This document shows, in pieces, positions 1 through 64,000 of a DNA stretch of 64,000 bases. The position numbers and the translations under genes were made by a program. Every line of letters starts with the position of its first letter. The first letter of the stretch is position 1. Below the pieces are notes generated by a model. That model saw nothing but the letters and a program-made list of their open reading frames with translations. It did no database searches and was not told the DNA's origin. The stretch comes from Spinacia oleracea (taxonomy: Eukaryota > Streptophyta > Magnoliopsida > Caryophyllales > Amaranthaceae), in contig NC_079489.1 in the NCBI RefSeq assembly GCF_020520425.1, positions 82,280,810-82,344,809 on the forward strand, given 5' to 3'.

Positions 1-122
1 TATGAGTTTACACCCAATTGACTAGTAATATAGGAGTCGCCATTCAGTTTTTAACGACAATGAGAAAAACTGACAAAACCCGATTTTCGTGACATAAAGG
101 GAGTGCAATTATGTTTGACCAC

Positions 123-1027
123 TGTTATGGGTCGTTTTGTATGACGTGAGGTCGACGGCATGAACGGGTCAACGTGAATCAGATCGTACCAGTTAACTCC
201 TACTTTTAGGGAGTCGTTGTGGCTGAGTCAAGGTCAAAGCAGTTAGAGAATATCAAGGAATTATTTGAGGAGATCATGGAGGCAGTTGAAAAGATCATGG
301 AGGCAGTTGCTAACACATTTATCTGACCTACACTTCTGTATAAATAGCCTCACCAAGTAAGACTCTAAAGAAAAAGGCTACGACAGAACCTTTACTACTG
401 CTGTCTACTTCCTCCGCCAAAATATATCCCAAGAGCTAAACCAACTATTGCAATTCCCCCATGATACCTATAGCCTAGCAGCAACTGAAGATAATAAACC
501 TACCTCTCCTAATTTCCATATAGACATTCCATTACACACCCAATTATCATTACCCACGTCTATCTATACTAACCTCAACAAAAGACCATTCTCCTAATGA
601 TATGAACCTGATCTATCTCTCAAATAATGCACTTTCTCATAATACATATCCTTCCACGAGGTATCATCCGCCATGAAACAAACCTTGGAAACATCAGTCG
701 CCCATTACCAATCACCTTCTCCGATAATCCTCATCCACTTATGATCCTATATTACATTCTACTTAAGCATTGACATTAGCCATATTTATATACACGCAAA
801 TATACATTGTACTTGTACTCACCTAGGCTATTTATGCCGATAACATAGTGGATTGGTGGACTCATTGCCACCCGCGGTTTTTATCCCTTTCGGGTTTTCC
901 GCGTCACCATCTCTTGTCTTGTCTCTCTTTATTTTCTGTCATTTATTTCCTGTCATTTGCATACTTTATTTTATCTAGTCGTCTATGTCCCAACCAAAGG
1001 TCGTCCATACGAAATTTGGCATAAACA
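123..1027 (+). repeat. 5' LTR of the LARD
   Basis: 905 bp, starting TGTTATGGG and ending CATAAACA. It matches 5504-6408 except for T/C near 471 and A/C near 773. A TATA box (TATAAATA, 339-346) marks the likely Pol II start, and the transcribed R-U5 part lies to its right. Confidence 0.92.
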
Positions 1028-1030
1028 GTT

Positions 1031-1048
1031 TGGCGCCGTCTGTGGGGA
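1031..1048 (+). other. Primer-binding site of the LARD
   Basis: TGGCGCCGTCTGTGGGGA lies 3 bases after the 5' LTR. Its first eight bases (TGGCGCCG) match the start of the tRNA-Asp-type PBS known from Athila/Tat-like plant elements; the exact priming tRNA is not settled by eye. Confidence 0.75.
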
Positions 1049-1204
1049 GATGGCTAGATTTATCTTCAAACACATATCCACAAATATCCTCCCAAACACA
1101 ATATTCGACCCACTTGGGCTCACCAATAAAGTTACCGCCAGGCGAGGGATTGTTGTCATACTGTGTCGCCACCATGAGATGGAGCTGCGTCAGGGCACAT
1201 GTCG

Positions 1205-1435
1205 TCGACATGACAGGTGTCGTCGACGGGTCAGGTGTCGTCGCGGGTCAAGTGTCGTCGGCGGGTCAGGTGTCGGCGACAGGTTAGGTGTCGTCGACGG
1301 GTCAGGTGTCATCGACGGGTCAGGTGTCGCCGACGGGTCAGGTGTCGCCGACGGATCAGGTTTCGTCGACGGTCAGGCGTCGTCGACGGGTCAAGTGTCG
1401 TCAGCAGGTCAGGTGTCGTCGCCAGGCTCGTTGGT
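1205..1435 (+). repeat. GTC-rich 18-bp minisatellite in the LARD
   Basis: About 12 degenerate copies of an 18-bp unit built on GGTGTCGTCGACGGGTCA. The unit is a multiple of three, so all frames stay open and produce spurious ORFs (for example an SGVVDG repeat between 957 and 1511). I do not regard these as genes. Confidence 0.85.
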
Positions 1436-2170
1436 CGATGGAATATGGTATGACGTCAGGGTACATGTCGTCGCCAGATCAGGTGTCGACATCAGCAGGT
1501 GTCATCGCTAGAAGTGATGCGTTGCAGTGGTCGAATTCAACCTAGATGATGCATATCGTGACAACAACGACACCAACGCTTGATGACATCGAAAATAGAC
1601 GTCACGGACCATCATGCAGATGTCACCACAAACAAGATACAATATGAGTTGTCTCGTACCTTGATAAGATCTCGAGACGATTTGATCACTTGACGTCGCG
1701 AGAAGTATGGTATAAAACTCAACCCCAGTGATTTTAATTTAAACTAATATTGTTTCTAGTCCTTGTTGTCACTAAAACAGATGCGAACACGTGACGTCAT
1801 CCACCAATGACATGACGTCAACATAGTTTCGTCCGACGTCACCTCCACATCAGTCGACGACGTCTCCAAAAACGAAGGCGACAAATGGAGATTCAGCAAC
1901 AAATTGTCGGCAACACTAGATTTTGTGGCTAACTTCAGTCCAAGTATCAAATAGGAGAATTTGTAGTTGTCCTGAAGTCGCCACAGGGGAGCATATAGTA
2001 TACTCTATCTCATTTAATTTTCATATAGTATACTTGATTTTCTTTTTATACAGTATACTTTGCTTGTTTTAATTTTCAAAAGCACTTTGAAATATATGCT
2101 ATACGTTGTTATCCTACTTTTTGTACTAACATCGTCACCACTTGTCGTTTGATCATGTCGTGTCGCCAAG

Positions 2171-2335
2171 TATTGTCTTGTCTACAGGTATTGACGTGTC
2201 GCTTGGCTAGGTCATGAGTACATCAGGCGACCGACGTTAGAATGCAGGTGACAAGGTACTGTCTTGTCTACAGGTACTGACGTGTCGCTTGGCAAGGTCG
2301 TGAGTAAAGCAGGCGACCAACGTTAGAAGTGTTAC
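2171..2335 (+). repeat. 86-bp direct duplication in the LARD interior
   Basis: The block beginning TATTGTCTTGTCTACAGG at 2171 recurs from 2257 with a handful of substitutions, giving a head-to-tail pair with an 86-bp period. The surrounding 1436-4897 is non-coding: AT-rich stretches alternate with ACGAC/GTCGT-rich stretches, and no domain is recognisable. Confidence 0.75.
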
Positions 2336-4897
2336 ACGAGGTCACGACACGACATGAGGTCACGACGATACAACATGACGCCACGACAGCAAGTCACGAC
2401 AGCAGGACGCGACCATTCTGGTTACCCCTATGACGACAAGAAGTTTCTTGGCGTTAAACATGGTACGTAGAAGTAATTATCGAACATCTTTATTTTAACA
2501 ATATATTTCTTCGTAAGTTCGCCAACAGATCGTTGATTGATACATGAATATCAATGGGGGCTAAAGGTACGAACATACTTTCGAAGTGAGTTATCTTTTA
2601 TTTATAATATACACGTATTGTCGCTGCCACGTACATCGCAGATCGTGAGGGTCATCAACACAATCGAATGGTATGAGTGACTTAATTCATTTATTAGTGA
2701 CGTCAAAATTTTATAAACTAACACCTCATATCCTATTGAAATTTTCTCATATATCATCCGTGATAACTATTTTTCATTTACTAACGACATGCCGCGACTA
2801 TACGCGTTAGTATGTATATTAATGACAACAGATTACCTTGATCATGACGGTATGCCCCGACGCCACGAGATGGCAATGACCGATGACACGACGCCACCAG
2901 ACTACCGAGAAAGCTAAGGAAATCGGAATGTCGAATAATCATCATCAATGACCATGATGACACATGAGTAACTTCTAAACTATTTTTCACACACTTTCTC
3001 ATTTCAATTCATTCATTGTTGTTCTCTTGTATTAATATGTCTCGTATTCAACGTTCATCAAGTTAACTAATAAATTTTTGCATCGCACCATGAATGTCTC
3101 AATTTCTCTAATGACTAAACCATTTTATCAAATCGTTTTGAGGTAATTTGACTTGACATGACGTTTAGAGGTTGCATCATGCTGACACGCATGTACGACG
3201 TCAAATATAAACGAACGTCATCATATCTGTGGCCGACTTCAGTCATGATATCTTCCTAAAGCCGCCACAGGGGGGCAAGATAGTACATACTCCTGTTCAG
3301 TTTAATATACTTGTTACAACTTTGAAATTTAACTGACGATGTGATACAATTTATTTTCATGATGATCTTGTCGTAAGATTTTGGTAACAGGTATGACGCT
3401 AAGACAAATGTACGGACACTGGGGCTCAACCACTATCACATGTCGAAATAGGCGGATAAAGAGAAGTCATTGGGTTTCCCAAAGACGACAAGTGATAAGA
3501 CGTCAACCGATTAACAAGAAAGGTAATTTATAAAGAGTTCACATGTATTTGAATTTACGACATATTGTAATGTAAGTTTGTCAAATGATTTTACCAAAGA
3601 CGTTAAGAAAAAGTCCACTTAAGACAGTATAAGGAATTCACATTAACCATATGCTCCTTCTTGTGCCACATTGCGAGGATCAACCAATAAGTCGACCAAC
3701 GTTGGAATGGATAGTGTCAAGACCAGCGATGCGTCAATCTCATTCAACGTGACGGGACGACGCCAGATGTGACGACGATGATACAAGCGATGACAATGAT
3801 CTCAGGAACGAAAACAAGATCGGCGACGAGAGGTGCCACGACATCAGGAGAATGCTGTTGATTGTAGAATCGTCATCAAGGGACAGTCAGCGACACGACG
3901 TAATTTCGTTACACGAGCCCATATTAAGTAATATCTAACACTTACTTCGTGCGTTAATTAATTTATTACATTTTTCACTACACTGCGATTAAAGTTCAAT
4001 TTCAGTTTTTGTTATCTGTCGCATTGAATATATCCTTCCAAACGCAATTATATTATATTTATGTTTCATCTTATTTATTTGAAAATCGACGCTAACATCG
4101 CATCAAGCGAACGTCCACCTCTACCTTTTCTATTCTCTACAGATCACTTGTTGACGATATCACCAACGACAACAGCAACGAACGACATCATCAGAAGACG
4201 ACATCAACGAACGACGCTATCAACTACAAGCAACAACGTCTCCATGGTCATGACCCTTAAACTTATTGGATCCCAACGACGACATGTCGCTTCTAAGCGC
4301 GACCACTACAGACGACGCAGGTTCTATTTATGTGCACATAACTTCGTGCTTTGAGTACCTCACAGGTGTCATCTATTCCACAGCGAACAACAGAGACAAC
4401 GTAAACAACATTTTAAGCTAACGACGTGTATGCACCCTCGACGCTTGTCCAAACTCCTAACCAATCGCCAAATACAAAACAGAGAAACACACGTCTTTCC
4501 CCCTCAACACTGACGACAAACAAAGCCGACCCAGAATGCTCATGTCCTACTTAAACTGTTGTTCTGAATATCCCATAGGCTAAAGTCTCCTTCCATAGAT
4601 TGCGCCATCCAAACATCTTATCCCTTGTCCTCGTGTTATAGGAAACCTCACAACCCTTCGACTCTTCTTGAAATTCGTCATAAGGTTGCTTCGAACCATC
4701 CACTTCATTCACCTGTAACTTCAACTCAGTCGTCTGCTACCTATCCTCACATGACATTGCAACCATCTAAAACGATTCAACCATACGCACACTCGACGCA
4801 ACTTCCTTCTCTAAATTCTTCGCATGACTACGAACAAATGAAGAGGCTTATACCGCCTTCATACGGTAGATGTCACACAACAGCGACAATAGAGGCA

Positions 4898-5141
4898 CGC
4901 CTGTAAACATCAGACAACAGACTAAGATACAACAGTTGGCCATGACGCCCGTAAACATCAGACGTCAGACTAAGATACAACAGTTGGCCATGACGCCTGT
5001 AAACATCAGACGACGTACTAAGATACAACAGTTGGCCATGACGCCTGCAAACGTCAAATGACATACTAAGGTACAACAGTTGGCCGTAACGCCCGCAAAC
5101 ATCAAACTACGGACGAAGATACAAAAGTTGGCCATGACGCT
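4898..5141 (+). repeat. 48-bp tandem repeat, five copies
   Basis: GTAAACATCAGAC-type units start at 4903, 4951, 4999, 5047 and 5095, exactly 48 bp apart, each containing a CAACAGTTGGCC core. As 48 is divisible by three, ORFs stay open on both strands (4870-5061 plus, 4873-5076 minus), which explains them without a gene. Confidence 0.88.
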
Positions 5142-5503
5142 AGATACCTAACTGACGTTATGTCTCAACATGTTTTCGCACAGGTTTTTAAGAACTACAT
5201 CCTATTGTCTTACGCTCGTTAAGAGAAACAATTCTTTCACAAGATGTCAGGTTTACATCTAATTAAGCTGAGGACACCAACGTCGACATGAAGACACCAA
5301 TATACGCATGATGACATCGAGTGCTGTCAGAAATCGTGGATGACACCAGGTGGCGACGTCATTGAACAAGGCTAAGTACGAAAGATGACGGACAAGCCGA
5401 AGACAGTGACAGATTAGCGTCGATAACAAACGAAGATGGTGACAAGCTTTGAAGATTATTTTCCTAACTTCCGGCTTGCTACAATTAGGAAAATGGGGGC
5501 TAT

Positions 5504-6408
5504 TGTTATGGGTCGTTTTGTATGACGTGAGGTCGACGGCATGAACGGGTCAACGTGAATCAGATCGTACCAGTTAACTCCTACTTTTAGGGAGTCGTTG
5601 TGGCTGAGTCAAGGTCAAAGCAGTTAGAGAATATCAAGGAATTATTTGAGGAGATCATGGAGGCAGTTGAAAAGATCATGGAGGCAGTTGCTAACACATT
5701 TATCTGACCTACACTTCTGTATAAATAGCCTCACCAAGTAAGACTCTAAAGAAAAAGGCTACGACAGAACCTTTACTACTGCTGTCTACTTCCTCCGCCA
5801 AAATATATCCCAAGAGCTAAACCAACTATTGCAATTCCCCCACGATACCTATAGCCTAGCAGCAACTGAAGATAATAAACCTACCTCTCCTAATTTCCAT
5901 ATAGACATTCCATTACACACCCAATTATCATTACCCACGTCTATCTATACTAACCTCAACAAAAGACCATTCTCCTAATGATATGAACCTGATCTATCTC
6001 TCAAATAATGCACTTTCTCATAATACATATCCTTCCACGAGGTATCATCCGCCATGAAACAAACCTTGGAAACATCAGTCGCCCATTACCAATCACCTTC
6101 TCCGATAATCCTCATCCACTTATGATCCTATATTACATTCTACTTAAGCATTGCCATTAGCCATATTTATATACACGCAAATATACATTGTACTTGTACT
6201 CACCTAGGCTATTTATGCCGATAACATAGTGGATTGGTGGACTCATTGCCACCCGCGGTTTTTATCCCTTTCGGGTTTTCCGCGTCACCATCTCTTGTCT
6301 TGTCTCTCTTTATTTTCTGTCATTTATTTCCTGTCATTTGCATACTTTATTTTATCTAGTCGTCTATGTCCCAACCAAAGGTCGTCCATACGAAATTTGG
6401 CATAAACA
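5504..6408 (+). repeat. 3' LTR of the LARD
   Basis: Near-identical copy of 123-1027, with its TATA box at 5720-5727. It is preceded by a purine tract (AGGAAAATGGGGG, 5487-5499) and followed directly by the ACCAC duplication. Confidence 0.92.
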
Positions 6409-7643
6409 ACCACGACGGCCGTAGGTTCCCTTGTGATCCCTGGTGGTGGGGATCGCTCAACGTACACCCGCAGGGTAGAGATTGAGGGTTCGGGGGACTG
6501 TAATTACCGAGAGGAGTACTCGCTCTTCGATAACTCCAGAGGCAGGATATCCTTACTAGCCCAGCATAAATAATTGAAGGGACATGCGTTAACTATTAAA
6601 CTAATCTGAGTTGATTTTATCAATATGCAACATATAGTACTAGATCGAACGCGATTATCTGATTTAAATTGTTTTAAGGGACCTAGCATGATAATCCAAT
6701 TTCCCAAAAATATCATATTTATTAAGCGTGATCGAACAATCAGATTTTAGTTAGTTTAACAGTTCATAAAAGGGCGAGGAAAGCAATTAAACCATGGAAA
6801 AGGGACACATTACGACGCACCCTTGAGAGGTGCGTCACGGTTCTCAGAAAACTAACCACTTTGACTTTGCAATTTCTCCTTTTATTTAACGAATCTCAAA
6901 TTATGGGACGGGATACGTTCTGTTCGATTTATGGATCGATTGCGACAGAACGCGTGATCAGTTTTGCAGCGTGAGGCTTAGGCTTAGGGGTTTAGAGTCA
7001 ATACTCAGAATATAATTGTGTTGTGTGTCCTTTTCACGTCGAACTTAAGTCCCTATTTATAGAAAAGAGTTCATGGAAAGATAGAATTTGCAGAACTCTA
7101 ATCCACGAGGAATTAGGAAAAAACACGTACCAGGTATTTTCAGCGCCCAGAGCCAGGCGTTGAAAATAGGGTCTGGGCTGTTTTTCTTAGTCAGATTCGG
7201 ATTCCTAGAATCCGGAGTATTTGATATTTAATTGAGTCCTTTAGTGCGTATTAACCTTGTGACGGGATGCGTCTGGGCCCGTTACGAACTCTAGGCTCGT
7301 TAGAATTTTAATTAATACGTGTCTCTTACTTTCGAATCATATTAGGAATAGGATTCTCTCGCAATTTCTATCTCATTTAGGATTTATGTTGAAGTGCAAC
7401 CCCTAATTCTGACTGGTTTCTATCTTTTATGACTTGCCACTTTTAACAACTACCTAATACGGCAGTTACTATTTTTAGCAGGTTTCCATAAATAGCAGGT
7501 TTCTATAAATAGCAGGTTTCGGGTGAAATGAAAAGGGGTAATGAGATTCGTTATTTTATAGGAGATGCGTTGTCAAGTGGAGATTTACGTTTTCATCATC
7601 GAACCTTCCCTTTCGGGAATGGGGACAAAAGTAGGTGTCTACA

Positions 7644-7896
7644 CGAGTGGACAACATTCGAAGCGTATGCACCCCCCGGTTGGCGATGGGTATCCTTAGT
7701 CCCAACTCCCGAGATGAAAAATCAAGGGAGCCAAGATTCGTTATGCGGTTCTGTCCGTTCACATTAATATGCTGATTTTCAGGTCTTCCCAACTTGATGG
7801 GGAAAAAAGCGCGGGGTAGGATCGTTTCACCCTTCGGCTATTTTGATTACCTACGAGCACGATTATTTTCTTCACTATCCCCAGTGGAGTCGCCAC
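7644..7896 (-). mobile_element. Internal stub of the left G element, with PBS
   Basis: Only 253 bp separate the two LTRs of this element. Read on the minus strand they begin with the PBS TGGCGACTCCACTGGGGA (7895-7878) and then follow the same sequence as 40993-41226 of the plus-strand G element, stopping abruptly where that element continues. The polypurine tract expected next to the 3' LTR is missing, so almost the entire interior, including the PPT, was deleted. ORFs here are shadows of repeat sequence. Confidence 0.85.
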
Positions 7897-9371
7897 TGTG
7901 ATGGGGTCGAAAAAGCACGAGGCTAATGCGTGACCTTGTCCCTCGTGGGTGTGACGTTTCTTTTTGTCAAATCAAGTGTAATTGGATTTCCTATGAGTTT
8001 ACACCCAATTGACTAGTAATATAGGAGTCGCCATTCAGTTTTTAACGACAATGAGAAAAACTGACAAAACCCGGTTATCGTGACATAAAGGGAGTGCAAT
8101 TATGTTTGACCACGACGGCCGTAGGTTCCCTTGTGATCCCTGGTGTGGGGATCTCTCAACATACACCCGCAAGGTAGAGATTGAGGGTTCGGGGGACTGT
8201 AACTACCGAGAGGAGTACTCGCTCTTCGATAAATCCAGAGGCAGGATATCCTTACTAGCCCAGCATAAATAATTGAAGGGACATGTGTTAACTATTAAAC
8301 TAATATGAGTTGATTTTATCAATATGCAACATATAATACTAGATCGAGCGCGATTATCTGATTTAAATTGTTTTAAGGGACCTAGCATGATAATCCAATT
8401 ACCCAAAAATATCATATTTATTAGGCGTGATAGAACAATCAGATTTAGTTAGTTTAACAGTTCATAAAAAGGGCGAGGAAAGCAATTAAATCATGGAAAA
8501 GGGACACATTACGACGCACCCTTGAGAGGTGCGTCACGGTTCTCAGAAAACTAACCACTTTGACTTTGCTATTTCTCCTTTTATTTAACGAATCTCAAGG
8601 TACGGGACAGGATACGTTCTGTTCGATTTATGGATCGATTGCGACAGAACGCGTGATCAATTTCGCAGCGTGAGGCTTAGGCTTAGGGGTTGGAGTCAAT
8701 ACTCATAAATAATAATTGTGTGTTGTGTTCCTTTCACGTCGAACTTAGGGCCCTATTTATAGAAAAGAGTTCGTGGAAAGATAGAATTGTAGAACTCTAA
8801 TCCACGAAGAATTAGGAAAGAACACGTCCCAGGTATTTTCAGCGTCCAGGCCTGGGCGCCGAAGATTTCGGCGCCCAGAGTCAGGCGTTGAAAATAGGAT
8901 CTGGGCTGTTTTCTTAGTCAGATTCGGATTCCTAGAATCCGGAGTGTTTGAGATTTAATCGAGTCTTTTAGTGCGTATTAACCTTGTGACGGAATGCGTC
9001 TGGGCCCGTTACGAACTCTAGGCTCGTTAGGATTTTAATTAATACGTGACTCTTATTTTCGAATCATATTAGGAATAGGATTCTCTCGTAATCTCTATCT
9101 CATTTAGGATTTATGTTGGAGTGCAACACCTAATTCTGTCAGGTTTCTATCTTTTATGACTTGCCACTTTTAACAACTACCCATTACGGCAGTTACTATT
9201 TTTAGCAGGTTTCCATAAATAGCAGGTTTCTATAAATAGCATGTTTTGGGTGAAATTAAAAGGAGTGATTGAGATTCGTTATTTTATAGGAGATGCGTTG
9301 TCAAGTGGAGATTTATGCTTTCATCATCGAACCTTCCCTTTCGGGAATGGGGACAAAAGTAGGTGTCTACA
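7897..9371 (-). repeat. 5' LTR of the left G element (complete, 1,475 bp)
   Basis: On the minus strand it runs from TGTAGACACC (9371) to CCCCATCACA (7897), followed by the PBS. A TATA box is at 8761-8754. A perfect 12-bp inverted repeat with a 3-base spacer (CTGGGCGCCGAA...TTCGGCGCCCAG, 8852-8878) lies in the transcribed part. It is clearly diverged from the left LTR, so the element is much older than the LARD it hosts. Confidence 0.88.
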
Positions 9372-10170
9372 CCTCCCAATTTCAATAATCAAGTTCTATA
9401 TTCAAGTTCAAAATCGATAATACTTTTTAATGAACAACCTCATTTTAAAGTTAGATTCATACAAAAATTGGGTTCAAGGGGAAACATGTCATGCTTGAAC
9501 AGAGTTTTCCTCTACTGAACTTCAAGATCGCACCTTTTAATTCCTTTATTGCAATTTCGATTATTTATGCACTAATCTTGCTTATTTAATTGCTTATTTC
9601 AATATTAATTGCACCGTTACAATTCCGCACCTTTACTATTCATTCAATTATACACCTAGTCCATTCTAAATGGTGTATAATCTTTACTTTTATGCACCCT
9701 TATTCTATTATTTGTGATGATTTGCTTTACATGTTTAGTGCTTTCATCACCTCACATGCTAATCAACAAAATACAAAGTTTGATCACGCTTAACATAAGA
9801 TAACTTTTGGACAACCGGCCTAGGTTCCTTGAATTTAACTTAAAGCGAAGCGATCACGTGCAACTTAGCAATCTATGTTCTAAAATGCATGTCAAAACCC
9901 GCCTAAATTAGTGTCATGATTAGTATTTTCTTACACGAGAACGGTCCTTGTCTTGAATAAACTATGTTTGCAACTTTTTCTAAATAAGTGTCTTTCTTGG
10001 ATCTGAATCTCTATTCGGTTCTCGAGTCCTAATGCCTTATCCCTAGTCACAATCTTTCCAAACTGCACCCTTAAAATAGTTTGGTGGCGACTCTATCGAA
10101 ATTCAACATCCTAAGTCGTAGGGGCTATTACGCACTTTTATAATTAAATTTCAATTTTCAATGTTCAAAA
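9372..10170 (+). other. Probable remnant of another LTR retrotransposon
   Basis: AT-rich, non-coding sequence. Near 10083 it carries GGTGGCGACTCTATCG, which starts like the gypsy PBS used by the neighbouring elements (TGGCGACTC...). I read 9372-10080 as possible LTR sequence and the rest as a short stretch of interior, but no second LTR is present and the call is weak. The 67-codon ORF at 9590 has no recognisable features. Confidence 0.35.
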
Positions 10171-10257
10171 CCGGTTAACGGCAGTTTCTAGCTAGGTCAC
10201 GTCTCCCATGCTTTATTGGTTCTTCCAATTGTTTCAACGTGTTGATTGACCTGTTCA

Positions 10258-10281
10258 AATATATATATATATATATATATA
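10258..10281. repeat. (AT)n microsatellite
   Basis: About 24 bases of uninterrupted AT dinucleotides. The flanks 10171-10257 and 10282-10683 contain nothing I can identify. Confidence 0.9.
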
Positions 10282-10683
10282 CGGCGCTGCTACTTGAGCC
10301 CAAGCCCATGGGAATAACCCTAATCTTCCTTGTGGTCACGTCATAACTCTGTCGTCGATTGTCGTCTCTTGGGGTCGCGACACTGCATGGAGACACGACA
10401 ATATCTGTGGTCAAGACAACACCTGTTGACAACGACATGATCATACTACAAGTAGGTTACGATGTTAGTACAAAAAGTAGTTAACATGTGACAAAGTGAT
10501 GGAGCTTAGAAGACTAATAATGTTTGTATGACATGTAAGGAACTCTTGGAACTTATTGGTTTTTGAAAAGAAAAGGCTTTACCTCCACTTATTTGCAAGG
10601 ACAGTGGGTTACTTTGGGGAGTTCAAAGCAACTACTAAGCGTGACTTTGGTAGCTTTTAACTCCTGCCTCCATGAGCCATGTG

Positions 10684-10990
10684 TGGAAACCACCTCCTGC
10701 AAGCACTTTTAGGATGAACACCGATGCAACAATTAGAGAAGATGGGACTAGGAATGGTGGTAAGGGACTACTTGGGTGATGCTATCATGGCTGCGGGGTT
10801 CCCCTTGGTATTCTTGTGCATGTTAAACAAGTGGAGGTTGTTGAGATTTTGGTCTAAGATATGCTTTTGACACGGGGTTTAGAGTCCTTGAGGTTGAGAC
10901 AGATTGCCAAGCTCTTATTGTCCGTTGTCGGACTAGTTTCAAACCATTGAGAAATGAGAGGAGCGGAATTGCGGGGGAGCGTCTAGCGGG
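10684..10990 (+). pseudogene. RNase H-like (RVT_3 type) fragment, frameshifted
   Basis: Translation from 10684 gives WKPPPASTFRMNTDATIRED, the usual start of the plant RNase H-like domain found at LINE polyprotein ends and in small stand-alone genes. A frameshift near 10745 moves the match to GLGMVVRDYLGDAIMAAGF; after further shifts it resumes as RYAFDTGFRVLEVETDCQAL. The order of motifs (N-T-D, G-G-x-V-x-R-D, E-x-D) matches the family, but no single frame spans it. It is a dead copy, most likely of LINE origin. No poly(A) tail was found; 10991-11320 holds nothing else recognisable. Confidence 0.7.
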
Positions 10991-11323
10991 ATTGATAGTC
11001 TGTGCTTCGGGGTATTATTTGCTGGGTGGTCCCCATGCTTTTTATTCCAACAACTCAAGTTTATGCCTTTAGTTTTGACTGAAAGCTGCGTGATACGAGC
11101 ATTAGACTCATTTCTTCTTCTCTTCTTCCTGTCCCCATGAGAACGTTCATACTACCCATAAGTATAAAGTATAAACATACTCATTTCTGCTACCACTCCC
11201 TGCTTCAGGTTGTGTTCAATACAACTAACATCCATCCCGTCTACTGTCTACATCATTATGACTGTTAGATGTAGCTCTACTTGTACCAAAAACATAATTC
11301 ATCATCTTGCACCATTAATCAAT

Positions 11324-11420
11324 ATGTGGCTCAAGTGGTAAGCAGCATGATGCCGCTTGAGGGAGGTCTCGGATTCAAACCTGATGTGCTATGCGTCCAA
11401 AAAAATACATGTGGCTTTCC
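11324..11420 (+). mobile_element. tRNA-derived SINE remnant
   Basis: TGGCTCAAGTGG resembles a Pol III A box and GGATTCAAACC, about 50 bases downstream, resembles a B box. This spacing is that of a tRNA-derived SINE head. It does not fold as an intact tRNA. It sits in the probable 3' flank of the CURT1D gene, antisense to it. Confidence 0.55.
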
Positions 11421-11647
11421 AGATTTCCAGTCAGATAAGGATTCCAGTTAAGTGCATTTTGCGTAACTGTAAATACAGAAATAAACACTCGGCCCAATAT
11501 AACTTAACAAACTTTCATTTCATGTACGGAGTATGGACCAAACGATACAAGGGTAACTCTATATTCCACTACTTATTCACACTATACTGTCTACGCAAAA
11601 ACTTCTCTACTCAGCTCTCACTCTACATACCAAAGTCTAGATATAAT

Positions 11648-14323
11648 TTATTTATTGCTTGACCCAAAAATTTCTTGTTTCACCTCTTCAATCTTAGACC
11701 CAAGTTCTTCTCTATTTTTCTGGAAAACAGAATGAACAAGCATGTTAGCAAAAGCATTCGGGACTCAAGCCAAGTCTTACGCAGTAGGCACAACAAGTAT
11801 GAAATAAAGTTCTAGTGAAGAACTACCTTATAAAGGAGATATCGTGTGGTGAACCATACTGAGTAGCCTAGACCCACAACTTCCATCAATTTAGGGAACT
11901 GTTTCAAGATATTATCCAATTTAGTCAGGCAATTTCCCAAATTCAAAAAAACAGATTTTCAACTTTAGTTGAATTCTCCTAGAGTTTGAGTGAAGGAAAA
12001 ATACCACTGGAATAGAATCAATTGCACCAACAACAGCTGAAACCAACCACGCAGCAACAACTGCAACACCGCCATATAGGAAAATTGTTGATGAATCTTC
12101 AAAATCCAACTGCAAGTAGAACATATCATCAATTTAGTAATTGGTAGAAACAAGTCAAACAACTCAAACAACCCAAATCATGGATACTCCCTACTACACT
12201 AGGGTGTTTCTCACAGAGGTTGATACAAGGCTAGCAATACAATTATGGTTCACTGCATATGCAATGAAACATATGGAGTGGTTTCTTGCTACAGACACTT
12301 TTATACGAATAAGTACTGACTGTAGGCTTTACTGTAGAACAGAAAAGGGTACAGACTACAGTATCAGAGTGGTTCTTGCTACACTTTTTTATGCAAAAAA
12401 GTAGTGACTAATGATTCTGTGGAACAGAAAGAACTCAAGAAGTAAACTACGGAGTATCAAGTTTATGCTGCTCAGTTAACCGCTCAGGATTGACATGATT
12501 GTCAACCGAACATTAAGCATTGCTGCTTTCTTAAATTTCAATGAATCTCATCATTGCAGCATGAAAACCATATTAAATAAAAACGACCTTGCTCTACAAA
12601 AAGAGTTTTAATACTAAATTTAGATCGATGGAGTTGCCTGGCAAAAAACAACTGTTTTCACATGTCCTAGTCTTTGGAATATCCACTACTATTCATGGGG
12701 CGGGGGAGGCTTTGCTGCATAGCAGAAAAATGATATACGAGTATCAAGTTTACGTTGCTCAGTTAACCGCTCAGGATTGACATGATTGTCAACCGGACAT
12801 TAAGCATTGCTGCTTTCATTAATTTCAATGAATCTCATCATGGCAACATGTAAAGGTGTTTTTACAGTAAATTATACTATGGACCTGCCTTTGAAGAGCC
12901 AACTAATTTTCACTTATCTAAGTGATAGGTGTTGCAACTGCAGACTGCTCATGCAATAAAAGGTCTACCGCATAACAAAAAAAAGTGCTTGGTATTAAGT
13001 TAAAGCTGCTCAGGTAACCGCTCAGGATTGACAGGATTGTCAACCGAACATTAAGCATTTCTGCTTTCTTAAATATCAATGAATCTCATCATGGCAGCAT
13101 GTAAACCATATAAAAATAACAAAAACAAAACGGAACTATACACCAAAAGGGTTTTTATAGTAAAATAGTTTGATGGAGCTGCCTAACAGAGTGATGGCTA
13201 ACCGATTTCACATGTGGCACTAGCCGCGCTACACATTATTCTTAAGAAATAGTGACTTGCATAATGCACTTTCATGAAACATTTTCAAAGGGACTAAAAA
13301 AAAGGTTTTGCTGTTATGTTAATGCTGCTCAGGTAACCGCTCAGGATTGACATGATTGTCAACCGAACATTAAGCATTGCTGCTTTCTTTAATCTCAATG
13401 AATATCATCATAGTAGCATGTCAAAAACATAATTTCAAAATTAAATATTTGTTGACAAAAAGCATTTATACACTAGAAAAGAGTAATTGCAAGTCGATTG
13501 GATTCAACTATATGCAAGTATGATGTAGAAAAGCATAAAATCACAACAGCATCGTATGAATAAATCCAAAAACCATTATTTATAATGTCAAGTTCTTTAT
13601 GTTTTGTGATAAAAAGTCTGGATTTTTAAAACATCAGACAACAAAAGGTAGCATTGGTAGAGAAGCATAGAGAAATAGAAGCAATACTTGAATGTCAAGC
13701 TTATTGAAGAGCTCCTGAATCGGCTGCAAAGTTTCATCATCTGAAGAAGAATCTTCTTCATTCACATGCGCAGCTTTATCAATTGTGACATCATTGCCTA
13801 CAAAAGTCGCAACACCACTTTTCTCTTCTGTAAACTTACTTGAAGTTTCATCCAAGCTTGCTCTCAACAATCTACTTCTACTTTTATCACACACCACTCC
13901 TGCAATTTCAAAATATAACATTCATTTTTATCATTTTAGCGCAAATTAACCAAACAAAAGACGAAATGAATACAAATACATGAATTCGCCACACTACCGT
14001 CAATAATTTGCTTCAAATAATCATAAAAAAGTGAATTGAAAAAAGAATTTGTGCTTATTTTTTGCGCATAAATACCAAGTAAAACACGTATTAAAGAAAA
14101 TGTGTCACAAATTTTCGCCACAAAACATCAATCAGAAACAAATATACTCCAGGAAAAGTGGTAATAATAGAAATGAATTGAAAACAAAACAAAACAAACC
14201 TGAGATGTTAGAAAGCTTCTGAAGAGGATAGGAGAAATGAGGAGTGTTAGTGAAGACGGGACGAGAAGATGAAAGTGGAAGAGGAGGGATTGAAAGAGCG
14301 CCGCGCGCAATACAGAGCTCCAT
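11648..14323 (-). CDS. CURT1D: CURVATURE THYLAKOID 1D-like protein, five exons
   Basis: Exons on the minus strand: 14323-14200, 13899-13688, 12109-12005, 11898-11827 and 11719-11648 (TAA). All four introns are GT-AG and the phases join to 194 codons, near the family's length. Residues 1 to about 60 are Ser/Pro/Leu-rich, like a plastid transit peptide. Residues 61-112 are acidic linker. The CAAD/CURT1 region follows: DFEDSSTIFLYGG, a first membrane helix (about 120-142), a GAIDSIPV turn, FPKLMEVVGLGYS, a second helix ending in RYLLYK (about 151-171), and a charged C-terminal helix (KNREELGSKIEEVKQEI). CURT1 proteins oligomerise in grana margins and bend thylakoid membranes. Family identity is firm; assignment to 1D rests on remembered similarity. 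No defect is seen. Intron 2 carries the snoRNA array. Confidence 0.87.
12465..12562 (-). ncRNA. C/D-box snoRNA-like copy A
   Basis: Read on the minus strand: stem arm ATGCTGC (12562-12556), box C ATGATGA (12554-12548), 72 nt of interior, box D CTGA (12475-12472), stem arm GCAGCAT (12471-12465). The arms pair perfectly over 7 bp and the boxes are adjacent, as in C/D snoRNAs released from introns by trimming. A second CTGA lies 8 nt upstream of box D (12487-12484). The sequence before box D (AATCCTGAGCGGTTAA) is the candidate guide; I could not assign a target. Confidence 0.78.
12752..12849 (-). ncRNA. C/D-box snoRNA-like copy B
   Basis: Same 98-nt length and layout as copy A: box C ATGATGA (12841-12835), box D CTGA (12762-12759). 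The terminal arms are ATGTTGC and GCAACGT. Relative to copy A the central C-G pair has become T-A, a compensatory double change, and another pair has become G-U. This preserves pairing rather than sequence, strong evidence for an RNA fold. Interior and guide are nearly unchanged. Confidence 0.8.
13003..13100 (-). ncRNA. C/D-box snoRNA-like copy C
   Basis: 98 nt. Box C ATGATGA (13092-13086), box D CTGA (13013-13010), arms ATGCTGC and GCAGCTT with one mismatch at the outer side. The base before box D is C instead of A, as in copy D. One interior change (AATCCTGTCAA for AATCATGTCAA) slightly alters an internal TTGAC/GTCAA hairpin loop. Confidence 0.76.
13322..13419 (-). ncRNA. C/D-box snoRNA-like copy D
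   Basis: 98 nt and first in transcription order. Box C ATGATGA (13411-13405), box D CTGA (13332-13329), arms ATGCTAC and GCAGCAT with one mismatch near the box. Guide region and internal hairpin match the other copies. Confidence 0.76.
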
Positions 14324-14360
14324 TTTTCTCTCTCCTGCTACTTCTTCTTCCTGAATCGAA

Positions 14361-14496
14361 TTAGGGTTTTTGTTGTTTCAGTTTCGGTGGTTTTGTTGCG
14401 AGCTGAAGTAGCGAAGTGTAAGTTGGTGGTAGACTGAAACTTCACGAGTTGCTGGTTTATAAGCGGTGTTATAATGGGCTTAGGTTAAGAAGCCCA
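14361..14496 (-). promoter_or_regulatory. CURT1D promoter with telo-box and two site II elements
   Basis: On the minus strand, two site II motifs (TGGGCT at 14491-14496 in one orientation and 14475-14480 in the other) stand about 150-175 bp before the start codon, and a telo-box (AAACCCTAA, 14369-14361) about 40 bp before it. The combination is known from plant ribosomal-protein, translation-factor and snoRNA genes. Its presence at a thylakoid gene is best explained by the intronic snoRNAs. No clear TATA box is seen. Confidence 0.72.
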
Positions 14497-14519
14497 ACCT
14501 TTTTTGTTGTTCGGTTTTA

Positions 14520-14700
14520 TCGGCAGAGGCGCAGAGCCAAGACATACCCCTAATTGCTATACCCATGTACAGCCAAGTAGGTTGTACTCCCTGTCCAAAG
14601 CGACGCGCAACGTTGTTTTGGGTAAAATATCTGGGTACAGCCAAGTTCGTTGTACCCCTGCCAATGATAATGCGTGACGGCATGCGCGGTATAGATAAAT
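14520..14700. repeat. GGGTACA...TTGTACCC repeat pair (possible TIR ends)
   Basis: Two related blocks, near 14562 and 14628, share the pattern GTACAGCCAAGT-GTTGTAC followed by a short GC-rich stretch. A third related block is near 24035-24055. They resemble terminal inverted repeats of a Mutator-like element, but I could not pair two ends with a matching 9-bp duplication. Confidence 0.4.
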
Positions 14701-15001
14701 TTTTTAAAAAAAATTGCACGTGAGTGACGCGCATAAATTGCCTATAAATACCAAAAAAAAAAAAAACATTTCGAAACCTGTTCAAATTCTTAGCACGCAA
14801 AAAATTTTCTCTCTCCTCCGCCCACTCATCAACCACGGTAGTTTTCTCTCTCCTAAAACCGCCATTAAATTTCCTCCAACCACCTCAATTTACTTTCTCT
14901 CTCTTCAAACTGCTATTGATCTTCATTATAAAAACTATTTTTGCAGAAAAAATCAAGAGAAGAAATCTGTTCCTTCTTTTTGGTGAAAAAAGAGGAGAAA
15001 A

Positions 15002-18000
15002 ATGGATGTTCGAGATGAAATTGACATGAACAAGCTACAAAATCCAACGAAAAACAAAAAGTAAGTAATTATAAGTGATTCTGATGTTTCGATTTTATTT
15101 TCGAACTAAATATGAAACCTAATTTTGTTTATTTTCGTTCTATTTCAGAAATACGAAGTTGCAGAAAGAAAGAAAACGAATGTAATTTCAGTTCAGATTT
15201 CGTACATGCAACTGTTTTATTACTTAATTTCTGTTTAATTTAATTGTTTTTCAGTTTTTTCATTATAATAATGTTCAATTTTTTTGGCTTATGATTTTAA
15301 CAAACCCTAACTTCTGAATTTTTTGCTATAGTACTGGAAAATCTAGTAATCAACCAAAAATCGGCACTGAAAAGCAAGAAGACATGACGGAGTAAGTTAT
15401 TTTAAGTTTTTGTAGATAAAATTCATTTTAATTTACATATGTTCAATCAATTTCATGTTAATGTTCAATTATTTTTATTTTAATGTTCATTTTCGTTGCG
15501 TAATGATTTTACCAAACCCTAACTTTTGGTTTTTTGGTCACAGAACTGGAAAATACAAAATTGAGACTGAAATTGGAACTGAAAAGCAAATAGGCACAGT
15601 CCAATAAGTCATTTTTATGTTTTTGAATATCAATTTCTATTTAATTTATGAATGTTCCATTTTAGACATTTGATACAATACAAAAATACAAAATAATGAT
15701 AAATTGTTCATATTCATAGAGATTTAAGAATAATCTTATTGATGATTCAAATTTGGATTAGGAATGTCAATTATTTCAAATATTATTATAATAATATAAA
15801 TGTGATGAACTTTTGTTGAGTTCTTCTATCCTTATGTTAGATGTTCATTTTATATATGTAAAATGTTCATATTTTTTAAACTAGATATTCATTTTGGTCT
15901 ACTGAGTTTTGTTTAGAAATGTTGAACTATATCCAATGTTATATGCATAATCCAAATAATTTGAACTTTTGTTCATTCCTATGTACAATAAATTAAGTCT
16001 AGAACTCATGATAACTATCTTATGCAAAATGCTCAATTGATTATTGCAAAATATTCAATTTCTTTTTGAAAAATGTTCATATTTTCCAAACCGGATATCA
16101 TTTTTGGTCTACTAAGTTTTCTTTAGGAATGCTGAACTATTTCGAATATTAAATGTATAATCCAAATGATTTGAACATTTGTTCATTCCTCTGTCCAAAA
16201 AATTAAATCTAGAACTCATAATAACTGTCTGTCTGCAAAATGTTCAATATGTTTTTGTAAAATATTCAATTTCTTTTTATAAAATGTTCATTTTTTAACT
16301 GGAATATATTTTGTTAATGAGTTTTGTTTAGGAAATTTGAATTATTTCAAATATTATATTCATAATCTAAATGTTCTTTGTACTCATATTCAGTTTTTCT
16401 ATCCTAAAATTTTTAACCTACACTCATGTATGCAAAATGTTCAATTTTTTTTTGTAAAATATTCGATTTCTTTTTATAAAATGTTCGTTTCTTTCAAACT
16501 ATTTGTTCTGATATACTGAGTTTGGTTTAGAAATGTTCAATTATTTCAAGTGCTATATTCATAATTTCAATGTTTTGAACTTTTGTTCATTTCTTCAGTC
16601 AATTTCTTCAGTCCATTTTAATATTAAGTCTCGAACTCATGATAACTGTTTTTATGTTAAATGTTCATTTTGTTTTCATAAAATATTCATTTCTTCAAAC
16701 TGTATTTGCTCTGGACACTCATTAGTTACACATTTATAAAATCTAGTGCTCAACCAAAAAGGTTATTAATCAAAATTAAGCGAAGACCAACTAGATCACA
16801 GCCAGAGGTTCAGAAAGCATTAAGGTATAAGATAATATCAATTTTTTTATTTGATTTGAATGATTTTTAATTTTATATAATATAGTGTGTCCGTTAACAT
16901 CATATTAATAAAAAAAATACAGTGAAGGAGATGGGAAAGCATCTTCAACTTCTGAGCCAGAAGTTCAAAAATCATTAAGGTATAAGATAATGTCAATTTT
17001 TAATTTAGTTGAATGATTTTAAATTTTATATAAAATGACGTGTTTGTTTACACCTTACTATTCAAATTACAGCGAAGGAGATGAGAAATCTTCATCAAAA
17101 TCACAGCCATAAGTTCAGAAAACATCAAGGTATAAAATAATGTGAATTTTGAATTTAGTTGAATCATTTTAAATTTTATATAAAATAGTGTGTATATTAA
17201 CATCATATTATTCAAATTACAGTGAAGTAGATCAGAAAAAGTCCTTCAAAATCTTCGGTACAAACAAAGAGTGATAAAAAAATAGGTACATTTTAAACCT
17301 GTAATGATTTTTAAACATTTGGTATGTTTGTTCTTTCTTTTTGTATTATTTGATCTTTCATTTTGTGCTTTTTATTTTTTCATTTTGTACTTTTTGAAAT
17401 TTAAAAATAAAAAAAAATAATAATATGCCTCTATATTCAAAATAATTTCATTTTTTGTTCTTTCTTTTGGTAGTATATGTTCTTTGTTTCATATTCCTTA
17501 TTCTTTTTTATTGAAAATTTTGACCTCTTTTGTTTTTTGTTTGTTTGAATTCTTATGAAAATGTTCATACTTTTTATTCTATATGTTCATTCCAGCTCAA
17601 TGATTTTAAATTTTTTATCATCATATTAACATCATATAAAATAACATGTCTATTAACATCATATTATTCAAAATATAGTGAAGAAAATGAAAATGTTAAT
17701 CAAAATCTTCAATACAATCACAAAGTGCAACAAAAAATAAGTTTGTTCTTTGTTTTTGTATTATTTTTTCTTTCTTTTTTACAATTCATTTTCTTCTACA
17801 TACTTGTTCATAATTGTTTCATTGTTTGTTCTTTCTTTTGGAATTGTTTGTTCTTTATTTTTTATGGTTTTTCTTTATTATTGAACTGCTTGTTCTTTCT
17901 TGTTTATTTGCAAGTTTATATTTTAATGATATTGTTCATACATTTTCATATATATGATCATAATTATTTTTGCTTTGTTTATTGAATTTATTTGTTCTCT

Positions 18001-18960
18001 AACCTATTTATTCATAATATTATTACTTGAAGTTTTTACATATCTTATTTGTATATCAGGGGCAACATTTTAGTGAAGAAACTTCTAGCAAATAGCATCA
18101 GGCAAAACAACAAAAAAAAAGGCTGAGGAAAGGATAGCTACAACTGCGGCAGAAGCTAAAATACAAGCTGAGGAAAGGGCAGATGCAGCTGATGCAGAAG
18201 CCAAAACAGAGGCTGGGGAAAAGGCATTTGCAGCTGCTGCAAAAACCCAAAGACAAGCTGAGCAGAAAGAAGTTGAAAAGAAGAGGATGGAGGCTAAGAA
18301 AAAAAGGAGGAAGAAGATAAAGCTGAAACAATGAGGAAGGAAGTAGAGAAAAAGAAAAAAGAGGAAGATGATGAAAACAAGAGGATGGAGAACAAGAGGA
18401 TGAAGGCCGAGAGAAAAAAGGAGGAAGAAGATAAAGATGAAACAATGAGGAAGGAAGCTGAGAAAAAGAAAAAAGAAGAAGATGATGCAACAAAAGCAAT
18501 TAGCACAGTGGTTGAAGATGTAAATGCTTCCGAGAGTGAAGGTAAAACCAATAGTGGTAATGGCAGAAAAATAGGAAGGAAAACAACAAATAGCAAGAAG
18601 AGGAGTGTTCCAACTATAACTATCGATGAAGCACTACAAAAGCAGTTGCACAAGATATCAGATTCGTACAAACCGAAAAGAAATACAGGATCAATGGTGA
18701 AAGTGCCAGAAAAAGTTTCTGCTGAAATTGTTAGCAAAGAAGAATTTGAAGGCAAAGGTAACTATTTACATTGTTCAATCTTATTTCAATAAATGTTCAA
18801 ATATTTTATTATATAAGTTGTACTTAGTATTTGTTGTTAATGTAGATGTCTCTGAAGTTACTTCAAAAGTAACAAATACTCCAAAGAAAAGGAAAGGTGA
18901 CGAGAAAGAAGATGTGGATGAGCCTGTTGATATTGAGATCATAAAAATACAAAAGCAAAA
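15002..18960 (+). pseudogene. Multi-exon K/E-rich coiled-coil gene, probably transposon-borne
   Basis: The ATG at 15002 opens MDVRDEIDMNKLQNPTKNKK with a good donor (GTAAGT at 15061). Short Lys/Ser-rich exons follow near 15149, 15333, 15541 and 16741, then a tandem exon-intron module (16795-17260). A long exon (about 18060-18757) encodes a Lys/Glu/Ala-rich coiled coil with a roughly 30-residue repeat (EEEDKDETMRKEAEKKKKEE), then VPTITIDEALQKQLHKISDS. The last exon I see is 18846-18960. A frameshift near 18290-18330 and a stop in one module copy (PHS to TAA near 17110) mark it as broken. No catalytic domain is visible. Similar coiled coils occur in Ulp1-type MULE genes, such as the one at 25559-30485; I infer the same origin. 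Confidence 0.5.
16795..17260 (+). repeat. Tandem exon-intron module, about 155 bp, four copies
   Basis: Each unit has a short exon (SEGDxKxSS...SxPEVQK-like) ending AAG|GTATAAG, then an intron with a shared TTTAAATTTTATATAAAATA core ending TTCAAATTACAG. Copies start near 16795, 16918, 17070 and 17218. Exon and intron were multiplied together. Confidence 0.7.
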
Positions 18961-19353
18961 AGGTACACATATATACAAAAACAAATGTTAAACAATGTTC
19001 TAAGATATTTGGTAAAATGTTAATATATTAAATACATTATGATCTTTTTTACAAGAGTTGAGAAAAAAAACATATATTTAAAGACAAGAATTCTTCCTGT
19101 TAGGACATGAATGAAAAGAAGCCAGAAAAATGATATTGAAGAAGTGACAGATGAACAACATAAAAGTTTTACATTTAACATAGTTTAAAGTTTTTTCGAA
19201 GAATGTTCATTTTTTTTTGGTAAATAGAGAGATTATATTAATACCAAGCATTGAAGTACAAACGTACAAGCACAAGCTTTACAATACCAACATGCACCAA
19301 GCTACACTACAACAACCAAACAAACAAAAGAAAGAAAGAGCAACAACTCACAA

Positions 19354-19959
19354 TCAAGACAAAACCCCAACTAGGTTCTTCTTCTGCAGAATTCTAATGC
19401 AAGAGATGTATTTCATTTGATTCGCGATGGTAGCAGCGGATTGACGAACATTCCGAAATTTTCTATAGTTCATTTCCCTCCACACTAGATACACAGCAAC
19501 TGTAACAATCAATATGTAAATCTGATGTCTGCAAGAGTTCTTATTGTACTGAGTTTCCAAGAGATGGAGTTCCTCAGTCCATGATTTAGCACTCCTCTGC
19601 ACACCTATCCACTGCAACACTGTAGTAAAGATCTCAGAAGAAAAAGAGCAGGCAAAAAAAAGATGGTTCACTGTCTCATTTTCCTGGTTACACAAACAGC
19701 AAAGTTGATCACAATGAAAACCAATTTTCAGCATATTCTCACATGTAGCCAGCCTTCCTAATATTGCCAACCAAACAATAAATGTGCATTTTGGAGGTGA
19801 AGGGTTGTTGCACAATATTTTCCTCCAAGGCACAGGAGCAATAAGGCCTCTCAAACTTTTATAAACAATGTTGATAGTCAAGTGTTGGTGCTTCAACATT
19901 TCCATACCACCCACAAAACTACTTAGGTGTTGTCGAGCATCAAACACCTTCTTCACCAC
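19354..19959 (-). pseudogene. LINE ORF2 C-terminus with zinc-binding RT end
   Basis: Continues the same ORF2 after two in-frame stops (near 20221 and 19964). It shows WRKILCNNPSPPKCTFIVWL and a zf-RVT Cys/His pattern (CCLCNQENETVNHLFFAC), standard near the end of plant L1 ORF2. The last residues run to 19354, about 140 bp before the A-tail. Confidence 0.85.
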
Positions 19960-20220
19960 CTATGAGGCTTGCGCAGGGGCCTGCATGATGGTGATATCTC
20001 TCCCTTTTACATAAAATATATGCACCCATCTAACCCAAACTTTGTCCTTTTTTTGAGAGAGATTCCAAAGCATCTTGCAGATAGCCGCTTTATTCCATAA
20101 CCGAACACAAGGAATACTCCATCCGCCGGCAGCCTTTGGGAGAGAAAGAGTTTCCCAAGCTACAAGAGCTCTCTTTGAGGCTCCATATTTACCGGTCCAA
20201 AGAAAACACCTACAAGATGC

Positions 20221-20958
20221 CTAGATAAGTTTGAGTACCTTCTGTGGCAAGAGAAAAACTTGGCACCAATATGTTTGGATGCTAAAAATAACAGATTTTA
20301 TGAGCTGGATTCTTCCTGCATAAGAAAGTATCTTAGATGACCAACTGTTAATCCTAGCCAATATTTTGTTGATCAAAGGTTGGCACTCCATCACAGTAAG
20401 TTTCTTGGTTGATAGGGGTACTCCGAGGTATTTGAAAGGTAACTCTCCCTTTAGAAGACCAAAAGTATCAATGATAGAATCTTGGACACTTTGAGGAACA
20501 CCACCAAAATAAACTGAGCTCTTTGATTGGTTAGCTTTAAGACCAGAAGCAGATGAGAATATATTGAACGCTTCAAACAATTGAGTAATAGAGGATAAGT
20601 CTCCTCTAGAAAATAGAAGCAGATCGCCAGCAAAGCAAACATGTGTAAGAAGCAATTTCTTACATCGAGGGCGAAAATTAAAGCTTCTATTATCCTTCAA
20701 ACCCATCAAACACCGATTGAGATATTCCATGCATAAGACGAACAAGGACGGCGAGATTGGATCCCCCTGCCTAAGTCCTTTCTTCGCCTCAAAAGGCATA
20801 GTGAGTTCACCATTTACATTGAAAGAATATGAGACAGTGGTCAAACACAACATGATCCATTTGACAAACTGACAAGGGAAACCATATTCAAGAAGAAGGT
20901 GCTCAATGAAAGGCCATTCAACAGAATCATATGCCTTTTGCAAGTAAATTTTCAGCAT
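20221..20958 (-). pseudogene. LINE reverse transcriptase fragment (dead)
   Basis: The frame reads KAYDSVEWPFIEHLLLEYGF (motif A region), then KKGLRQGDPISPSLFVLCME (motif B), SASGLKANQSKSS and LPFKYLGVPLSTKKL, typical of plant L1-like RT. The catalytic F-A-D-D box reads FAGD, so an essential Asp is Gly. KID before the first motif reads KIY. The frame stops at TAG near 20221 inside the conserved LKLI*ASCRCFLW segment. The copy cannot code for an active enzyme. Confidence 0.85.
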
Positions 20959-20987
20959 GCACCGAGGAGAGATAGAATGTTCATTTT

Positions 20988-21472
20988 ATTATCATAAAAT
21001 GTTATTTTTGTTTACGTAAAAAATCTTTCTGTGTTTATCTCATACAATTATTCAAAGTTTTTGGTCATATGTTCAAAGTTTTTCTCCATCATGTTCAAAA
21101 GTTTTCAGATCCACATCCAATGGCTAATTAAACTTCTTCAGATCTTTTGGATGGTTTAGGGGATTAATTAAAAGAAAATCGAAAAAGAAAAAATATAACA
21201 TATTAAAAAATTTAATGGAGAGATTTTTTTTGTAAGCATTCAAAAATTCAAGTGCCATGTGAAACTAACTAGTGAGTTGAGATTGGAGATTTAAAAAACT
21301 TACACAATAAAAGTTACTTCATTCTTTTCTTAATATTTACAATAGTTTGAGTTTTGTGTAACCCGATATACCTAAAAATTTCACCAACCAAGAACAAATT
21401 TTAAAAATACAAAGTAATTAATAACACAAAGAAATAAAATGAAACTCGTACGTCGCACGGGATTCAAAACTA
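20988..21472 (+). mobile_element. Helitron 3' end (H0)
   Basis: A GC-rich hairpin (21445-21461, CTCGTAC/GCACGGG with one mismatch and a GTC loop) is followed 8 bases later by CTA at 21470-21472. The G completing the Helitron terminus CTAG lies at 23686, across the Stowaway insertion. 20988-21440 is AT-rich and I cannot find the 5' TC end. Confidence 0.5.
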
Positions 21473-21820
21473 CTCCCTTTGTTTCTTATTATTTGTTACG
21501 TTTGGACTTTTGCACGTTTATTAACGTATAATAAAGATTTTTTTTATTTTTTTTTATTTTAAATGCTTTAGATTACATCATTAATCCTGATTCTTTTTTT
21601 TCAAAATCTGACATTTATTAACTCTTTGAATATAGTGCAAATCGACTTTTATTTTATATTAAAAAAACCCAATTAAACCTTAATCCACTAATCATTACAA
21701 CAACCAATAAGATGATTTTATTTATCAAAATGAACCAATAATGGAAAAGCACACAGATTTCTAACTTAACATACTTGAAAAATTATAAAGAAATTTAATG
21801 AGTTGAAAAAATTTGACCAA

Positions 21821-22555
<735 letters not shown>

Positions 22556-22645
22556 TTAAAATTAAAACAGGCACACAAAATGACAGTATAATAAGTTTAT
22601 AAAAGGAAAGATTCTCCACGTAACAAACATTCTGAAACACCCTAA

Positions 22646-23645
22646 GGTAGTGTTTGGATAAATGGATTTGATTTGAAATGCATCATTTCAATTACTTCAT
22701 TTCAAATACTGACATTGAATTCCAAATCATTTGTTTGGCAAAAACAAGAATTACAAATCCATCATTTGAAATTCTCTACAGTATGTTGTTTGGAAAGAAA
22801 TTTAAAATTTTAATTTCAAATTATTCGCAACAACTAAACAATTAGAAAATTATAACCAAAATTGTATTAATCAACAAGAAATCAGAAATTAACAAGTTTT
22901 GGATCTCATGAACTTTGATGCATTTATTGAAAATGCATGCTACAAAATTAACTACCCCTATCTCAAAATATAAATTAAAATAAATAAATTTAAAACCAAC
23001 ATTTCGATATCACCATTCATCATCTTCTTCTTAAATATTTAGTATCCCAATTTCTCACACAACATTTTCATCCTCCCTCTTTATGCTCACATTTTCTCTC
23101 CCTTCAAACAAGAACATAAATGTCATTGTTAATTGTAATCTTCGATTCCTTTGGACTTTGTTCTCACATTCTCTTTGTATTCCAAAATCCAATTAATTAA
23201 TGGTGATTGATCCTCTTCAAGCTCAAATTAATGGCGCATGATGTCTTTCCAAGCTCTAATTGGCCATGGTCACTGCTTTCTTTGTCGTCTTTTCCAGTAG
23301 GTGAAGATATCGGAGAAGAAGATGCAGGGGAGGAGCTATGCAGGAAGCCGAAGAGGAGAGATAAGTTAAGAGAAGTGATCTATGGAGGAAAGAGAAAATG
23401 AGGAGAGAGAATTTAAAGACTTTTTTTAGTTGTTGTAGTCACCCGTAGATGGAGAAATAAGGGGTCTAAAATTGTAATTCGAAATGACAGGCATTTGAAG
23501 ATAATTTCAAATCCTTATTTTGGTTTGTGTTTTACATAGGGTATGGAATTGGGCCAAATCCAATTACAAATGATTTGTAATCCCAAACAACTAAATTGGG
23601 CCGATTCCATCATTGGAAATGAAATGTCCATATCCAAACAGACCA
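22646..23645. mobile_element. PIF/Harbinger-like non-autonomous element
   Basis: Imperfect terminal inverted repeats GGTAGTGTTTGGATA and TGGTCTGTTTGGATA, flanked by TAA (22643-22645 and 23646-23648), the 3-bp duplication of this superfamily. It is 1,000 bp with no transposase. A 64-codon ORF at 23207-23401 (acidic, then Lys/Arg-rich) may be captured host sequence, but I recognise nothing in it. Confidence 0.5.
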
Positions 23646-23705
23646 TAAAAGAAATACGTAACAACAAAAAGTAACGGAGGGAGTAGTTTTGATAAATAAG
23701 AAGTA

Positions 23706-24016
23706 CTCCCTCCGTTCCTAAATAAGTATCACTTTTCTATAAATGGCGTTTCCTTATAAGTGTCCACTTTCCATTTTTGAACATACACTTTTTCCACTTT
23801 TTTCATACATTTTTCTCACTTTTTCATAAATCATGATTATTTTTTCTTACACATTCTACACTTTTCCCACTTTTCAATACCCACATCCACTTTTATTTGT
23901 ACTTTATCAATAAATAATTATCTACTTTATCCTTTTCCCAAAATAACATTCTCAGTCATTACCTCTTACACACTTCACAATTTAATTAATTACCGTGCCA
24001 CTCCCCATAAGTGACG
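23706..24016 (+). mobile_element. Degenerate Stowaway/Mariner MITE
   Basis: Begins CTCCCTCCGTTCCTAAATAA after TA, a typical Stowaway terminus. The right end may be near GTGACGGAAG at 24008 but is decayed, so the boundary is approximate. Non-coding. Confidence 0.5.
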
Positions 24017-24321
24017 GAAGATGCTACATATACCCAGGGGGTACAAAATAGTGTTGTACCCAAGCCTCTCATTGGCTATTGCCACATCAGCAATGCCACA
24101 TGGGGTATAATTTTCATATTGAAATTTCAAGTTGAATTTGAATTTGAAATTCAAATCCCATTTTAATTTCATTTTCCTTTAATTTTGCAGTAATTAGGGT
24201 TTATGTTTCGCAAATTAAAAAATATCTGGGGAAGTTAATTAGGAGAGAGAAAATGATGATTAATTTGGTAATTAGGTTTTCAAATGAATTAGGGGAGAGA
24301 AAATGACGCTTCATTCCCGAT

Positions 24322-24552
24322 ATGGTAGACGAAATTCCGATGAAGATTCAACAACGTAGAGCATCTCCTGAGGTCGAATTCGATTCTCCGAACTTCGGGT
24401 TCGACTTTATCATGGTTTCGAATAGCCGTCCTTCTGGTGTCGATTTTGAATCTCCGACCTTCGGGTTCGAGTTTATTAGGGTTTCGAAACGCCGTCTTCG
24501 TGGGTGGATTTCGATTTTCCAACCTTCGAGTCCGACTTCATTAGGGTTTTAG
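24322..24552 (+). CDS. Small ORF with 22-residue tandem repeats, unknown
   Basis: A 76-codon ORF with three head-to-tail copies of a 66-bp unit starting at about 24373, 24439 and 24505. It reads VEFDSPNFGFDFIMVSNSRP, then VDFESPTFGFEFIRVSKRRL, then a decayed third copy. Many differences between units are conservative (D/E, N/T), but the minus strand is also open over 24289-24522, so the coding strand is uncertain. The 5' leader has its own duplicated GGAGAGAGAAAATGA-like block and a TTAGGGTTT motif (24194). I do not recognise the protein; it may be a gene fragment inside a transposon. Confidence 0.3.
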   Translation: MVDEIPMKIQQRRASPEVEFDSPNFGFDFIMVSNSRPSGVDFESPTFGFEFIRVSKRRLRGWISIFQPSSPTSLGF

Positions 24553-24798
24553 GTAAAAGAAATTGAGCCGGTGGTGGTTGAATTAAGAATAGTCAGAGCT
24601 TCGAAGTTATCGCTTCCATGTCAAATTTATGGGTTGGGGGGTTCAGATCTGGTTTGATACACATTAGTCTCGTAACTGAATTTAGTATGAACTATTATAT
24701 ATGTACATAAACTGTTATGAATTTTATTCACAAGTACAAGTATGTCATTCAAATTTTATATTTAGTTTACGGATAAATACTTTAAAAGTTATGCATAA

Positions 24799-24880
24799 TC
24801 AATGGCTCCGACCTCACGTCAGAATGGTTAGTGCGCACACATGCTATCTCCTTAGTCACGGGTTCGAATCTTGCTTAATG
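24799..24880 (+). mobile_element. tRNA-derived SINE remnant
   Basis: GAATGGTTAGTGCGC resembles an A-box region and CACGGGTTCGAATC contains a good B box (GGTTCGAATC) about 45 bases on. It does not fold as a complete tRNA. A run of 14 C follows at about 24917-24930. 24900-25550 is otherwise AT-rich with no recognisable feature. Confidence 0.5.
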
Positions 24881-25558
24881 CCTTTGTTTAAATACAGTGT
24901 CTCACTACCTCCCCAACCCCCCCCCCCCCCTATTTTATAATTTTTTACGTTATATTTATTGATTCCAGGCCCATGTTTATGTATTTATATATTTATTATT
25001 TAGCCATATAAAGAATATTATGTCCACTCTAACATATCTGGGTCTCATTCCTCCATCTTATTTTCATGTTTAAATTTCCAAAGGTTATCATACTTCATTC
25101 CAGAAATATCGCTATATTCACGTTGTTCGTTTAGTGAAAAAAATATTTAGTCATAAAGGACCGTACTAGATTCGTATCGTTATGTAAAGTCTAATATATT
25201 AATTGAATATAATATTTACTTTATACACAATTCCAGAGATAACAAGTCAACGCCGTGTATTGGTTCAATATTTTCGGAATGGCGCATATATATTCGGAAC
25301 GGCGCAAATATTGGTTCAAGAGTAGGTAACTAGTTACATTATGCAATACAGACTATTCAATCCATAGGCTTAATTGTTGTTTACATCACGCAACAAAGGT
25401 GTTCATTTCACCTTACCTATGTGTAATTAGTAATGGGTATTTGAAATATACCGCTAGCGAATCACAATACCCGCAAAATAGTTATTGAATCCAAAATATA
25501 GTTTTAAATTCCTACAGCCACAACAACTTTTAAAATCCCGTCTCCTTGAGGAAGCGTT

Positions 25559-28500
25559 CACTTCTCCTTCAGTTTTTCCATCACTTCTTTGTTACCGATT
25601 TCATTGGTTGCATGGGTAAGTAGACGTCCAGCCACGGTTTCTCGAATGTCCCGGTGATTACGAGGGTAGTCCTTCATCTGCAATTAAAGATGAGTAGTAT
25701 GTTAGGAAGACATTCATTCAAATATATGTATTACTTCAACTCATATAGTCTAGTGAAGGGAATTAAAGCTTACCTGAAGTAGTAATTTTGCGTCCACCAA
25801 AAAGTTTAGCAGACACGACATACAAAGTAAACCACCATCGTCCGGGTGCTGTTGAGTTACTCCTTGCAACACGCGCTTTGGTACCCACGATTGCACCCCA
25901 AGCTCGAGCATTGGGCGGCCCACTGCCTCCACAGACAACACGGTCAAGTAGTTATCCTACAAGGTGTGAATGTATATAGAATTAGTGGTGCTACTATTAA
26001 GTAATAAATAAACTAAGATCACCTTGATCTAGTAGTTGGGTTAGGGTTTACCAGCATTTCGACCGCGATTGACACATCTTCGGGATGCGTTTCTTCCTGC
26101 AGTTCTTCAAGTTCCCCCGTCGGACAATACACGCTGAAATGAGGGTTGCCCTTCTTGGGCTTCGACTTCAAGATGTAGACCCTCCACTTGCCATCTCTAT
26201 TCACTGGCATCAAGAACTGGGAGTGTAGAGTTTGTAAGTAAAGTTTACTAGTGGAAAAAAAACGTAAACCTATAAGTCTTATACCTTCCGCTTTACGTTA
26301 AAGTCAACTACCCTGGCTCTTAAATCCTCCATAAAGTCCTTTGTGAGTGCAAGGGTCTCCTCCTCCTTTTCATTACCCTTGAAGGAATATAAATAGGTGA
26401 GTTCCTTGCATTTTCTTTGAGGTCCACGGGAAAAAAAACGGCTAATGAAAATGATAAATCTTACCCAAATATAAGGGGGGATGGCACAAAACCAGTCCAT
26501 TTTTCAAGCAAGTTCTTGGTTCACACAGTAACACCAAGCTGACATAACCTAATAACTTCCAATTCTATGAGTAATGGGCGCGTGGGTGATTAGATGAAGG
26601 GGACAAAAAAACAAGGTATTATATGTACCTGAGTTGTTAGGGTGCCTCCCACTTTGAGGGCGTCGTAGAGAACTCCTCTGCTAAGCTGGAGGTTTGTGTA
26701 TTTATAGAGGATTTGTTCATCAAGTGGGCTGTTTACAGGTGAGAAGCACACATGTGAGTATCTATACTTACATGGGGATAAGCCATGTATTTTTACAAGA
26801 AAACACACCCTATACTAAAACTTACGCTTGTGGACGTTGTTTAGAAAAAAATAACCGCAGGAGTAGGAACCATTCATGGCTATCTGGCTCGATGTGGGGA
26901 CTCTTGGGGGGGGGGGGGTCGTCTCACCGTCATCCGACTCATCACCACTGTTATCACGACTGTATTCTTCGGACTCCTCCGTATCAGTATGATCTGAAAA
27001 CTCCGATTCGTCATCATCCTTCCTCTTCCTTTGTTTCTTCTGCTTCTTCTGTCCACCTATGGCTCTACTAACTGCCTTTCACTTCTTTTCACCCTTACTT
27101 GTTGCCTTTTGTGAACCCTATAATAAGATTGCACAGAACATACCACTTCTTATTAGTGTGTCACATTGAATCCCCTAAAACAAAAATAATTTCATACTAA
27201 GAAAGCATTTCACAGTAACCCCTAACCACCTATTTAGAATCTTGTTTAATGTTACCTTTGCTGCTTCACCCTTTAAAGTGTTGAATGTTACCTTTGCTGC
27301 TTTACCCTTTGAAGTGTTGGCTGGAGGAATATCTTCCATTCGTGGAGCTGATATTTTCCTCCTACGCTTTTGCTTGGGTTTACCAGCTGCTGACTGGATC
27401 ATAACAGCCATAGAGTATGAATGAAATTTGTTGGATAGTTTAAGATGTTAACGGTTAACTATTTGAAGGACTTACGTTCTCTGCAACGTTAGCGTTTGCT
27501 CTTTTTTCTGCTGCTTTCTTCTTTGGTTTGGCCTTCGAGAGTTCCTTCCTTAAAGCTGGGTTTGGTACTTTAGGGGGCCCGTGAACGACGTTAAAGGCAC
27601 CCTGTCGTTCATATTGGCTCTCTGGCACCGGCCTTCCAATGGGGTAAGGGCTACCACAAACCACATCCCTAACAACCTTCACATGCACAACATATAAGTC
27701 GAGCTTCCAAAAGAAGGAATAAACAATTCAAAACATGATGGAATAAAATGCACAATCCTAAATCCAAGTCGTGTCCATATGGATATTACAAACAATTTGA
27801 CAAAATTTCACGAAAAAAATGTTTAATATGAAAGGATACCTCAGCGTGTCCAAAAGTCCCATCTTCAACAGACTTATCGGACTCTATAACTTGGCAAATT
27901 TCCTCATTTGTCCACGCTGCCAGCCGTGGGGCGCCTATTTCCCACCTGTTACCCGAGTGGCCAAACTTGATTCTGTCCACATATGCAATCTGGAACAGGC
28001 AAATATACAAGTGTTTAAGAAAATTATAGAAGCAAACATAGAGAACAAATGCTTTTTACAATAAGGGGTTCGTGTCCATTACCAAGAGAACCAGTGCTGA
28101 AGACTTTATCCCTTCCTTCTTATCAAGTTTACCTCGCTGCAAAAGCCAATCATGTATGACCTGGGCCTAATTCCACCTCCATGGTTTGTGGAAATAACTG
28201 CCTCTCATCACAGCTAGCAACTTGGGGCTAATACCATTGTTTTTCGTCAAGCATAAAAGATTACCAAGGCTTAGTAGGATAAAATTCCTTATGAATTTCG
28301 ACTTGTCCTTATACTCAAAATAAGACATTTTCCATGCATTTGCATGGTCAATCTGCCCGTTAAATTTCCCAAATTCTTTGGACAAATCGATCAGCTCGTC
28401 GTCATAAGCAATTATTTTTGGGAAATTCCACTTCGTTTCGCCAGATGGCAATCCAGTTATTGCACCCACCATTTCTTGGGTGATAGCTATCTCATAATCA

Positions 28501-30485
28501 TCCCTTATTCATAACACTCCTCTATTAGCATCCCACCGGCTTTGTAAGAAACCCATGAAATATCTATCCAATTTTCTTATTTTTAGGTCCAAGATGGACC
28601 CAAAACCTGCTTCCTCAACCCAGTGTCTCCTTGTATTACAAAGTGCCGCAACCAATTGTATGACACTACCAGGGTACGCCCTCAATGGTGGGTACTACAC
28701 GACAAAAAAAAAAAATTAATATGTTTAAAAATTATAATTAATTGTTTAACTCCTTGGTAAATAGGTATTTTGCACAAATTATACTTACTTCCTTTAACAA
28801 CTTTTCATCTTTGTATCGACCGACTTTCTTCCTCTTTTTTTTTTTTCTACTGCATTGGGACCAAAAAAAAAAAATTATTAGTATGAACAAATAGTTTTAA
28901 GTTCACAAGCATCTATTGAAGAATGTAATGACCTGTAGCACTATCCACTTCCTGTCTTGGTTCTTCAACATCTGTATTCTCATCACCTGTATCTTCCTCT
29001 TGTCGATCTGCATTGGGACCAAAAATATATTTATTAGTATGAACAAATAAATTTAAGTTCACAAGAATCTAGTGAACAATGTAATGACCTGTAGCTTCAT
29101 TCACTTCCTATCTGGCTTCTTCATCATCTGTTCTTTCATCGTCTGTATCTTCCTCTTCTTCAGCAAATGATGGTCCTGGTTCTTCCTTGTGTGCATTATT
29201 GTACCCAACCCTCTCCTCCTTTTCCGCCTCTAACTCTTCAGCCTCACGCTGTCTATTCCTCTCCTCTTCCTCCTCCAATGCTTTAGCCTGATGCTGCCTA
29301 TTCCTCTCCTTTTCTGCCTCTAACTCTTGAGCCTCACGCTGCCTATTCCTCTCCTCTTCCTCTTGTAACTCCTTATCCATCTTCTTCTTAGCCTCACGCT
29401 CCCTATTCATCTCTTCTGCCTCCTATAACTCCTTATCCATATTCTCCTTAGCCTCACACTCCCTATTAATCTCCTCTGCCTCCTGTAACTTCTTATCCAT
29501 CTCCTCCTTAGCCTCACGCTCCCTAATCATATGCGCTTCCGCCTCTAACTTCTTAGCCTCAGCCTCACGCTCCCTATTCCTCTCCTCTTCCTCTTCTGAT
29601 GTCGTTGTTCCTTGTGTTGTGTCAGTATTTCCATGATCTTCATTCCCCTCCTTCCCTTCTACCGTAGAAATGGTGTGGCCTGGTGATCCCGTAGCATCAC
29701 TTCCCTCGACCACCTAACACAAACAGATATATAGAAGATAAAATTTATAAAAGCGTAATTTTACCAAAATTCATACTATTTTTATTATTCACACCAATAG
29801 ATTTGAACATACGGTGTTATTTGTAGACTCATCTACCGCTGCCCAAACGTCTTCCTACTCCCATCATAAACAATTGTAATTGTAAGATATCCGGAACATA
29901 TGAATATATCATTGATTTAGGCGTAAACAGAAATAAACAATAATTTTACCTGTTGCACTTCCTTGTTAATGGGTTCAGCCTAAGTATACATACAAAATCT
30001 TATCATTTAAGCAGGCCAATTAAAGCAGCAAAAAAGTGAAATGCATCAAAGATCAAGAATTAGGCGGTTATATTTTTAATTTACCTCCGTTTGTTTAAAC
30101 AAATTGTCTAAATTGTCGAAGAATAAGGTTTTCTCCACGACCGTTGGCCGCGCACATTCTTCCCCAATTGCAGTTACGCTATCCCAGGCATTATGCACTG
30201 GATCATCACTAGTATGAGTACCCCTGTTTTTACAATTTAGGTCTTATTTTCATTTTCATTCTTAATTAAAAATTAAAAATTAGTTACAGAACACTAAAGT
30301 AAAGGAACGCTCGCTAAAATGACATGCAAAGTAAAAACGAAAAATAGCAGGGGCACATGGATTATGGACATTGATTCAGATAATTTATATGAATTAAACC
30401 AAAATTAAACTGTAAATCTAAAATCTGAACTAATTAAGTAAAAGTAGAAAGTAAGCATGACTCACGAATGTTGTTCATCTGCCAT
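25559..30485 (-). pseudogene. Ulp1-like MULE-type gene, many exons, decayed
   Basis: Exon 1 (30485-30466) reads MADEQHS and splices in phase to 30223-30085. Then come small exons, an E/R-rich coiled coil (29713-29108), a GLPSGE domain like those of plant Ulp1-type transposon proteins (about 28690-28180), an exon with YVDRIKFGHSGNRWEIGAPR (28010-27830), basic linkers (27688-26870), and a C-terminal part resembling an Ulp1 fold (about 26700-25559): EKWTGFVPSPLIF, then MPVNRDGKWRVYIL, then QQHPDDGGLLCMSC. Active Ulp1 proteases have HW and DCG at the latter two places; here KW and DGG. In-frame stops near 29418 and 28508 break the chain. It is probably the second ORF of a Mutator-like element; no transposase was found. 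Confidence 0.6.
29108..29713 (-). repeat. Coiled-coil coding repeat (EEERNREREA type)
   Basis: Tandem copies of 48-60 bp encode variants of EEERNREREAKEEMDKELQ. The frame is interrupted once, at about 29418, where a TAG replaces the CAG or CAA found in the same place in other units. The repeats are imperfect in length, which suggests replication slippage within coding phase. Confidence 0.75.
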
Positions 30486-31198
30486 GGTAAAAAATTCAGA
30501 CGCCCACTCTCCAATTTACCGTTGAGTGAGAAGAGAATTTCAAATATTACTCAGGTTGTGGTTCTGAATTGCTCTAAATTGTAACTGGGGTTTTTTTGAT
30601 TTGTGTACAGTAGTTGAAAAACAAATGGGGGAGAAGAAAGGTGTTTCGCGGTTAGATCAAGGGGAGAAGATGAAGAAATTCAATCTTGACCGTATAAAGG
30701 TAAGAAAAGAAGATGAAAAGTATCCAGAAAAATGGTTTTTAGTTAGAGTTAAAAAAAAGTAAGGGAATTTGAAAAAACAAAATTATTCAAAGACACATCC
30801 AATCAAACCACAGTCGTAATAAATTTTCACCTATTCCCAATGTTACTTTTTCATACATCTCTGAACATTGAAGAACGTGGAATACAGGAGGACGTTGATC
30901 CCTGTAACGTCTGATAAATTCCAAATCCAACTAATTATAAAATTTAATGCATAATGTTACAGTCATACTAATGTGACACTTAAACTGTGTTACATTAATA
31001 AGGGCCTTAGAAATTTTCAAACTCTTATTTTCATGTCTCTGATAAAATATAAAGTTAGTATGAATTAGGAAAAAGTATAGAATTCATATTTTTATATTTC
31101 ATGTCTCTACAATGATAATGAGGTAATTAATTACACTAGCTTGAATATTTAATACAGGATCATAATGATTAGCTTATAATATTGACAGCGAAATGTAA

Positions 31199-31265
31199 TT
31201 GTAGCTTGGTGGTTGCTTGATTACATTCTTCATGGGCTTCCCGGGTTCGAATGCTAGCAATAGGG
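31199..31265 (+). mobile_element. tRNA-derived SINE remnant
   Basis: TAGCTTGGTGGTTGC resembles an A box and CCCGGGTTCGAATGC a B box, about 40 bases apart. The fold is not a complete tRNA. Flanks 30486-31198 and 31266-32010 are AT-rich intergenic sequence in which I see nothing else. Confidence 0.5.
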
Positions 31266-32010
31266 CTATTAACTTAACTGTTTTTCATTTTTTGCCTTTC
31301 ACTTACCCCTTTAGTGATCCTCTTAAATCTTTATAAATACGATATGCTTGTTGTGCATATTTTACCGTTTTTCTTTAATTCGGTTACTTTTATAATTTTA
31401 TATGATTCACGATTCATGTTTTTGCTTTTACAAAAACACGAAATATTAGTAACAAAATAAGGTAATAAATATTAGTCACTATTTTCTTTAAAATGTGTTT
31501 GTAATTGGAATAGGATATATAAGTAATTTATTTGTAATCTATTTTTATAGATTTTGAGTCGCAATTTTATTAGAAAATTTAAGAGACATAACAATATAAT
31601 ACCATATTGCCCCGTATTTTGTTTATGTTTAGTGACGTTTTGTGAAATTTGGTGAACCACAATTGTAATTAAAAATAACCTTCAAAGTTTGATAACTTGC
31701 CGTTTACACTCTTATTTTTCCCAATTTTTTTGAAATTGTGCCAACTTACAATATGATAATAAAAACCAATCTATTTTTTTTGTTCCTGCTCCAATATGTG
31801 TTCTTACCACCAAAAATATTCATGTCCCTTCACATTCGACAAATTTCATATGTCTTTATGTTTTAATTTTTCTATTAATTTCAAATAGTATAATTACCAA
31901 CTTATACAATTATATACGTTTTTATTAGTGACACACGAAATCAAATACATTTACCTTCTTACTAGTATGATGAATTGAAACATCAAAGTCACATTTGAAA
32001 CATAACAAAA

Positions 32011-32036
32011 GCCGTGCATGGCACGGGGTCAATAGT
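32011..32036 (+). mobile_element. Decayed Helitron-like 3' end
   Basis: A 6-bp hairpin CCGTGC/GCACGG with an ATG loop (32012-32026) is followed by TCAATAGTT, where an intact terminus would read CTAGT. The sequence matches the hairpins of H0 and H1 in style. No matching 5' end is visible. Confidence 0.4.
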
Positions 32037-32149
32037 TACAAATCATTGTTATCATAATAAATAGACCTTGCTATTTACATAAACACTATTTACAAACATA
32101 ATGATGATGCAATTTTGCTATTTACACACGGAGTAACTACATAACTGTT

Positions 32150-32320
32150 GTAATGAACACACACAAACAAATCAAAACGACATACTATCTTGATGAACAC
32201 ACACACATAAAACTAATCGAGCGTACCGTAGTACGAACCACCCTAACTATTCTAGCGTACCATAGTACGAACTATCATAACAATTCTAATGAACACACAC
32301 ACACACAAACCACCATATCA
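32150..32320 (+). repeat. ACACAC-rich tandem repeat
   Basis: Three TGAACACACACA(CACA) blocks (32153, 32194, 32290) alternate with two diverged copies of a GCGTACC(G/A)TAGTACGAAC unit (32221, 32258). Low complexity, non-coding. Confidence 0.7.
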
Positions 32321-32324
32321 TATC

Positions 32325-32563
32325 TTAGAGGTCAGCATGATGTACTCTCCAAACTAGGGTAGAATTTGGCGAGTCCCCATCGAAATTATTGAAGTCGACG
32401 CTACTAGGGACTGAAAGAAGGGCGTAGCGCTCACCTCTTGAATAAATCGTCCTGGCCTGCTCCCACAGGTCACACACGCACTCATAGCGTATGCAAGTGA
32501 AAGTACCATCATTTTCTTTGTATTCAAGGATCTTGTAATAGCGGAAATTTGAAACCCGCACTT
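32325..32563 (-). pseudogene. Unrecognised protein fragment cut by LTR insertion
   Basis: Upstream of the G2 element the minus strand is open for about 70 codons, with plausible protein composition (SNFRYYKILEYKENDGTFTC, then WEQARTIYSRGERYALLSV). Its apparent N-terminal part lies inside the LTR and is artefactual, so it is the 3' part of an older coding exon interrupted at 32563. I do not recognise the family. Confidence 0.3.
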
Positions 32564-34012
32564 TGTGAGGGGGTCGAAAAAGCACGAGGCTAATGCGTGA
32601 CCTCATCCCTCGTGGGCGTGACGTTGTCAGATCAAGTGTAATTGGATTTCCTGTGAGTTTACACCCAATCGACTAGTAATATAGGAGTCGCCATTCAGTT
32701 TTTAACGACAATGAGAAAAACTGACAAAACCCGGTTATCGTGACATAAAGGGAGTGCCATTATGTTCGACCACGACGGCCATAGGTTCCCCTGTGATCCC
32801 TGGTGTGGGGATCTCTCAACGTACACCCGCAGGGCAGAGATTGAGAGTTCGGGGGACTGTAACTACCGAGAGGAGTGCTCATCGATAATACTCCAGAGGC
32901 AGGTTATCCTTACTAGCTCAGCATAAATAATTGAAGGGACATGCGTTAAACTATTCTGAATTGATTTTAGCAATATGCAACACATAATACTAAATCGATC
33001 GTGATTATCTTATTTAGATTGATTTAAGGTACCTAGCATGATAATTCAATTGTCCAAGGTATTATCTTATTAGGCGTGATAGATCAATCAAATTAATAGT
33101 TTGACAATTTTATAAAAGGGTGATGAAAGCGATTAAATCATATGAGGGACACATTACAACGCACCCTTGAGAGGTGCGTTAAAACTAACCACTTGGCTTT
33201 GCTATTTCTCCTTTTATTTAGCGAATCTCGGGTTTCCAAGCAATGTCCCAGTATTTAGGCTTAATTCATCAAGCTACAAGGGGCAGGGTGCGTTCTGTTC
33301 GACTTTTGGGTCGATTGCGACAGAATGCTGGATCAATTTCGCAGCGTGAGGCTTAGGCTTAAGGCTAGAGTCAATAGTCAGATTATGGAATTCTGTGTGT
33401 TGTTTTCACGTCGATTTTAGGCCGTATTTATAGGAAAAGAGTGTGTGGAAAGATAGATTTTAAGATACGAATCCAAAAAGAATCCGGAGATAAAACGACC
33501 CCAGGCACTTTCAGCGCCCAGGGCTGGGCGCCGAAGATTTCGGCGCCCAGATCCAGGCGTTGAAAATGGGATATGGGCCGAGTTCTTTGTCAGATTTGGA
33601 CTCTTAGAACACGGAGCTTTTGAGATTTATCCGAGTCTTTTAGTGCGTATTAACTTATGACGGAATGCGTCTGGGCCCGTTACGAACTCTAGGTTCGTTA
33701 GGAATTTAATTAATACGTAACTCTTATTTTTGAATTATACCAGGAATGCAAATTCTATCTCTTTTAGGATTTATGTTGGAGTGCAATACCTAATTCTGAC
33801 AGGTTTCTATCTTTTATGACTTTGCCACTTTTAACAACTACCTTTTACGGCAATTACTATTCTTAGCAGGTTTCTATAAATAGCATCTTTGGCTGAAATG
33901 AAAGGGTGATTGAGATCCGTTATTTTATAGGAGATGCGTTGCCAAGTGGAGATTTATGTTCTCATCATCGAACCTTCCCTTTCGGGAATGGGGACAAAAG
34001 TAGGTGTCTACA
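32564..34012 (-). repeat. 3' LTR of G element G2
   Basis: 1,449 bp, TGTAGACACC at 34012 to CCCCCTCACA at 32564 on the minus strand. A TATA box is at 33432-33425. The perfect 12-bp inverted repeat recurs at 33524-33550. To its right, on the minus strand, is the polypurine tract AAAGTGGGGGCTAAC (34027-34013), which identifies this as the 3' LTR. Confidence 0.87.
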
Positions 34013-37000
34013 GTTAGCCCCCACTTTGACCTAGTCTCGAGATGAGACGATGGTCAAAGTACTAGACGGAGTGCGTCATACAAGCCATGGCGTATGTGAC
34101 CTGTTTTGCGAGGGTCTCACGAGCCCCCGAGTGATAACATTTGACTTAAGGGTCATCACTTGAAGTGTTAACACATTCCTCACGCGTCATTGGAATTTGT
34201 TAACTGATAGTATAAAAACCCCCTCACTTTGTTATTGGAAGTATCTAAAGATGTTTTCGAAATCAAAGCTATAAAATGTAACTAGGCCTGGCCAAGCCCA
34301 ATCACGAGGTAAAACGTTTTAAAGATTCTCATTTTCAGGGTTAGCTAAACGAGAAAACCCCCTTGTTTTTATAGGACGTAAAACGAAGGAAAATCCAGCA
34401 CATCGCTCTTTTTTGGAAAAGCGGAAAACCAATCCTTTGATTTTTGAAAAAGGGAAACCATCCTTTGATTTTTGGAAAAGCGAAACCATCCTTTGATTTT
34501 TGGAAAAGGGAAACCATCCTTTGATTTTTGGAAAAGGGAAACCATCCTTTGAATTTTGGAAAAGGATAAACCGGGAAAAGTTATCGCTGCAGCGACTAAG
34601 GACCTGCGTGGTTAGTGACGCAGACCCCGCCCGCTGAAGGTGGGTGAGCCTGTCTGCTGAGGGTGGACACCCCGTCCGATAGAAGTGGACGAATCTGTTT
34701 TGATGTTTTGAAAATAAGGACCTACGCGGTTTGTGACGTAGACCCCGCCCGCTGAAGGTGGGCGAGCCTGTATTTGTTTTGAAGATTTTATTTTCTTTTC
34801 ATTTTCGAAAACTGAGGACCTGCGCGGTTAGTGACGCAGACCCCGCCCGCTGAAGGTGGGCGAGCCCTGTCCGCTGGAGGTGAGCGAACCTGAATTCGTC
34901 TTTTCGATTTGGGACTCGCGTGGTACGTGCCGCGATCTTGCCCGATTGAGGTGGGCAAGTCCCTATTTCATTTGTTCTTGTGATTTCTTTTGAGAATTTC
35001 TTTTTATTCATTCTTGTAAGAGCGAATTCTTTCGAGGGATGCTCGAATTTAGTTGCAACCTGAATGTGGGTTGACAACGTGCTTAGACGGACCATTGTCT
35101 CATGGTCATCATCTTTCATGGTTTTGAGCTAGTCTTTATGGCTCAATTTTGCCACTACCTGGGTCCTTGATTAGGGGACTATGTATAAGTATCAACGGCG
35201 ACCTTTATCTTGAGGTCGTAATCCGGTTTTATCTTTTGAGATTATCCAAACACGGGACTTCGTACAGCGTAGTCTGGGAATATTGTTTTAACTTTGCATA
35301 CTCTCTTTTGAAATATATATTTTCTTTCGAGCCCCCAAGCACTCGTGCTTGACGGTCATTTCTTGTCAAAGAGGTCTTGGGGATACACATTTTGTAATGT
35401 CCTTGATCGTGTTTGGGATCGTGCTCGTAAGTGCGAGCGATCTTTGTAGTGGTGTACTACTCTTAACAAAGCCGTAAGGCGCGACTTTCAGTAAAGAAAT
35501 CGGCAATTTTCGATTCGAATGGATACGGCAGGACCCTATAGAAGTAAGGGCTTCTTTTGGGTCTGGGCTCATTTTCGGCGCCCAGGCCTGGGCGTTAGAA
35601 ATAATTCACGCCCAAGTGGGGCGTTGAAAATATTGTTTGGGCTGGTCTTTTGATGACACATTTGGCCTCTTGTTCGTTCGTTTATTTCACTTGGAAATTC
35701 TACGTATTCCCTTCTCTTTTGTTTTTCTTTATTTTTGGAACGTAGAATTTTATTAGAGATCACAATGAGTTGAGTGATCGTGATGATTTCTCGAGAAGCC
35801 GTAGCCGATTGGTGGACTACGGTGTTTGTCGCTTTGGGGCGATTATTTAAAGGAACTGTCGCTCTTAAGGCGTACAGTTATTGCAATAGTTGGGCGAGTC
35901 TATATGGCCTGAGGAACATACCTTGAGGCGTAAGACTTTGATCGCGTATATATCTTTTTATTTTGCTACGGTCGTTTCGTAGCTTGGAGCCCCCAAGTAT
36001 GCATGTTGGGATGCTTCCTTTTGGCGTACGATTTTTGTAGGTTCTTTCGAGAAAGATGCCTTGGGGTCCCGCTCGTGTAGGTGCAAGCTATCCCTTCCGT
36101 GGTAGGTAATATTTTGCTACCTTTAATCCTTAATGTAGAAGTCGTGTGGCTTGCATTTTGAATTTGGGCGATAAGTAGTCTTTGCCTCATACTCTTGGTC
36201 GTGCCCGCATTAGTGCAATATGCCTTACTCTTTTTTTTAGACTTGTACCGAGGGATGGTTGAACTTATGGTGCGACGTAGGCTTGTGTGGCCTAACAGCG
36301 TGTCTTAGAACATTCCTCCAGGTGTTGGGATATCATTATTATTTTTTGCATTGGAGTACTTCATCACGCCTCGTTCAGGTGCTCGAACAAGTGTAGCACC
36401 TTCTGCGTGGGTGTGCACGGCTTATTACTTCGTTCGATGCGAGGATTCATAGATGTTTTTTTTTAATTTTTTTTTAAATTTTTTATCCTTGATTTTTCTT
36501 TCGCTTTTGCTTTGGAACGACGTAGACTGTGTAACGGGCGCTTGTAGGGCGAGCGTTATGTGCAGTAGTTTGATCGGAGTTTTGGTGACTCGCGATTTTC
36601 AGTTACCTTTGTTAGTGGGGTGACTTTATATATTCTAAGTAGCGCTTAGAATTTGCGAGGGGTTGTAGCCATTCTAAGGTTCGTTTTACACGATCAAACC
36701 TTAGGATTGTGCCCCTATGACGTGTGTATAGCATTAGCGTCGAGAATTTGCGATAAAATTGTCATTTCGAGCATTTTTAGAGTGTTTTTCTCAAGCCCCC
36801 AATTGTAGCTACGGGATTGGCTTGGTGCTATAATGCTTGGCATACGTTTTTATGCATTCATGGTGACATGGATCATGAATAGTTTGAACCAGACTCGTTT
36901 AGTGCGAGGTACGTTCGAGTAGTGGTTTGCTACTTCTCTTGTAAATGTCGTATTGTGCGACATTGCCATGGTCAAGGTAGTCACATGTTGAAGTGTGCCT

Positions 37001-37769
37001 TGACCAAAAGCTAGGTGCCTTTCTTTACCCATAATCATATTTAGAAATCTTTTTGACTCACTTGCAACATCGAGATAAACGCATACTTAGCTTAAACCAA
37101 CGACACTTTATTATGTTCGAAGAAGTCTTTGAAAATTATTTGAAATACGAGTCCTACTGTGTACAATCCGAGGTGTCCTAAGTAAGTTGATTTATAGAAG
37201 GGTTCGTACAAGATTACATGAGTGAATCAAAATACTGTTACGATTTTTGGAATGCTGTCTAAGGATTTGCTGGAAGCCAGGGTGCAGGCGTCAAGATATT
37301 ACTTGTGCCCGTGTGGCACATGCTTTAGGCTTTTAGGGCCATCATTTCCAGAATTGCGGGAATATAAACCGCTTTCAAATTGACTTAGATTTACTTGGTG
37401 TATGTCTGCACAAAAGGTCAAGGTATACTTAGTTCTTTCCCTAAGTCTTTCATTTCAATTTTTAGCCCCCAGTTGCTATTACGTCTTCTCATTAATGATG
37501 CTTTCAGATTTCGATTTTAGATGCCCGTTGTCATATGTCTGAGTAGGGTGAGCCTTGGTTAAGTGCCAAGTCCTATTGACAATGTCTGATTTTTTAAAAG
37601 GGGATTCACAAGCATTTGAATTACCATGAACGGGTGCCCTGAGTTCGAAGGAACGATGGGGCGATGCCGTAGAACAATCCTCTTTATTGCAAGCTTAATG
37701 CCTTTACTACTTGTTGGCGATTATGACTGTGTCTAGTGGTGAAAGAAGGTCTTTAAGTGAGTTACTTTG
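34013..37769 (-). mobile_element. Interior of G2 (non-coding, 3' part)
   Basis: 3.76 kb without gag-pol. From the PPT side it holds a 28-bp tandem array (34420-34570, CCATCCTTTGATTTTTGGAA units), a GC-rich array of about 110-170 bp (34600-34970, GACGCAGACCCCGCCCGCTG core) and scattered copies of the GCGCCCAG...CTGGGCG motif (35575-35640). The stretch 37080-37764 is the reverse complement of 44770-45480 in G3 at high identity, showing both are one family. It ends at 37769, where the plus-strand element begins. Confidence 0.75.
34420..34970. repeat. Two tandem arrays in the G2 interior
   Basis: Five copies of a 28-bp AT-rich unit, then three to four copies of a GC-rich unit containing GTGACGCAGACCCCGCCCGC. 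Neither codes for a recognisable protein. They lie close to the polypurine tract. Confidence 0.8.
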
Positions 37770-40700
37770 TGTAGACACCTACTTTTGTCCCCATTCCCGA
37801 AAGGGAAGGTTCGATGATGAAAGTATAAATCTCCACTTGACAACGCATCTCCTATAAAATAACGAATCTCGATCACCCCTTTTCATTTCACCCGAAACCT
37901 GCTATTTATAGAAACCTGCTATTTATGGAAACCTGCTAAAAATAGTAACTGCAGTAATGGGTAGTTGTTAAAAGTGGCAAGTCATAAATGATAGAAACCT
38001 GTCAGAATTAGGTGTTGCACTCCAACATAAATCCTAAATGAGATAGAGATTATGAGAGAATCCTATTCCTAATATGATTCGAAAATAAGAGTTACGTATT
38101 AATTAAAATCCTAACGAGCCTAGAGTTCGTAACGGGCCCAGATGCATTCCATCATAAAATTAATACGCACTAAAAGACTCGATTAAAGTCTCATACACTC
38201 CGGATTCTAGGAATCCGAATCTGACAAAGAAACGGCCCAAACATCAATTTCAACGCCCAGCCCTGGGCGCTGAAATTGCTTGGATCCTATTTTCAACACC
38301 CAGAGCTGGGCGCCGAAATCTTTGACGCCCAGCCCTGGGTGCTGAAAATACCTGGGACGTGTTATTTCCTAATTCCTCGTGGATTAGAGTTCTACAATTC
38401 TATCTTTCCACGAACTCTTTTCTATAAATAGGGCCTTAAGTTCGACGTGAAAACAACACCAACACACAATTATTATTCTGAGTATTGACTCTAAACCCCT
38501 AAGCCTAAGCCTCACGCTGCAAAACTGATCACGCGTTCTGTCGCAATCGATCCATAAATTGAACAGAACGTTTCCTGTCCCGTAACTTGAGATTCGTTAA
38601 ATAAAAGGAGAAATAGCAAAGTCAAAGTGGTTAGTTTTCTGAGAACCGTGACGTACCTCTCAAGGGTGCGTCGTAATGTGTCCCTTTTCTATGATTTAAT
38701 TGCTTTCCTCGCCCTTTTATGAACTGTTAAACTAATTAAATCTGATTGTTCTATCACACCTAATAAAGATTATGTTTTTGGGAAATTGGATTATCATGCT
38801 AGGTCCCTTAATACAATCTAAATCAGATAATCGCGCTCGATCTAGTATTATATGTTGCATATTGTTAAAATCGACTTAGATTAGTTTAATAGTTAACGCA
38901 TGTCCCTTCAATTATTTATGCTGAGCTAGTAAGGATATCGTGCCTCTGGAGTTATCGAAGAGCGAGTACTCCTCTCGGTAGTTACAGTCCCCCGAACCCT
39001 CAATCTCTACCCAGTGGGTGTACGTTGAGCGATCCCCACCACCAGGGATCACAAGGGAACCTACGGGCGTCGTGGTCAAACATAATTGCACTCCCTTTAT
39101 GTCACGATAACCGGGTTTTGTCAGTTTTCACTAGTGGAAAAAACCCCTATTGCAGCCCCCTTGTTGAGGCGGGCATTTAAAAGCACGCCCCTACAACCAC
39201 TATGTCAATGCGGGTCAATGATTTCAATGAGATGTCGAGGGGGGCTTCTAATTGTTCGCTTCAATAGACTCTATTGGGGTGGGCTTTGGTGTTGTACGCT
39301 TCAACCATTTCAAGGTTGTTTAGCGAACATTTTGTTGTTCGCTTCAAGAGATTCTCGGCCCGCGAATTTTAAAGCCCAATTAAGTAAACTACCTAAATAC
39401 CCAATTCCTTAGGGTTTATTTTATATCCTCATCAATTCCACTTCCCTTGGCCTGCCGTTTTTTCGTTCTCTCTCCTCATTTCCTAATTTTTTTTCATCTT
39501 CATCTCCTTTCCAATCTTCATGTCCTTTCTTTGATTGCGATTACATTTGTTCTTGAAAAAAATTACCGAACATCGAAATTCTTCCACCATCTCCTTCCAT
39601 GTTTGTGGTTCACAAAAGATGGAGAAACAAAAGCTTTGAACCATCTCCATATTTTCTCGAGATGGTGATACTAACAAGGTCTAATCTCCTTTTCCTTCAT
39701 CTTTTCAATTTAATTTTGGAATGGATTTTGTTTTTTTTCTCTATTTTCTATTTTGTTCATGATTTGGTGAAGTTTTTATTTCTTTGCTAAAGTCGGAAAT
39801 TAACTCAATTTTTGGGGGAAATTTGTTGTTTTTCTTATAGATTTGATGATCTATCTTCAATCAATAAGATCGGTCTCCGGCGTTAGGATCTCGGCGGCAG
39901 AAGAATCATAGATCTAAATGGGTAAGATTAATTTTCTTGTCTTTTTTTTGGGAAAAAAATATCTAATTTTAATGTTCATTAGAAGTTTATAATCTGATTT
40001 TAAAAAAAAAAATAACTTTTACATCCAGAATTTAATTTTCATCTAAATTTTTGTTTTGTTTCCGATTTCATTTTTGACTACTAATTAGAAATATGAAATT
40101 ATATTTTCATTTCTGTTACATTTTCGATATCTTTTTTTTGTATTTTTTCATCTTATTATTTCATATTTTAAGGATTTTCATTTCTGTTTTATTGTTATTT
40201 TATTGTTCATTAAATTGTCTCTTACAAACTTTTTTTTTTGCAGGTTTGTCATGGCCGTGAGATTCATTTCATTCAATGGAGTTGTTAATTTGCTTAGCTT
40301 GGATTTTTCTTACATATTTGTACTTTGAGTTATTCAACTTTGTAAGAGGAGTACTAATTTTATAGAAACTCAGATGTATTATTCTTGTACTCCGTATTTG
40401 ATTAATAATAATAAGAAAAGTTTAGTATTTCAAGATTTTTGTCTCCAAAATGCGCACTAACCAGTTACAAGGGCCCAACCCAGAAATAAAAGCTAAAACT
40501 TACGAATTAGCTAAAAACCATGCAAAAAAAAAAGTCTGTTGTGGGGGGCATTTCAGAAGTGCGCCTCAACAGAGAAGTCTGTTGTGGGGGGCTTACGTTA
40601 AAGTGCGCCTCAACAGGTCCATTTTTTAGCATGGTTTTTGGGCTGTTGTGGCACGTTTTTGAAAGCCCGCCTCAACAGATATCCTGTTGAGGCGAACAAA

Positions 40701-40973
40701 GCCCGCTACAACATCTCAGCGAGCTGTTGAAGCCCCCTCTGTCGAAGCGGGCTATGTTCGCCTCAACAAGCCGAAAATGCCCCCCTCAACAGGGGTTTTT
40801 TCCACTAGTGTTTTCTCATTGTCGTTAAAAACTGAATGGCGACTCCTATATTACTAGTCAATTGGGTGTAAACTCACAGGAAATCCAATTACACTTGATT
40901 TGACAAAAAGAAGCGTCACACCCACGAGGGACGAGGTCACGCATTAGCCTCGTGCTTTTTCGACCCCCTCACA
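37770..40973 (+). repeat. 5' LTR of G element G3, interrupted by a CACTA element
   Basis: Runs TGTAGACACC (37770) to CCCCCTCACA (40973). Without the 1,682-bp insert at 39129-40810 and its 3-bp duplication it is about 1.52 kb. A TATA box is at 38423-38430. The GCGCCCAG hairpin region is longer and more decayed than in G1 (38265-38350). The PBS follows directly. Confidence 0.87.
39129..40810 (+). mobile_element. Non-autonomous CACTA (En/Spm-type) element
   Basis: The terminal inverted repeats are 20 bp and perfect (CACTAGTGGAAAAAACCCCT). The flanking duplication is TTT: the intact LTR has five T here and the interrupted one has four on each side. Subterminal regions hold multiple copies of GTTGAGGCG/CCTCAACAG-type units in both orientations, as expected for transposase-binding arrays. 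The 1,682 bp contain no transposase. A short ORF near 39447 looks like a chance frame. Confidence 0.9.
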
Positions 40974-40974
40974 G

Positions 40975-40992
40975 TGGCGACTCCACTGGGGA
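40975..40992 (+). other. Primer-binding site of G3
   Basis: TGGCGACTCCACTGGGGA, one base after the LTR, identical to the PBS at 7895-7878. This PBS class is typical of plant Ty3/gypsy elements. Confidence 0.85.
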
Positions 40993-43900
40993 TAGTGAAG
41001 GAAATACTCGTGATTGTAGGTAATCAAAATAGCCGAAGGGTGAAACGATCCTACCCCGCGTTTATTTCCCCATCAAGTTGGGACGACCTGAAAATCAGCA
41101 TATTAATGTGAACGGACAGAACCGCATAACGAATCTTAGCTCCCTTGGTGTTTCATCTCGGGAGTTGGGACTAAGGATACCCATCGCCAACCGGGGGGGT
41201 GCATACGCTTCGAATGTTGTCCACTCGGCACTTTCGCTAGTAGTACACCCCTCCCAAACCCAATCGCTCGCCCACTAGGTCCCTCTCGCCTGCATGCCCC
41301 CTTGGCTTGCACTTGCGGGTTGGCCTTCTGGGACGAAATTCGTCTGTTGAAAGCACTACCCCGACCGGGGCATGTGGTGGATCTGCGATAGAAGCGGTAC
41401 CAAGCCAGGCGCAAATAACTACCCATAGAAGCCTATCATAAACTACATGACATATTATTATTGCCTCATGATGGAATGTTAGTTATGTGTAGCGAAATAT
41501 ATGATTGTGTGTGACAAACTATCCTAGAAAAACCAACGACCTTAAAAATTTCCCAAACATTCATAAACCAATTTGCCAAAGAGTTATACCGAAATACGTG
41601 TTCCGCAAACCCGAACGATCGCCACAAAATAAGCGACGCTCGGGATGGTCTGTAACGAATCCCACAAATGCTGCACAACGCGTAAAGGACGTTATAAGGC
41701 AAGCACACAAAATTAAAGTCGCAAAAACAAAAGTAGACGAAAGCAGAAAACGAGAACCAGCCAGGGATGCATTTTCAACGCCCCTGGCTGGGCGCCGATA
41801 TTTCTCACGCCCTACGCTGGGCGCTGAAGTTGCTGCCTGGCCTTTTGGTCAGGCACAGCAGCCTCGGTGCCCACGCGTGAAGAAAATACGTAGCAAAAAA
41901 AAACTTTTCATAAAAATTGCTGCAAGGGCGTATGAAAAGGCACTCGATTCTAAAAGCGACTAAAAAATAAAAATAAATAACTCTTTGTGTCGTTGTTAGG
42001 CCTCCTACGACGACAACGCTCGGCACCAAAACCGAGCATGCTAATTAAACGACCTTGAATGTCACATGGGCAAAGTATTCAAAAAATAATGTTCAAATGG
42101 AGTCTTCAAGGAAAAATAATGTTCGAATAAAAAAAATAAATCCGAGTCTAGACTAGGTTATGCCGAAGTACAATCTAAATCCTAAGTCTTAGTTGTCTTA
42201 TCCATAGAATCGGTCCTAATACTTGGTGTTGTTCTGCAAGCTAAAAGGTTAAACCATATTGAGTCTCCCTTCCTAACATTTAAATCAATGAGCACCCATA
42301 TGTAATTGTCATCCCTTGCTAGGAATCCACGGCCTCAATACTTTCTCTCACAAATAAGAAGAATATATTATAGTATTTGCAAAATGGAAACAGTCACATT
42401 CTGGAAATCATTCCCCCATAGTCGCACAACCCCCAAAGTGAACCTAAGGTATCAATACCATTGGCAAAAAATTATTAATGGCCTCAAGGCTTTTGATCAC
42501 ATTGGGTCACGACTATCATAGTCCTCTCGAGCCACTCGCTCCTTGAAATACTACTAAGTACGGACTAAAAGATTTTCCATGAATGCAACATGACCAACCA
42601 TGAAAATACCCAAATCTGCATGCCATAAGGCTACCATTGGGGTAAAGCAATACACACTAAGAGGGAAGCCGCACTAATGATTCTAGTCTTGCAAAAATAA
42701 AAATTCGATCTCCCCAACTGACTACCTTGCCAATATTAAGCAAATGGCGCATGACAAATGAACACCCAAGGGTTAAAATCTAAAGTGTCAACCAACGAAA
42801 GTTATGGTCCAATAAATCTAAACCTGAAAGTTGCTTGGTCAAGTATTATAGGCTTACGCCACGTCATTATTTTGAGTCTAGGCCACCCCCTTATTCATAC
42901 ACGGGTTATAGTCAGAAAGATTAATGAAAGTTTGAGTCTAAATCACAACTTCCAGTTAAAATCCGAGAAACTGGAATCTGAAAAAGAAGCAAAAAATTAT
43001 TTTCGATGTAATTCTTTCGTTAAATTTCAATAAGGTAAAAACAACATTTTGAATCAACGCTATTTGCACATTTTAAGAAACGACTAAATACGCTTGCAAA
43101 GTAAGACAATTTAAAAGGTCCACCCTAGGCCCACTAAAGCTAAAGGTCCACCCTAGGCCTACTAAAGTTAAAGGTCCACTATAGGCCTACCAAACGAGGC
43201 TCACTCAGTCTCGCCTCGTGACTCAAAGACCACAACCGTCTACCTTTTAGCCCAAACAAAAAAATTGATTGAAGGATTTATGTTGGGGAGAAATCCCAAG
43301 CAAAAAGAGAAAAAGAGAAAGAGAAAAGGGAGAGCGAAAAGAGCCATGAAATACTTAGCCCGTACCTCCCAAAGTGCGAAATCTACCCAAGTAAACGAAG
43401 GAAAAGAATTGAGTCAACCAATCCAAATCATAAAATTCTACGATGTCTACCCTTTCCAATCCTTATGCTCTTAGACGCCTTCGCTCTGGGGTCCCTGTTC
43501 AGCTCATTTAACCCATCCAAGTTCTCATTGCATAACCCAAGAAACCATTACCTCAACTCTTGTTTTTGAACTTGTTATCAACCGCAAATCACGCACGGCC
43601 ATTGACACGTGCGTCATGCCCATCATTTCCAAAATCCAAACCTGCTCTTACACCACCATTAGCATAATGACCATATAACTGGTTTGGATACGTCCTGTTG
43701 ATATACCCTTGAGCCGTCCCTATGTTACTCATTGGCCTTGATTGATGTAAACTCGTAACACTAGCCTGAGGCCGTAAAATGTGAATCCTAGCAGATGTAA
43801 TCCTTATGCTTGACCAATACCTATAAAAATTACCCTATCTCATTCAACCCATCTTTCAAACCGTCTTGAGTCAAAAAAAAAAAAAGACAAATGAAAAGTA

Positions 43901-45485
43901 CATTCTACGCTTAACGTAAAAAAAATAATAATAAATAATAAAAAAGAAACTTTGCTAAGCGCCTCTAAAGTTAGTCTAAAAAGAAAAAGAAGCATTTAGC
44001 GCACCAAAAAAAGATCCGTCCAGAAATAATTTTCAGCGCCCACAGCTGGGCGCCGAAATCTTTAACGCCCAAGCCTGGGCGCTGAATCTTTCTGCTTGCC
44101 AAATTTTGTCCAGAGGTGCTCGTCATTTTATCCGCACATGCACGGAAAAATAACGAACACTTGGAGGGGTACAACACGTATTCAGGTATACGTACCAAAA
44201 AACACATGAAAAGAAAATGCATGTACTTAAAAAAATAAAACAAAATTTTGGCTAACGGCAAAGCAGCAGATTAAAATAATAATGAACTTCACTTAACTCA
44301 TCCTATTTCAAACATTACGGTTCCACCTCAGAACATACTTGTTTAAAATCAGCATTCTAAGAAAACATTTTCTAGGCTAAGAACTACGCTACGCAAGACC
44401 TGATTCCAAATTAAATCTATTTAAGGCGGATACGTAGGCAATCCATGATTCGGTCCAACCAATATTAAAGCCTATAGAAAAACAAGAATAAAAATAGAAG
44501 TCCCTTATTGAAATTTAATTACTTGCAATCCAAGTCGAAAGAAAAATTGAAAGCACGAAGAAGAATCCAAGTCATCAAGATGCCAAAATGAGCACATGCA
44601 CATCGAAAAATAATAAGGGCACGTACCCTTGCCAGAAGGAGCACTCACACTCCTAGGCACTTAGCCAAGACTCAAAAGATCGCTTTGCCTCAATTGAATG
44701 GGGGATAGCGCAAGCGTCCATGACCTCTAAAGTACTCGACTTGACCCTCCCTAAAGCGAACTAACTCACTTAAAGACCTTCTTTTACCACTAGACATAGT
44801 CGTTCGCTTAAAGACCTTCTTTCACCACTAGACACAGTCATGATCGCCAACAAGTAGTAAAGGAATAAGCTTGCAATGAAAAAGATTGTTCTACGGCATC
44901 GCCCCATCGTTCCTTCGAACTCAGGGCACCCGTTCATTCAAATGCTTGCGAATCCCCTTTGAAAAAAATCAGACATTGTCAATAGGACTTGGCACTTAAC
45001 CAAGGCTCACCCTACTCAGACATGTGACACGGGCATCTAAAATCGAAATCTGAAAGCATCATTAATGGGAAGACATAACAGCAACTGGGGGCTAAAAATT
45101 GAAATGAAAGAGCTAGGGAAAGAACTAAGTATACCTTGACCTTTTGTACAGACATACACCAAGTAAATCTAAGTCAATTTGAAAACGGTTTATATTCCCG
45201 CAATTCTGGAAAAGATGGCCCTAAAAGCCCAAAGCATGTGCCGCACGGGCACAAGTAAAATCTTGGTGCCTGCACCCTGGCTTCCAGCAAATCCTTAGAC
45301 AACCTTTCAAAAAACATAACAGTATTTTGATTCACTCATGTAACCCTGTACGAACCCTTCTATAAGTCAACCTACTTAGGACACCTCGGATTGTACACAG
45401 TAGGACTCGGATTTTAAATAATTTTTCAAATGATTTTTAAAGACTTCTTCGAACATAATAAAGTGTCGTTGGTTTAAGCTAAGTA
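40993..45485 (+). mobile_element. Interior of G3 (non-coding, 5' part)
   Basis: 4.5 kb from the PBS rightwards with no gag-pol in any frame; the longest ORF (41505-41963) has no recognisable features. It contains GCGCCCAG-type inverted motifs (41775-41830, 44035-44095), a 27-bp triplet repeat (43115-43190, AAAGGTCCACCCTAGGCC) and a 45-bp duplication (44765-44850). At 45485 it is broken by the copia element, with AAGTA (45481-45485) as the likely left target duplication. Family G therefore looks non-autonomous throughout this window. Confidence 0.75.
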
Positions 45486-46864
45486 TGTTAGGTTATGATA
45501 CATATGACAATTCATAAATCATGCGGAAACAACCATTAAGCCAGGAATACATATTATTTACACATAATCATATAACATAGTTTAGAAGCATACTCTTTGT
45601 TGCGTGCCTTCCCTAGCTGCGCCCGAACCGAACAAGAACAAGTCTTTAGGACTCCAAGTGTCGTCCCTCCGTAGATAGTCCACAGCACGTCCGGATCCGC
45701 CTTAAGATTGACCAACTAGAATCGCCCTTAAGGTACTAATAATTTCGGCACTTTTAGGCAAGGTATGTGACTGAATTTTTCTCTCAAAAACTCACTTTGA
45801 ATACTTGAAAACTCGTTATAAATTGTGAACCCAGGCCACATATTTATAGGGGTATGGAAAGAGAATTGGAATCCTACTAGGATACGAATTAATTAAATTA
45901 GAATCCTAGTGGAACTCTTATTTAATTAATTTATCTTTTAGGATTAGGAATTTAATCATTAAACAAACTCTATACGCTTTAGGATTCGAGTAACACACTT
46001 CGAGTAATACTCTAGCACCGCACGCAGGCCTTGCGGCCCACGCACAGCGCCAACCCACTCGTCGCAGCCCCGCGCGCGCGCCCAAGCTTCGGCTGGGCCT
46101 GGCTTTTGCGCTGGGCCTGGTCGCATGCTTGGCGTGTGGTTGTTGCGCTTGGCTTGCTGGGCGATGGCCCCGGCTTTGTGCTGGGCCTTCGTCTGGCAGG
46201 CCTCGTCCGATGCTAATTCGTACGATGCGCTTCCGATTAAATTCTCGATTCCGGAATTCATTTCCGATACGAACAATATTTAATATTTCCGATTCCGGAA
46301 TTAATTTCCGTTTCGAACAAATATTTAATATTTCCGTTTCCGGAATTATTTTCCGATTCCGATAATATTTCCGATTCTGACAATATTTCCGTTTCCGGTA
46401 ATATTTCCGATTCCGGCAATATTTCCATTTCCGATAATATTTTCCGATATGTACCATGTTTCCGTTTCCGGCAACATCTACGACTTGGATAATATTTATA
46501 TTTCCGATACGATCCATATTTCCGTTTCCGGCAATATCATCGTTTCCGGAGTATTCATTACTTGCCTGTGACGATCTCAGCTCCCACTGAAACCAAGATC
46601 CGTCGATTCCGAATATCCATAGATGGAGTATTTAATGCCATTAAATACTTGATCCGTTTACGTACTATTTGTGTGACCCTACAGGTTCAGTCAAGAGTAA
46701 GCTGTGGATTAATATCATTAATTCCACTTGAACTGAAGCGGCCTCTAGCTAGGCATTCAGCTCACTTGATCTCACTGAATTATTAACTTGTTAATTAATA
46801 CTGAACCGCATTTATTAGACTTAACATTGAATGCATACTTGGACCAAGGGCATTATTTCCTTCA
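45486..46864 (-). repeat. 3' LTR (LTR1) of the outer copia element
   Basis: 1,379 bp, read on the minus strand TGAAGGAAAT...ACCTAACA. A TATA box is at 45848-45841. A polypurine tract (AAGGACAAGTGGGAGAC) adjoins it at 46881-46865. Its first 238 plus-strand bases match LTR4 with one difference, but differ from LTR2 and LTR3 at several diagnostic sites (GGAAACAACCATTAAGCC versus GGAAAAACCATTTAGCC). A run of about 330 bp (46230-46560) is quasi-tandem TTTCCG(T/A)TTCCGG; ORFs there are artefacts. Confidence 0.88.
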
Positions 46865-47848
46865 GTCTCCCACTTGTCCTTAGGGACAAGTGTGCATTTC
46901 CTAATTCCTTTGTCGCTCGATGCTTGCTCTTGAACATAAGGTAAGAGTTGTCATCCTTATTATGTCCAGAGGTGTTCCTCGGTTTCAGAGTTCAATTGAT
47001 CAAATAAACAGATAATCATAGCCTATGATTCATCCGAGCACGGCCATGCATTTCACAGTTTCTAGCTCTCCGAGTGGCCTTGTACAACTTTTAAGCATCT
47101 CATCCCGATTTATGGGAGGACAATCCCAATCTTGCGATCTTGAGATTAGACTTCGTTTGATAGGTGATTACCTGAGCGTTGTCTTTATAGCCTCCTTTTA
47201 CGGTGCGACGGTTGGTCAACGTCAAAGCAACCAGTTCTCAAACAAGTAATCTCAAATCACTCAGGTATTGAGGATTTAGTGTCTAATAATTTTAATGAAA
47301 TTTACTTATGACAGATTTTCATCTCTTACAGTAAAGTTTCATAGGTCTTGTCCGATACTAGTCTTCCCATAGTAAGTATCTATGCAAATGATTATGACAT
47401 TGCCATGTCCACATAGTTCAAGAAACAGAACTACTAGTCATCTTGCATTCTAATCGTCTAACGTTTTCTATGCGTCCAATTTTATAGAAAACTCCGATCA
47501 GGGACCATTTCAACCTTTGACATTCAAGTTCACTTGATAGACATTTCTTAGTCACAGGACTGGTCTTGACAGTCTATCTTGAATATTTCGTCAAATTGAA
47601 GGGACTCATCATTTAATACTAAACCAAGATTAAATGGAATATGAAAATACATTTCATATATGATAAATGTTCAACCCCTAATGTTTTACAACCATGGGCC
47701 TCGAACCCATCTTTAAAACATTTCATGGAATTCAAAGCTATGCTTGATTTCCAGTGCTACAATGTGAGTGTTGCTTCTCACTTGTTGCATAGGTTTAGTT
47801 ATCATGCTTTGCCAATCTTAATATCTTTTTCATCGAATGATATTCGAG
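46865..47848 (-). mobile_element. 3' end of outer copia interior (RNase H tail and 3' UTR)
   Basis: On the minus strand, 47848 down to about 47790 encodes LEYHSMKKILRLAKHDN and a stop. This continues the RNase H C-terminus that begins across the LTR2 insertion (RSHNKQTQKILSSY). The remaining 0.9 kb is untranslated sequence leading to the polypurine tract. Confidence 0.7.
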
Positions 47849-47853
47849 ATAGG

Positions 47854-49222
47854 TGTTAGGTTATGATACATATGACAATTCATAAATCATGCGGAAAAAC
47901 CATTTAGCCAGGAATACATATTATTTACACATAATCATATAGCATAGTTTAGATGCATACTCTTTGTTGCGTGCCTTCCCTAGCTGCGCCCGAACCGAAC
48001 AAGAACAAGTCTTTAGGACTCCAAGTGTCGTCCCTCCGTAGATAGTCCACAGCACGTCCGGATCCGCCTTAAGATTGACCAACTAGAATCGCCCTTAAGG
48101 TACTAGAATTTTCGGTACTTTTAGGTAAGAAATATGACTGAATTTTTCTCTCAAAACTCACTTTGAATACTTGAATTAATCTCTGAAAATATGTGACCCT
48201 AGGCACGTATTTATAGAGTTATGGAAAGGGAATTGGAATCCTAGTAGGATACGAATTAATTAAACTTAGAATCCTACAAGAACTCTAATTAATTAATTTA
48301 TCCTTTTAGGAATAGGAATTTAATCATATACTAATTCTAATAGTTTTAGGAATCATGCATGAACACAAACTCACACACACACGGCAGCCACGAGGGCCGC
48401 CCATGCGTGTGCGTGCGAGCAGCAGCCCACGCAGCGAGGCCATGGCCTTGGCGCGCGCTGGGCCTGCCTTGCGGTGGGCCTGGGCGCTGCCTTGGCTGGG
48501 CGCGCGTTTGGCTTGCTGGGCGATGGCCCGACTTCGTGCTGGGCCTTCGTCCGGCAGGCCTCGTCCGATGCTAATTCGTACGATACGCTTCCGATTAAAT
48601 TCCCGGTTCCGGAATTCATTTCCGATACGAACAATATTTAATATTTCCGATTCCGGAATCAATTTCCGTTTCGAACAAATATTTAATATTTCCGTTTCCG
48701 GGATTATTTTCCGATTCCGATAATATTTCTGATTCTGACAATATTTCCGTTTCCGGCAATATTTCCGATTCTGGCAATATTTCCATTTCCGATAATATTT
48801 TCCGATACGTACCATGTTTCCGTTTCCGGCAACATCTACGACTTGGATAATATTTATATTTCCGATACGATCCATATTTCCGTTTCCGGCAATATCATCG
48901 TTTCCGGAGTATTCATTTCTTGCCTGTGACGATCTCAGCTCCCACTGAAACCAAGATCTGTCGATTCCGAATATCCATAGATGGAGTATCTAATGCCATT
49001 AAATACTTGATCCGTTTACGTACTATTTGTGTGACCCTACGGGTTCAGTCAAGAGTAAGCTGTGGATTAATATCATTAATTCCACTTGAACTGAAGCGGC
49101 CTCTAGCTAGGCATTCAGCTCACTTGATCTCACTGAATTATTAACTTGTTAATTAATACTGAACCGCATTTATTAGACTTAACATAGAATGCATACTTGG
49201 ACCAAGGGCATTATTTCCTTCA
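47854..49222 (-). repeat. Copia LTR2, inserted in the RNase H region
   Basis: 1,369 bp, flanked by ATAGG on both sides (47849-47853 and 49223-49227). Joining the flanks restores a continuous RNase H reading frame, so this LTR came into an existing copia copy. It has neither PBS nor PPT next to it, as expected of a solo LTR. It matches LTR3 with about nine differences and is much further from LTR1. A TATA box is at 48215-48208. The GC-rich middle (48390-48560) yields spurious ORFs. Confidence 0.85.
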
Positions 49223-50489
49223 ATAGGATGATAAGATCTTTTGAGTTTGTTTATTATGTGATCTAGTCTTTCTTACTTCGATAGTGGTTCTACGCATTTT
49301 GCAATGAAGAGCCATCAAGTTAGCAGACATGTGATCCACCCAAGTTCAATGAACAACTCTGTTTTATTGCTTCTTAGGCAATAAGTACTTTTACTTCAAC
49401 TGTTTAGGTTGCTAGTGATGCTTTGTTTGGATTTACTTATCCAAGCAGTTCACAGACATGTGGAAGACTTTCCAGTTGTATCTTAGAACATAGAAATTAA
49501 TATTTTAATTTCCCACGCAACAACTCATGGTCTCCAATCCATGTTGCCATTTTAAAACACGATGTTCTTTAGCTCGTCCTTGTCAATGGTTAACTCCAAA
49601 GGGTCTTTGCCTGATCCTTTGCCAGTGTTTATGCGTGTAGCATCAATATTTAGCATATCTTTATTTCCTTGAATCAAGAACTATTCCTATGTACCTTTTC
49701 AAGTACCATAAGTATTCTTAATCTCAATCTAGTTGATCTTTACTTAGATCAATAGAGATTGGTATATGTTCGTCATGCCTAAAGTCATACGATACATTTT
49801 TGGCGATCCTCATATTATATCATACATGATAAATTCTTTTGCAGAATAATTCTCAATTGAATTGTATTCATGTAACTTTAGCTCATTCAATTTCAGTAGA
49901 TACGGAATCCAGCTAAATTCTTTGACATATAATATAGGTTAAGAATCTCACTTAGATCCTTTGATGTTTTAACTTAGTAAATGCTTATACATAGTTCAAA
50001 CATTCATTACTTAGATTTATTCACATGGGTCGAATATCTCCAATGGAGACTTTCGTGTTTGATTTAGTAAATGCCATTACTTAATCCAAAACAATATCAT
50101 AAGATCTTTGTAAATAGATCTTAATACCCAGTATGTACTAAGTTTCGCCATGGTCCATTATTGATGAATAATTTTAAATCTAAGTCATTAGCATTTGAAT
50201 GTTATTTCACAATAGAGAGATATGTGTGTGATACACATAAGACCAATTAAGTTTTACGTACTCCCACTAAACTTCTTATATATCTATAAGAATCATGTAT
50301 ATTTTATGAAACTAAAATACTTATTAGCTTCACTAAAATACAATTCCAATTCCCAATTGCTTGCTTAAATCTGTACTTAGATTTCCTAAGCTGGCATTCA
50401 TTTCAAGCATTATTTGGATCCACAAATCCTATGACATGCCATGTACATAGTTTTCTTCTAACATTTGATTGAGGAATATGTTTTGTCAT

Positions 50490-50690
50490 CCAATTGCCAT
50501 ATGTACCAATATGCAATCATTGCTTGATTTATAGACTTGAGCATTACGGTTATGCATGAGGTTTCAACACAATCCATGTCATGAATTTGCTTGTAACCTT
50601 TAGCAACTAATCTAGCTTTGTGTGTGAACACAATTCAATGTTTGATGGTTTTTATCCTTAAAACAAACTTGCAACCAATAGGTGTGAAAC
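50490..50690 (-). pseudogene. Copia reverse transcriptase fragment, first copy
   Basis: Reads PIGCKFVLRIKTIKH then stop, then in frame HKARLVAKGYKQIHDMDCVE and IAYWYIWQLDDKT. This is the N-terminal RT segment of Ty1/copia Pol, normally ending in a QMDVKTAF motif; the Asp of DVKT reads within QLDDKT. It is broken by stops and cannot be translated through. Confidence 0.72.
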
Positions 50691-53600
50691 TATTCTTGCA
50701 AATTAACAAAATTTCAATTTTGTCATCAAAACATTGAGTATGTTTTATGGCCTTTAACCAATTAAACATATAGTCTATATATGGCCTCTAACCATTTTAG
50801 GGAATCTGGGTTTCGTCATAGCTTTCTTACAAGTCACTTCTTTTAGTTTGACTGCAAGTTGTAGGTTTCTTTACTATCTAATAGAAAAATTGCATAGTTT
50901 CAGTGACCTGATCTCTATGTTTCTTCACTATCTAATAGAAGAATCTCATAGTTTCAGTGACTTGAATTCTATGCCTTCTTGGGTATAGAACATCAAACAA
51001 TAGAATATCAATAGCCACTTATAAGTCCTTTGAATATTCTGTTCTCCTTGAAGCACTTGTAAAGTCTTCTAAGAGATGTCTATTCTTTAAAGCCACTTCT
51101 AAAGTCCTTAAAGAATAAGTTCGGATTTTCTGAAGCACTTCGAAAAGCCTCCGGAATGTCCGTTTATGTTTGTTGTTCGCCTCGAAAACTTTCGAGGTCT
51201 ATTTTCTCCCACTTGTCATTTTGGAAACGAATCTCCAAAAGGACATTATTTCGAGCAAACAAACATTATGTTCTCAAAAATTCGTGGTAGAAACAATACC
51301 CTTGTGTCTCATCACAATGAAACATATATCTATACTTGGGCCTTAGTTTGTTGAATAACAAACACTAAGCTCCCACTGAGTTTAGGAACTCTTTAGATAT
51401 ATTATGAAAAGATATTCTGAAATTACTTTTCAATAGCTTTGACGAATTTGGTTTAGTTTGGTGGTAGTTGAGCATTTTGTTTTAGAAATTATAGGAAAAG
51501 TCTTTATGATTCATCATTGATCGAATCAAGTACTAATTGACTTCGATCATTCCAACGTAGATATGCCATATCTTATGGAGCTAGATTGTGAAATTACAAC
51601 ACACAATCATTGATGATCATATTTGGTCTCAAGTAATCATCAACATGATCTAACCTAGATTTTTATGATTTCTTGCCAAGTGGATTTTATACTTCTGAAT
51701 CTTTGAACTAGCCAAACAGATTCAACTTATATCACATTTGAGTACATAAACCTATATTCACTCAAATCCATGTGAAATAATAAAGTCATAAAACCATTCT
51801 TTAGCTTTGAACTCTATCGTCTAGGTGTTCTAACAATAGTTCATATTCTTTGTTACTTTCAACAAGTAAGACTAGCTTGTCTTAAGTTGATCTAGAAATC
51901 AACCAACTTTCAAAAAGTCCATCAAAATAGAGCTTATGAATGTTAACTTGTTGATATGGTCTAAGCAACAATGCCAAAGATTAGTGGAACTCAAATCAAG
52001 GGGTTGATTTGAACCTAGTAAAGTTCTTTAAAGAGCTGTTTGTTTTAATCAAGCATATTGACTCAACCTGTAATTGACCATTTTATTCAAATAAACAAAC
52101 AAACAAGCATTGTTTTTGTTCTTCTGAATGTGAGTCTTTCTGTGTTTGAAGCAGAAATTTAGGTATGCTGATTATGGAACAAAATAGCCATTAAGTTCCA
52201 GCCTTTGAAAGGACTTAAAACAAACTAGATGACCCTACAACTAATGTAGCATTTCCATGCTTCATTTCCCACTTGTAGGTCATTAGTGTATCCTAGCTTC
52301 CATTGTTTGAGTTATTACCGAAGTAAGAACCTCAAGCGGTATATGATACCAAGGAAGTTTGATTGCTAGGTCACTTCTCTTTAAACATGAACTTATAGGT
52401 AGAAACGGAATCGTAAATTCCTTTCATTTGTTCCTCGTTTTCCTATTTCTTGTACCCTTTCTTATAGTCTTAAGAATCGATTTCTTTAGTGTTGACTTTT
52501 ATAATTTGTTAGACATGTCCAATGTCACCAACAAGGTTTTTACCATTTTAATTTATGTTGAATATTTTGCTTCAACTAGATGATCTTACCAGAAGCTTCT
52601 AAAGTTCTCTAAGCATCGATCTATTCGAATGTCTAGGGATTAGACTCATTCGAGAATTAAATGGACAAGGATGTTTAGGTTGTTAACCATTGGTAAAGCT
52701 GAGCGTTTAAGCTCAATGCTTTATGATCTCAAACCTACAGTGTATTTTGAATTCACAAGCACCAATTGGTTTGCCATTCGATTTTGATACTCGAAAACAA
52801 CCATAAAAGTCGCTATAAGAAACGTACATTTTAAATTGCTCATTTTCTCTCATTTCCGTGAATCGTTCTTGGATTCACTACCAATCGAGGAAATTTACTG
52901 TTACCTTTCTAAAAGGATTTACTGCAGTGCAAGATATTTAATTATAAACAATAATTAAAACATACATTGAAGCATGCAAAGTCTAAACATTTATCATGAG
53001 TAATAACTTGAAAATTAAAGCAATCATGCAATTTCAACAAGTTATTAGCATTTTATTCGAATTTATTGTTCCGGCAGGTGTGAATAAAATGATTTCAAGA
53101 TCCTAAAATCATTGAAGAATTAAGCACAGTTTGTCGACTTAATTCTAAAACATCTTAGGTAAGCAAAAACCTTTTTCTAATAGTCTAGAAACTATTCTTG
53201 GTTGATAGGTATGTCTAAGAACTTATTAGGTAAACCTATCGATTTTGCCACGACATAAAAGGACTCCTTACTTATATCGTTGAGTTTCACCAAAACTAAC
53301 ATGTACTCACAATTATTTGTGTACCTTGCCCCTTTAGGACCAATAAGTAACACCTCGCTGAGCGAAAACTATTACTAGATTGATGTAAAGGATATCCAAG
53401 CAAGTGTATATTTTGGCATGGCACCTTTTAACTCAATTTTTAAGTTTGGAACTTAAGGCTCTTACTATGTTGGTTAGATTTTAAGTGAACTAAAATCCTT
53501 AATCATGCAACATAATCAAGCCACAATCTTATGCATAATTAAGACATATTTAAAGCAATAAATAACTTAAAGCATGCACAAGATAAATGTGATCTAGTAT

Positions 53601-54439
53601 GGCCCGACTTCATCTTGAAGCTTTAACTTCAAAGTCCGTCTTGAAAATCTCCGTGGGAGGCACCATTTTCTTCAAATAGGATAAGCTATAATTAAAACTA
53701 ATTACAACTATTTGATGGTACGCAGACCATATTTGAATTGAAAAATAACTTTGGTACTTTAGACCAATTACATTCAAATTAATGGTACGCAGACCATATT
53801 TTCTATCCTATTTGGGCCATACTAGTCACTTCATAACCTGCAAAACAGTACATATACAATATATACCATTCACCCATTCATTATCATGAATGGCCCACAT
53901 AGCTGGTTAGTAAAACACATTATGCATCACGTAAACATTTGCAGCAATTAATCAAGGGCACCAATAATCTACCAATTATTCAGTCATTATTAATTCTAAT
54001 CAAGTTGTTTTAACCTTAAGGATTTGTAGACCTAATCAAGAGTTTTATGACTAAAAGGGCTCCCACTTAAACCAATAAATTCATATGCTTTACTAATTTT
54101 AAACATAAAAATGTATTTCAAGTCTAACCGGAAACATACAAATTTAATTAAAATTTAAAGCTCATATAAATTTATAATTGAATCCAAAAAGTTTAATTTA
54201 ATTTCAGTCGTATTTAAATTAATTCATGATTTTAATTTTAGTAAAATAATTAGAATAAATAAAATTTATTATAATTACAATATTCAAAATTAAAATCCAA
54301 GAAAATAATTTAAATTATTAATTTTAAAATTAATTAAAATTACGTAGACTGAAAAATTTCAAATTAAACATTCAAAACGATCTAATCGCAACGCAAACAC
54401 CCTACGCATTGCACGCCCATGGGCCGCACGCACACAGCC

Positions 54440-54960
54440 ATCGCTGGCCATGTGCGCGCAGCCCATGCGCTCGTCGCATAGCTGCTGCATCTTCCATCGC
54501 AAGCCATCGCACGCTATGGTGCTCGCTGCGCGCGCGCCAGCGCTCGACGCACGCGAGCCATCGCTCGCTGTGCGCGCTCGCCAGCGCTCGCTGCGCGCGA
54601 GCCATTGCTCGCTGTGCGCGCGAGCCATTGCTCGCCGTGCGCGCGAGCCATTGCTCGCCGTGCGCGCGAGCCATCGCTCGCTGTGCGCGCGAGCCATCGA
54701 TCGCTGTGCGCGCGAGCCATCGCTCACTGTGCGCGCGAGCAATTGCGCGCGATCAATCGCTGGGCGCAGCGCTCGTGGCACGCGAGCTTGCGCTCGCTGC
54801 GCGCGAGGCTGCGCGCGCTTGCGCGAGGCAGTGCGCGTCGTGGCGCAGCTCGCTTGCTGCCCACACGCGACTGCCTTGGCTTGCCTTTCGCCCATGCCCA
54901 TTTGTTCATAGCTCGTGGCCCACGACACAAGGCAGGGCTGCTGCCTTGTGCTCGTGCACC
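54440..54960. repeat. GC-rich 23-bp minisatellite in the copia leader
   Basis: GAGCCATTGCTCGCTGTGCG-type units begin at 54601, 54624, 54647 and 54670, 23 bp apart, with more decayed copies on both sides. GC content jumps far above the AT-rich neighbours. The 228-codon plus ORF and 189-codon minus ORF here are by-products of stop-poor GC sequence. Confidence 0.85.
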
Positions 54961-55823
54961 ATGCCCTTGCTCATTGCATTCGTGCCGCACGGGCGACGAG
55001 CTCCCTTGCTCGTCGTCGCATGCCCGCACTATACAACACCCCTTAAGGGTAACACGAAGCGTCCATTGCTTTGTGCGTGCAAGTTATATGAATGAATCGC
55101 ATAAAAATTAAAATTTATATTTAAAATTAATGACAAATTAATAAATAATATTAATTTCATAATTTTAGGGCGAAAAAATCGAAAATTTATTATCCAATTG
55201 ATTTCCGATTATTATGGATTCAAGTCTAGGTCATAAAAATTTAAAATTTATCATAAATTTACAATTTTTTATGGTGGTTTTTAATCATAGGTTTCTAATT
55301 AAATTATAATTAATTATGAAAATCAAATTAATTCTAAATTATTCTAATTTTCAACAAATTAATCATAATTACAAATTAGATTGCATAATTAACAAGGCTA
55401 GGCATTCAAACTTGTTAAACATATACAGTAGGTCAATCAAAAATTCAAGATTTATCAACAAGAATCTCAAATATTTAATTTAACATCTTAAATTTACGAA
55501 ATTTTGCATTCGAAAAACTAAAACCTTCGAAAAGTCATAGTTAGGCTTCGAATTTGAGAATTCTGGGTTCGGCAGAAAAACACTATTTTTGTCAAAATTT
55601 TAGAATGCCTTTTACATGCGGAATTGACACAAAAATCACTTGATTTGGATGAGTAACGAAGAAACTGCCGAAAAACTGCGTACGTAGAATTAAATAAACG
55701 CAATTTGCAATTAATTAACAATTACGAAAATTAATCACCCCTTTTAATTCTTGCAAATTTGTAATATTTAACCATGTTCATGCAATTTAGATTATGAAAA
55801 TAATAAGGGGCTCGTGATACCAC

Positions 55824-57192
55824 TGTTAGGTTATGATACATATGACAATTCATAAATCATGCGGAAAAACCATTTAGCCAGGAATACATATTATTTACAC
55901 ATAATCATATAGTATAGTTTAGATGCATACTCTTTGTTGCGTGCCTTCCCTAGCTGCGCCCGAACCGAACAAGAACAAGTCTTTAGGACTCCAAGTGTCG
56001 TCCCTCCGTAGATAGTCCGCAGCACGTCCGGATCCGCCATAAGATTGACCAACTAGAATCGCCCTTAAGGTACTAGAATTTTCGGCACTTTTAGGTAAGA
56101 AATATGACTGAATTTTTCTCTCAAAACTCACTTTGAATACTTGAATTAATCTCTGAAAATATGTGACCCTAGGCACGTATTTATAGAGTTATGGAAAGGG
56201 AATTGGAATCCTAGTAGGATACGAATTAATTAAACTTAGAATCCTACAAGAACTCTAATTAATTAATTTATCCTTTTAGGAATAGGAATTTAATCATATA
56301 CTAATTCTAATAGTTTTAGGAATCATGCATGAACACAAACTCACACACACACGGCAGCCACGAGGGCCGCCCATGCGTGTGCGTGCGAGCAGCAGCCCAC
56401 GCAGCGAGGCCATGGCCTTGGCGCGCGCTGGGCCTGCCTTGCGGTGGGCCTGGGTGCTGCCTTGGCTGGGCGCGCGTTTGGCTTGCTGGGCGATGGCCCG
56501 ACTTCGTGCTGGGCCTTCGTCCGACAGGCCTCGTCCGATGCTAATTCGTACGATACGCTTCCGATTAAATTCCCGGTTCCGGAATTCATTTCCGATACGA
56601 ACAATATTTAATATTTCCGATTCCGGAATCAATTTCCGTTTCAAACAAATATTTAATATTTCCGTTTCCGGAATTATTTTCCGATTCCGATAATATTTCT
56701 GATTCTGACAATATTTCCGTTTCCGGCAATATTTCCGATTCTGGCAATATTTCCATTTCCGATAATATTTTCCGATACGTACCATGTTTCCGTTTCCGGC
56801 AACATCTACGACTTGGATAATATTTATATTTCCGATACGATCCATATTTCCGTTTCCGGCAATATCATCGTTTCCGGAGTATTCATTTCTTGCCTGTGAC
56901 GATCTCAGCTCCCACTGAAACCAAGATCTGTCGATTCCGAATATCCATAGATGGAGTATCTAATGCCATTAAATACTTGATCCGTTTACGTACTATTTGT
57001 GTGACCCTACGGGTTCAGTCAAGAGTAAGCTGTGGATTAATATCATTAATTCCACTTGAACTGAAGCGGCCTCTAGCTAGGCATTCAGCTCACTTGATCT
57101 CACTGAATTATTAACTTGTTAATTAATACTGAACCGCATTTATTAGACTTAACATAGAATGCATACTTGGACCAAGGGAATTATTTCCTTCA
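55824..57192 (-). repeat. Copia LTR3, shared by two tandem copies
   Basis: 1,369 bp. Its left side adjoins a PBS (so it acts as a 5' LTR for 49223-55823) and its right side adjoins ATAGGATGAT (57193-), the same junction as LTR2. The sequence is LTR2-like throughout, including the left end. A TATA box is at 56185-56178. This position and type are expected from unequal exchange between LTR2 and the original 5' LTR. Confidence 0.85.
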
Positions 57193-60100
57193 ATAGGATG
57201 ATAAGATCTTTTGAGTTTGTTTATTATGTGATCTAGTCTTTCTTACTTCGATAGTGGTTCTACGCATTTTGCAATGAAGAGCCATCAAGTTAGCAGACAT
57301 GTGATCCACCCAAGTTCAATGAACAACTCTGTTTTATTGCTTCTTAGGCAATAAGTACTTTTACTTCAACTGTTTAGGTTGCTAGTGATGCTTTGTTTGG
57401 ATTTACTTATCCAAGCAGTTCACAGACATGTGGAAGACTTTCCAGTTGTATCTTAGAACATAGAAATTAATATTTTAATTTCCCACGCAACAACTCATGG
57501 TCTCCAATCCATGTTGCCATTTTAAAACACGATGTTCTTTAGCTCGTCCTTGTCAATGGTTAACTCCAAAGGGTCTTTGCCTGATCCTTTGCCAGTGTTT
57601 ATGCGTGTAGCATCAATATTTAGCATATCTTTATTTCCTTGAATCAAGAACTATTCCTATGTACCTTTTCAAGTACCATAAGTATTCTTAATCTCAATCT
57701 AGTTGATATTTACTTAGATCAATAGAGATTGGTATATGTTCGTCATGCCTAAAGTCATACGATACATTTTTGGCGATCCTCATATTATATCATACATGAT
57801 AAATTCTTTTGCAGAATAATTCTCAATTGAATTGTATTCATGTAACTTTAGCTCATTCAATTTCAGTAGATACGGAATCCAGCTAAATTCTTTGACATAT
57901 AATATAGGTTAAGAATCTCACTTAGATCCTTTGATGTTTTAACTTAGTAAATGCTTATACATAGTTCAAACATTCATTACTTAGATTTATTCACATGGGT
58001 CGAATATCTCCAATGGAGACTTTCGTGTTTGATTTAGTAAATGTCATTACTTAATCCAAAACAATATCATAAGATCTTTGTAAATAGATCTTAATACCCA
58101 GTATGTACTAAGTTCCGCCATGGTCCATCATTGATGAATAATCTCAAATCTAAGTCATTAGCATTTGAATGTTATTTCTCAATAGAGAGATATGTGTGTG
58201 ATACACACAGGACCAATTAAGTTTTATGTACTCCCACTAAACTTCTTATATATCTATAAGAATCATGTACATTTTATGAAACTAAAATACTTATTAGCTT
58301 CACTAAAATATAGTTCTAATTCCCAATTGCTTGCTTAAATCTGTACTTAGATTTTATAAACTAGCTTTTCTTTTCAAGCATTTATTTGGATCCACAAATC
58401 CTATGACATACCATGTACATAGTTTCTTCCAACATTTGACTGAGGAAGATGTTTTGTCATCCAATTGCCATATGTACCAATATGCAATCATTGCTTAAAT
58501 TATAGACTTAAGCATTACGATTTTGCATGAGGTTTCAACACAATCCACATCGTGAATTTGCTTGTAACCTTTAGCAACTAATCTAGCTTTGTGTGTGAAC
58601 ACAATTTTATGTTTGATGGTTTTTATCCTTAAAACAAACTAGCAACCAATAGGTGTGAAACTATTCTTGCAAATCAACAAAATTTCAATTTTGTCATCAA
58701 AACATTGAGTATGTTTTATGGCCTCTAACCATTTAAAACATTTTGAGTCTATATATGGCCTCTAACCATTTTAGGGAATCTGGGTTTCGTCATAGCTTCC
58801 TTACGGGTCACAAACTCATTAATCTACATGATAATAGTTTGACTGCAAGTTGTAGGTTTCTTCACTATTTAATAGAAGAATCTCATAGTTTCATTGACCT
58901 GATCTCTATGTTTCTTCACTATCTAATAGAAGAATCTCATAGTTTCAGTGACTTGAATCCTATGCCTACTTGGGTATAGAACATCAAACAATAGAATATC
59001 AATAGCCACTTGAAAGTCCTTTGAATATTCTGTTCTCTTTGAAGCACTTGTAAAGTCTTCTAAGAGATGTCTATTCTTTAAAGCCACTTGTAAAGTCCTT
59101 ACAGAATAAGTTCGGATTATCTGAAGCACTTCGAAAAGCCTCCGGAATGTCCGTTTATGTTTGTTGTTCGCCTCGAAGACTTTCGAGGTCTATTTACTCC
59201 CACTTGTCATTTTGGAAACGAATCTCCAAAAGGACATTATTTCGAGCAAACAAACATTATGTTCTCAAAAATTCGTGGTAGAAACAATACCCTTGTGTCT
59301 CATTTGAATAAATCACTATGAAACATATATCTATACTTGGGCCTTAGTTTGTCAAATGACAAACATTAAGCTCCCACTGAGTTTTGCAACTCTCTAGATA
59401 TATTTTATGAAAAGTTATTTTGAAATTACTTTTCAATAGCTTTGACGAATTTGGTTTAGTTTGGTGGTAGTTGAGCATTTTGTTTTAGAAATTATAGGAA
59501 AAGTCTTTATGATTCATCATTGATCGAATCAAGTACTAATTGACTTCGATCATTCCAACGTAGATATGCCATATCTTATGGAGCTGGATTGTGAAATTAC
59601 AACACACAATCATTGATGATCATATTTGGTCTCAAGTAATCATCAACATGATCTGACCTAGATCTTTTATGATTTCTTGCCAAGTGGATTTTATACTTCT
59701 GAATCTTTGAACTAGCCAAACACATTCAACTTATATCACATTTGAGTAAATAAACCTATATTCACTCAAATCCATGTGAAATAATAAAGTCATAAAATCT
59801 TTCTTTAGCTTTGAACTCTATTGTCTAGGCGTTCTAACAATAGTTCATATCTTTTGTTACTTTCAACAAGTAAGACTAGTTGTCTTAAATTGATCTAGAA
59901 ATCAATCAACTTTCAAAATTCTATCAAAATAGAGCTTTTGAATGTTAACTTGTTGATATGGTCTAAGCAACAGTGCCAAAGATTAGTGGAACTCAAATCA
60001 AGGGGTTAATTTGAACCTAGTAAAGTTTTTATTGTTAAAGAGTTGTTTGTTTTAATCAAGCATATTGACTCATCCCGTAAATGACCATTTCATTCAAATA

Positions 60101-63100
60101 AACAAACAAACAAACATTGTTTTTGTTCTTCTGAATGTGAGTCTTTCTGTGTTTGAAGCAGAATTTTAGGTATGCTGATTATGGAACAAAATAGCCATTT
60201 AGTTCCAGCCTTGAAAGGACTTAAAACAAACTAGATGACCCTACAACTAATGTAGCATTGCCATGCTTCATTTCCCACTTGTAGGTCATTAGTGTAGCCT
60301 AGCTTCCATTGTTTGAGTTATTACCGAAGTAAGAACCTCAAGCGGTATATGATACCAAGGAAGTTTGATTGCTAGGTCACTTCTCTTTAAACATAAACTT
60401 ATAGGTATAAACGGAATCGTAAATTCCTTTCATTTGTTCCTTGTCTTCCTATTTCTTGTACCCTTTCTTATAGTCTTAAGAATTGAATTATATAGTGTTG
60501 ACTTTTATACTTTGTTAGACATGTCCGATGTCATTCCAACAGAGTTCTTACCATTTTATTTATGTTGAATATTCTGTTTCAACTAGATGATCTTACCAGA
60601 AGCTTCTAAAGTTCTCTAAGCATCAATCTATTCGAATGTCTAGGGACTAGACTCATTCGAGAATTAAATGGACAAAGATATTAGGTTGTTAACCATTGGT
60701 AAAGCTGAGCGTTTTAAGCTCAATGCTTTATGATCTCAAAACTACAGTGTATTTTGAATTCACAAGCACCAATTGGTTTGCCATTCGATTTTGATATTCG
60801 AAAACAACCATAAAAGTCGCTAAAAGAAACGTACATTTTAAATTGCTCATTTTCTCTCATTTCCGTGAATCGTTCTTGGATTCATGACCAATCGAGGAAA
60901 TTTACTGTTACCTTTCTAAAAGGATTTACCGCAGTGCAAGATATTTAATTATAAACAATAATTAAAACATACATTGAAGCATGCAAAGTCTAAACATTTA
61001 TCATGAATAATAACTTGAAAATGAAAGCAATCATGCAATTTAAACAAGTCATTAGCATTTTATTCGAGTTATGTGTTCCGGCAGGTGTGAATAAAATGAT
61101 TCCAAGATCCTAAAATCATTGAAGAACTAAGCACAGTTTGTCGACTTAATCCTAAAACATCTTAGGTAAGCAAAAGCCTTTTGCTAATAGTCTAGAAACT
61201 ATTCTTGGTTGATAGGTACGTCTAAGAACTTATTAGGTAAACCTATCGATTTTGCCACGACATAAAAGGACTCCTTACTTATATCGTTGAGTTTCACCAA
61301 AACTAACATGTACTCACAATTATTTGTGTACCTTGCCCCTTTAGGACCAATAAGTAACACCTCGCTGAGCGAAAACTATTACTAGATTGATGTAAAGGAT
61401 ATTCAAGCAAGTGTATATTTTGGCATGGCACCTTTTAACTCAATTTTTAAGTTTGGAACTTAAGACTCTTACTATGTTGGTTAGATTTTAAGTGAACTAA
61501 AATCCTTAATCATGCAACATAATCAAGCTTTGATCTCATGCATTTTAAGACATATTTAAAAGCAATAAATAACTTAAAACATGCATAAGATAAATGTGAT
61601 CTAGTATGGCCCGACTTCATCTTGAAGCTTTAACTTCAAAGTCCGTCTTGAAAATCTCCGTGGGAGGCACCATTTTCTTCAAATAGGATAAGCTATAATT
61701 AAAACTAATTACAACTATTTGATGGTACGCAGACCATATTTGAATTGAAAAACAACTTTGGTACTTTAGACCAATTACATTCAAATTAATGGTACGCAGA
61801 TCATATTTTCTATCCTATTTGGGCCATACTAGTCACTTCATAACCTGCAAAACAGTACATATACAATATATACCATTCACCCATTCATTATCATGAATGG
61901 CCCACATAGCTGGTTAGTAAAACACATTATGCATCACGTAAACATTTGCAGCAATTAATCAAGGGCACCAATAATCTACCAATTATTCAGTCCTTATTAA
62001 TTCTAATCAAGTTGTTTTAACCTTAAGGATTTGTAGACCTAATCAAGAGTTTATGACTAAAAGGGCTCCCACTTAAACCAATAAATTCATATGCTTTACT
62101 AATTTTAAACATAAAAATGTATTTCTAGTCTAACCGGAAACATACAAATTTAATTAAAATTTAAAGCTCATATAAATTTATAATTGAATCCAAAAAGTTT
62201 AATTTAATTTCAGTCGTATTTAAATTAATTCATGATTTTAATTTTAGTAAAATAATTAGAATAAATAAAATTTATTATAATTACAATATTAAAAATTAAA
62301 ATCCAAGAAAATAATTTAAATTATTAATTTTAAAATTAATTAAAATTACGTAAACTGAAAATTTCAAATTAAAATTTCAAAACGATCTAATCGTAACGCA
62401 ACAACCCCACGCAACGTACGCCCATGGGCCACACGCACACAGCCATCGCTGGCCATGTGCGCGCAGCCCATGCGCTGCATCGCATCGCTGCTGCTCTCCT
62501 TCGCAAGCCATCGCGCGAGCTGGTGCTCGCTGCGCGCGCGCCAGCGCTCGATGCAGGCGAGCCATCGCTCGCTGCGTTCGCTCGCTAGCGCTCGCTGCAC
62601 GCGGGCCAGCGCTCGCTTCGTGCACTCGCCAGCGCATGCTGTGCGCGCTCGCTAGCGCTCGCTTGGTACGAGCCAGCGGTCGCTGCGCGCGGCATCGACG
62701 CTGGGCGCAACACACGTGGCACGCGAGTTTGCCCTCGCTGCGCGCGAGGCTGCGCGCGCTTGCGCGAGGCAGTGCGCGTTGTGGCGCAGCTCGCTTGCTG
62801 CCCACACGCGACTGCCGTGCCTTGCCTTCGCCCATGCCCATTCGTCCATTGCTCATAGCCCACGACACAAGGCAGGGCTGCTGCCTTGTGCTCGTGCACC
62901 ATGCCCTTGCTCATTGCATTCGTGCCGCATGGGCGACGAGCTCCCTTGCTCGTTGTCACATGCCCGCACTATACAACACCCCTTAAGGGTAACACTTAGC
63001 GTCCATTGCTTTGTGCGTGCAAGTTATATGAACGAATCGCATAAAATTTAAAAATTTATACTTAAAATTAATGACAAATTAATAAATAATATTAATTTCA

Positions 63101-63762
63101 TAATTTTAGGGCGAAAAAATCGAAAATTTATTATTCAATTGATTTCCGATTTACATGGATTCAAGTCTAGGTCATAAAAATTTAAAATTTATTATAAATT
63201 TACAATTTTTATGGTGGTTTTTAATCATAGGTATCTAATTAAATTATAATTAATTATGAAAATCAAATTAATTCTAAATTATTCTAATTTTCAACAAATT
63301 AATCATAATTACAAATTAGATTGCATAATTAACAAGGCTAGGCATTCAAACTTGTTAAACATATACAGTAGGTCAATCAAAAATTCAAGATTTACCAACA
63401 AGAATTGCAAATATTTAATTTAACATCTTAAATTTACGAAATTTTGCATTCGAAAAACTAAAACCTTCGAAAAGTCATAGTTAGGCTTCGAATTTGAGAA
63501 TTATGGGTTCGGCCGAAAAATACTTTTTTTGTCAAAATTTTAGAATTCCTTTTACATGCGGAATTGACACAAAAATCACTCATTTTGGATGAGTAACGAA
63601 GAAACTGCCGAAAAACTGCGTACGTATAATTAAATAAACGCAATTTGCAATTAATTAACAATTACGAAAATTAATCACCCCTTTTAATTCTTGCAAATTT
63701 GTAATATTTAACCATGTTCATGCAATTTAGATTATGAAAATAATAAGAGGCTCTGATACCAC
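57193..63762 (-). mobile_element. Copia interior, second copy (decayed)
   Basis: 6.57 kb collinear with 49223-55823. The first 0.85-0.9 kb after LTR3 is almost identical to the corresponding part after LTR2; beyond about 58100 substitutions and small indels become much more frequent. The RT remnant recurs at about 58665-58490 and the GC-rich block at 62400-62960, with fewer 23-bp units. The PBS TGGTATCAGAGCC (63761-63749) is intact. Confidence 0.78.
62400..62960. repeat. GC-rich leader block of the second copia copy
   Basis: Homologous to 54400-54960, but the regular 23-bp array is reduced and rearranged, so repeat number differs between the two tandem copies. ORFs of 163 and 124 codons here are artefacts. 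Confidence 0.75.
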
Positions 63763-64000
63763 TGTTAGGTTATGATACATATGACAATTCATAAATCATG
63801 CGGAAACAACCATTAAGCCAGGAATACATATTATTTACACATAATCATATAGCATAGTTTAGAAGCATACTCTTTGTTGCGTGCCTTCCCTAGCTGCGCC
63901 CGAACCGAACAAGAACAAGTCTTTAGGACTCCAAGTGTCGTCCCTCCGTAGATAGTCCACAGCACGTCCGGATCCGCCTTAAGATTGACCAACTAGAATC
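63763..64000 (-). repeat. 5' LTR (LTR4) of the outer copia element, partial
   Basis: The first 238 plus-strand bases are visible before the window ends. They match LTR1 except for one base (near 45579) and differ from LTR2 and LTR3 at the diagnostic sites, so LTR1 and LTR4 are the original pair of one insertion. Confidence 0.85.

Follow-up and report, generated by a model that had tools for sequence, protein, structure and literature searches.

Four snoR128 copies in intron 2 of CURT1D

The 64-kb stretch of spinach DNA analysed here (the window) includes the coding region of CURT1D on the minus strand (positions 11648–14323). Five exons were defined (14200–14323, 13688–13899, 12005–12109, 11827–11898 and 11648–11719, the last with the stop codon), the four introns between them all have GT-AG boundaries, and the spliced product matches P0001 (SOVF_140120) at 194 of 194 amino acids (aa). 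When the first 171 aa of this product were used as the query in a protein search, spinach SOVF_140120, CURVATURE THYLAKOID 1D, was retrieved with 100% identity. CURT1D, which lies in the nuclear genome, encodes a membrane-bending (thylakoid-curvature) protein of the chloroplast. Intron 2 (12110–13687, minus strand; 1578 nt, GT-AG) houses four copies of a box C/D snoRNA sequence.

The original prediction had placed four 98-nt elements at 12465–13419, on the host strand within this intron, each with a box C of ATGATGA and a box D of CTGA. All four were found as described, with both boxes invariant, and the Rfam comparison that it had proposed named the family as snoR128 (RF01428, box C/D). In the order of the transcript, and all on the minus strand, copy 1 lies at 13322–13419 (55.7 bits at 13325–13416; box C at 13405–13411 and box D at 13329–13332), copy 2 at 13003–13100 (62.7 bits at 13006–13097), copy 3 at 12752–12849 (73.9 bits at 12755–12846) and copy 4 at 12465–12562 (64.9 bits at 12468–12559). 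Each match covers the full length of the model (1–91) and exceeds the curated cut-off of 40 bits, and the E values, calculated for the 64-kb window, range from 4.8e-6 to 4.6e-10, which is far beyond chance. A permissive Rfam scan of the window (E up to 1) found neither a fifth snoR128 copy nor any other snoRNA.

The copies are 90–94% identical in pairwise comparisons (88–92 of 98 positions). Thirteen of the 98 positions vary among them, and none of these falls in box C (0 of 7), in the 12-nt guide or in box D (0 of 4). The terminal stem had been described as a 7 bp helix enclosing every element, and this holds for two copies, as copy 4 has a perfect 7 bp stem and copy 3 also has 7 of 7 pairs, one of them U-G, but copies 1 and 2 each have 6 of 7, with an A-C mismatch in the former and a U-U mismatch in the latter (26 of 28 standard pairs in total). 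The double change from C-G to T-A that was said to preserve the stem is real and is found in copy 3, though it concerns a single pair in a single copy. With boxes C and D and the terminal stem taken together, the four copies were judged to have the features of box C/D snoRNAs despite the two mismatches. In terms of folding energy some copies do not stand out, as 52, 7, 27 and 3 of 200 shuffled sequences fold equally well. Boxes C' and D' were judged by eye only; an internal CTGA (position 76), which sits within the guide, gave weaker matches than box D in all four copies.

Elsewhere in the window, fragments of a reverse transcriptase that we infer to be of the non-LTR type, with the RVT_1 and zf-RVT domains encoded by different ORFs, lie at 19354–20958 (minus strand). 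Three near-alike repetitive ORFs with products beginning MDRIGNINIIQ (45918–46517, 48324–48875 and 56294–56845, minus strand) overlie arrays with periods of 18, 36 and 73 nt. GC-rich arrays with units of ~21–23 nt, overlapped by long ORFs, are located at 54521–54814 and 62512–62691, and short scattered arrays with a 22-nt period at 15439–17962. Overlapping Rfam matches below the cut-off were recorded at 38172–38314 (minus strand), to frnS (37.2 of 60 bits) and mir-4782 (32.8 of 100 bits), and no inverted repeat of at least 25 nt was found at 37800–38700.

Relatedness of the spacers

The sequences between the copies had been described as unrelated to one another, and this was contradicted by the alignments. 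The spacers between copies 1 and 2 (13101–13321), copies 2 and 3 (12850–13002) and copies 3 and 4 (12563–12751), all read on the minus strand, are homologous; the three pairs align with z scores of 4.7, 6.5 and 5.0, and for each pair, including the first spacer against either of the others, none of 500 dinucleotide-preserving shuffles reached the score. The spacers are more diverged than the boxes and the guide, and their alignments contain gaps. Seven comparisons involving the outer flanks were also made, and in six of these the score was reached by 83, 41, 93, 50, 169 and 390 of 500 shuffles; in the seventh, between the spacer separating copies 2 and 3 and the stretch past copy 4, it was reached by none of 500.

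As the spacers are homologous, the duplicated unit consists of a snoRNA together with a spacer. The start-to-start distances of the copies are 287, 251 and 319 nt, and the four copies most likely arose by tandem duplication of a unit of ~250–320 nt. A stepwise order of duplication is hinted at by one shared base beside box D and by the downstream sequence, which group copy 1 with copy 2 and copy 3 with copy 4. However, the pairwise identities do not favour this grouping, since copy 4 shares 92 of 98 positions with each of copies 1 and 2 but 91 with copy 3, and copies 1 and 2 share 90.

Occurrence in the spinach assembly

The 894-Mb spinach assembly was searched with the covariance model, with BLAST and with two sequence patterns, one consisting of the exact guide and box D and the other extending from box C to the guide and box D (0 control matches for each). 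Just these four snoR128 copies were found, in an assembly that may be incomplete and with a covariance search that scored 58 of 140,924 first-look candidates and could be escaped by a diverged relative.

The original prediction had noted that copies of the element across the genome would identify it as a MITE, and such copies were looked for in the 894-Mb assembly without any being found. A MITE, or another dispersed repeat resembling a C/D snoRNA by chance, might be suspected from four alike copies lying close together in a repeat-rich window (85 tandem-repeat rows). However, the assembly searches, within their sensitivity, found no copies elsewhere, the four elements match a curated snoRNA family over its full length, and their boxes and guide are invariant, so that an origin as a dispersed MITE is extremely improbable. 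It is also quite improbable, if less so, that the copies are pseudogenes, that is duplicated snoR128 sequences of which the expression or use has been lost. The stem mismatches in copy 1 (with its 5′ end at 13419) and copy 2 (5′ end at 13100) would fit such decay, but the boxes and guide have stayed the same in all four copies though the spacers have diverged, and the assembly searches yielded no snoR128 locus besides this one. As there is no second locus among the sequences searched, at least one of the copies is probably a working gene.

Predicted target in 25S rRNA

Upstream of box D, each copy has a 12-nt guide that is predicted to pair with 25S rRNA and to direct the 2'-O-methylation of a cytidine that corresponds to Arabidopsis C1847. 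The target sequence used was a stretch of LSU rRNA in a bacterial record (L001, a Mangrovicoccus ximenensis contig; NZ_QBKZ01000001.1, coordinates 4128–4482, minus strand) in place of intact spinach 25S rRNA. It was located by searching bacterial and archaeal genomes, of which one contig matched, with a plant 25S pattern that itself fixed most of the C1847 site. The stretch scores 188 bits as eukaryotic LSU rRNA and is plant-like, and its presence in a bacterial record is probably the result of contamination or an assembly chimera.

All four guides form 12 bp with this fragment with one bulged A, and the position five nucleotides upstream of box D (D+5) falls on the C of CATAAC. This C is the equivalent of Arabidopsis C1847 and the bulged residue that of A1851, as in the published geometry of snoR128 and snoR129. 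In the part of that work relevant here (PMC8053127), SnoR128 and SnoR129 are both assigned to C1847 of Arabidopsis 25S rRNA, via duplexes of 13 and 14 bp with A1851 bulged, and the assignment is reported as validated for SnoR129. The spinach copies have in common with these snoRNAs a guide upstream of box D, the same C at D+5 and the bulged A1851, and differ from them in the length of the duplex, 12 bp being predicted in spinach compared with 13 for SnoR128 and 14 for SnoR129 (PMC8053127). Six of six numbered residues (1847, 1850, 1851, 1855, 1860 and 1892) bear the base given in that paper. The first five, however, had been specified by the search pattern, which covered C1847 to C1860 and further bases, and their agreement is by construction; what is independent of the pattern is limited to U1892 and the TAA preceding C1847, which makes up 3 of the 12 pairs.

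When the guides were shuffled, the pairing energy was reached by 69, 80, 8 and 12 of 1000 sequences for the four copies against a 435-nt fragment, and pairing energy alone is weak support for the target. The argument rests on the agreement of the guide, the D+5 position and the bulge with the published assignment.

The exact 24-nt target site has no match in the spinach assembly. A similarity search of the assembly identified four LSU-like fragments (L018, L019, L020 and L021), which share 88, 93, 70 and 98% identity with the query over 253, ~202, ~205 and 50 bases, respectively. Most of the target site is retained in two of them, one with 2 and the other with 1 of the 24 positions changed, and some of these changes fall in the part paired with the guide; the site is strongly diverged in another, and the remaining fragment falls short of it. 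Scans of viral contigs did not find the 25S site. In spinach, snoR128 most likely guides methylation of 25S rRNA at a single position, the C1847 equivalent.

Promoter motifs and predicted transcription

The region upstream of the CURT1D start codon (ATG at 14323) includes a telo box (AAACCCTA; 14362–14369, minus strand) 39–46 nt before the ATG (–46 to –39), and two Site II motifs (TGGGCT) between –173 and –152, one at 14475–14480 on the plus strand, opposite to the gene, and one at 14491–14496 on the minus strand. Of 128,000 hypothetical start positions considered across the window, 797 have this layout of telo box and Site II motifs, and the CURT1D motif group itself accounts for 342 of the 797. 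A motif scan of intron 2 found neither a telo box nor a Site II motif.

In its section on genes that carry snoRNA clusters in introns, PMC3022908 associates telo-box and Site II motifs with the promoters of such genes; the ranges given for the ribosomal-protein promoters illustrated there are 0–280 and 80–400 bp, and the CURT1D motifs lie inside these ranges. As in plant intronic snoRNA clusters of this kind, the copies lie in an intron on the host strand and the promoter motifs precede the host ATG. However, promoters of this kind are common, with 3317 Arabidopsis protein-gene loci counted under a looser criterion in the relevant text of PMC4660826, and the CURT1D motifs are therefore not decisive for transcription of the snoRNAs from the host promoter, which they would support.

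A true snoRNA gene might instead be transcribed independently of CURT1D, by means of a promoter located within the intron. This would have a precedent, as Arabidopsis snoR128 is reported to have its own promoter (PMC4660826, in the part concerning this gene). Four TATA-like matches are present on the minus strand of the intron, those at 13584, 13470 and 13159 each upstream of a copy and the fourth at 12305. Such matches are, however, frequent in the AT-rich window, which has 139 on the minus strand, and the telo box and Site II motifs that are absent from the intron are both present upstream of CURT1D, so that an independent promoter is unlikely, though it is the least improbable of the alternatives. 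Under the preferred reading of a host-driven cluster, RNA polymerase II would transcribe the four copies within the CURT1D pre-mRNA from the telo-box/Site II promoter, and the intron would be cut into single snoRNAs that assemble with fibrillarin into snoRNPs.

Taken as a whole, the locus is interpreted as a homologous snoR128 cluster of tandem origin that is transcribed in the CURT1D pre-mRNA, processed from the intron and acts as a guide for the C1847 equivalent, and we assign this reading a probability of about 0.93. Within it, expression, the processing route, methylation in spinach and co-regulation are predictions made from the DNA sequence. The class of snoRNA, the strand, the host and the multi-copy intronic arrangement put forward in the original prediction are supported, and the family and a likely target can now be added.

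Comparison with known plant snoRNA loci

Plant intronic snoRNA hosts are mostly ribosomal-protein or ribosome-biogenesis genes according to the part of PMC4660826 that deals with them, and few plant snoRNAs are described as intronic in the corresponding part of PMC5122169. In the rice data given in PMC3022908, intronic loci are, as in spinach, nested in the introns of protein genes with telo-box/Site II promoters, and 15 of 31 are in ribosomal-protein genes, the other 16 being counted apart, whereas the spinach host is a thylakoid-curvature gene. From this proportion, snoRNA hosts outside the ribosomal-protein class are probably not rare in plants.

The closest counterpart is the snoR128-snoR129-miR779 gene of Arabidopsis, as outlined in the available account in PMC4660826, which shares with the spinach locus the snoRNA family, a telo-box/Site II promoter and a polycistronic arrangement. 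It is, however, an independent gene in which snoR128 is accompanied by snoR129 and a miRNA precursor, whereas in spinach a protein gene hosts four snoR128 copies in one of its introns, and a separate snoR128 locus was not found in the spinach assembly. In the available portions of PMC11222342 and PMC5513076, snoR128 is merely named in lists. No report linking a snoRNA to CURT1D, thylakoid curvature or chloroplast host genes was found in the open-licence literature. Both the snoR128 family and the occurrence of plant snoRNAs in intronic clusters had been described before, so the novelty is lower than the original prediction implied; the gene layout too is a known one, and CURT1D as the host is the new detail. 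The spinach snoR128 locus may already stand in genome annotation databases.

It is conceivable, though doubtful, that in the spinach lineage the entire supply of snoR128 has come to lie in the CURT1D intron under a promoter of the ribosome-biogenesis type, with the output of the methylation guide and of CURT1D co-varying and the four copies offsetting a weaker host. The locus is a concrete example of a single plant snoRNA family residing in different types of gene in two lineages, and the retention in both of the guide for an atypical bulged duplex lends some support to the target assignment made in Arabidopsis. Editing of the CURT1D intron in spinach could alter an rRNA mark. Apart from these points, the locus is of a kind that is ordinary among plant snoRNA genes.
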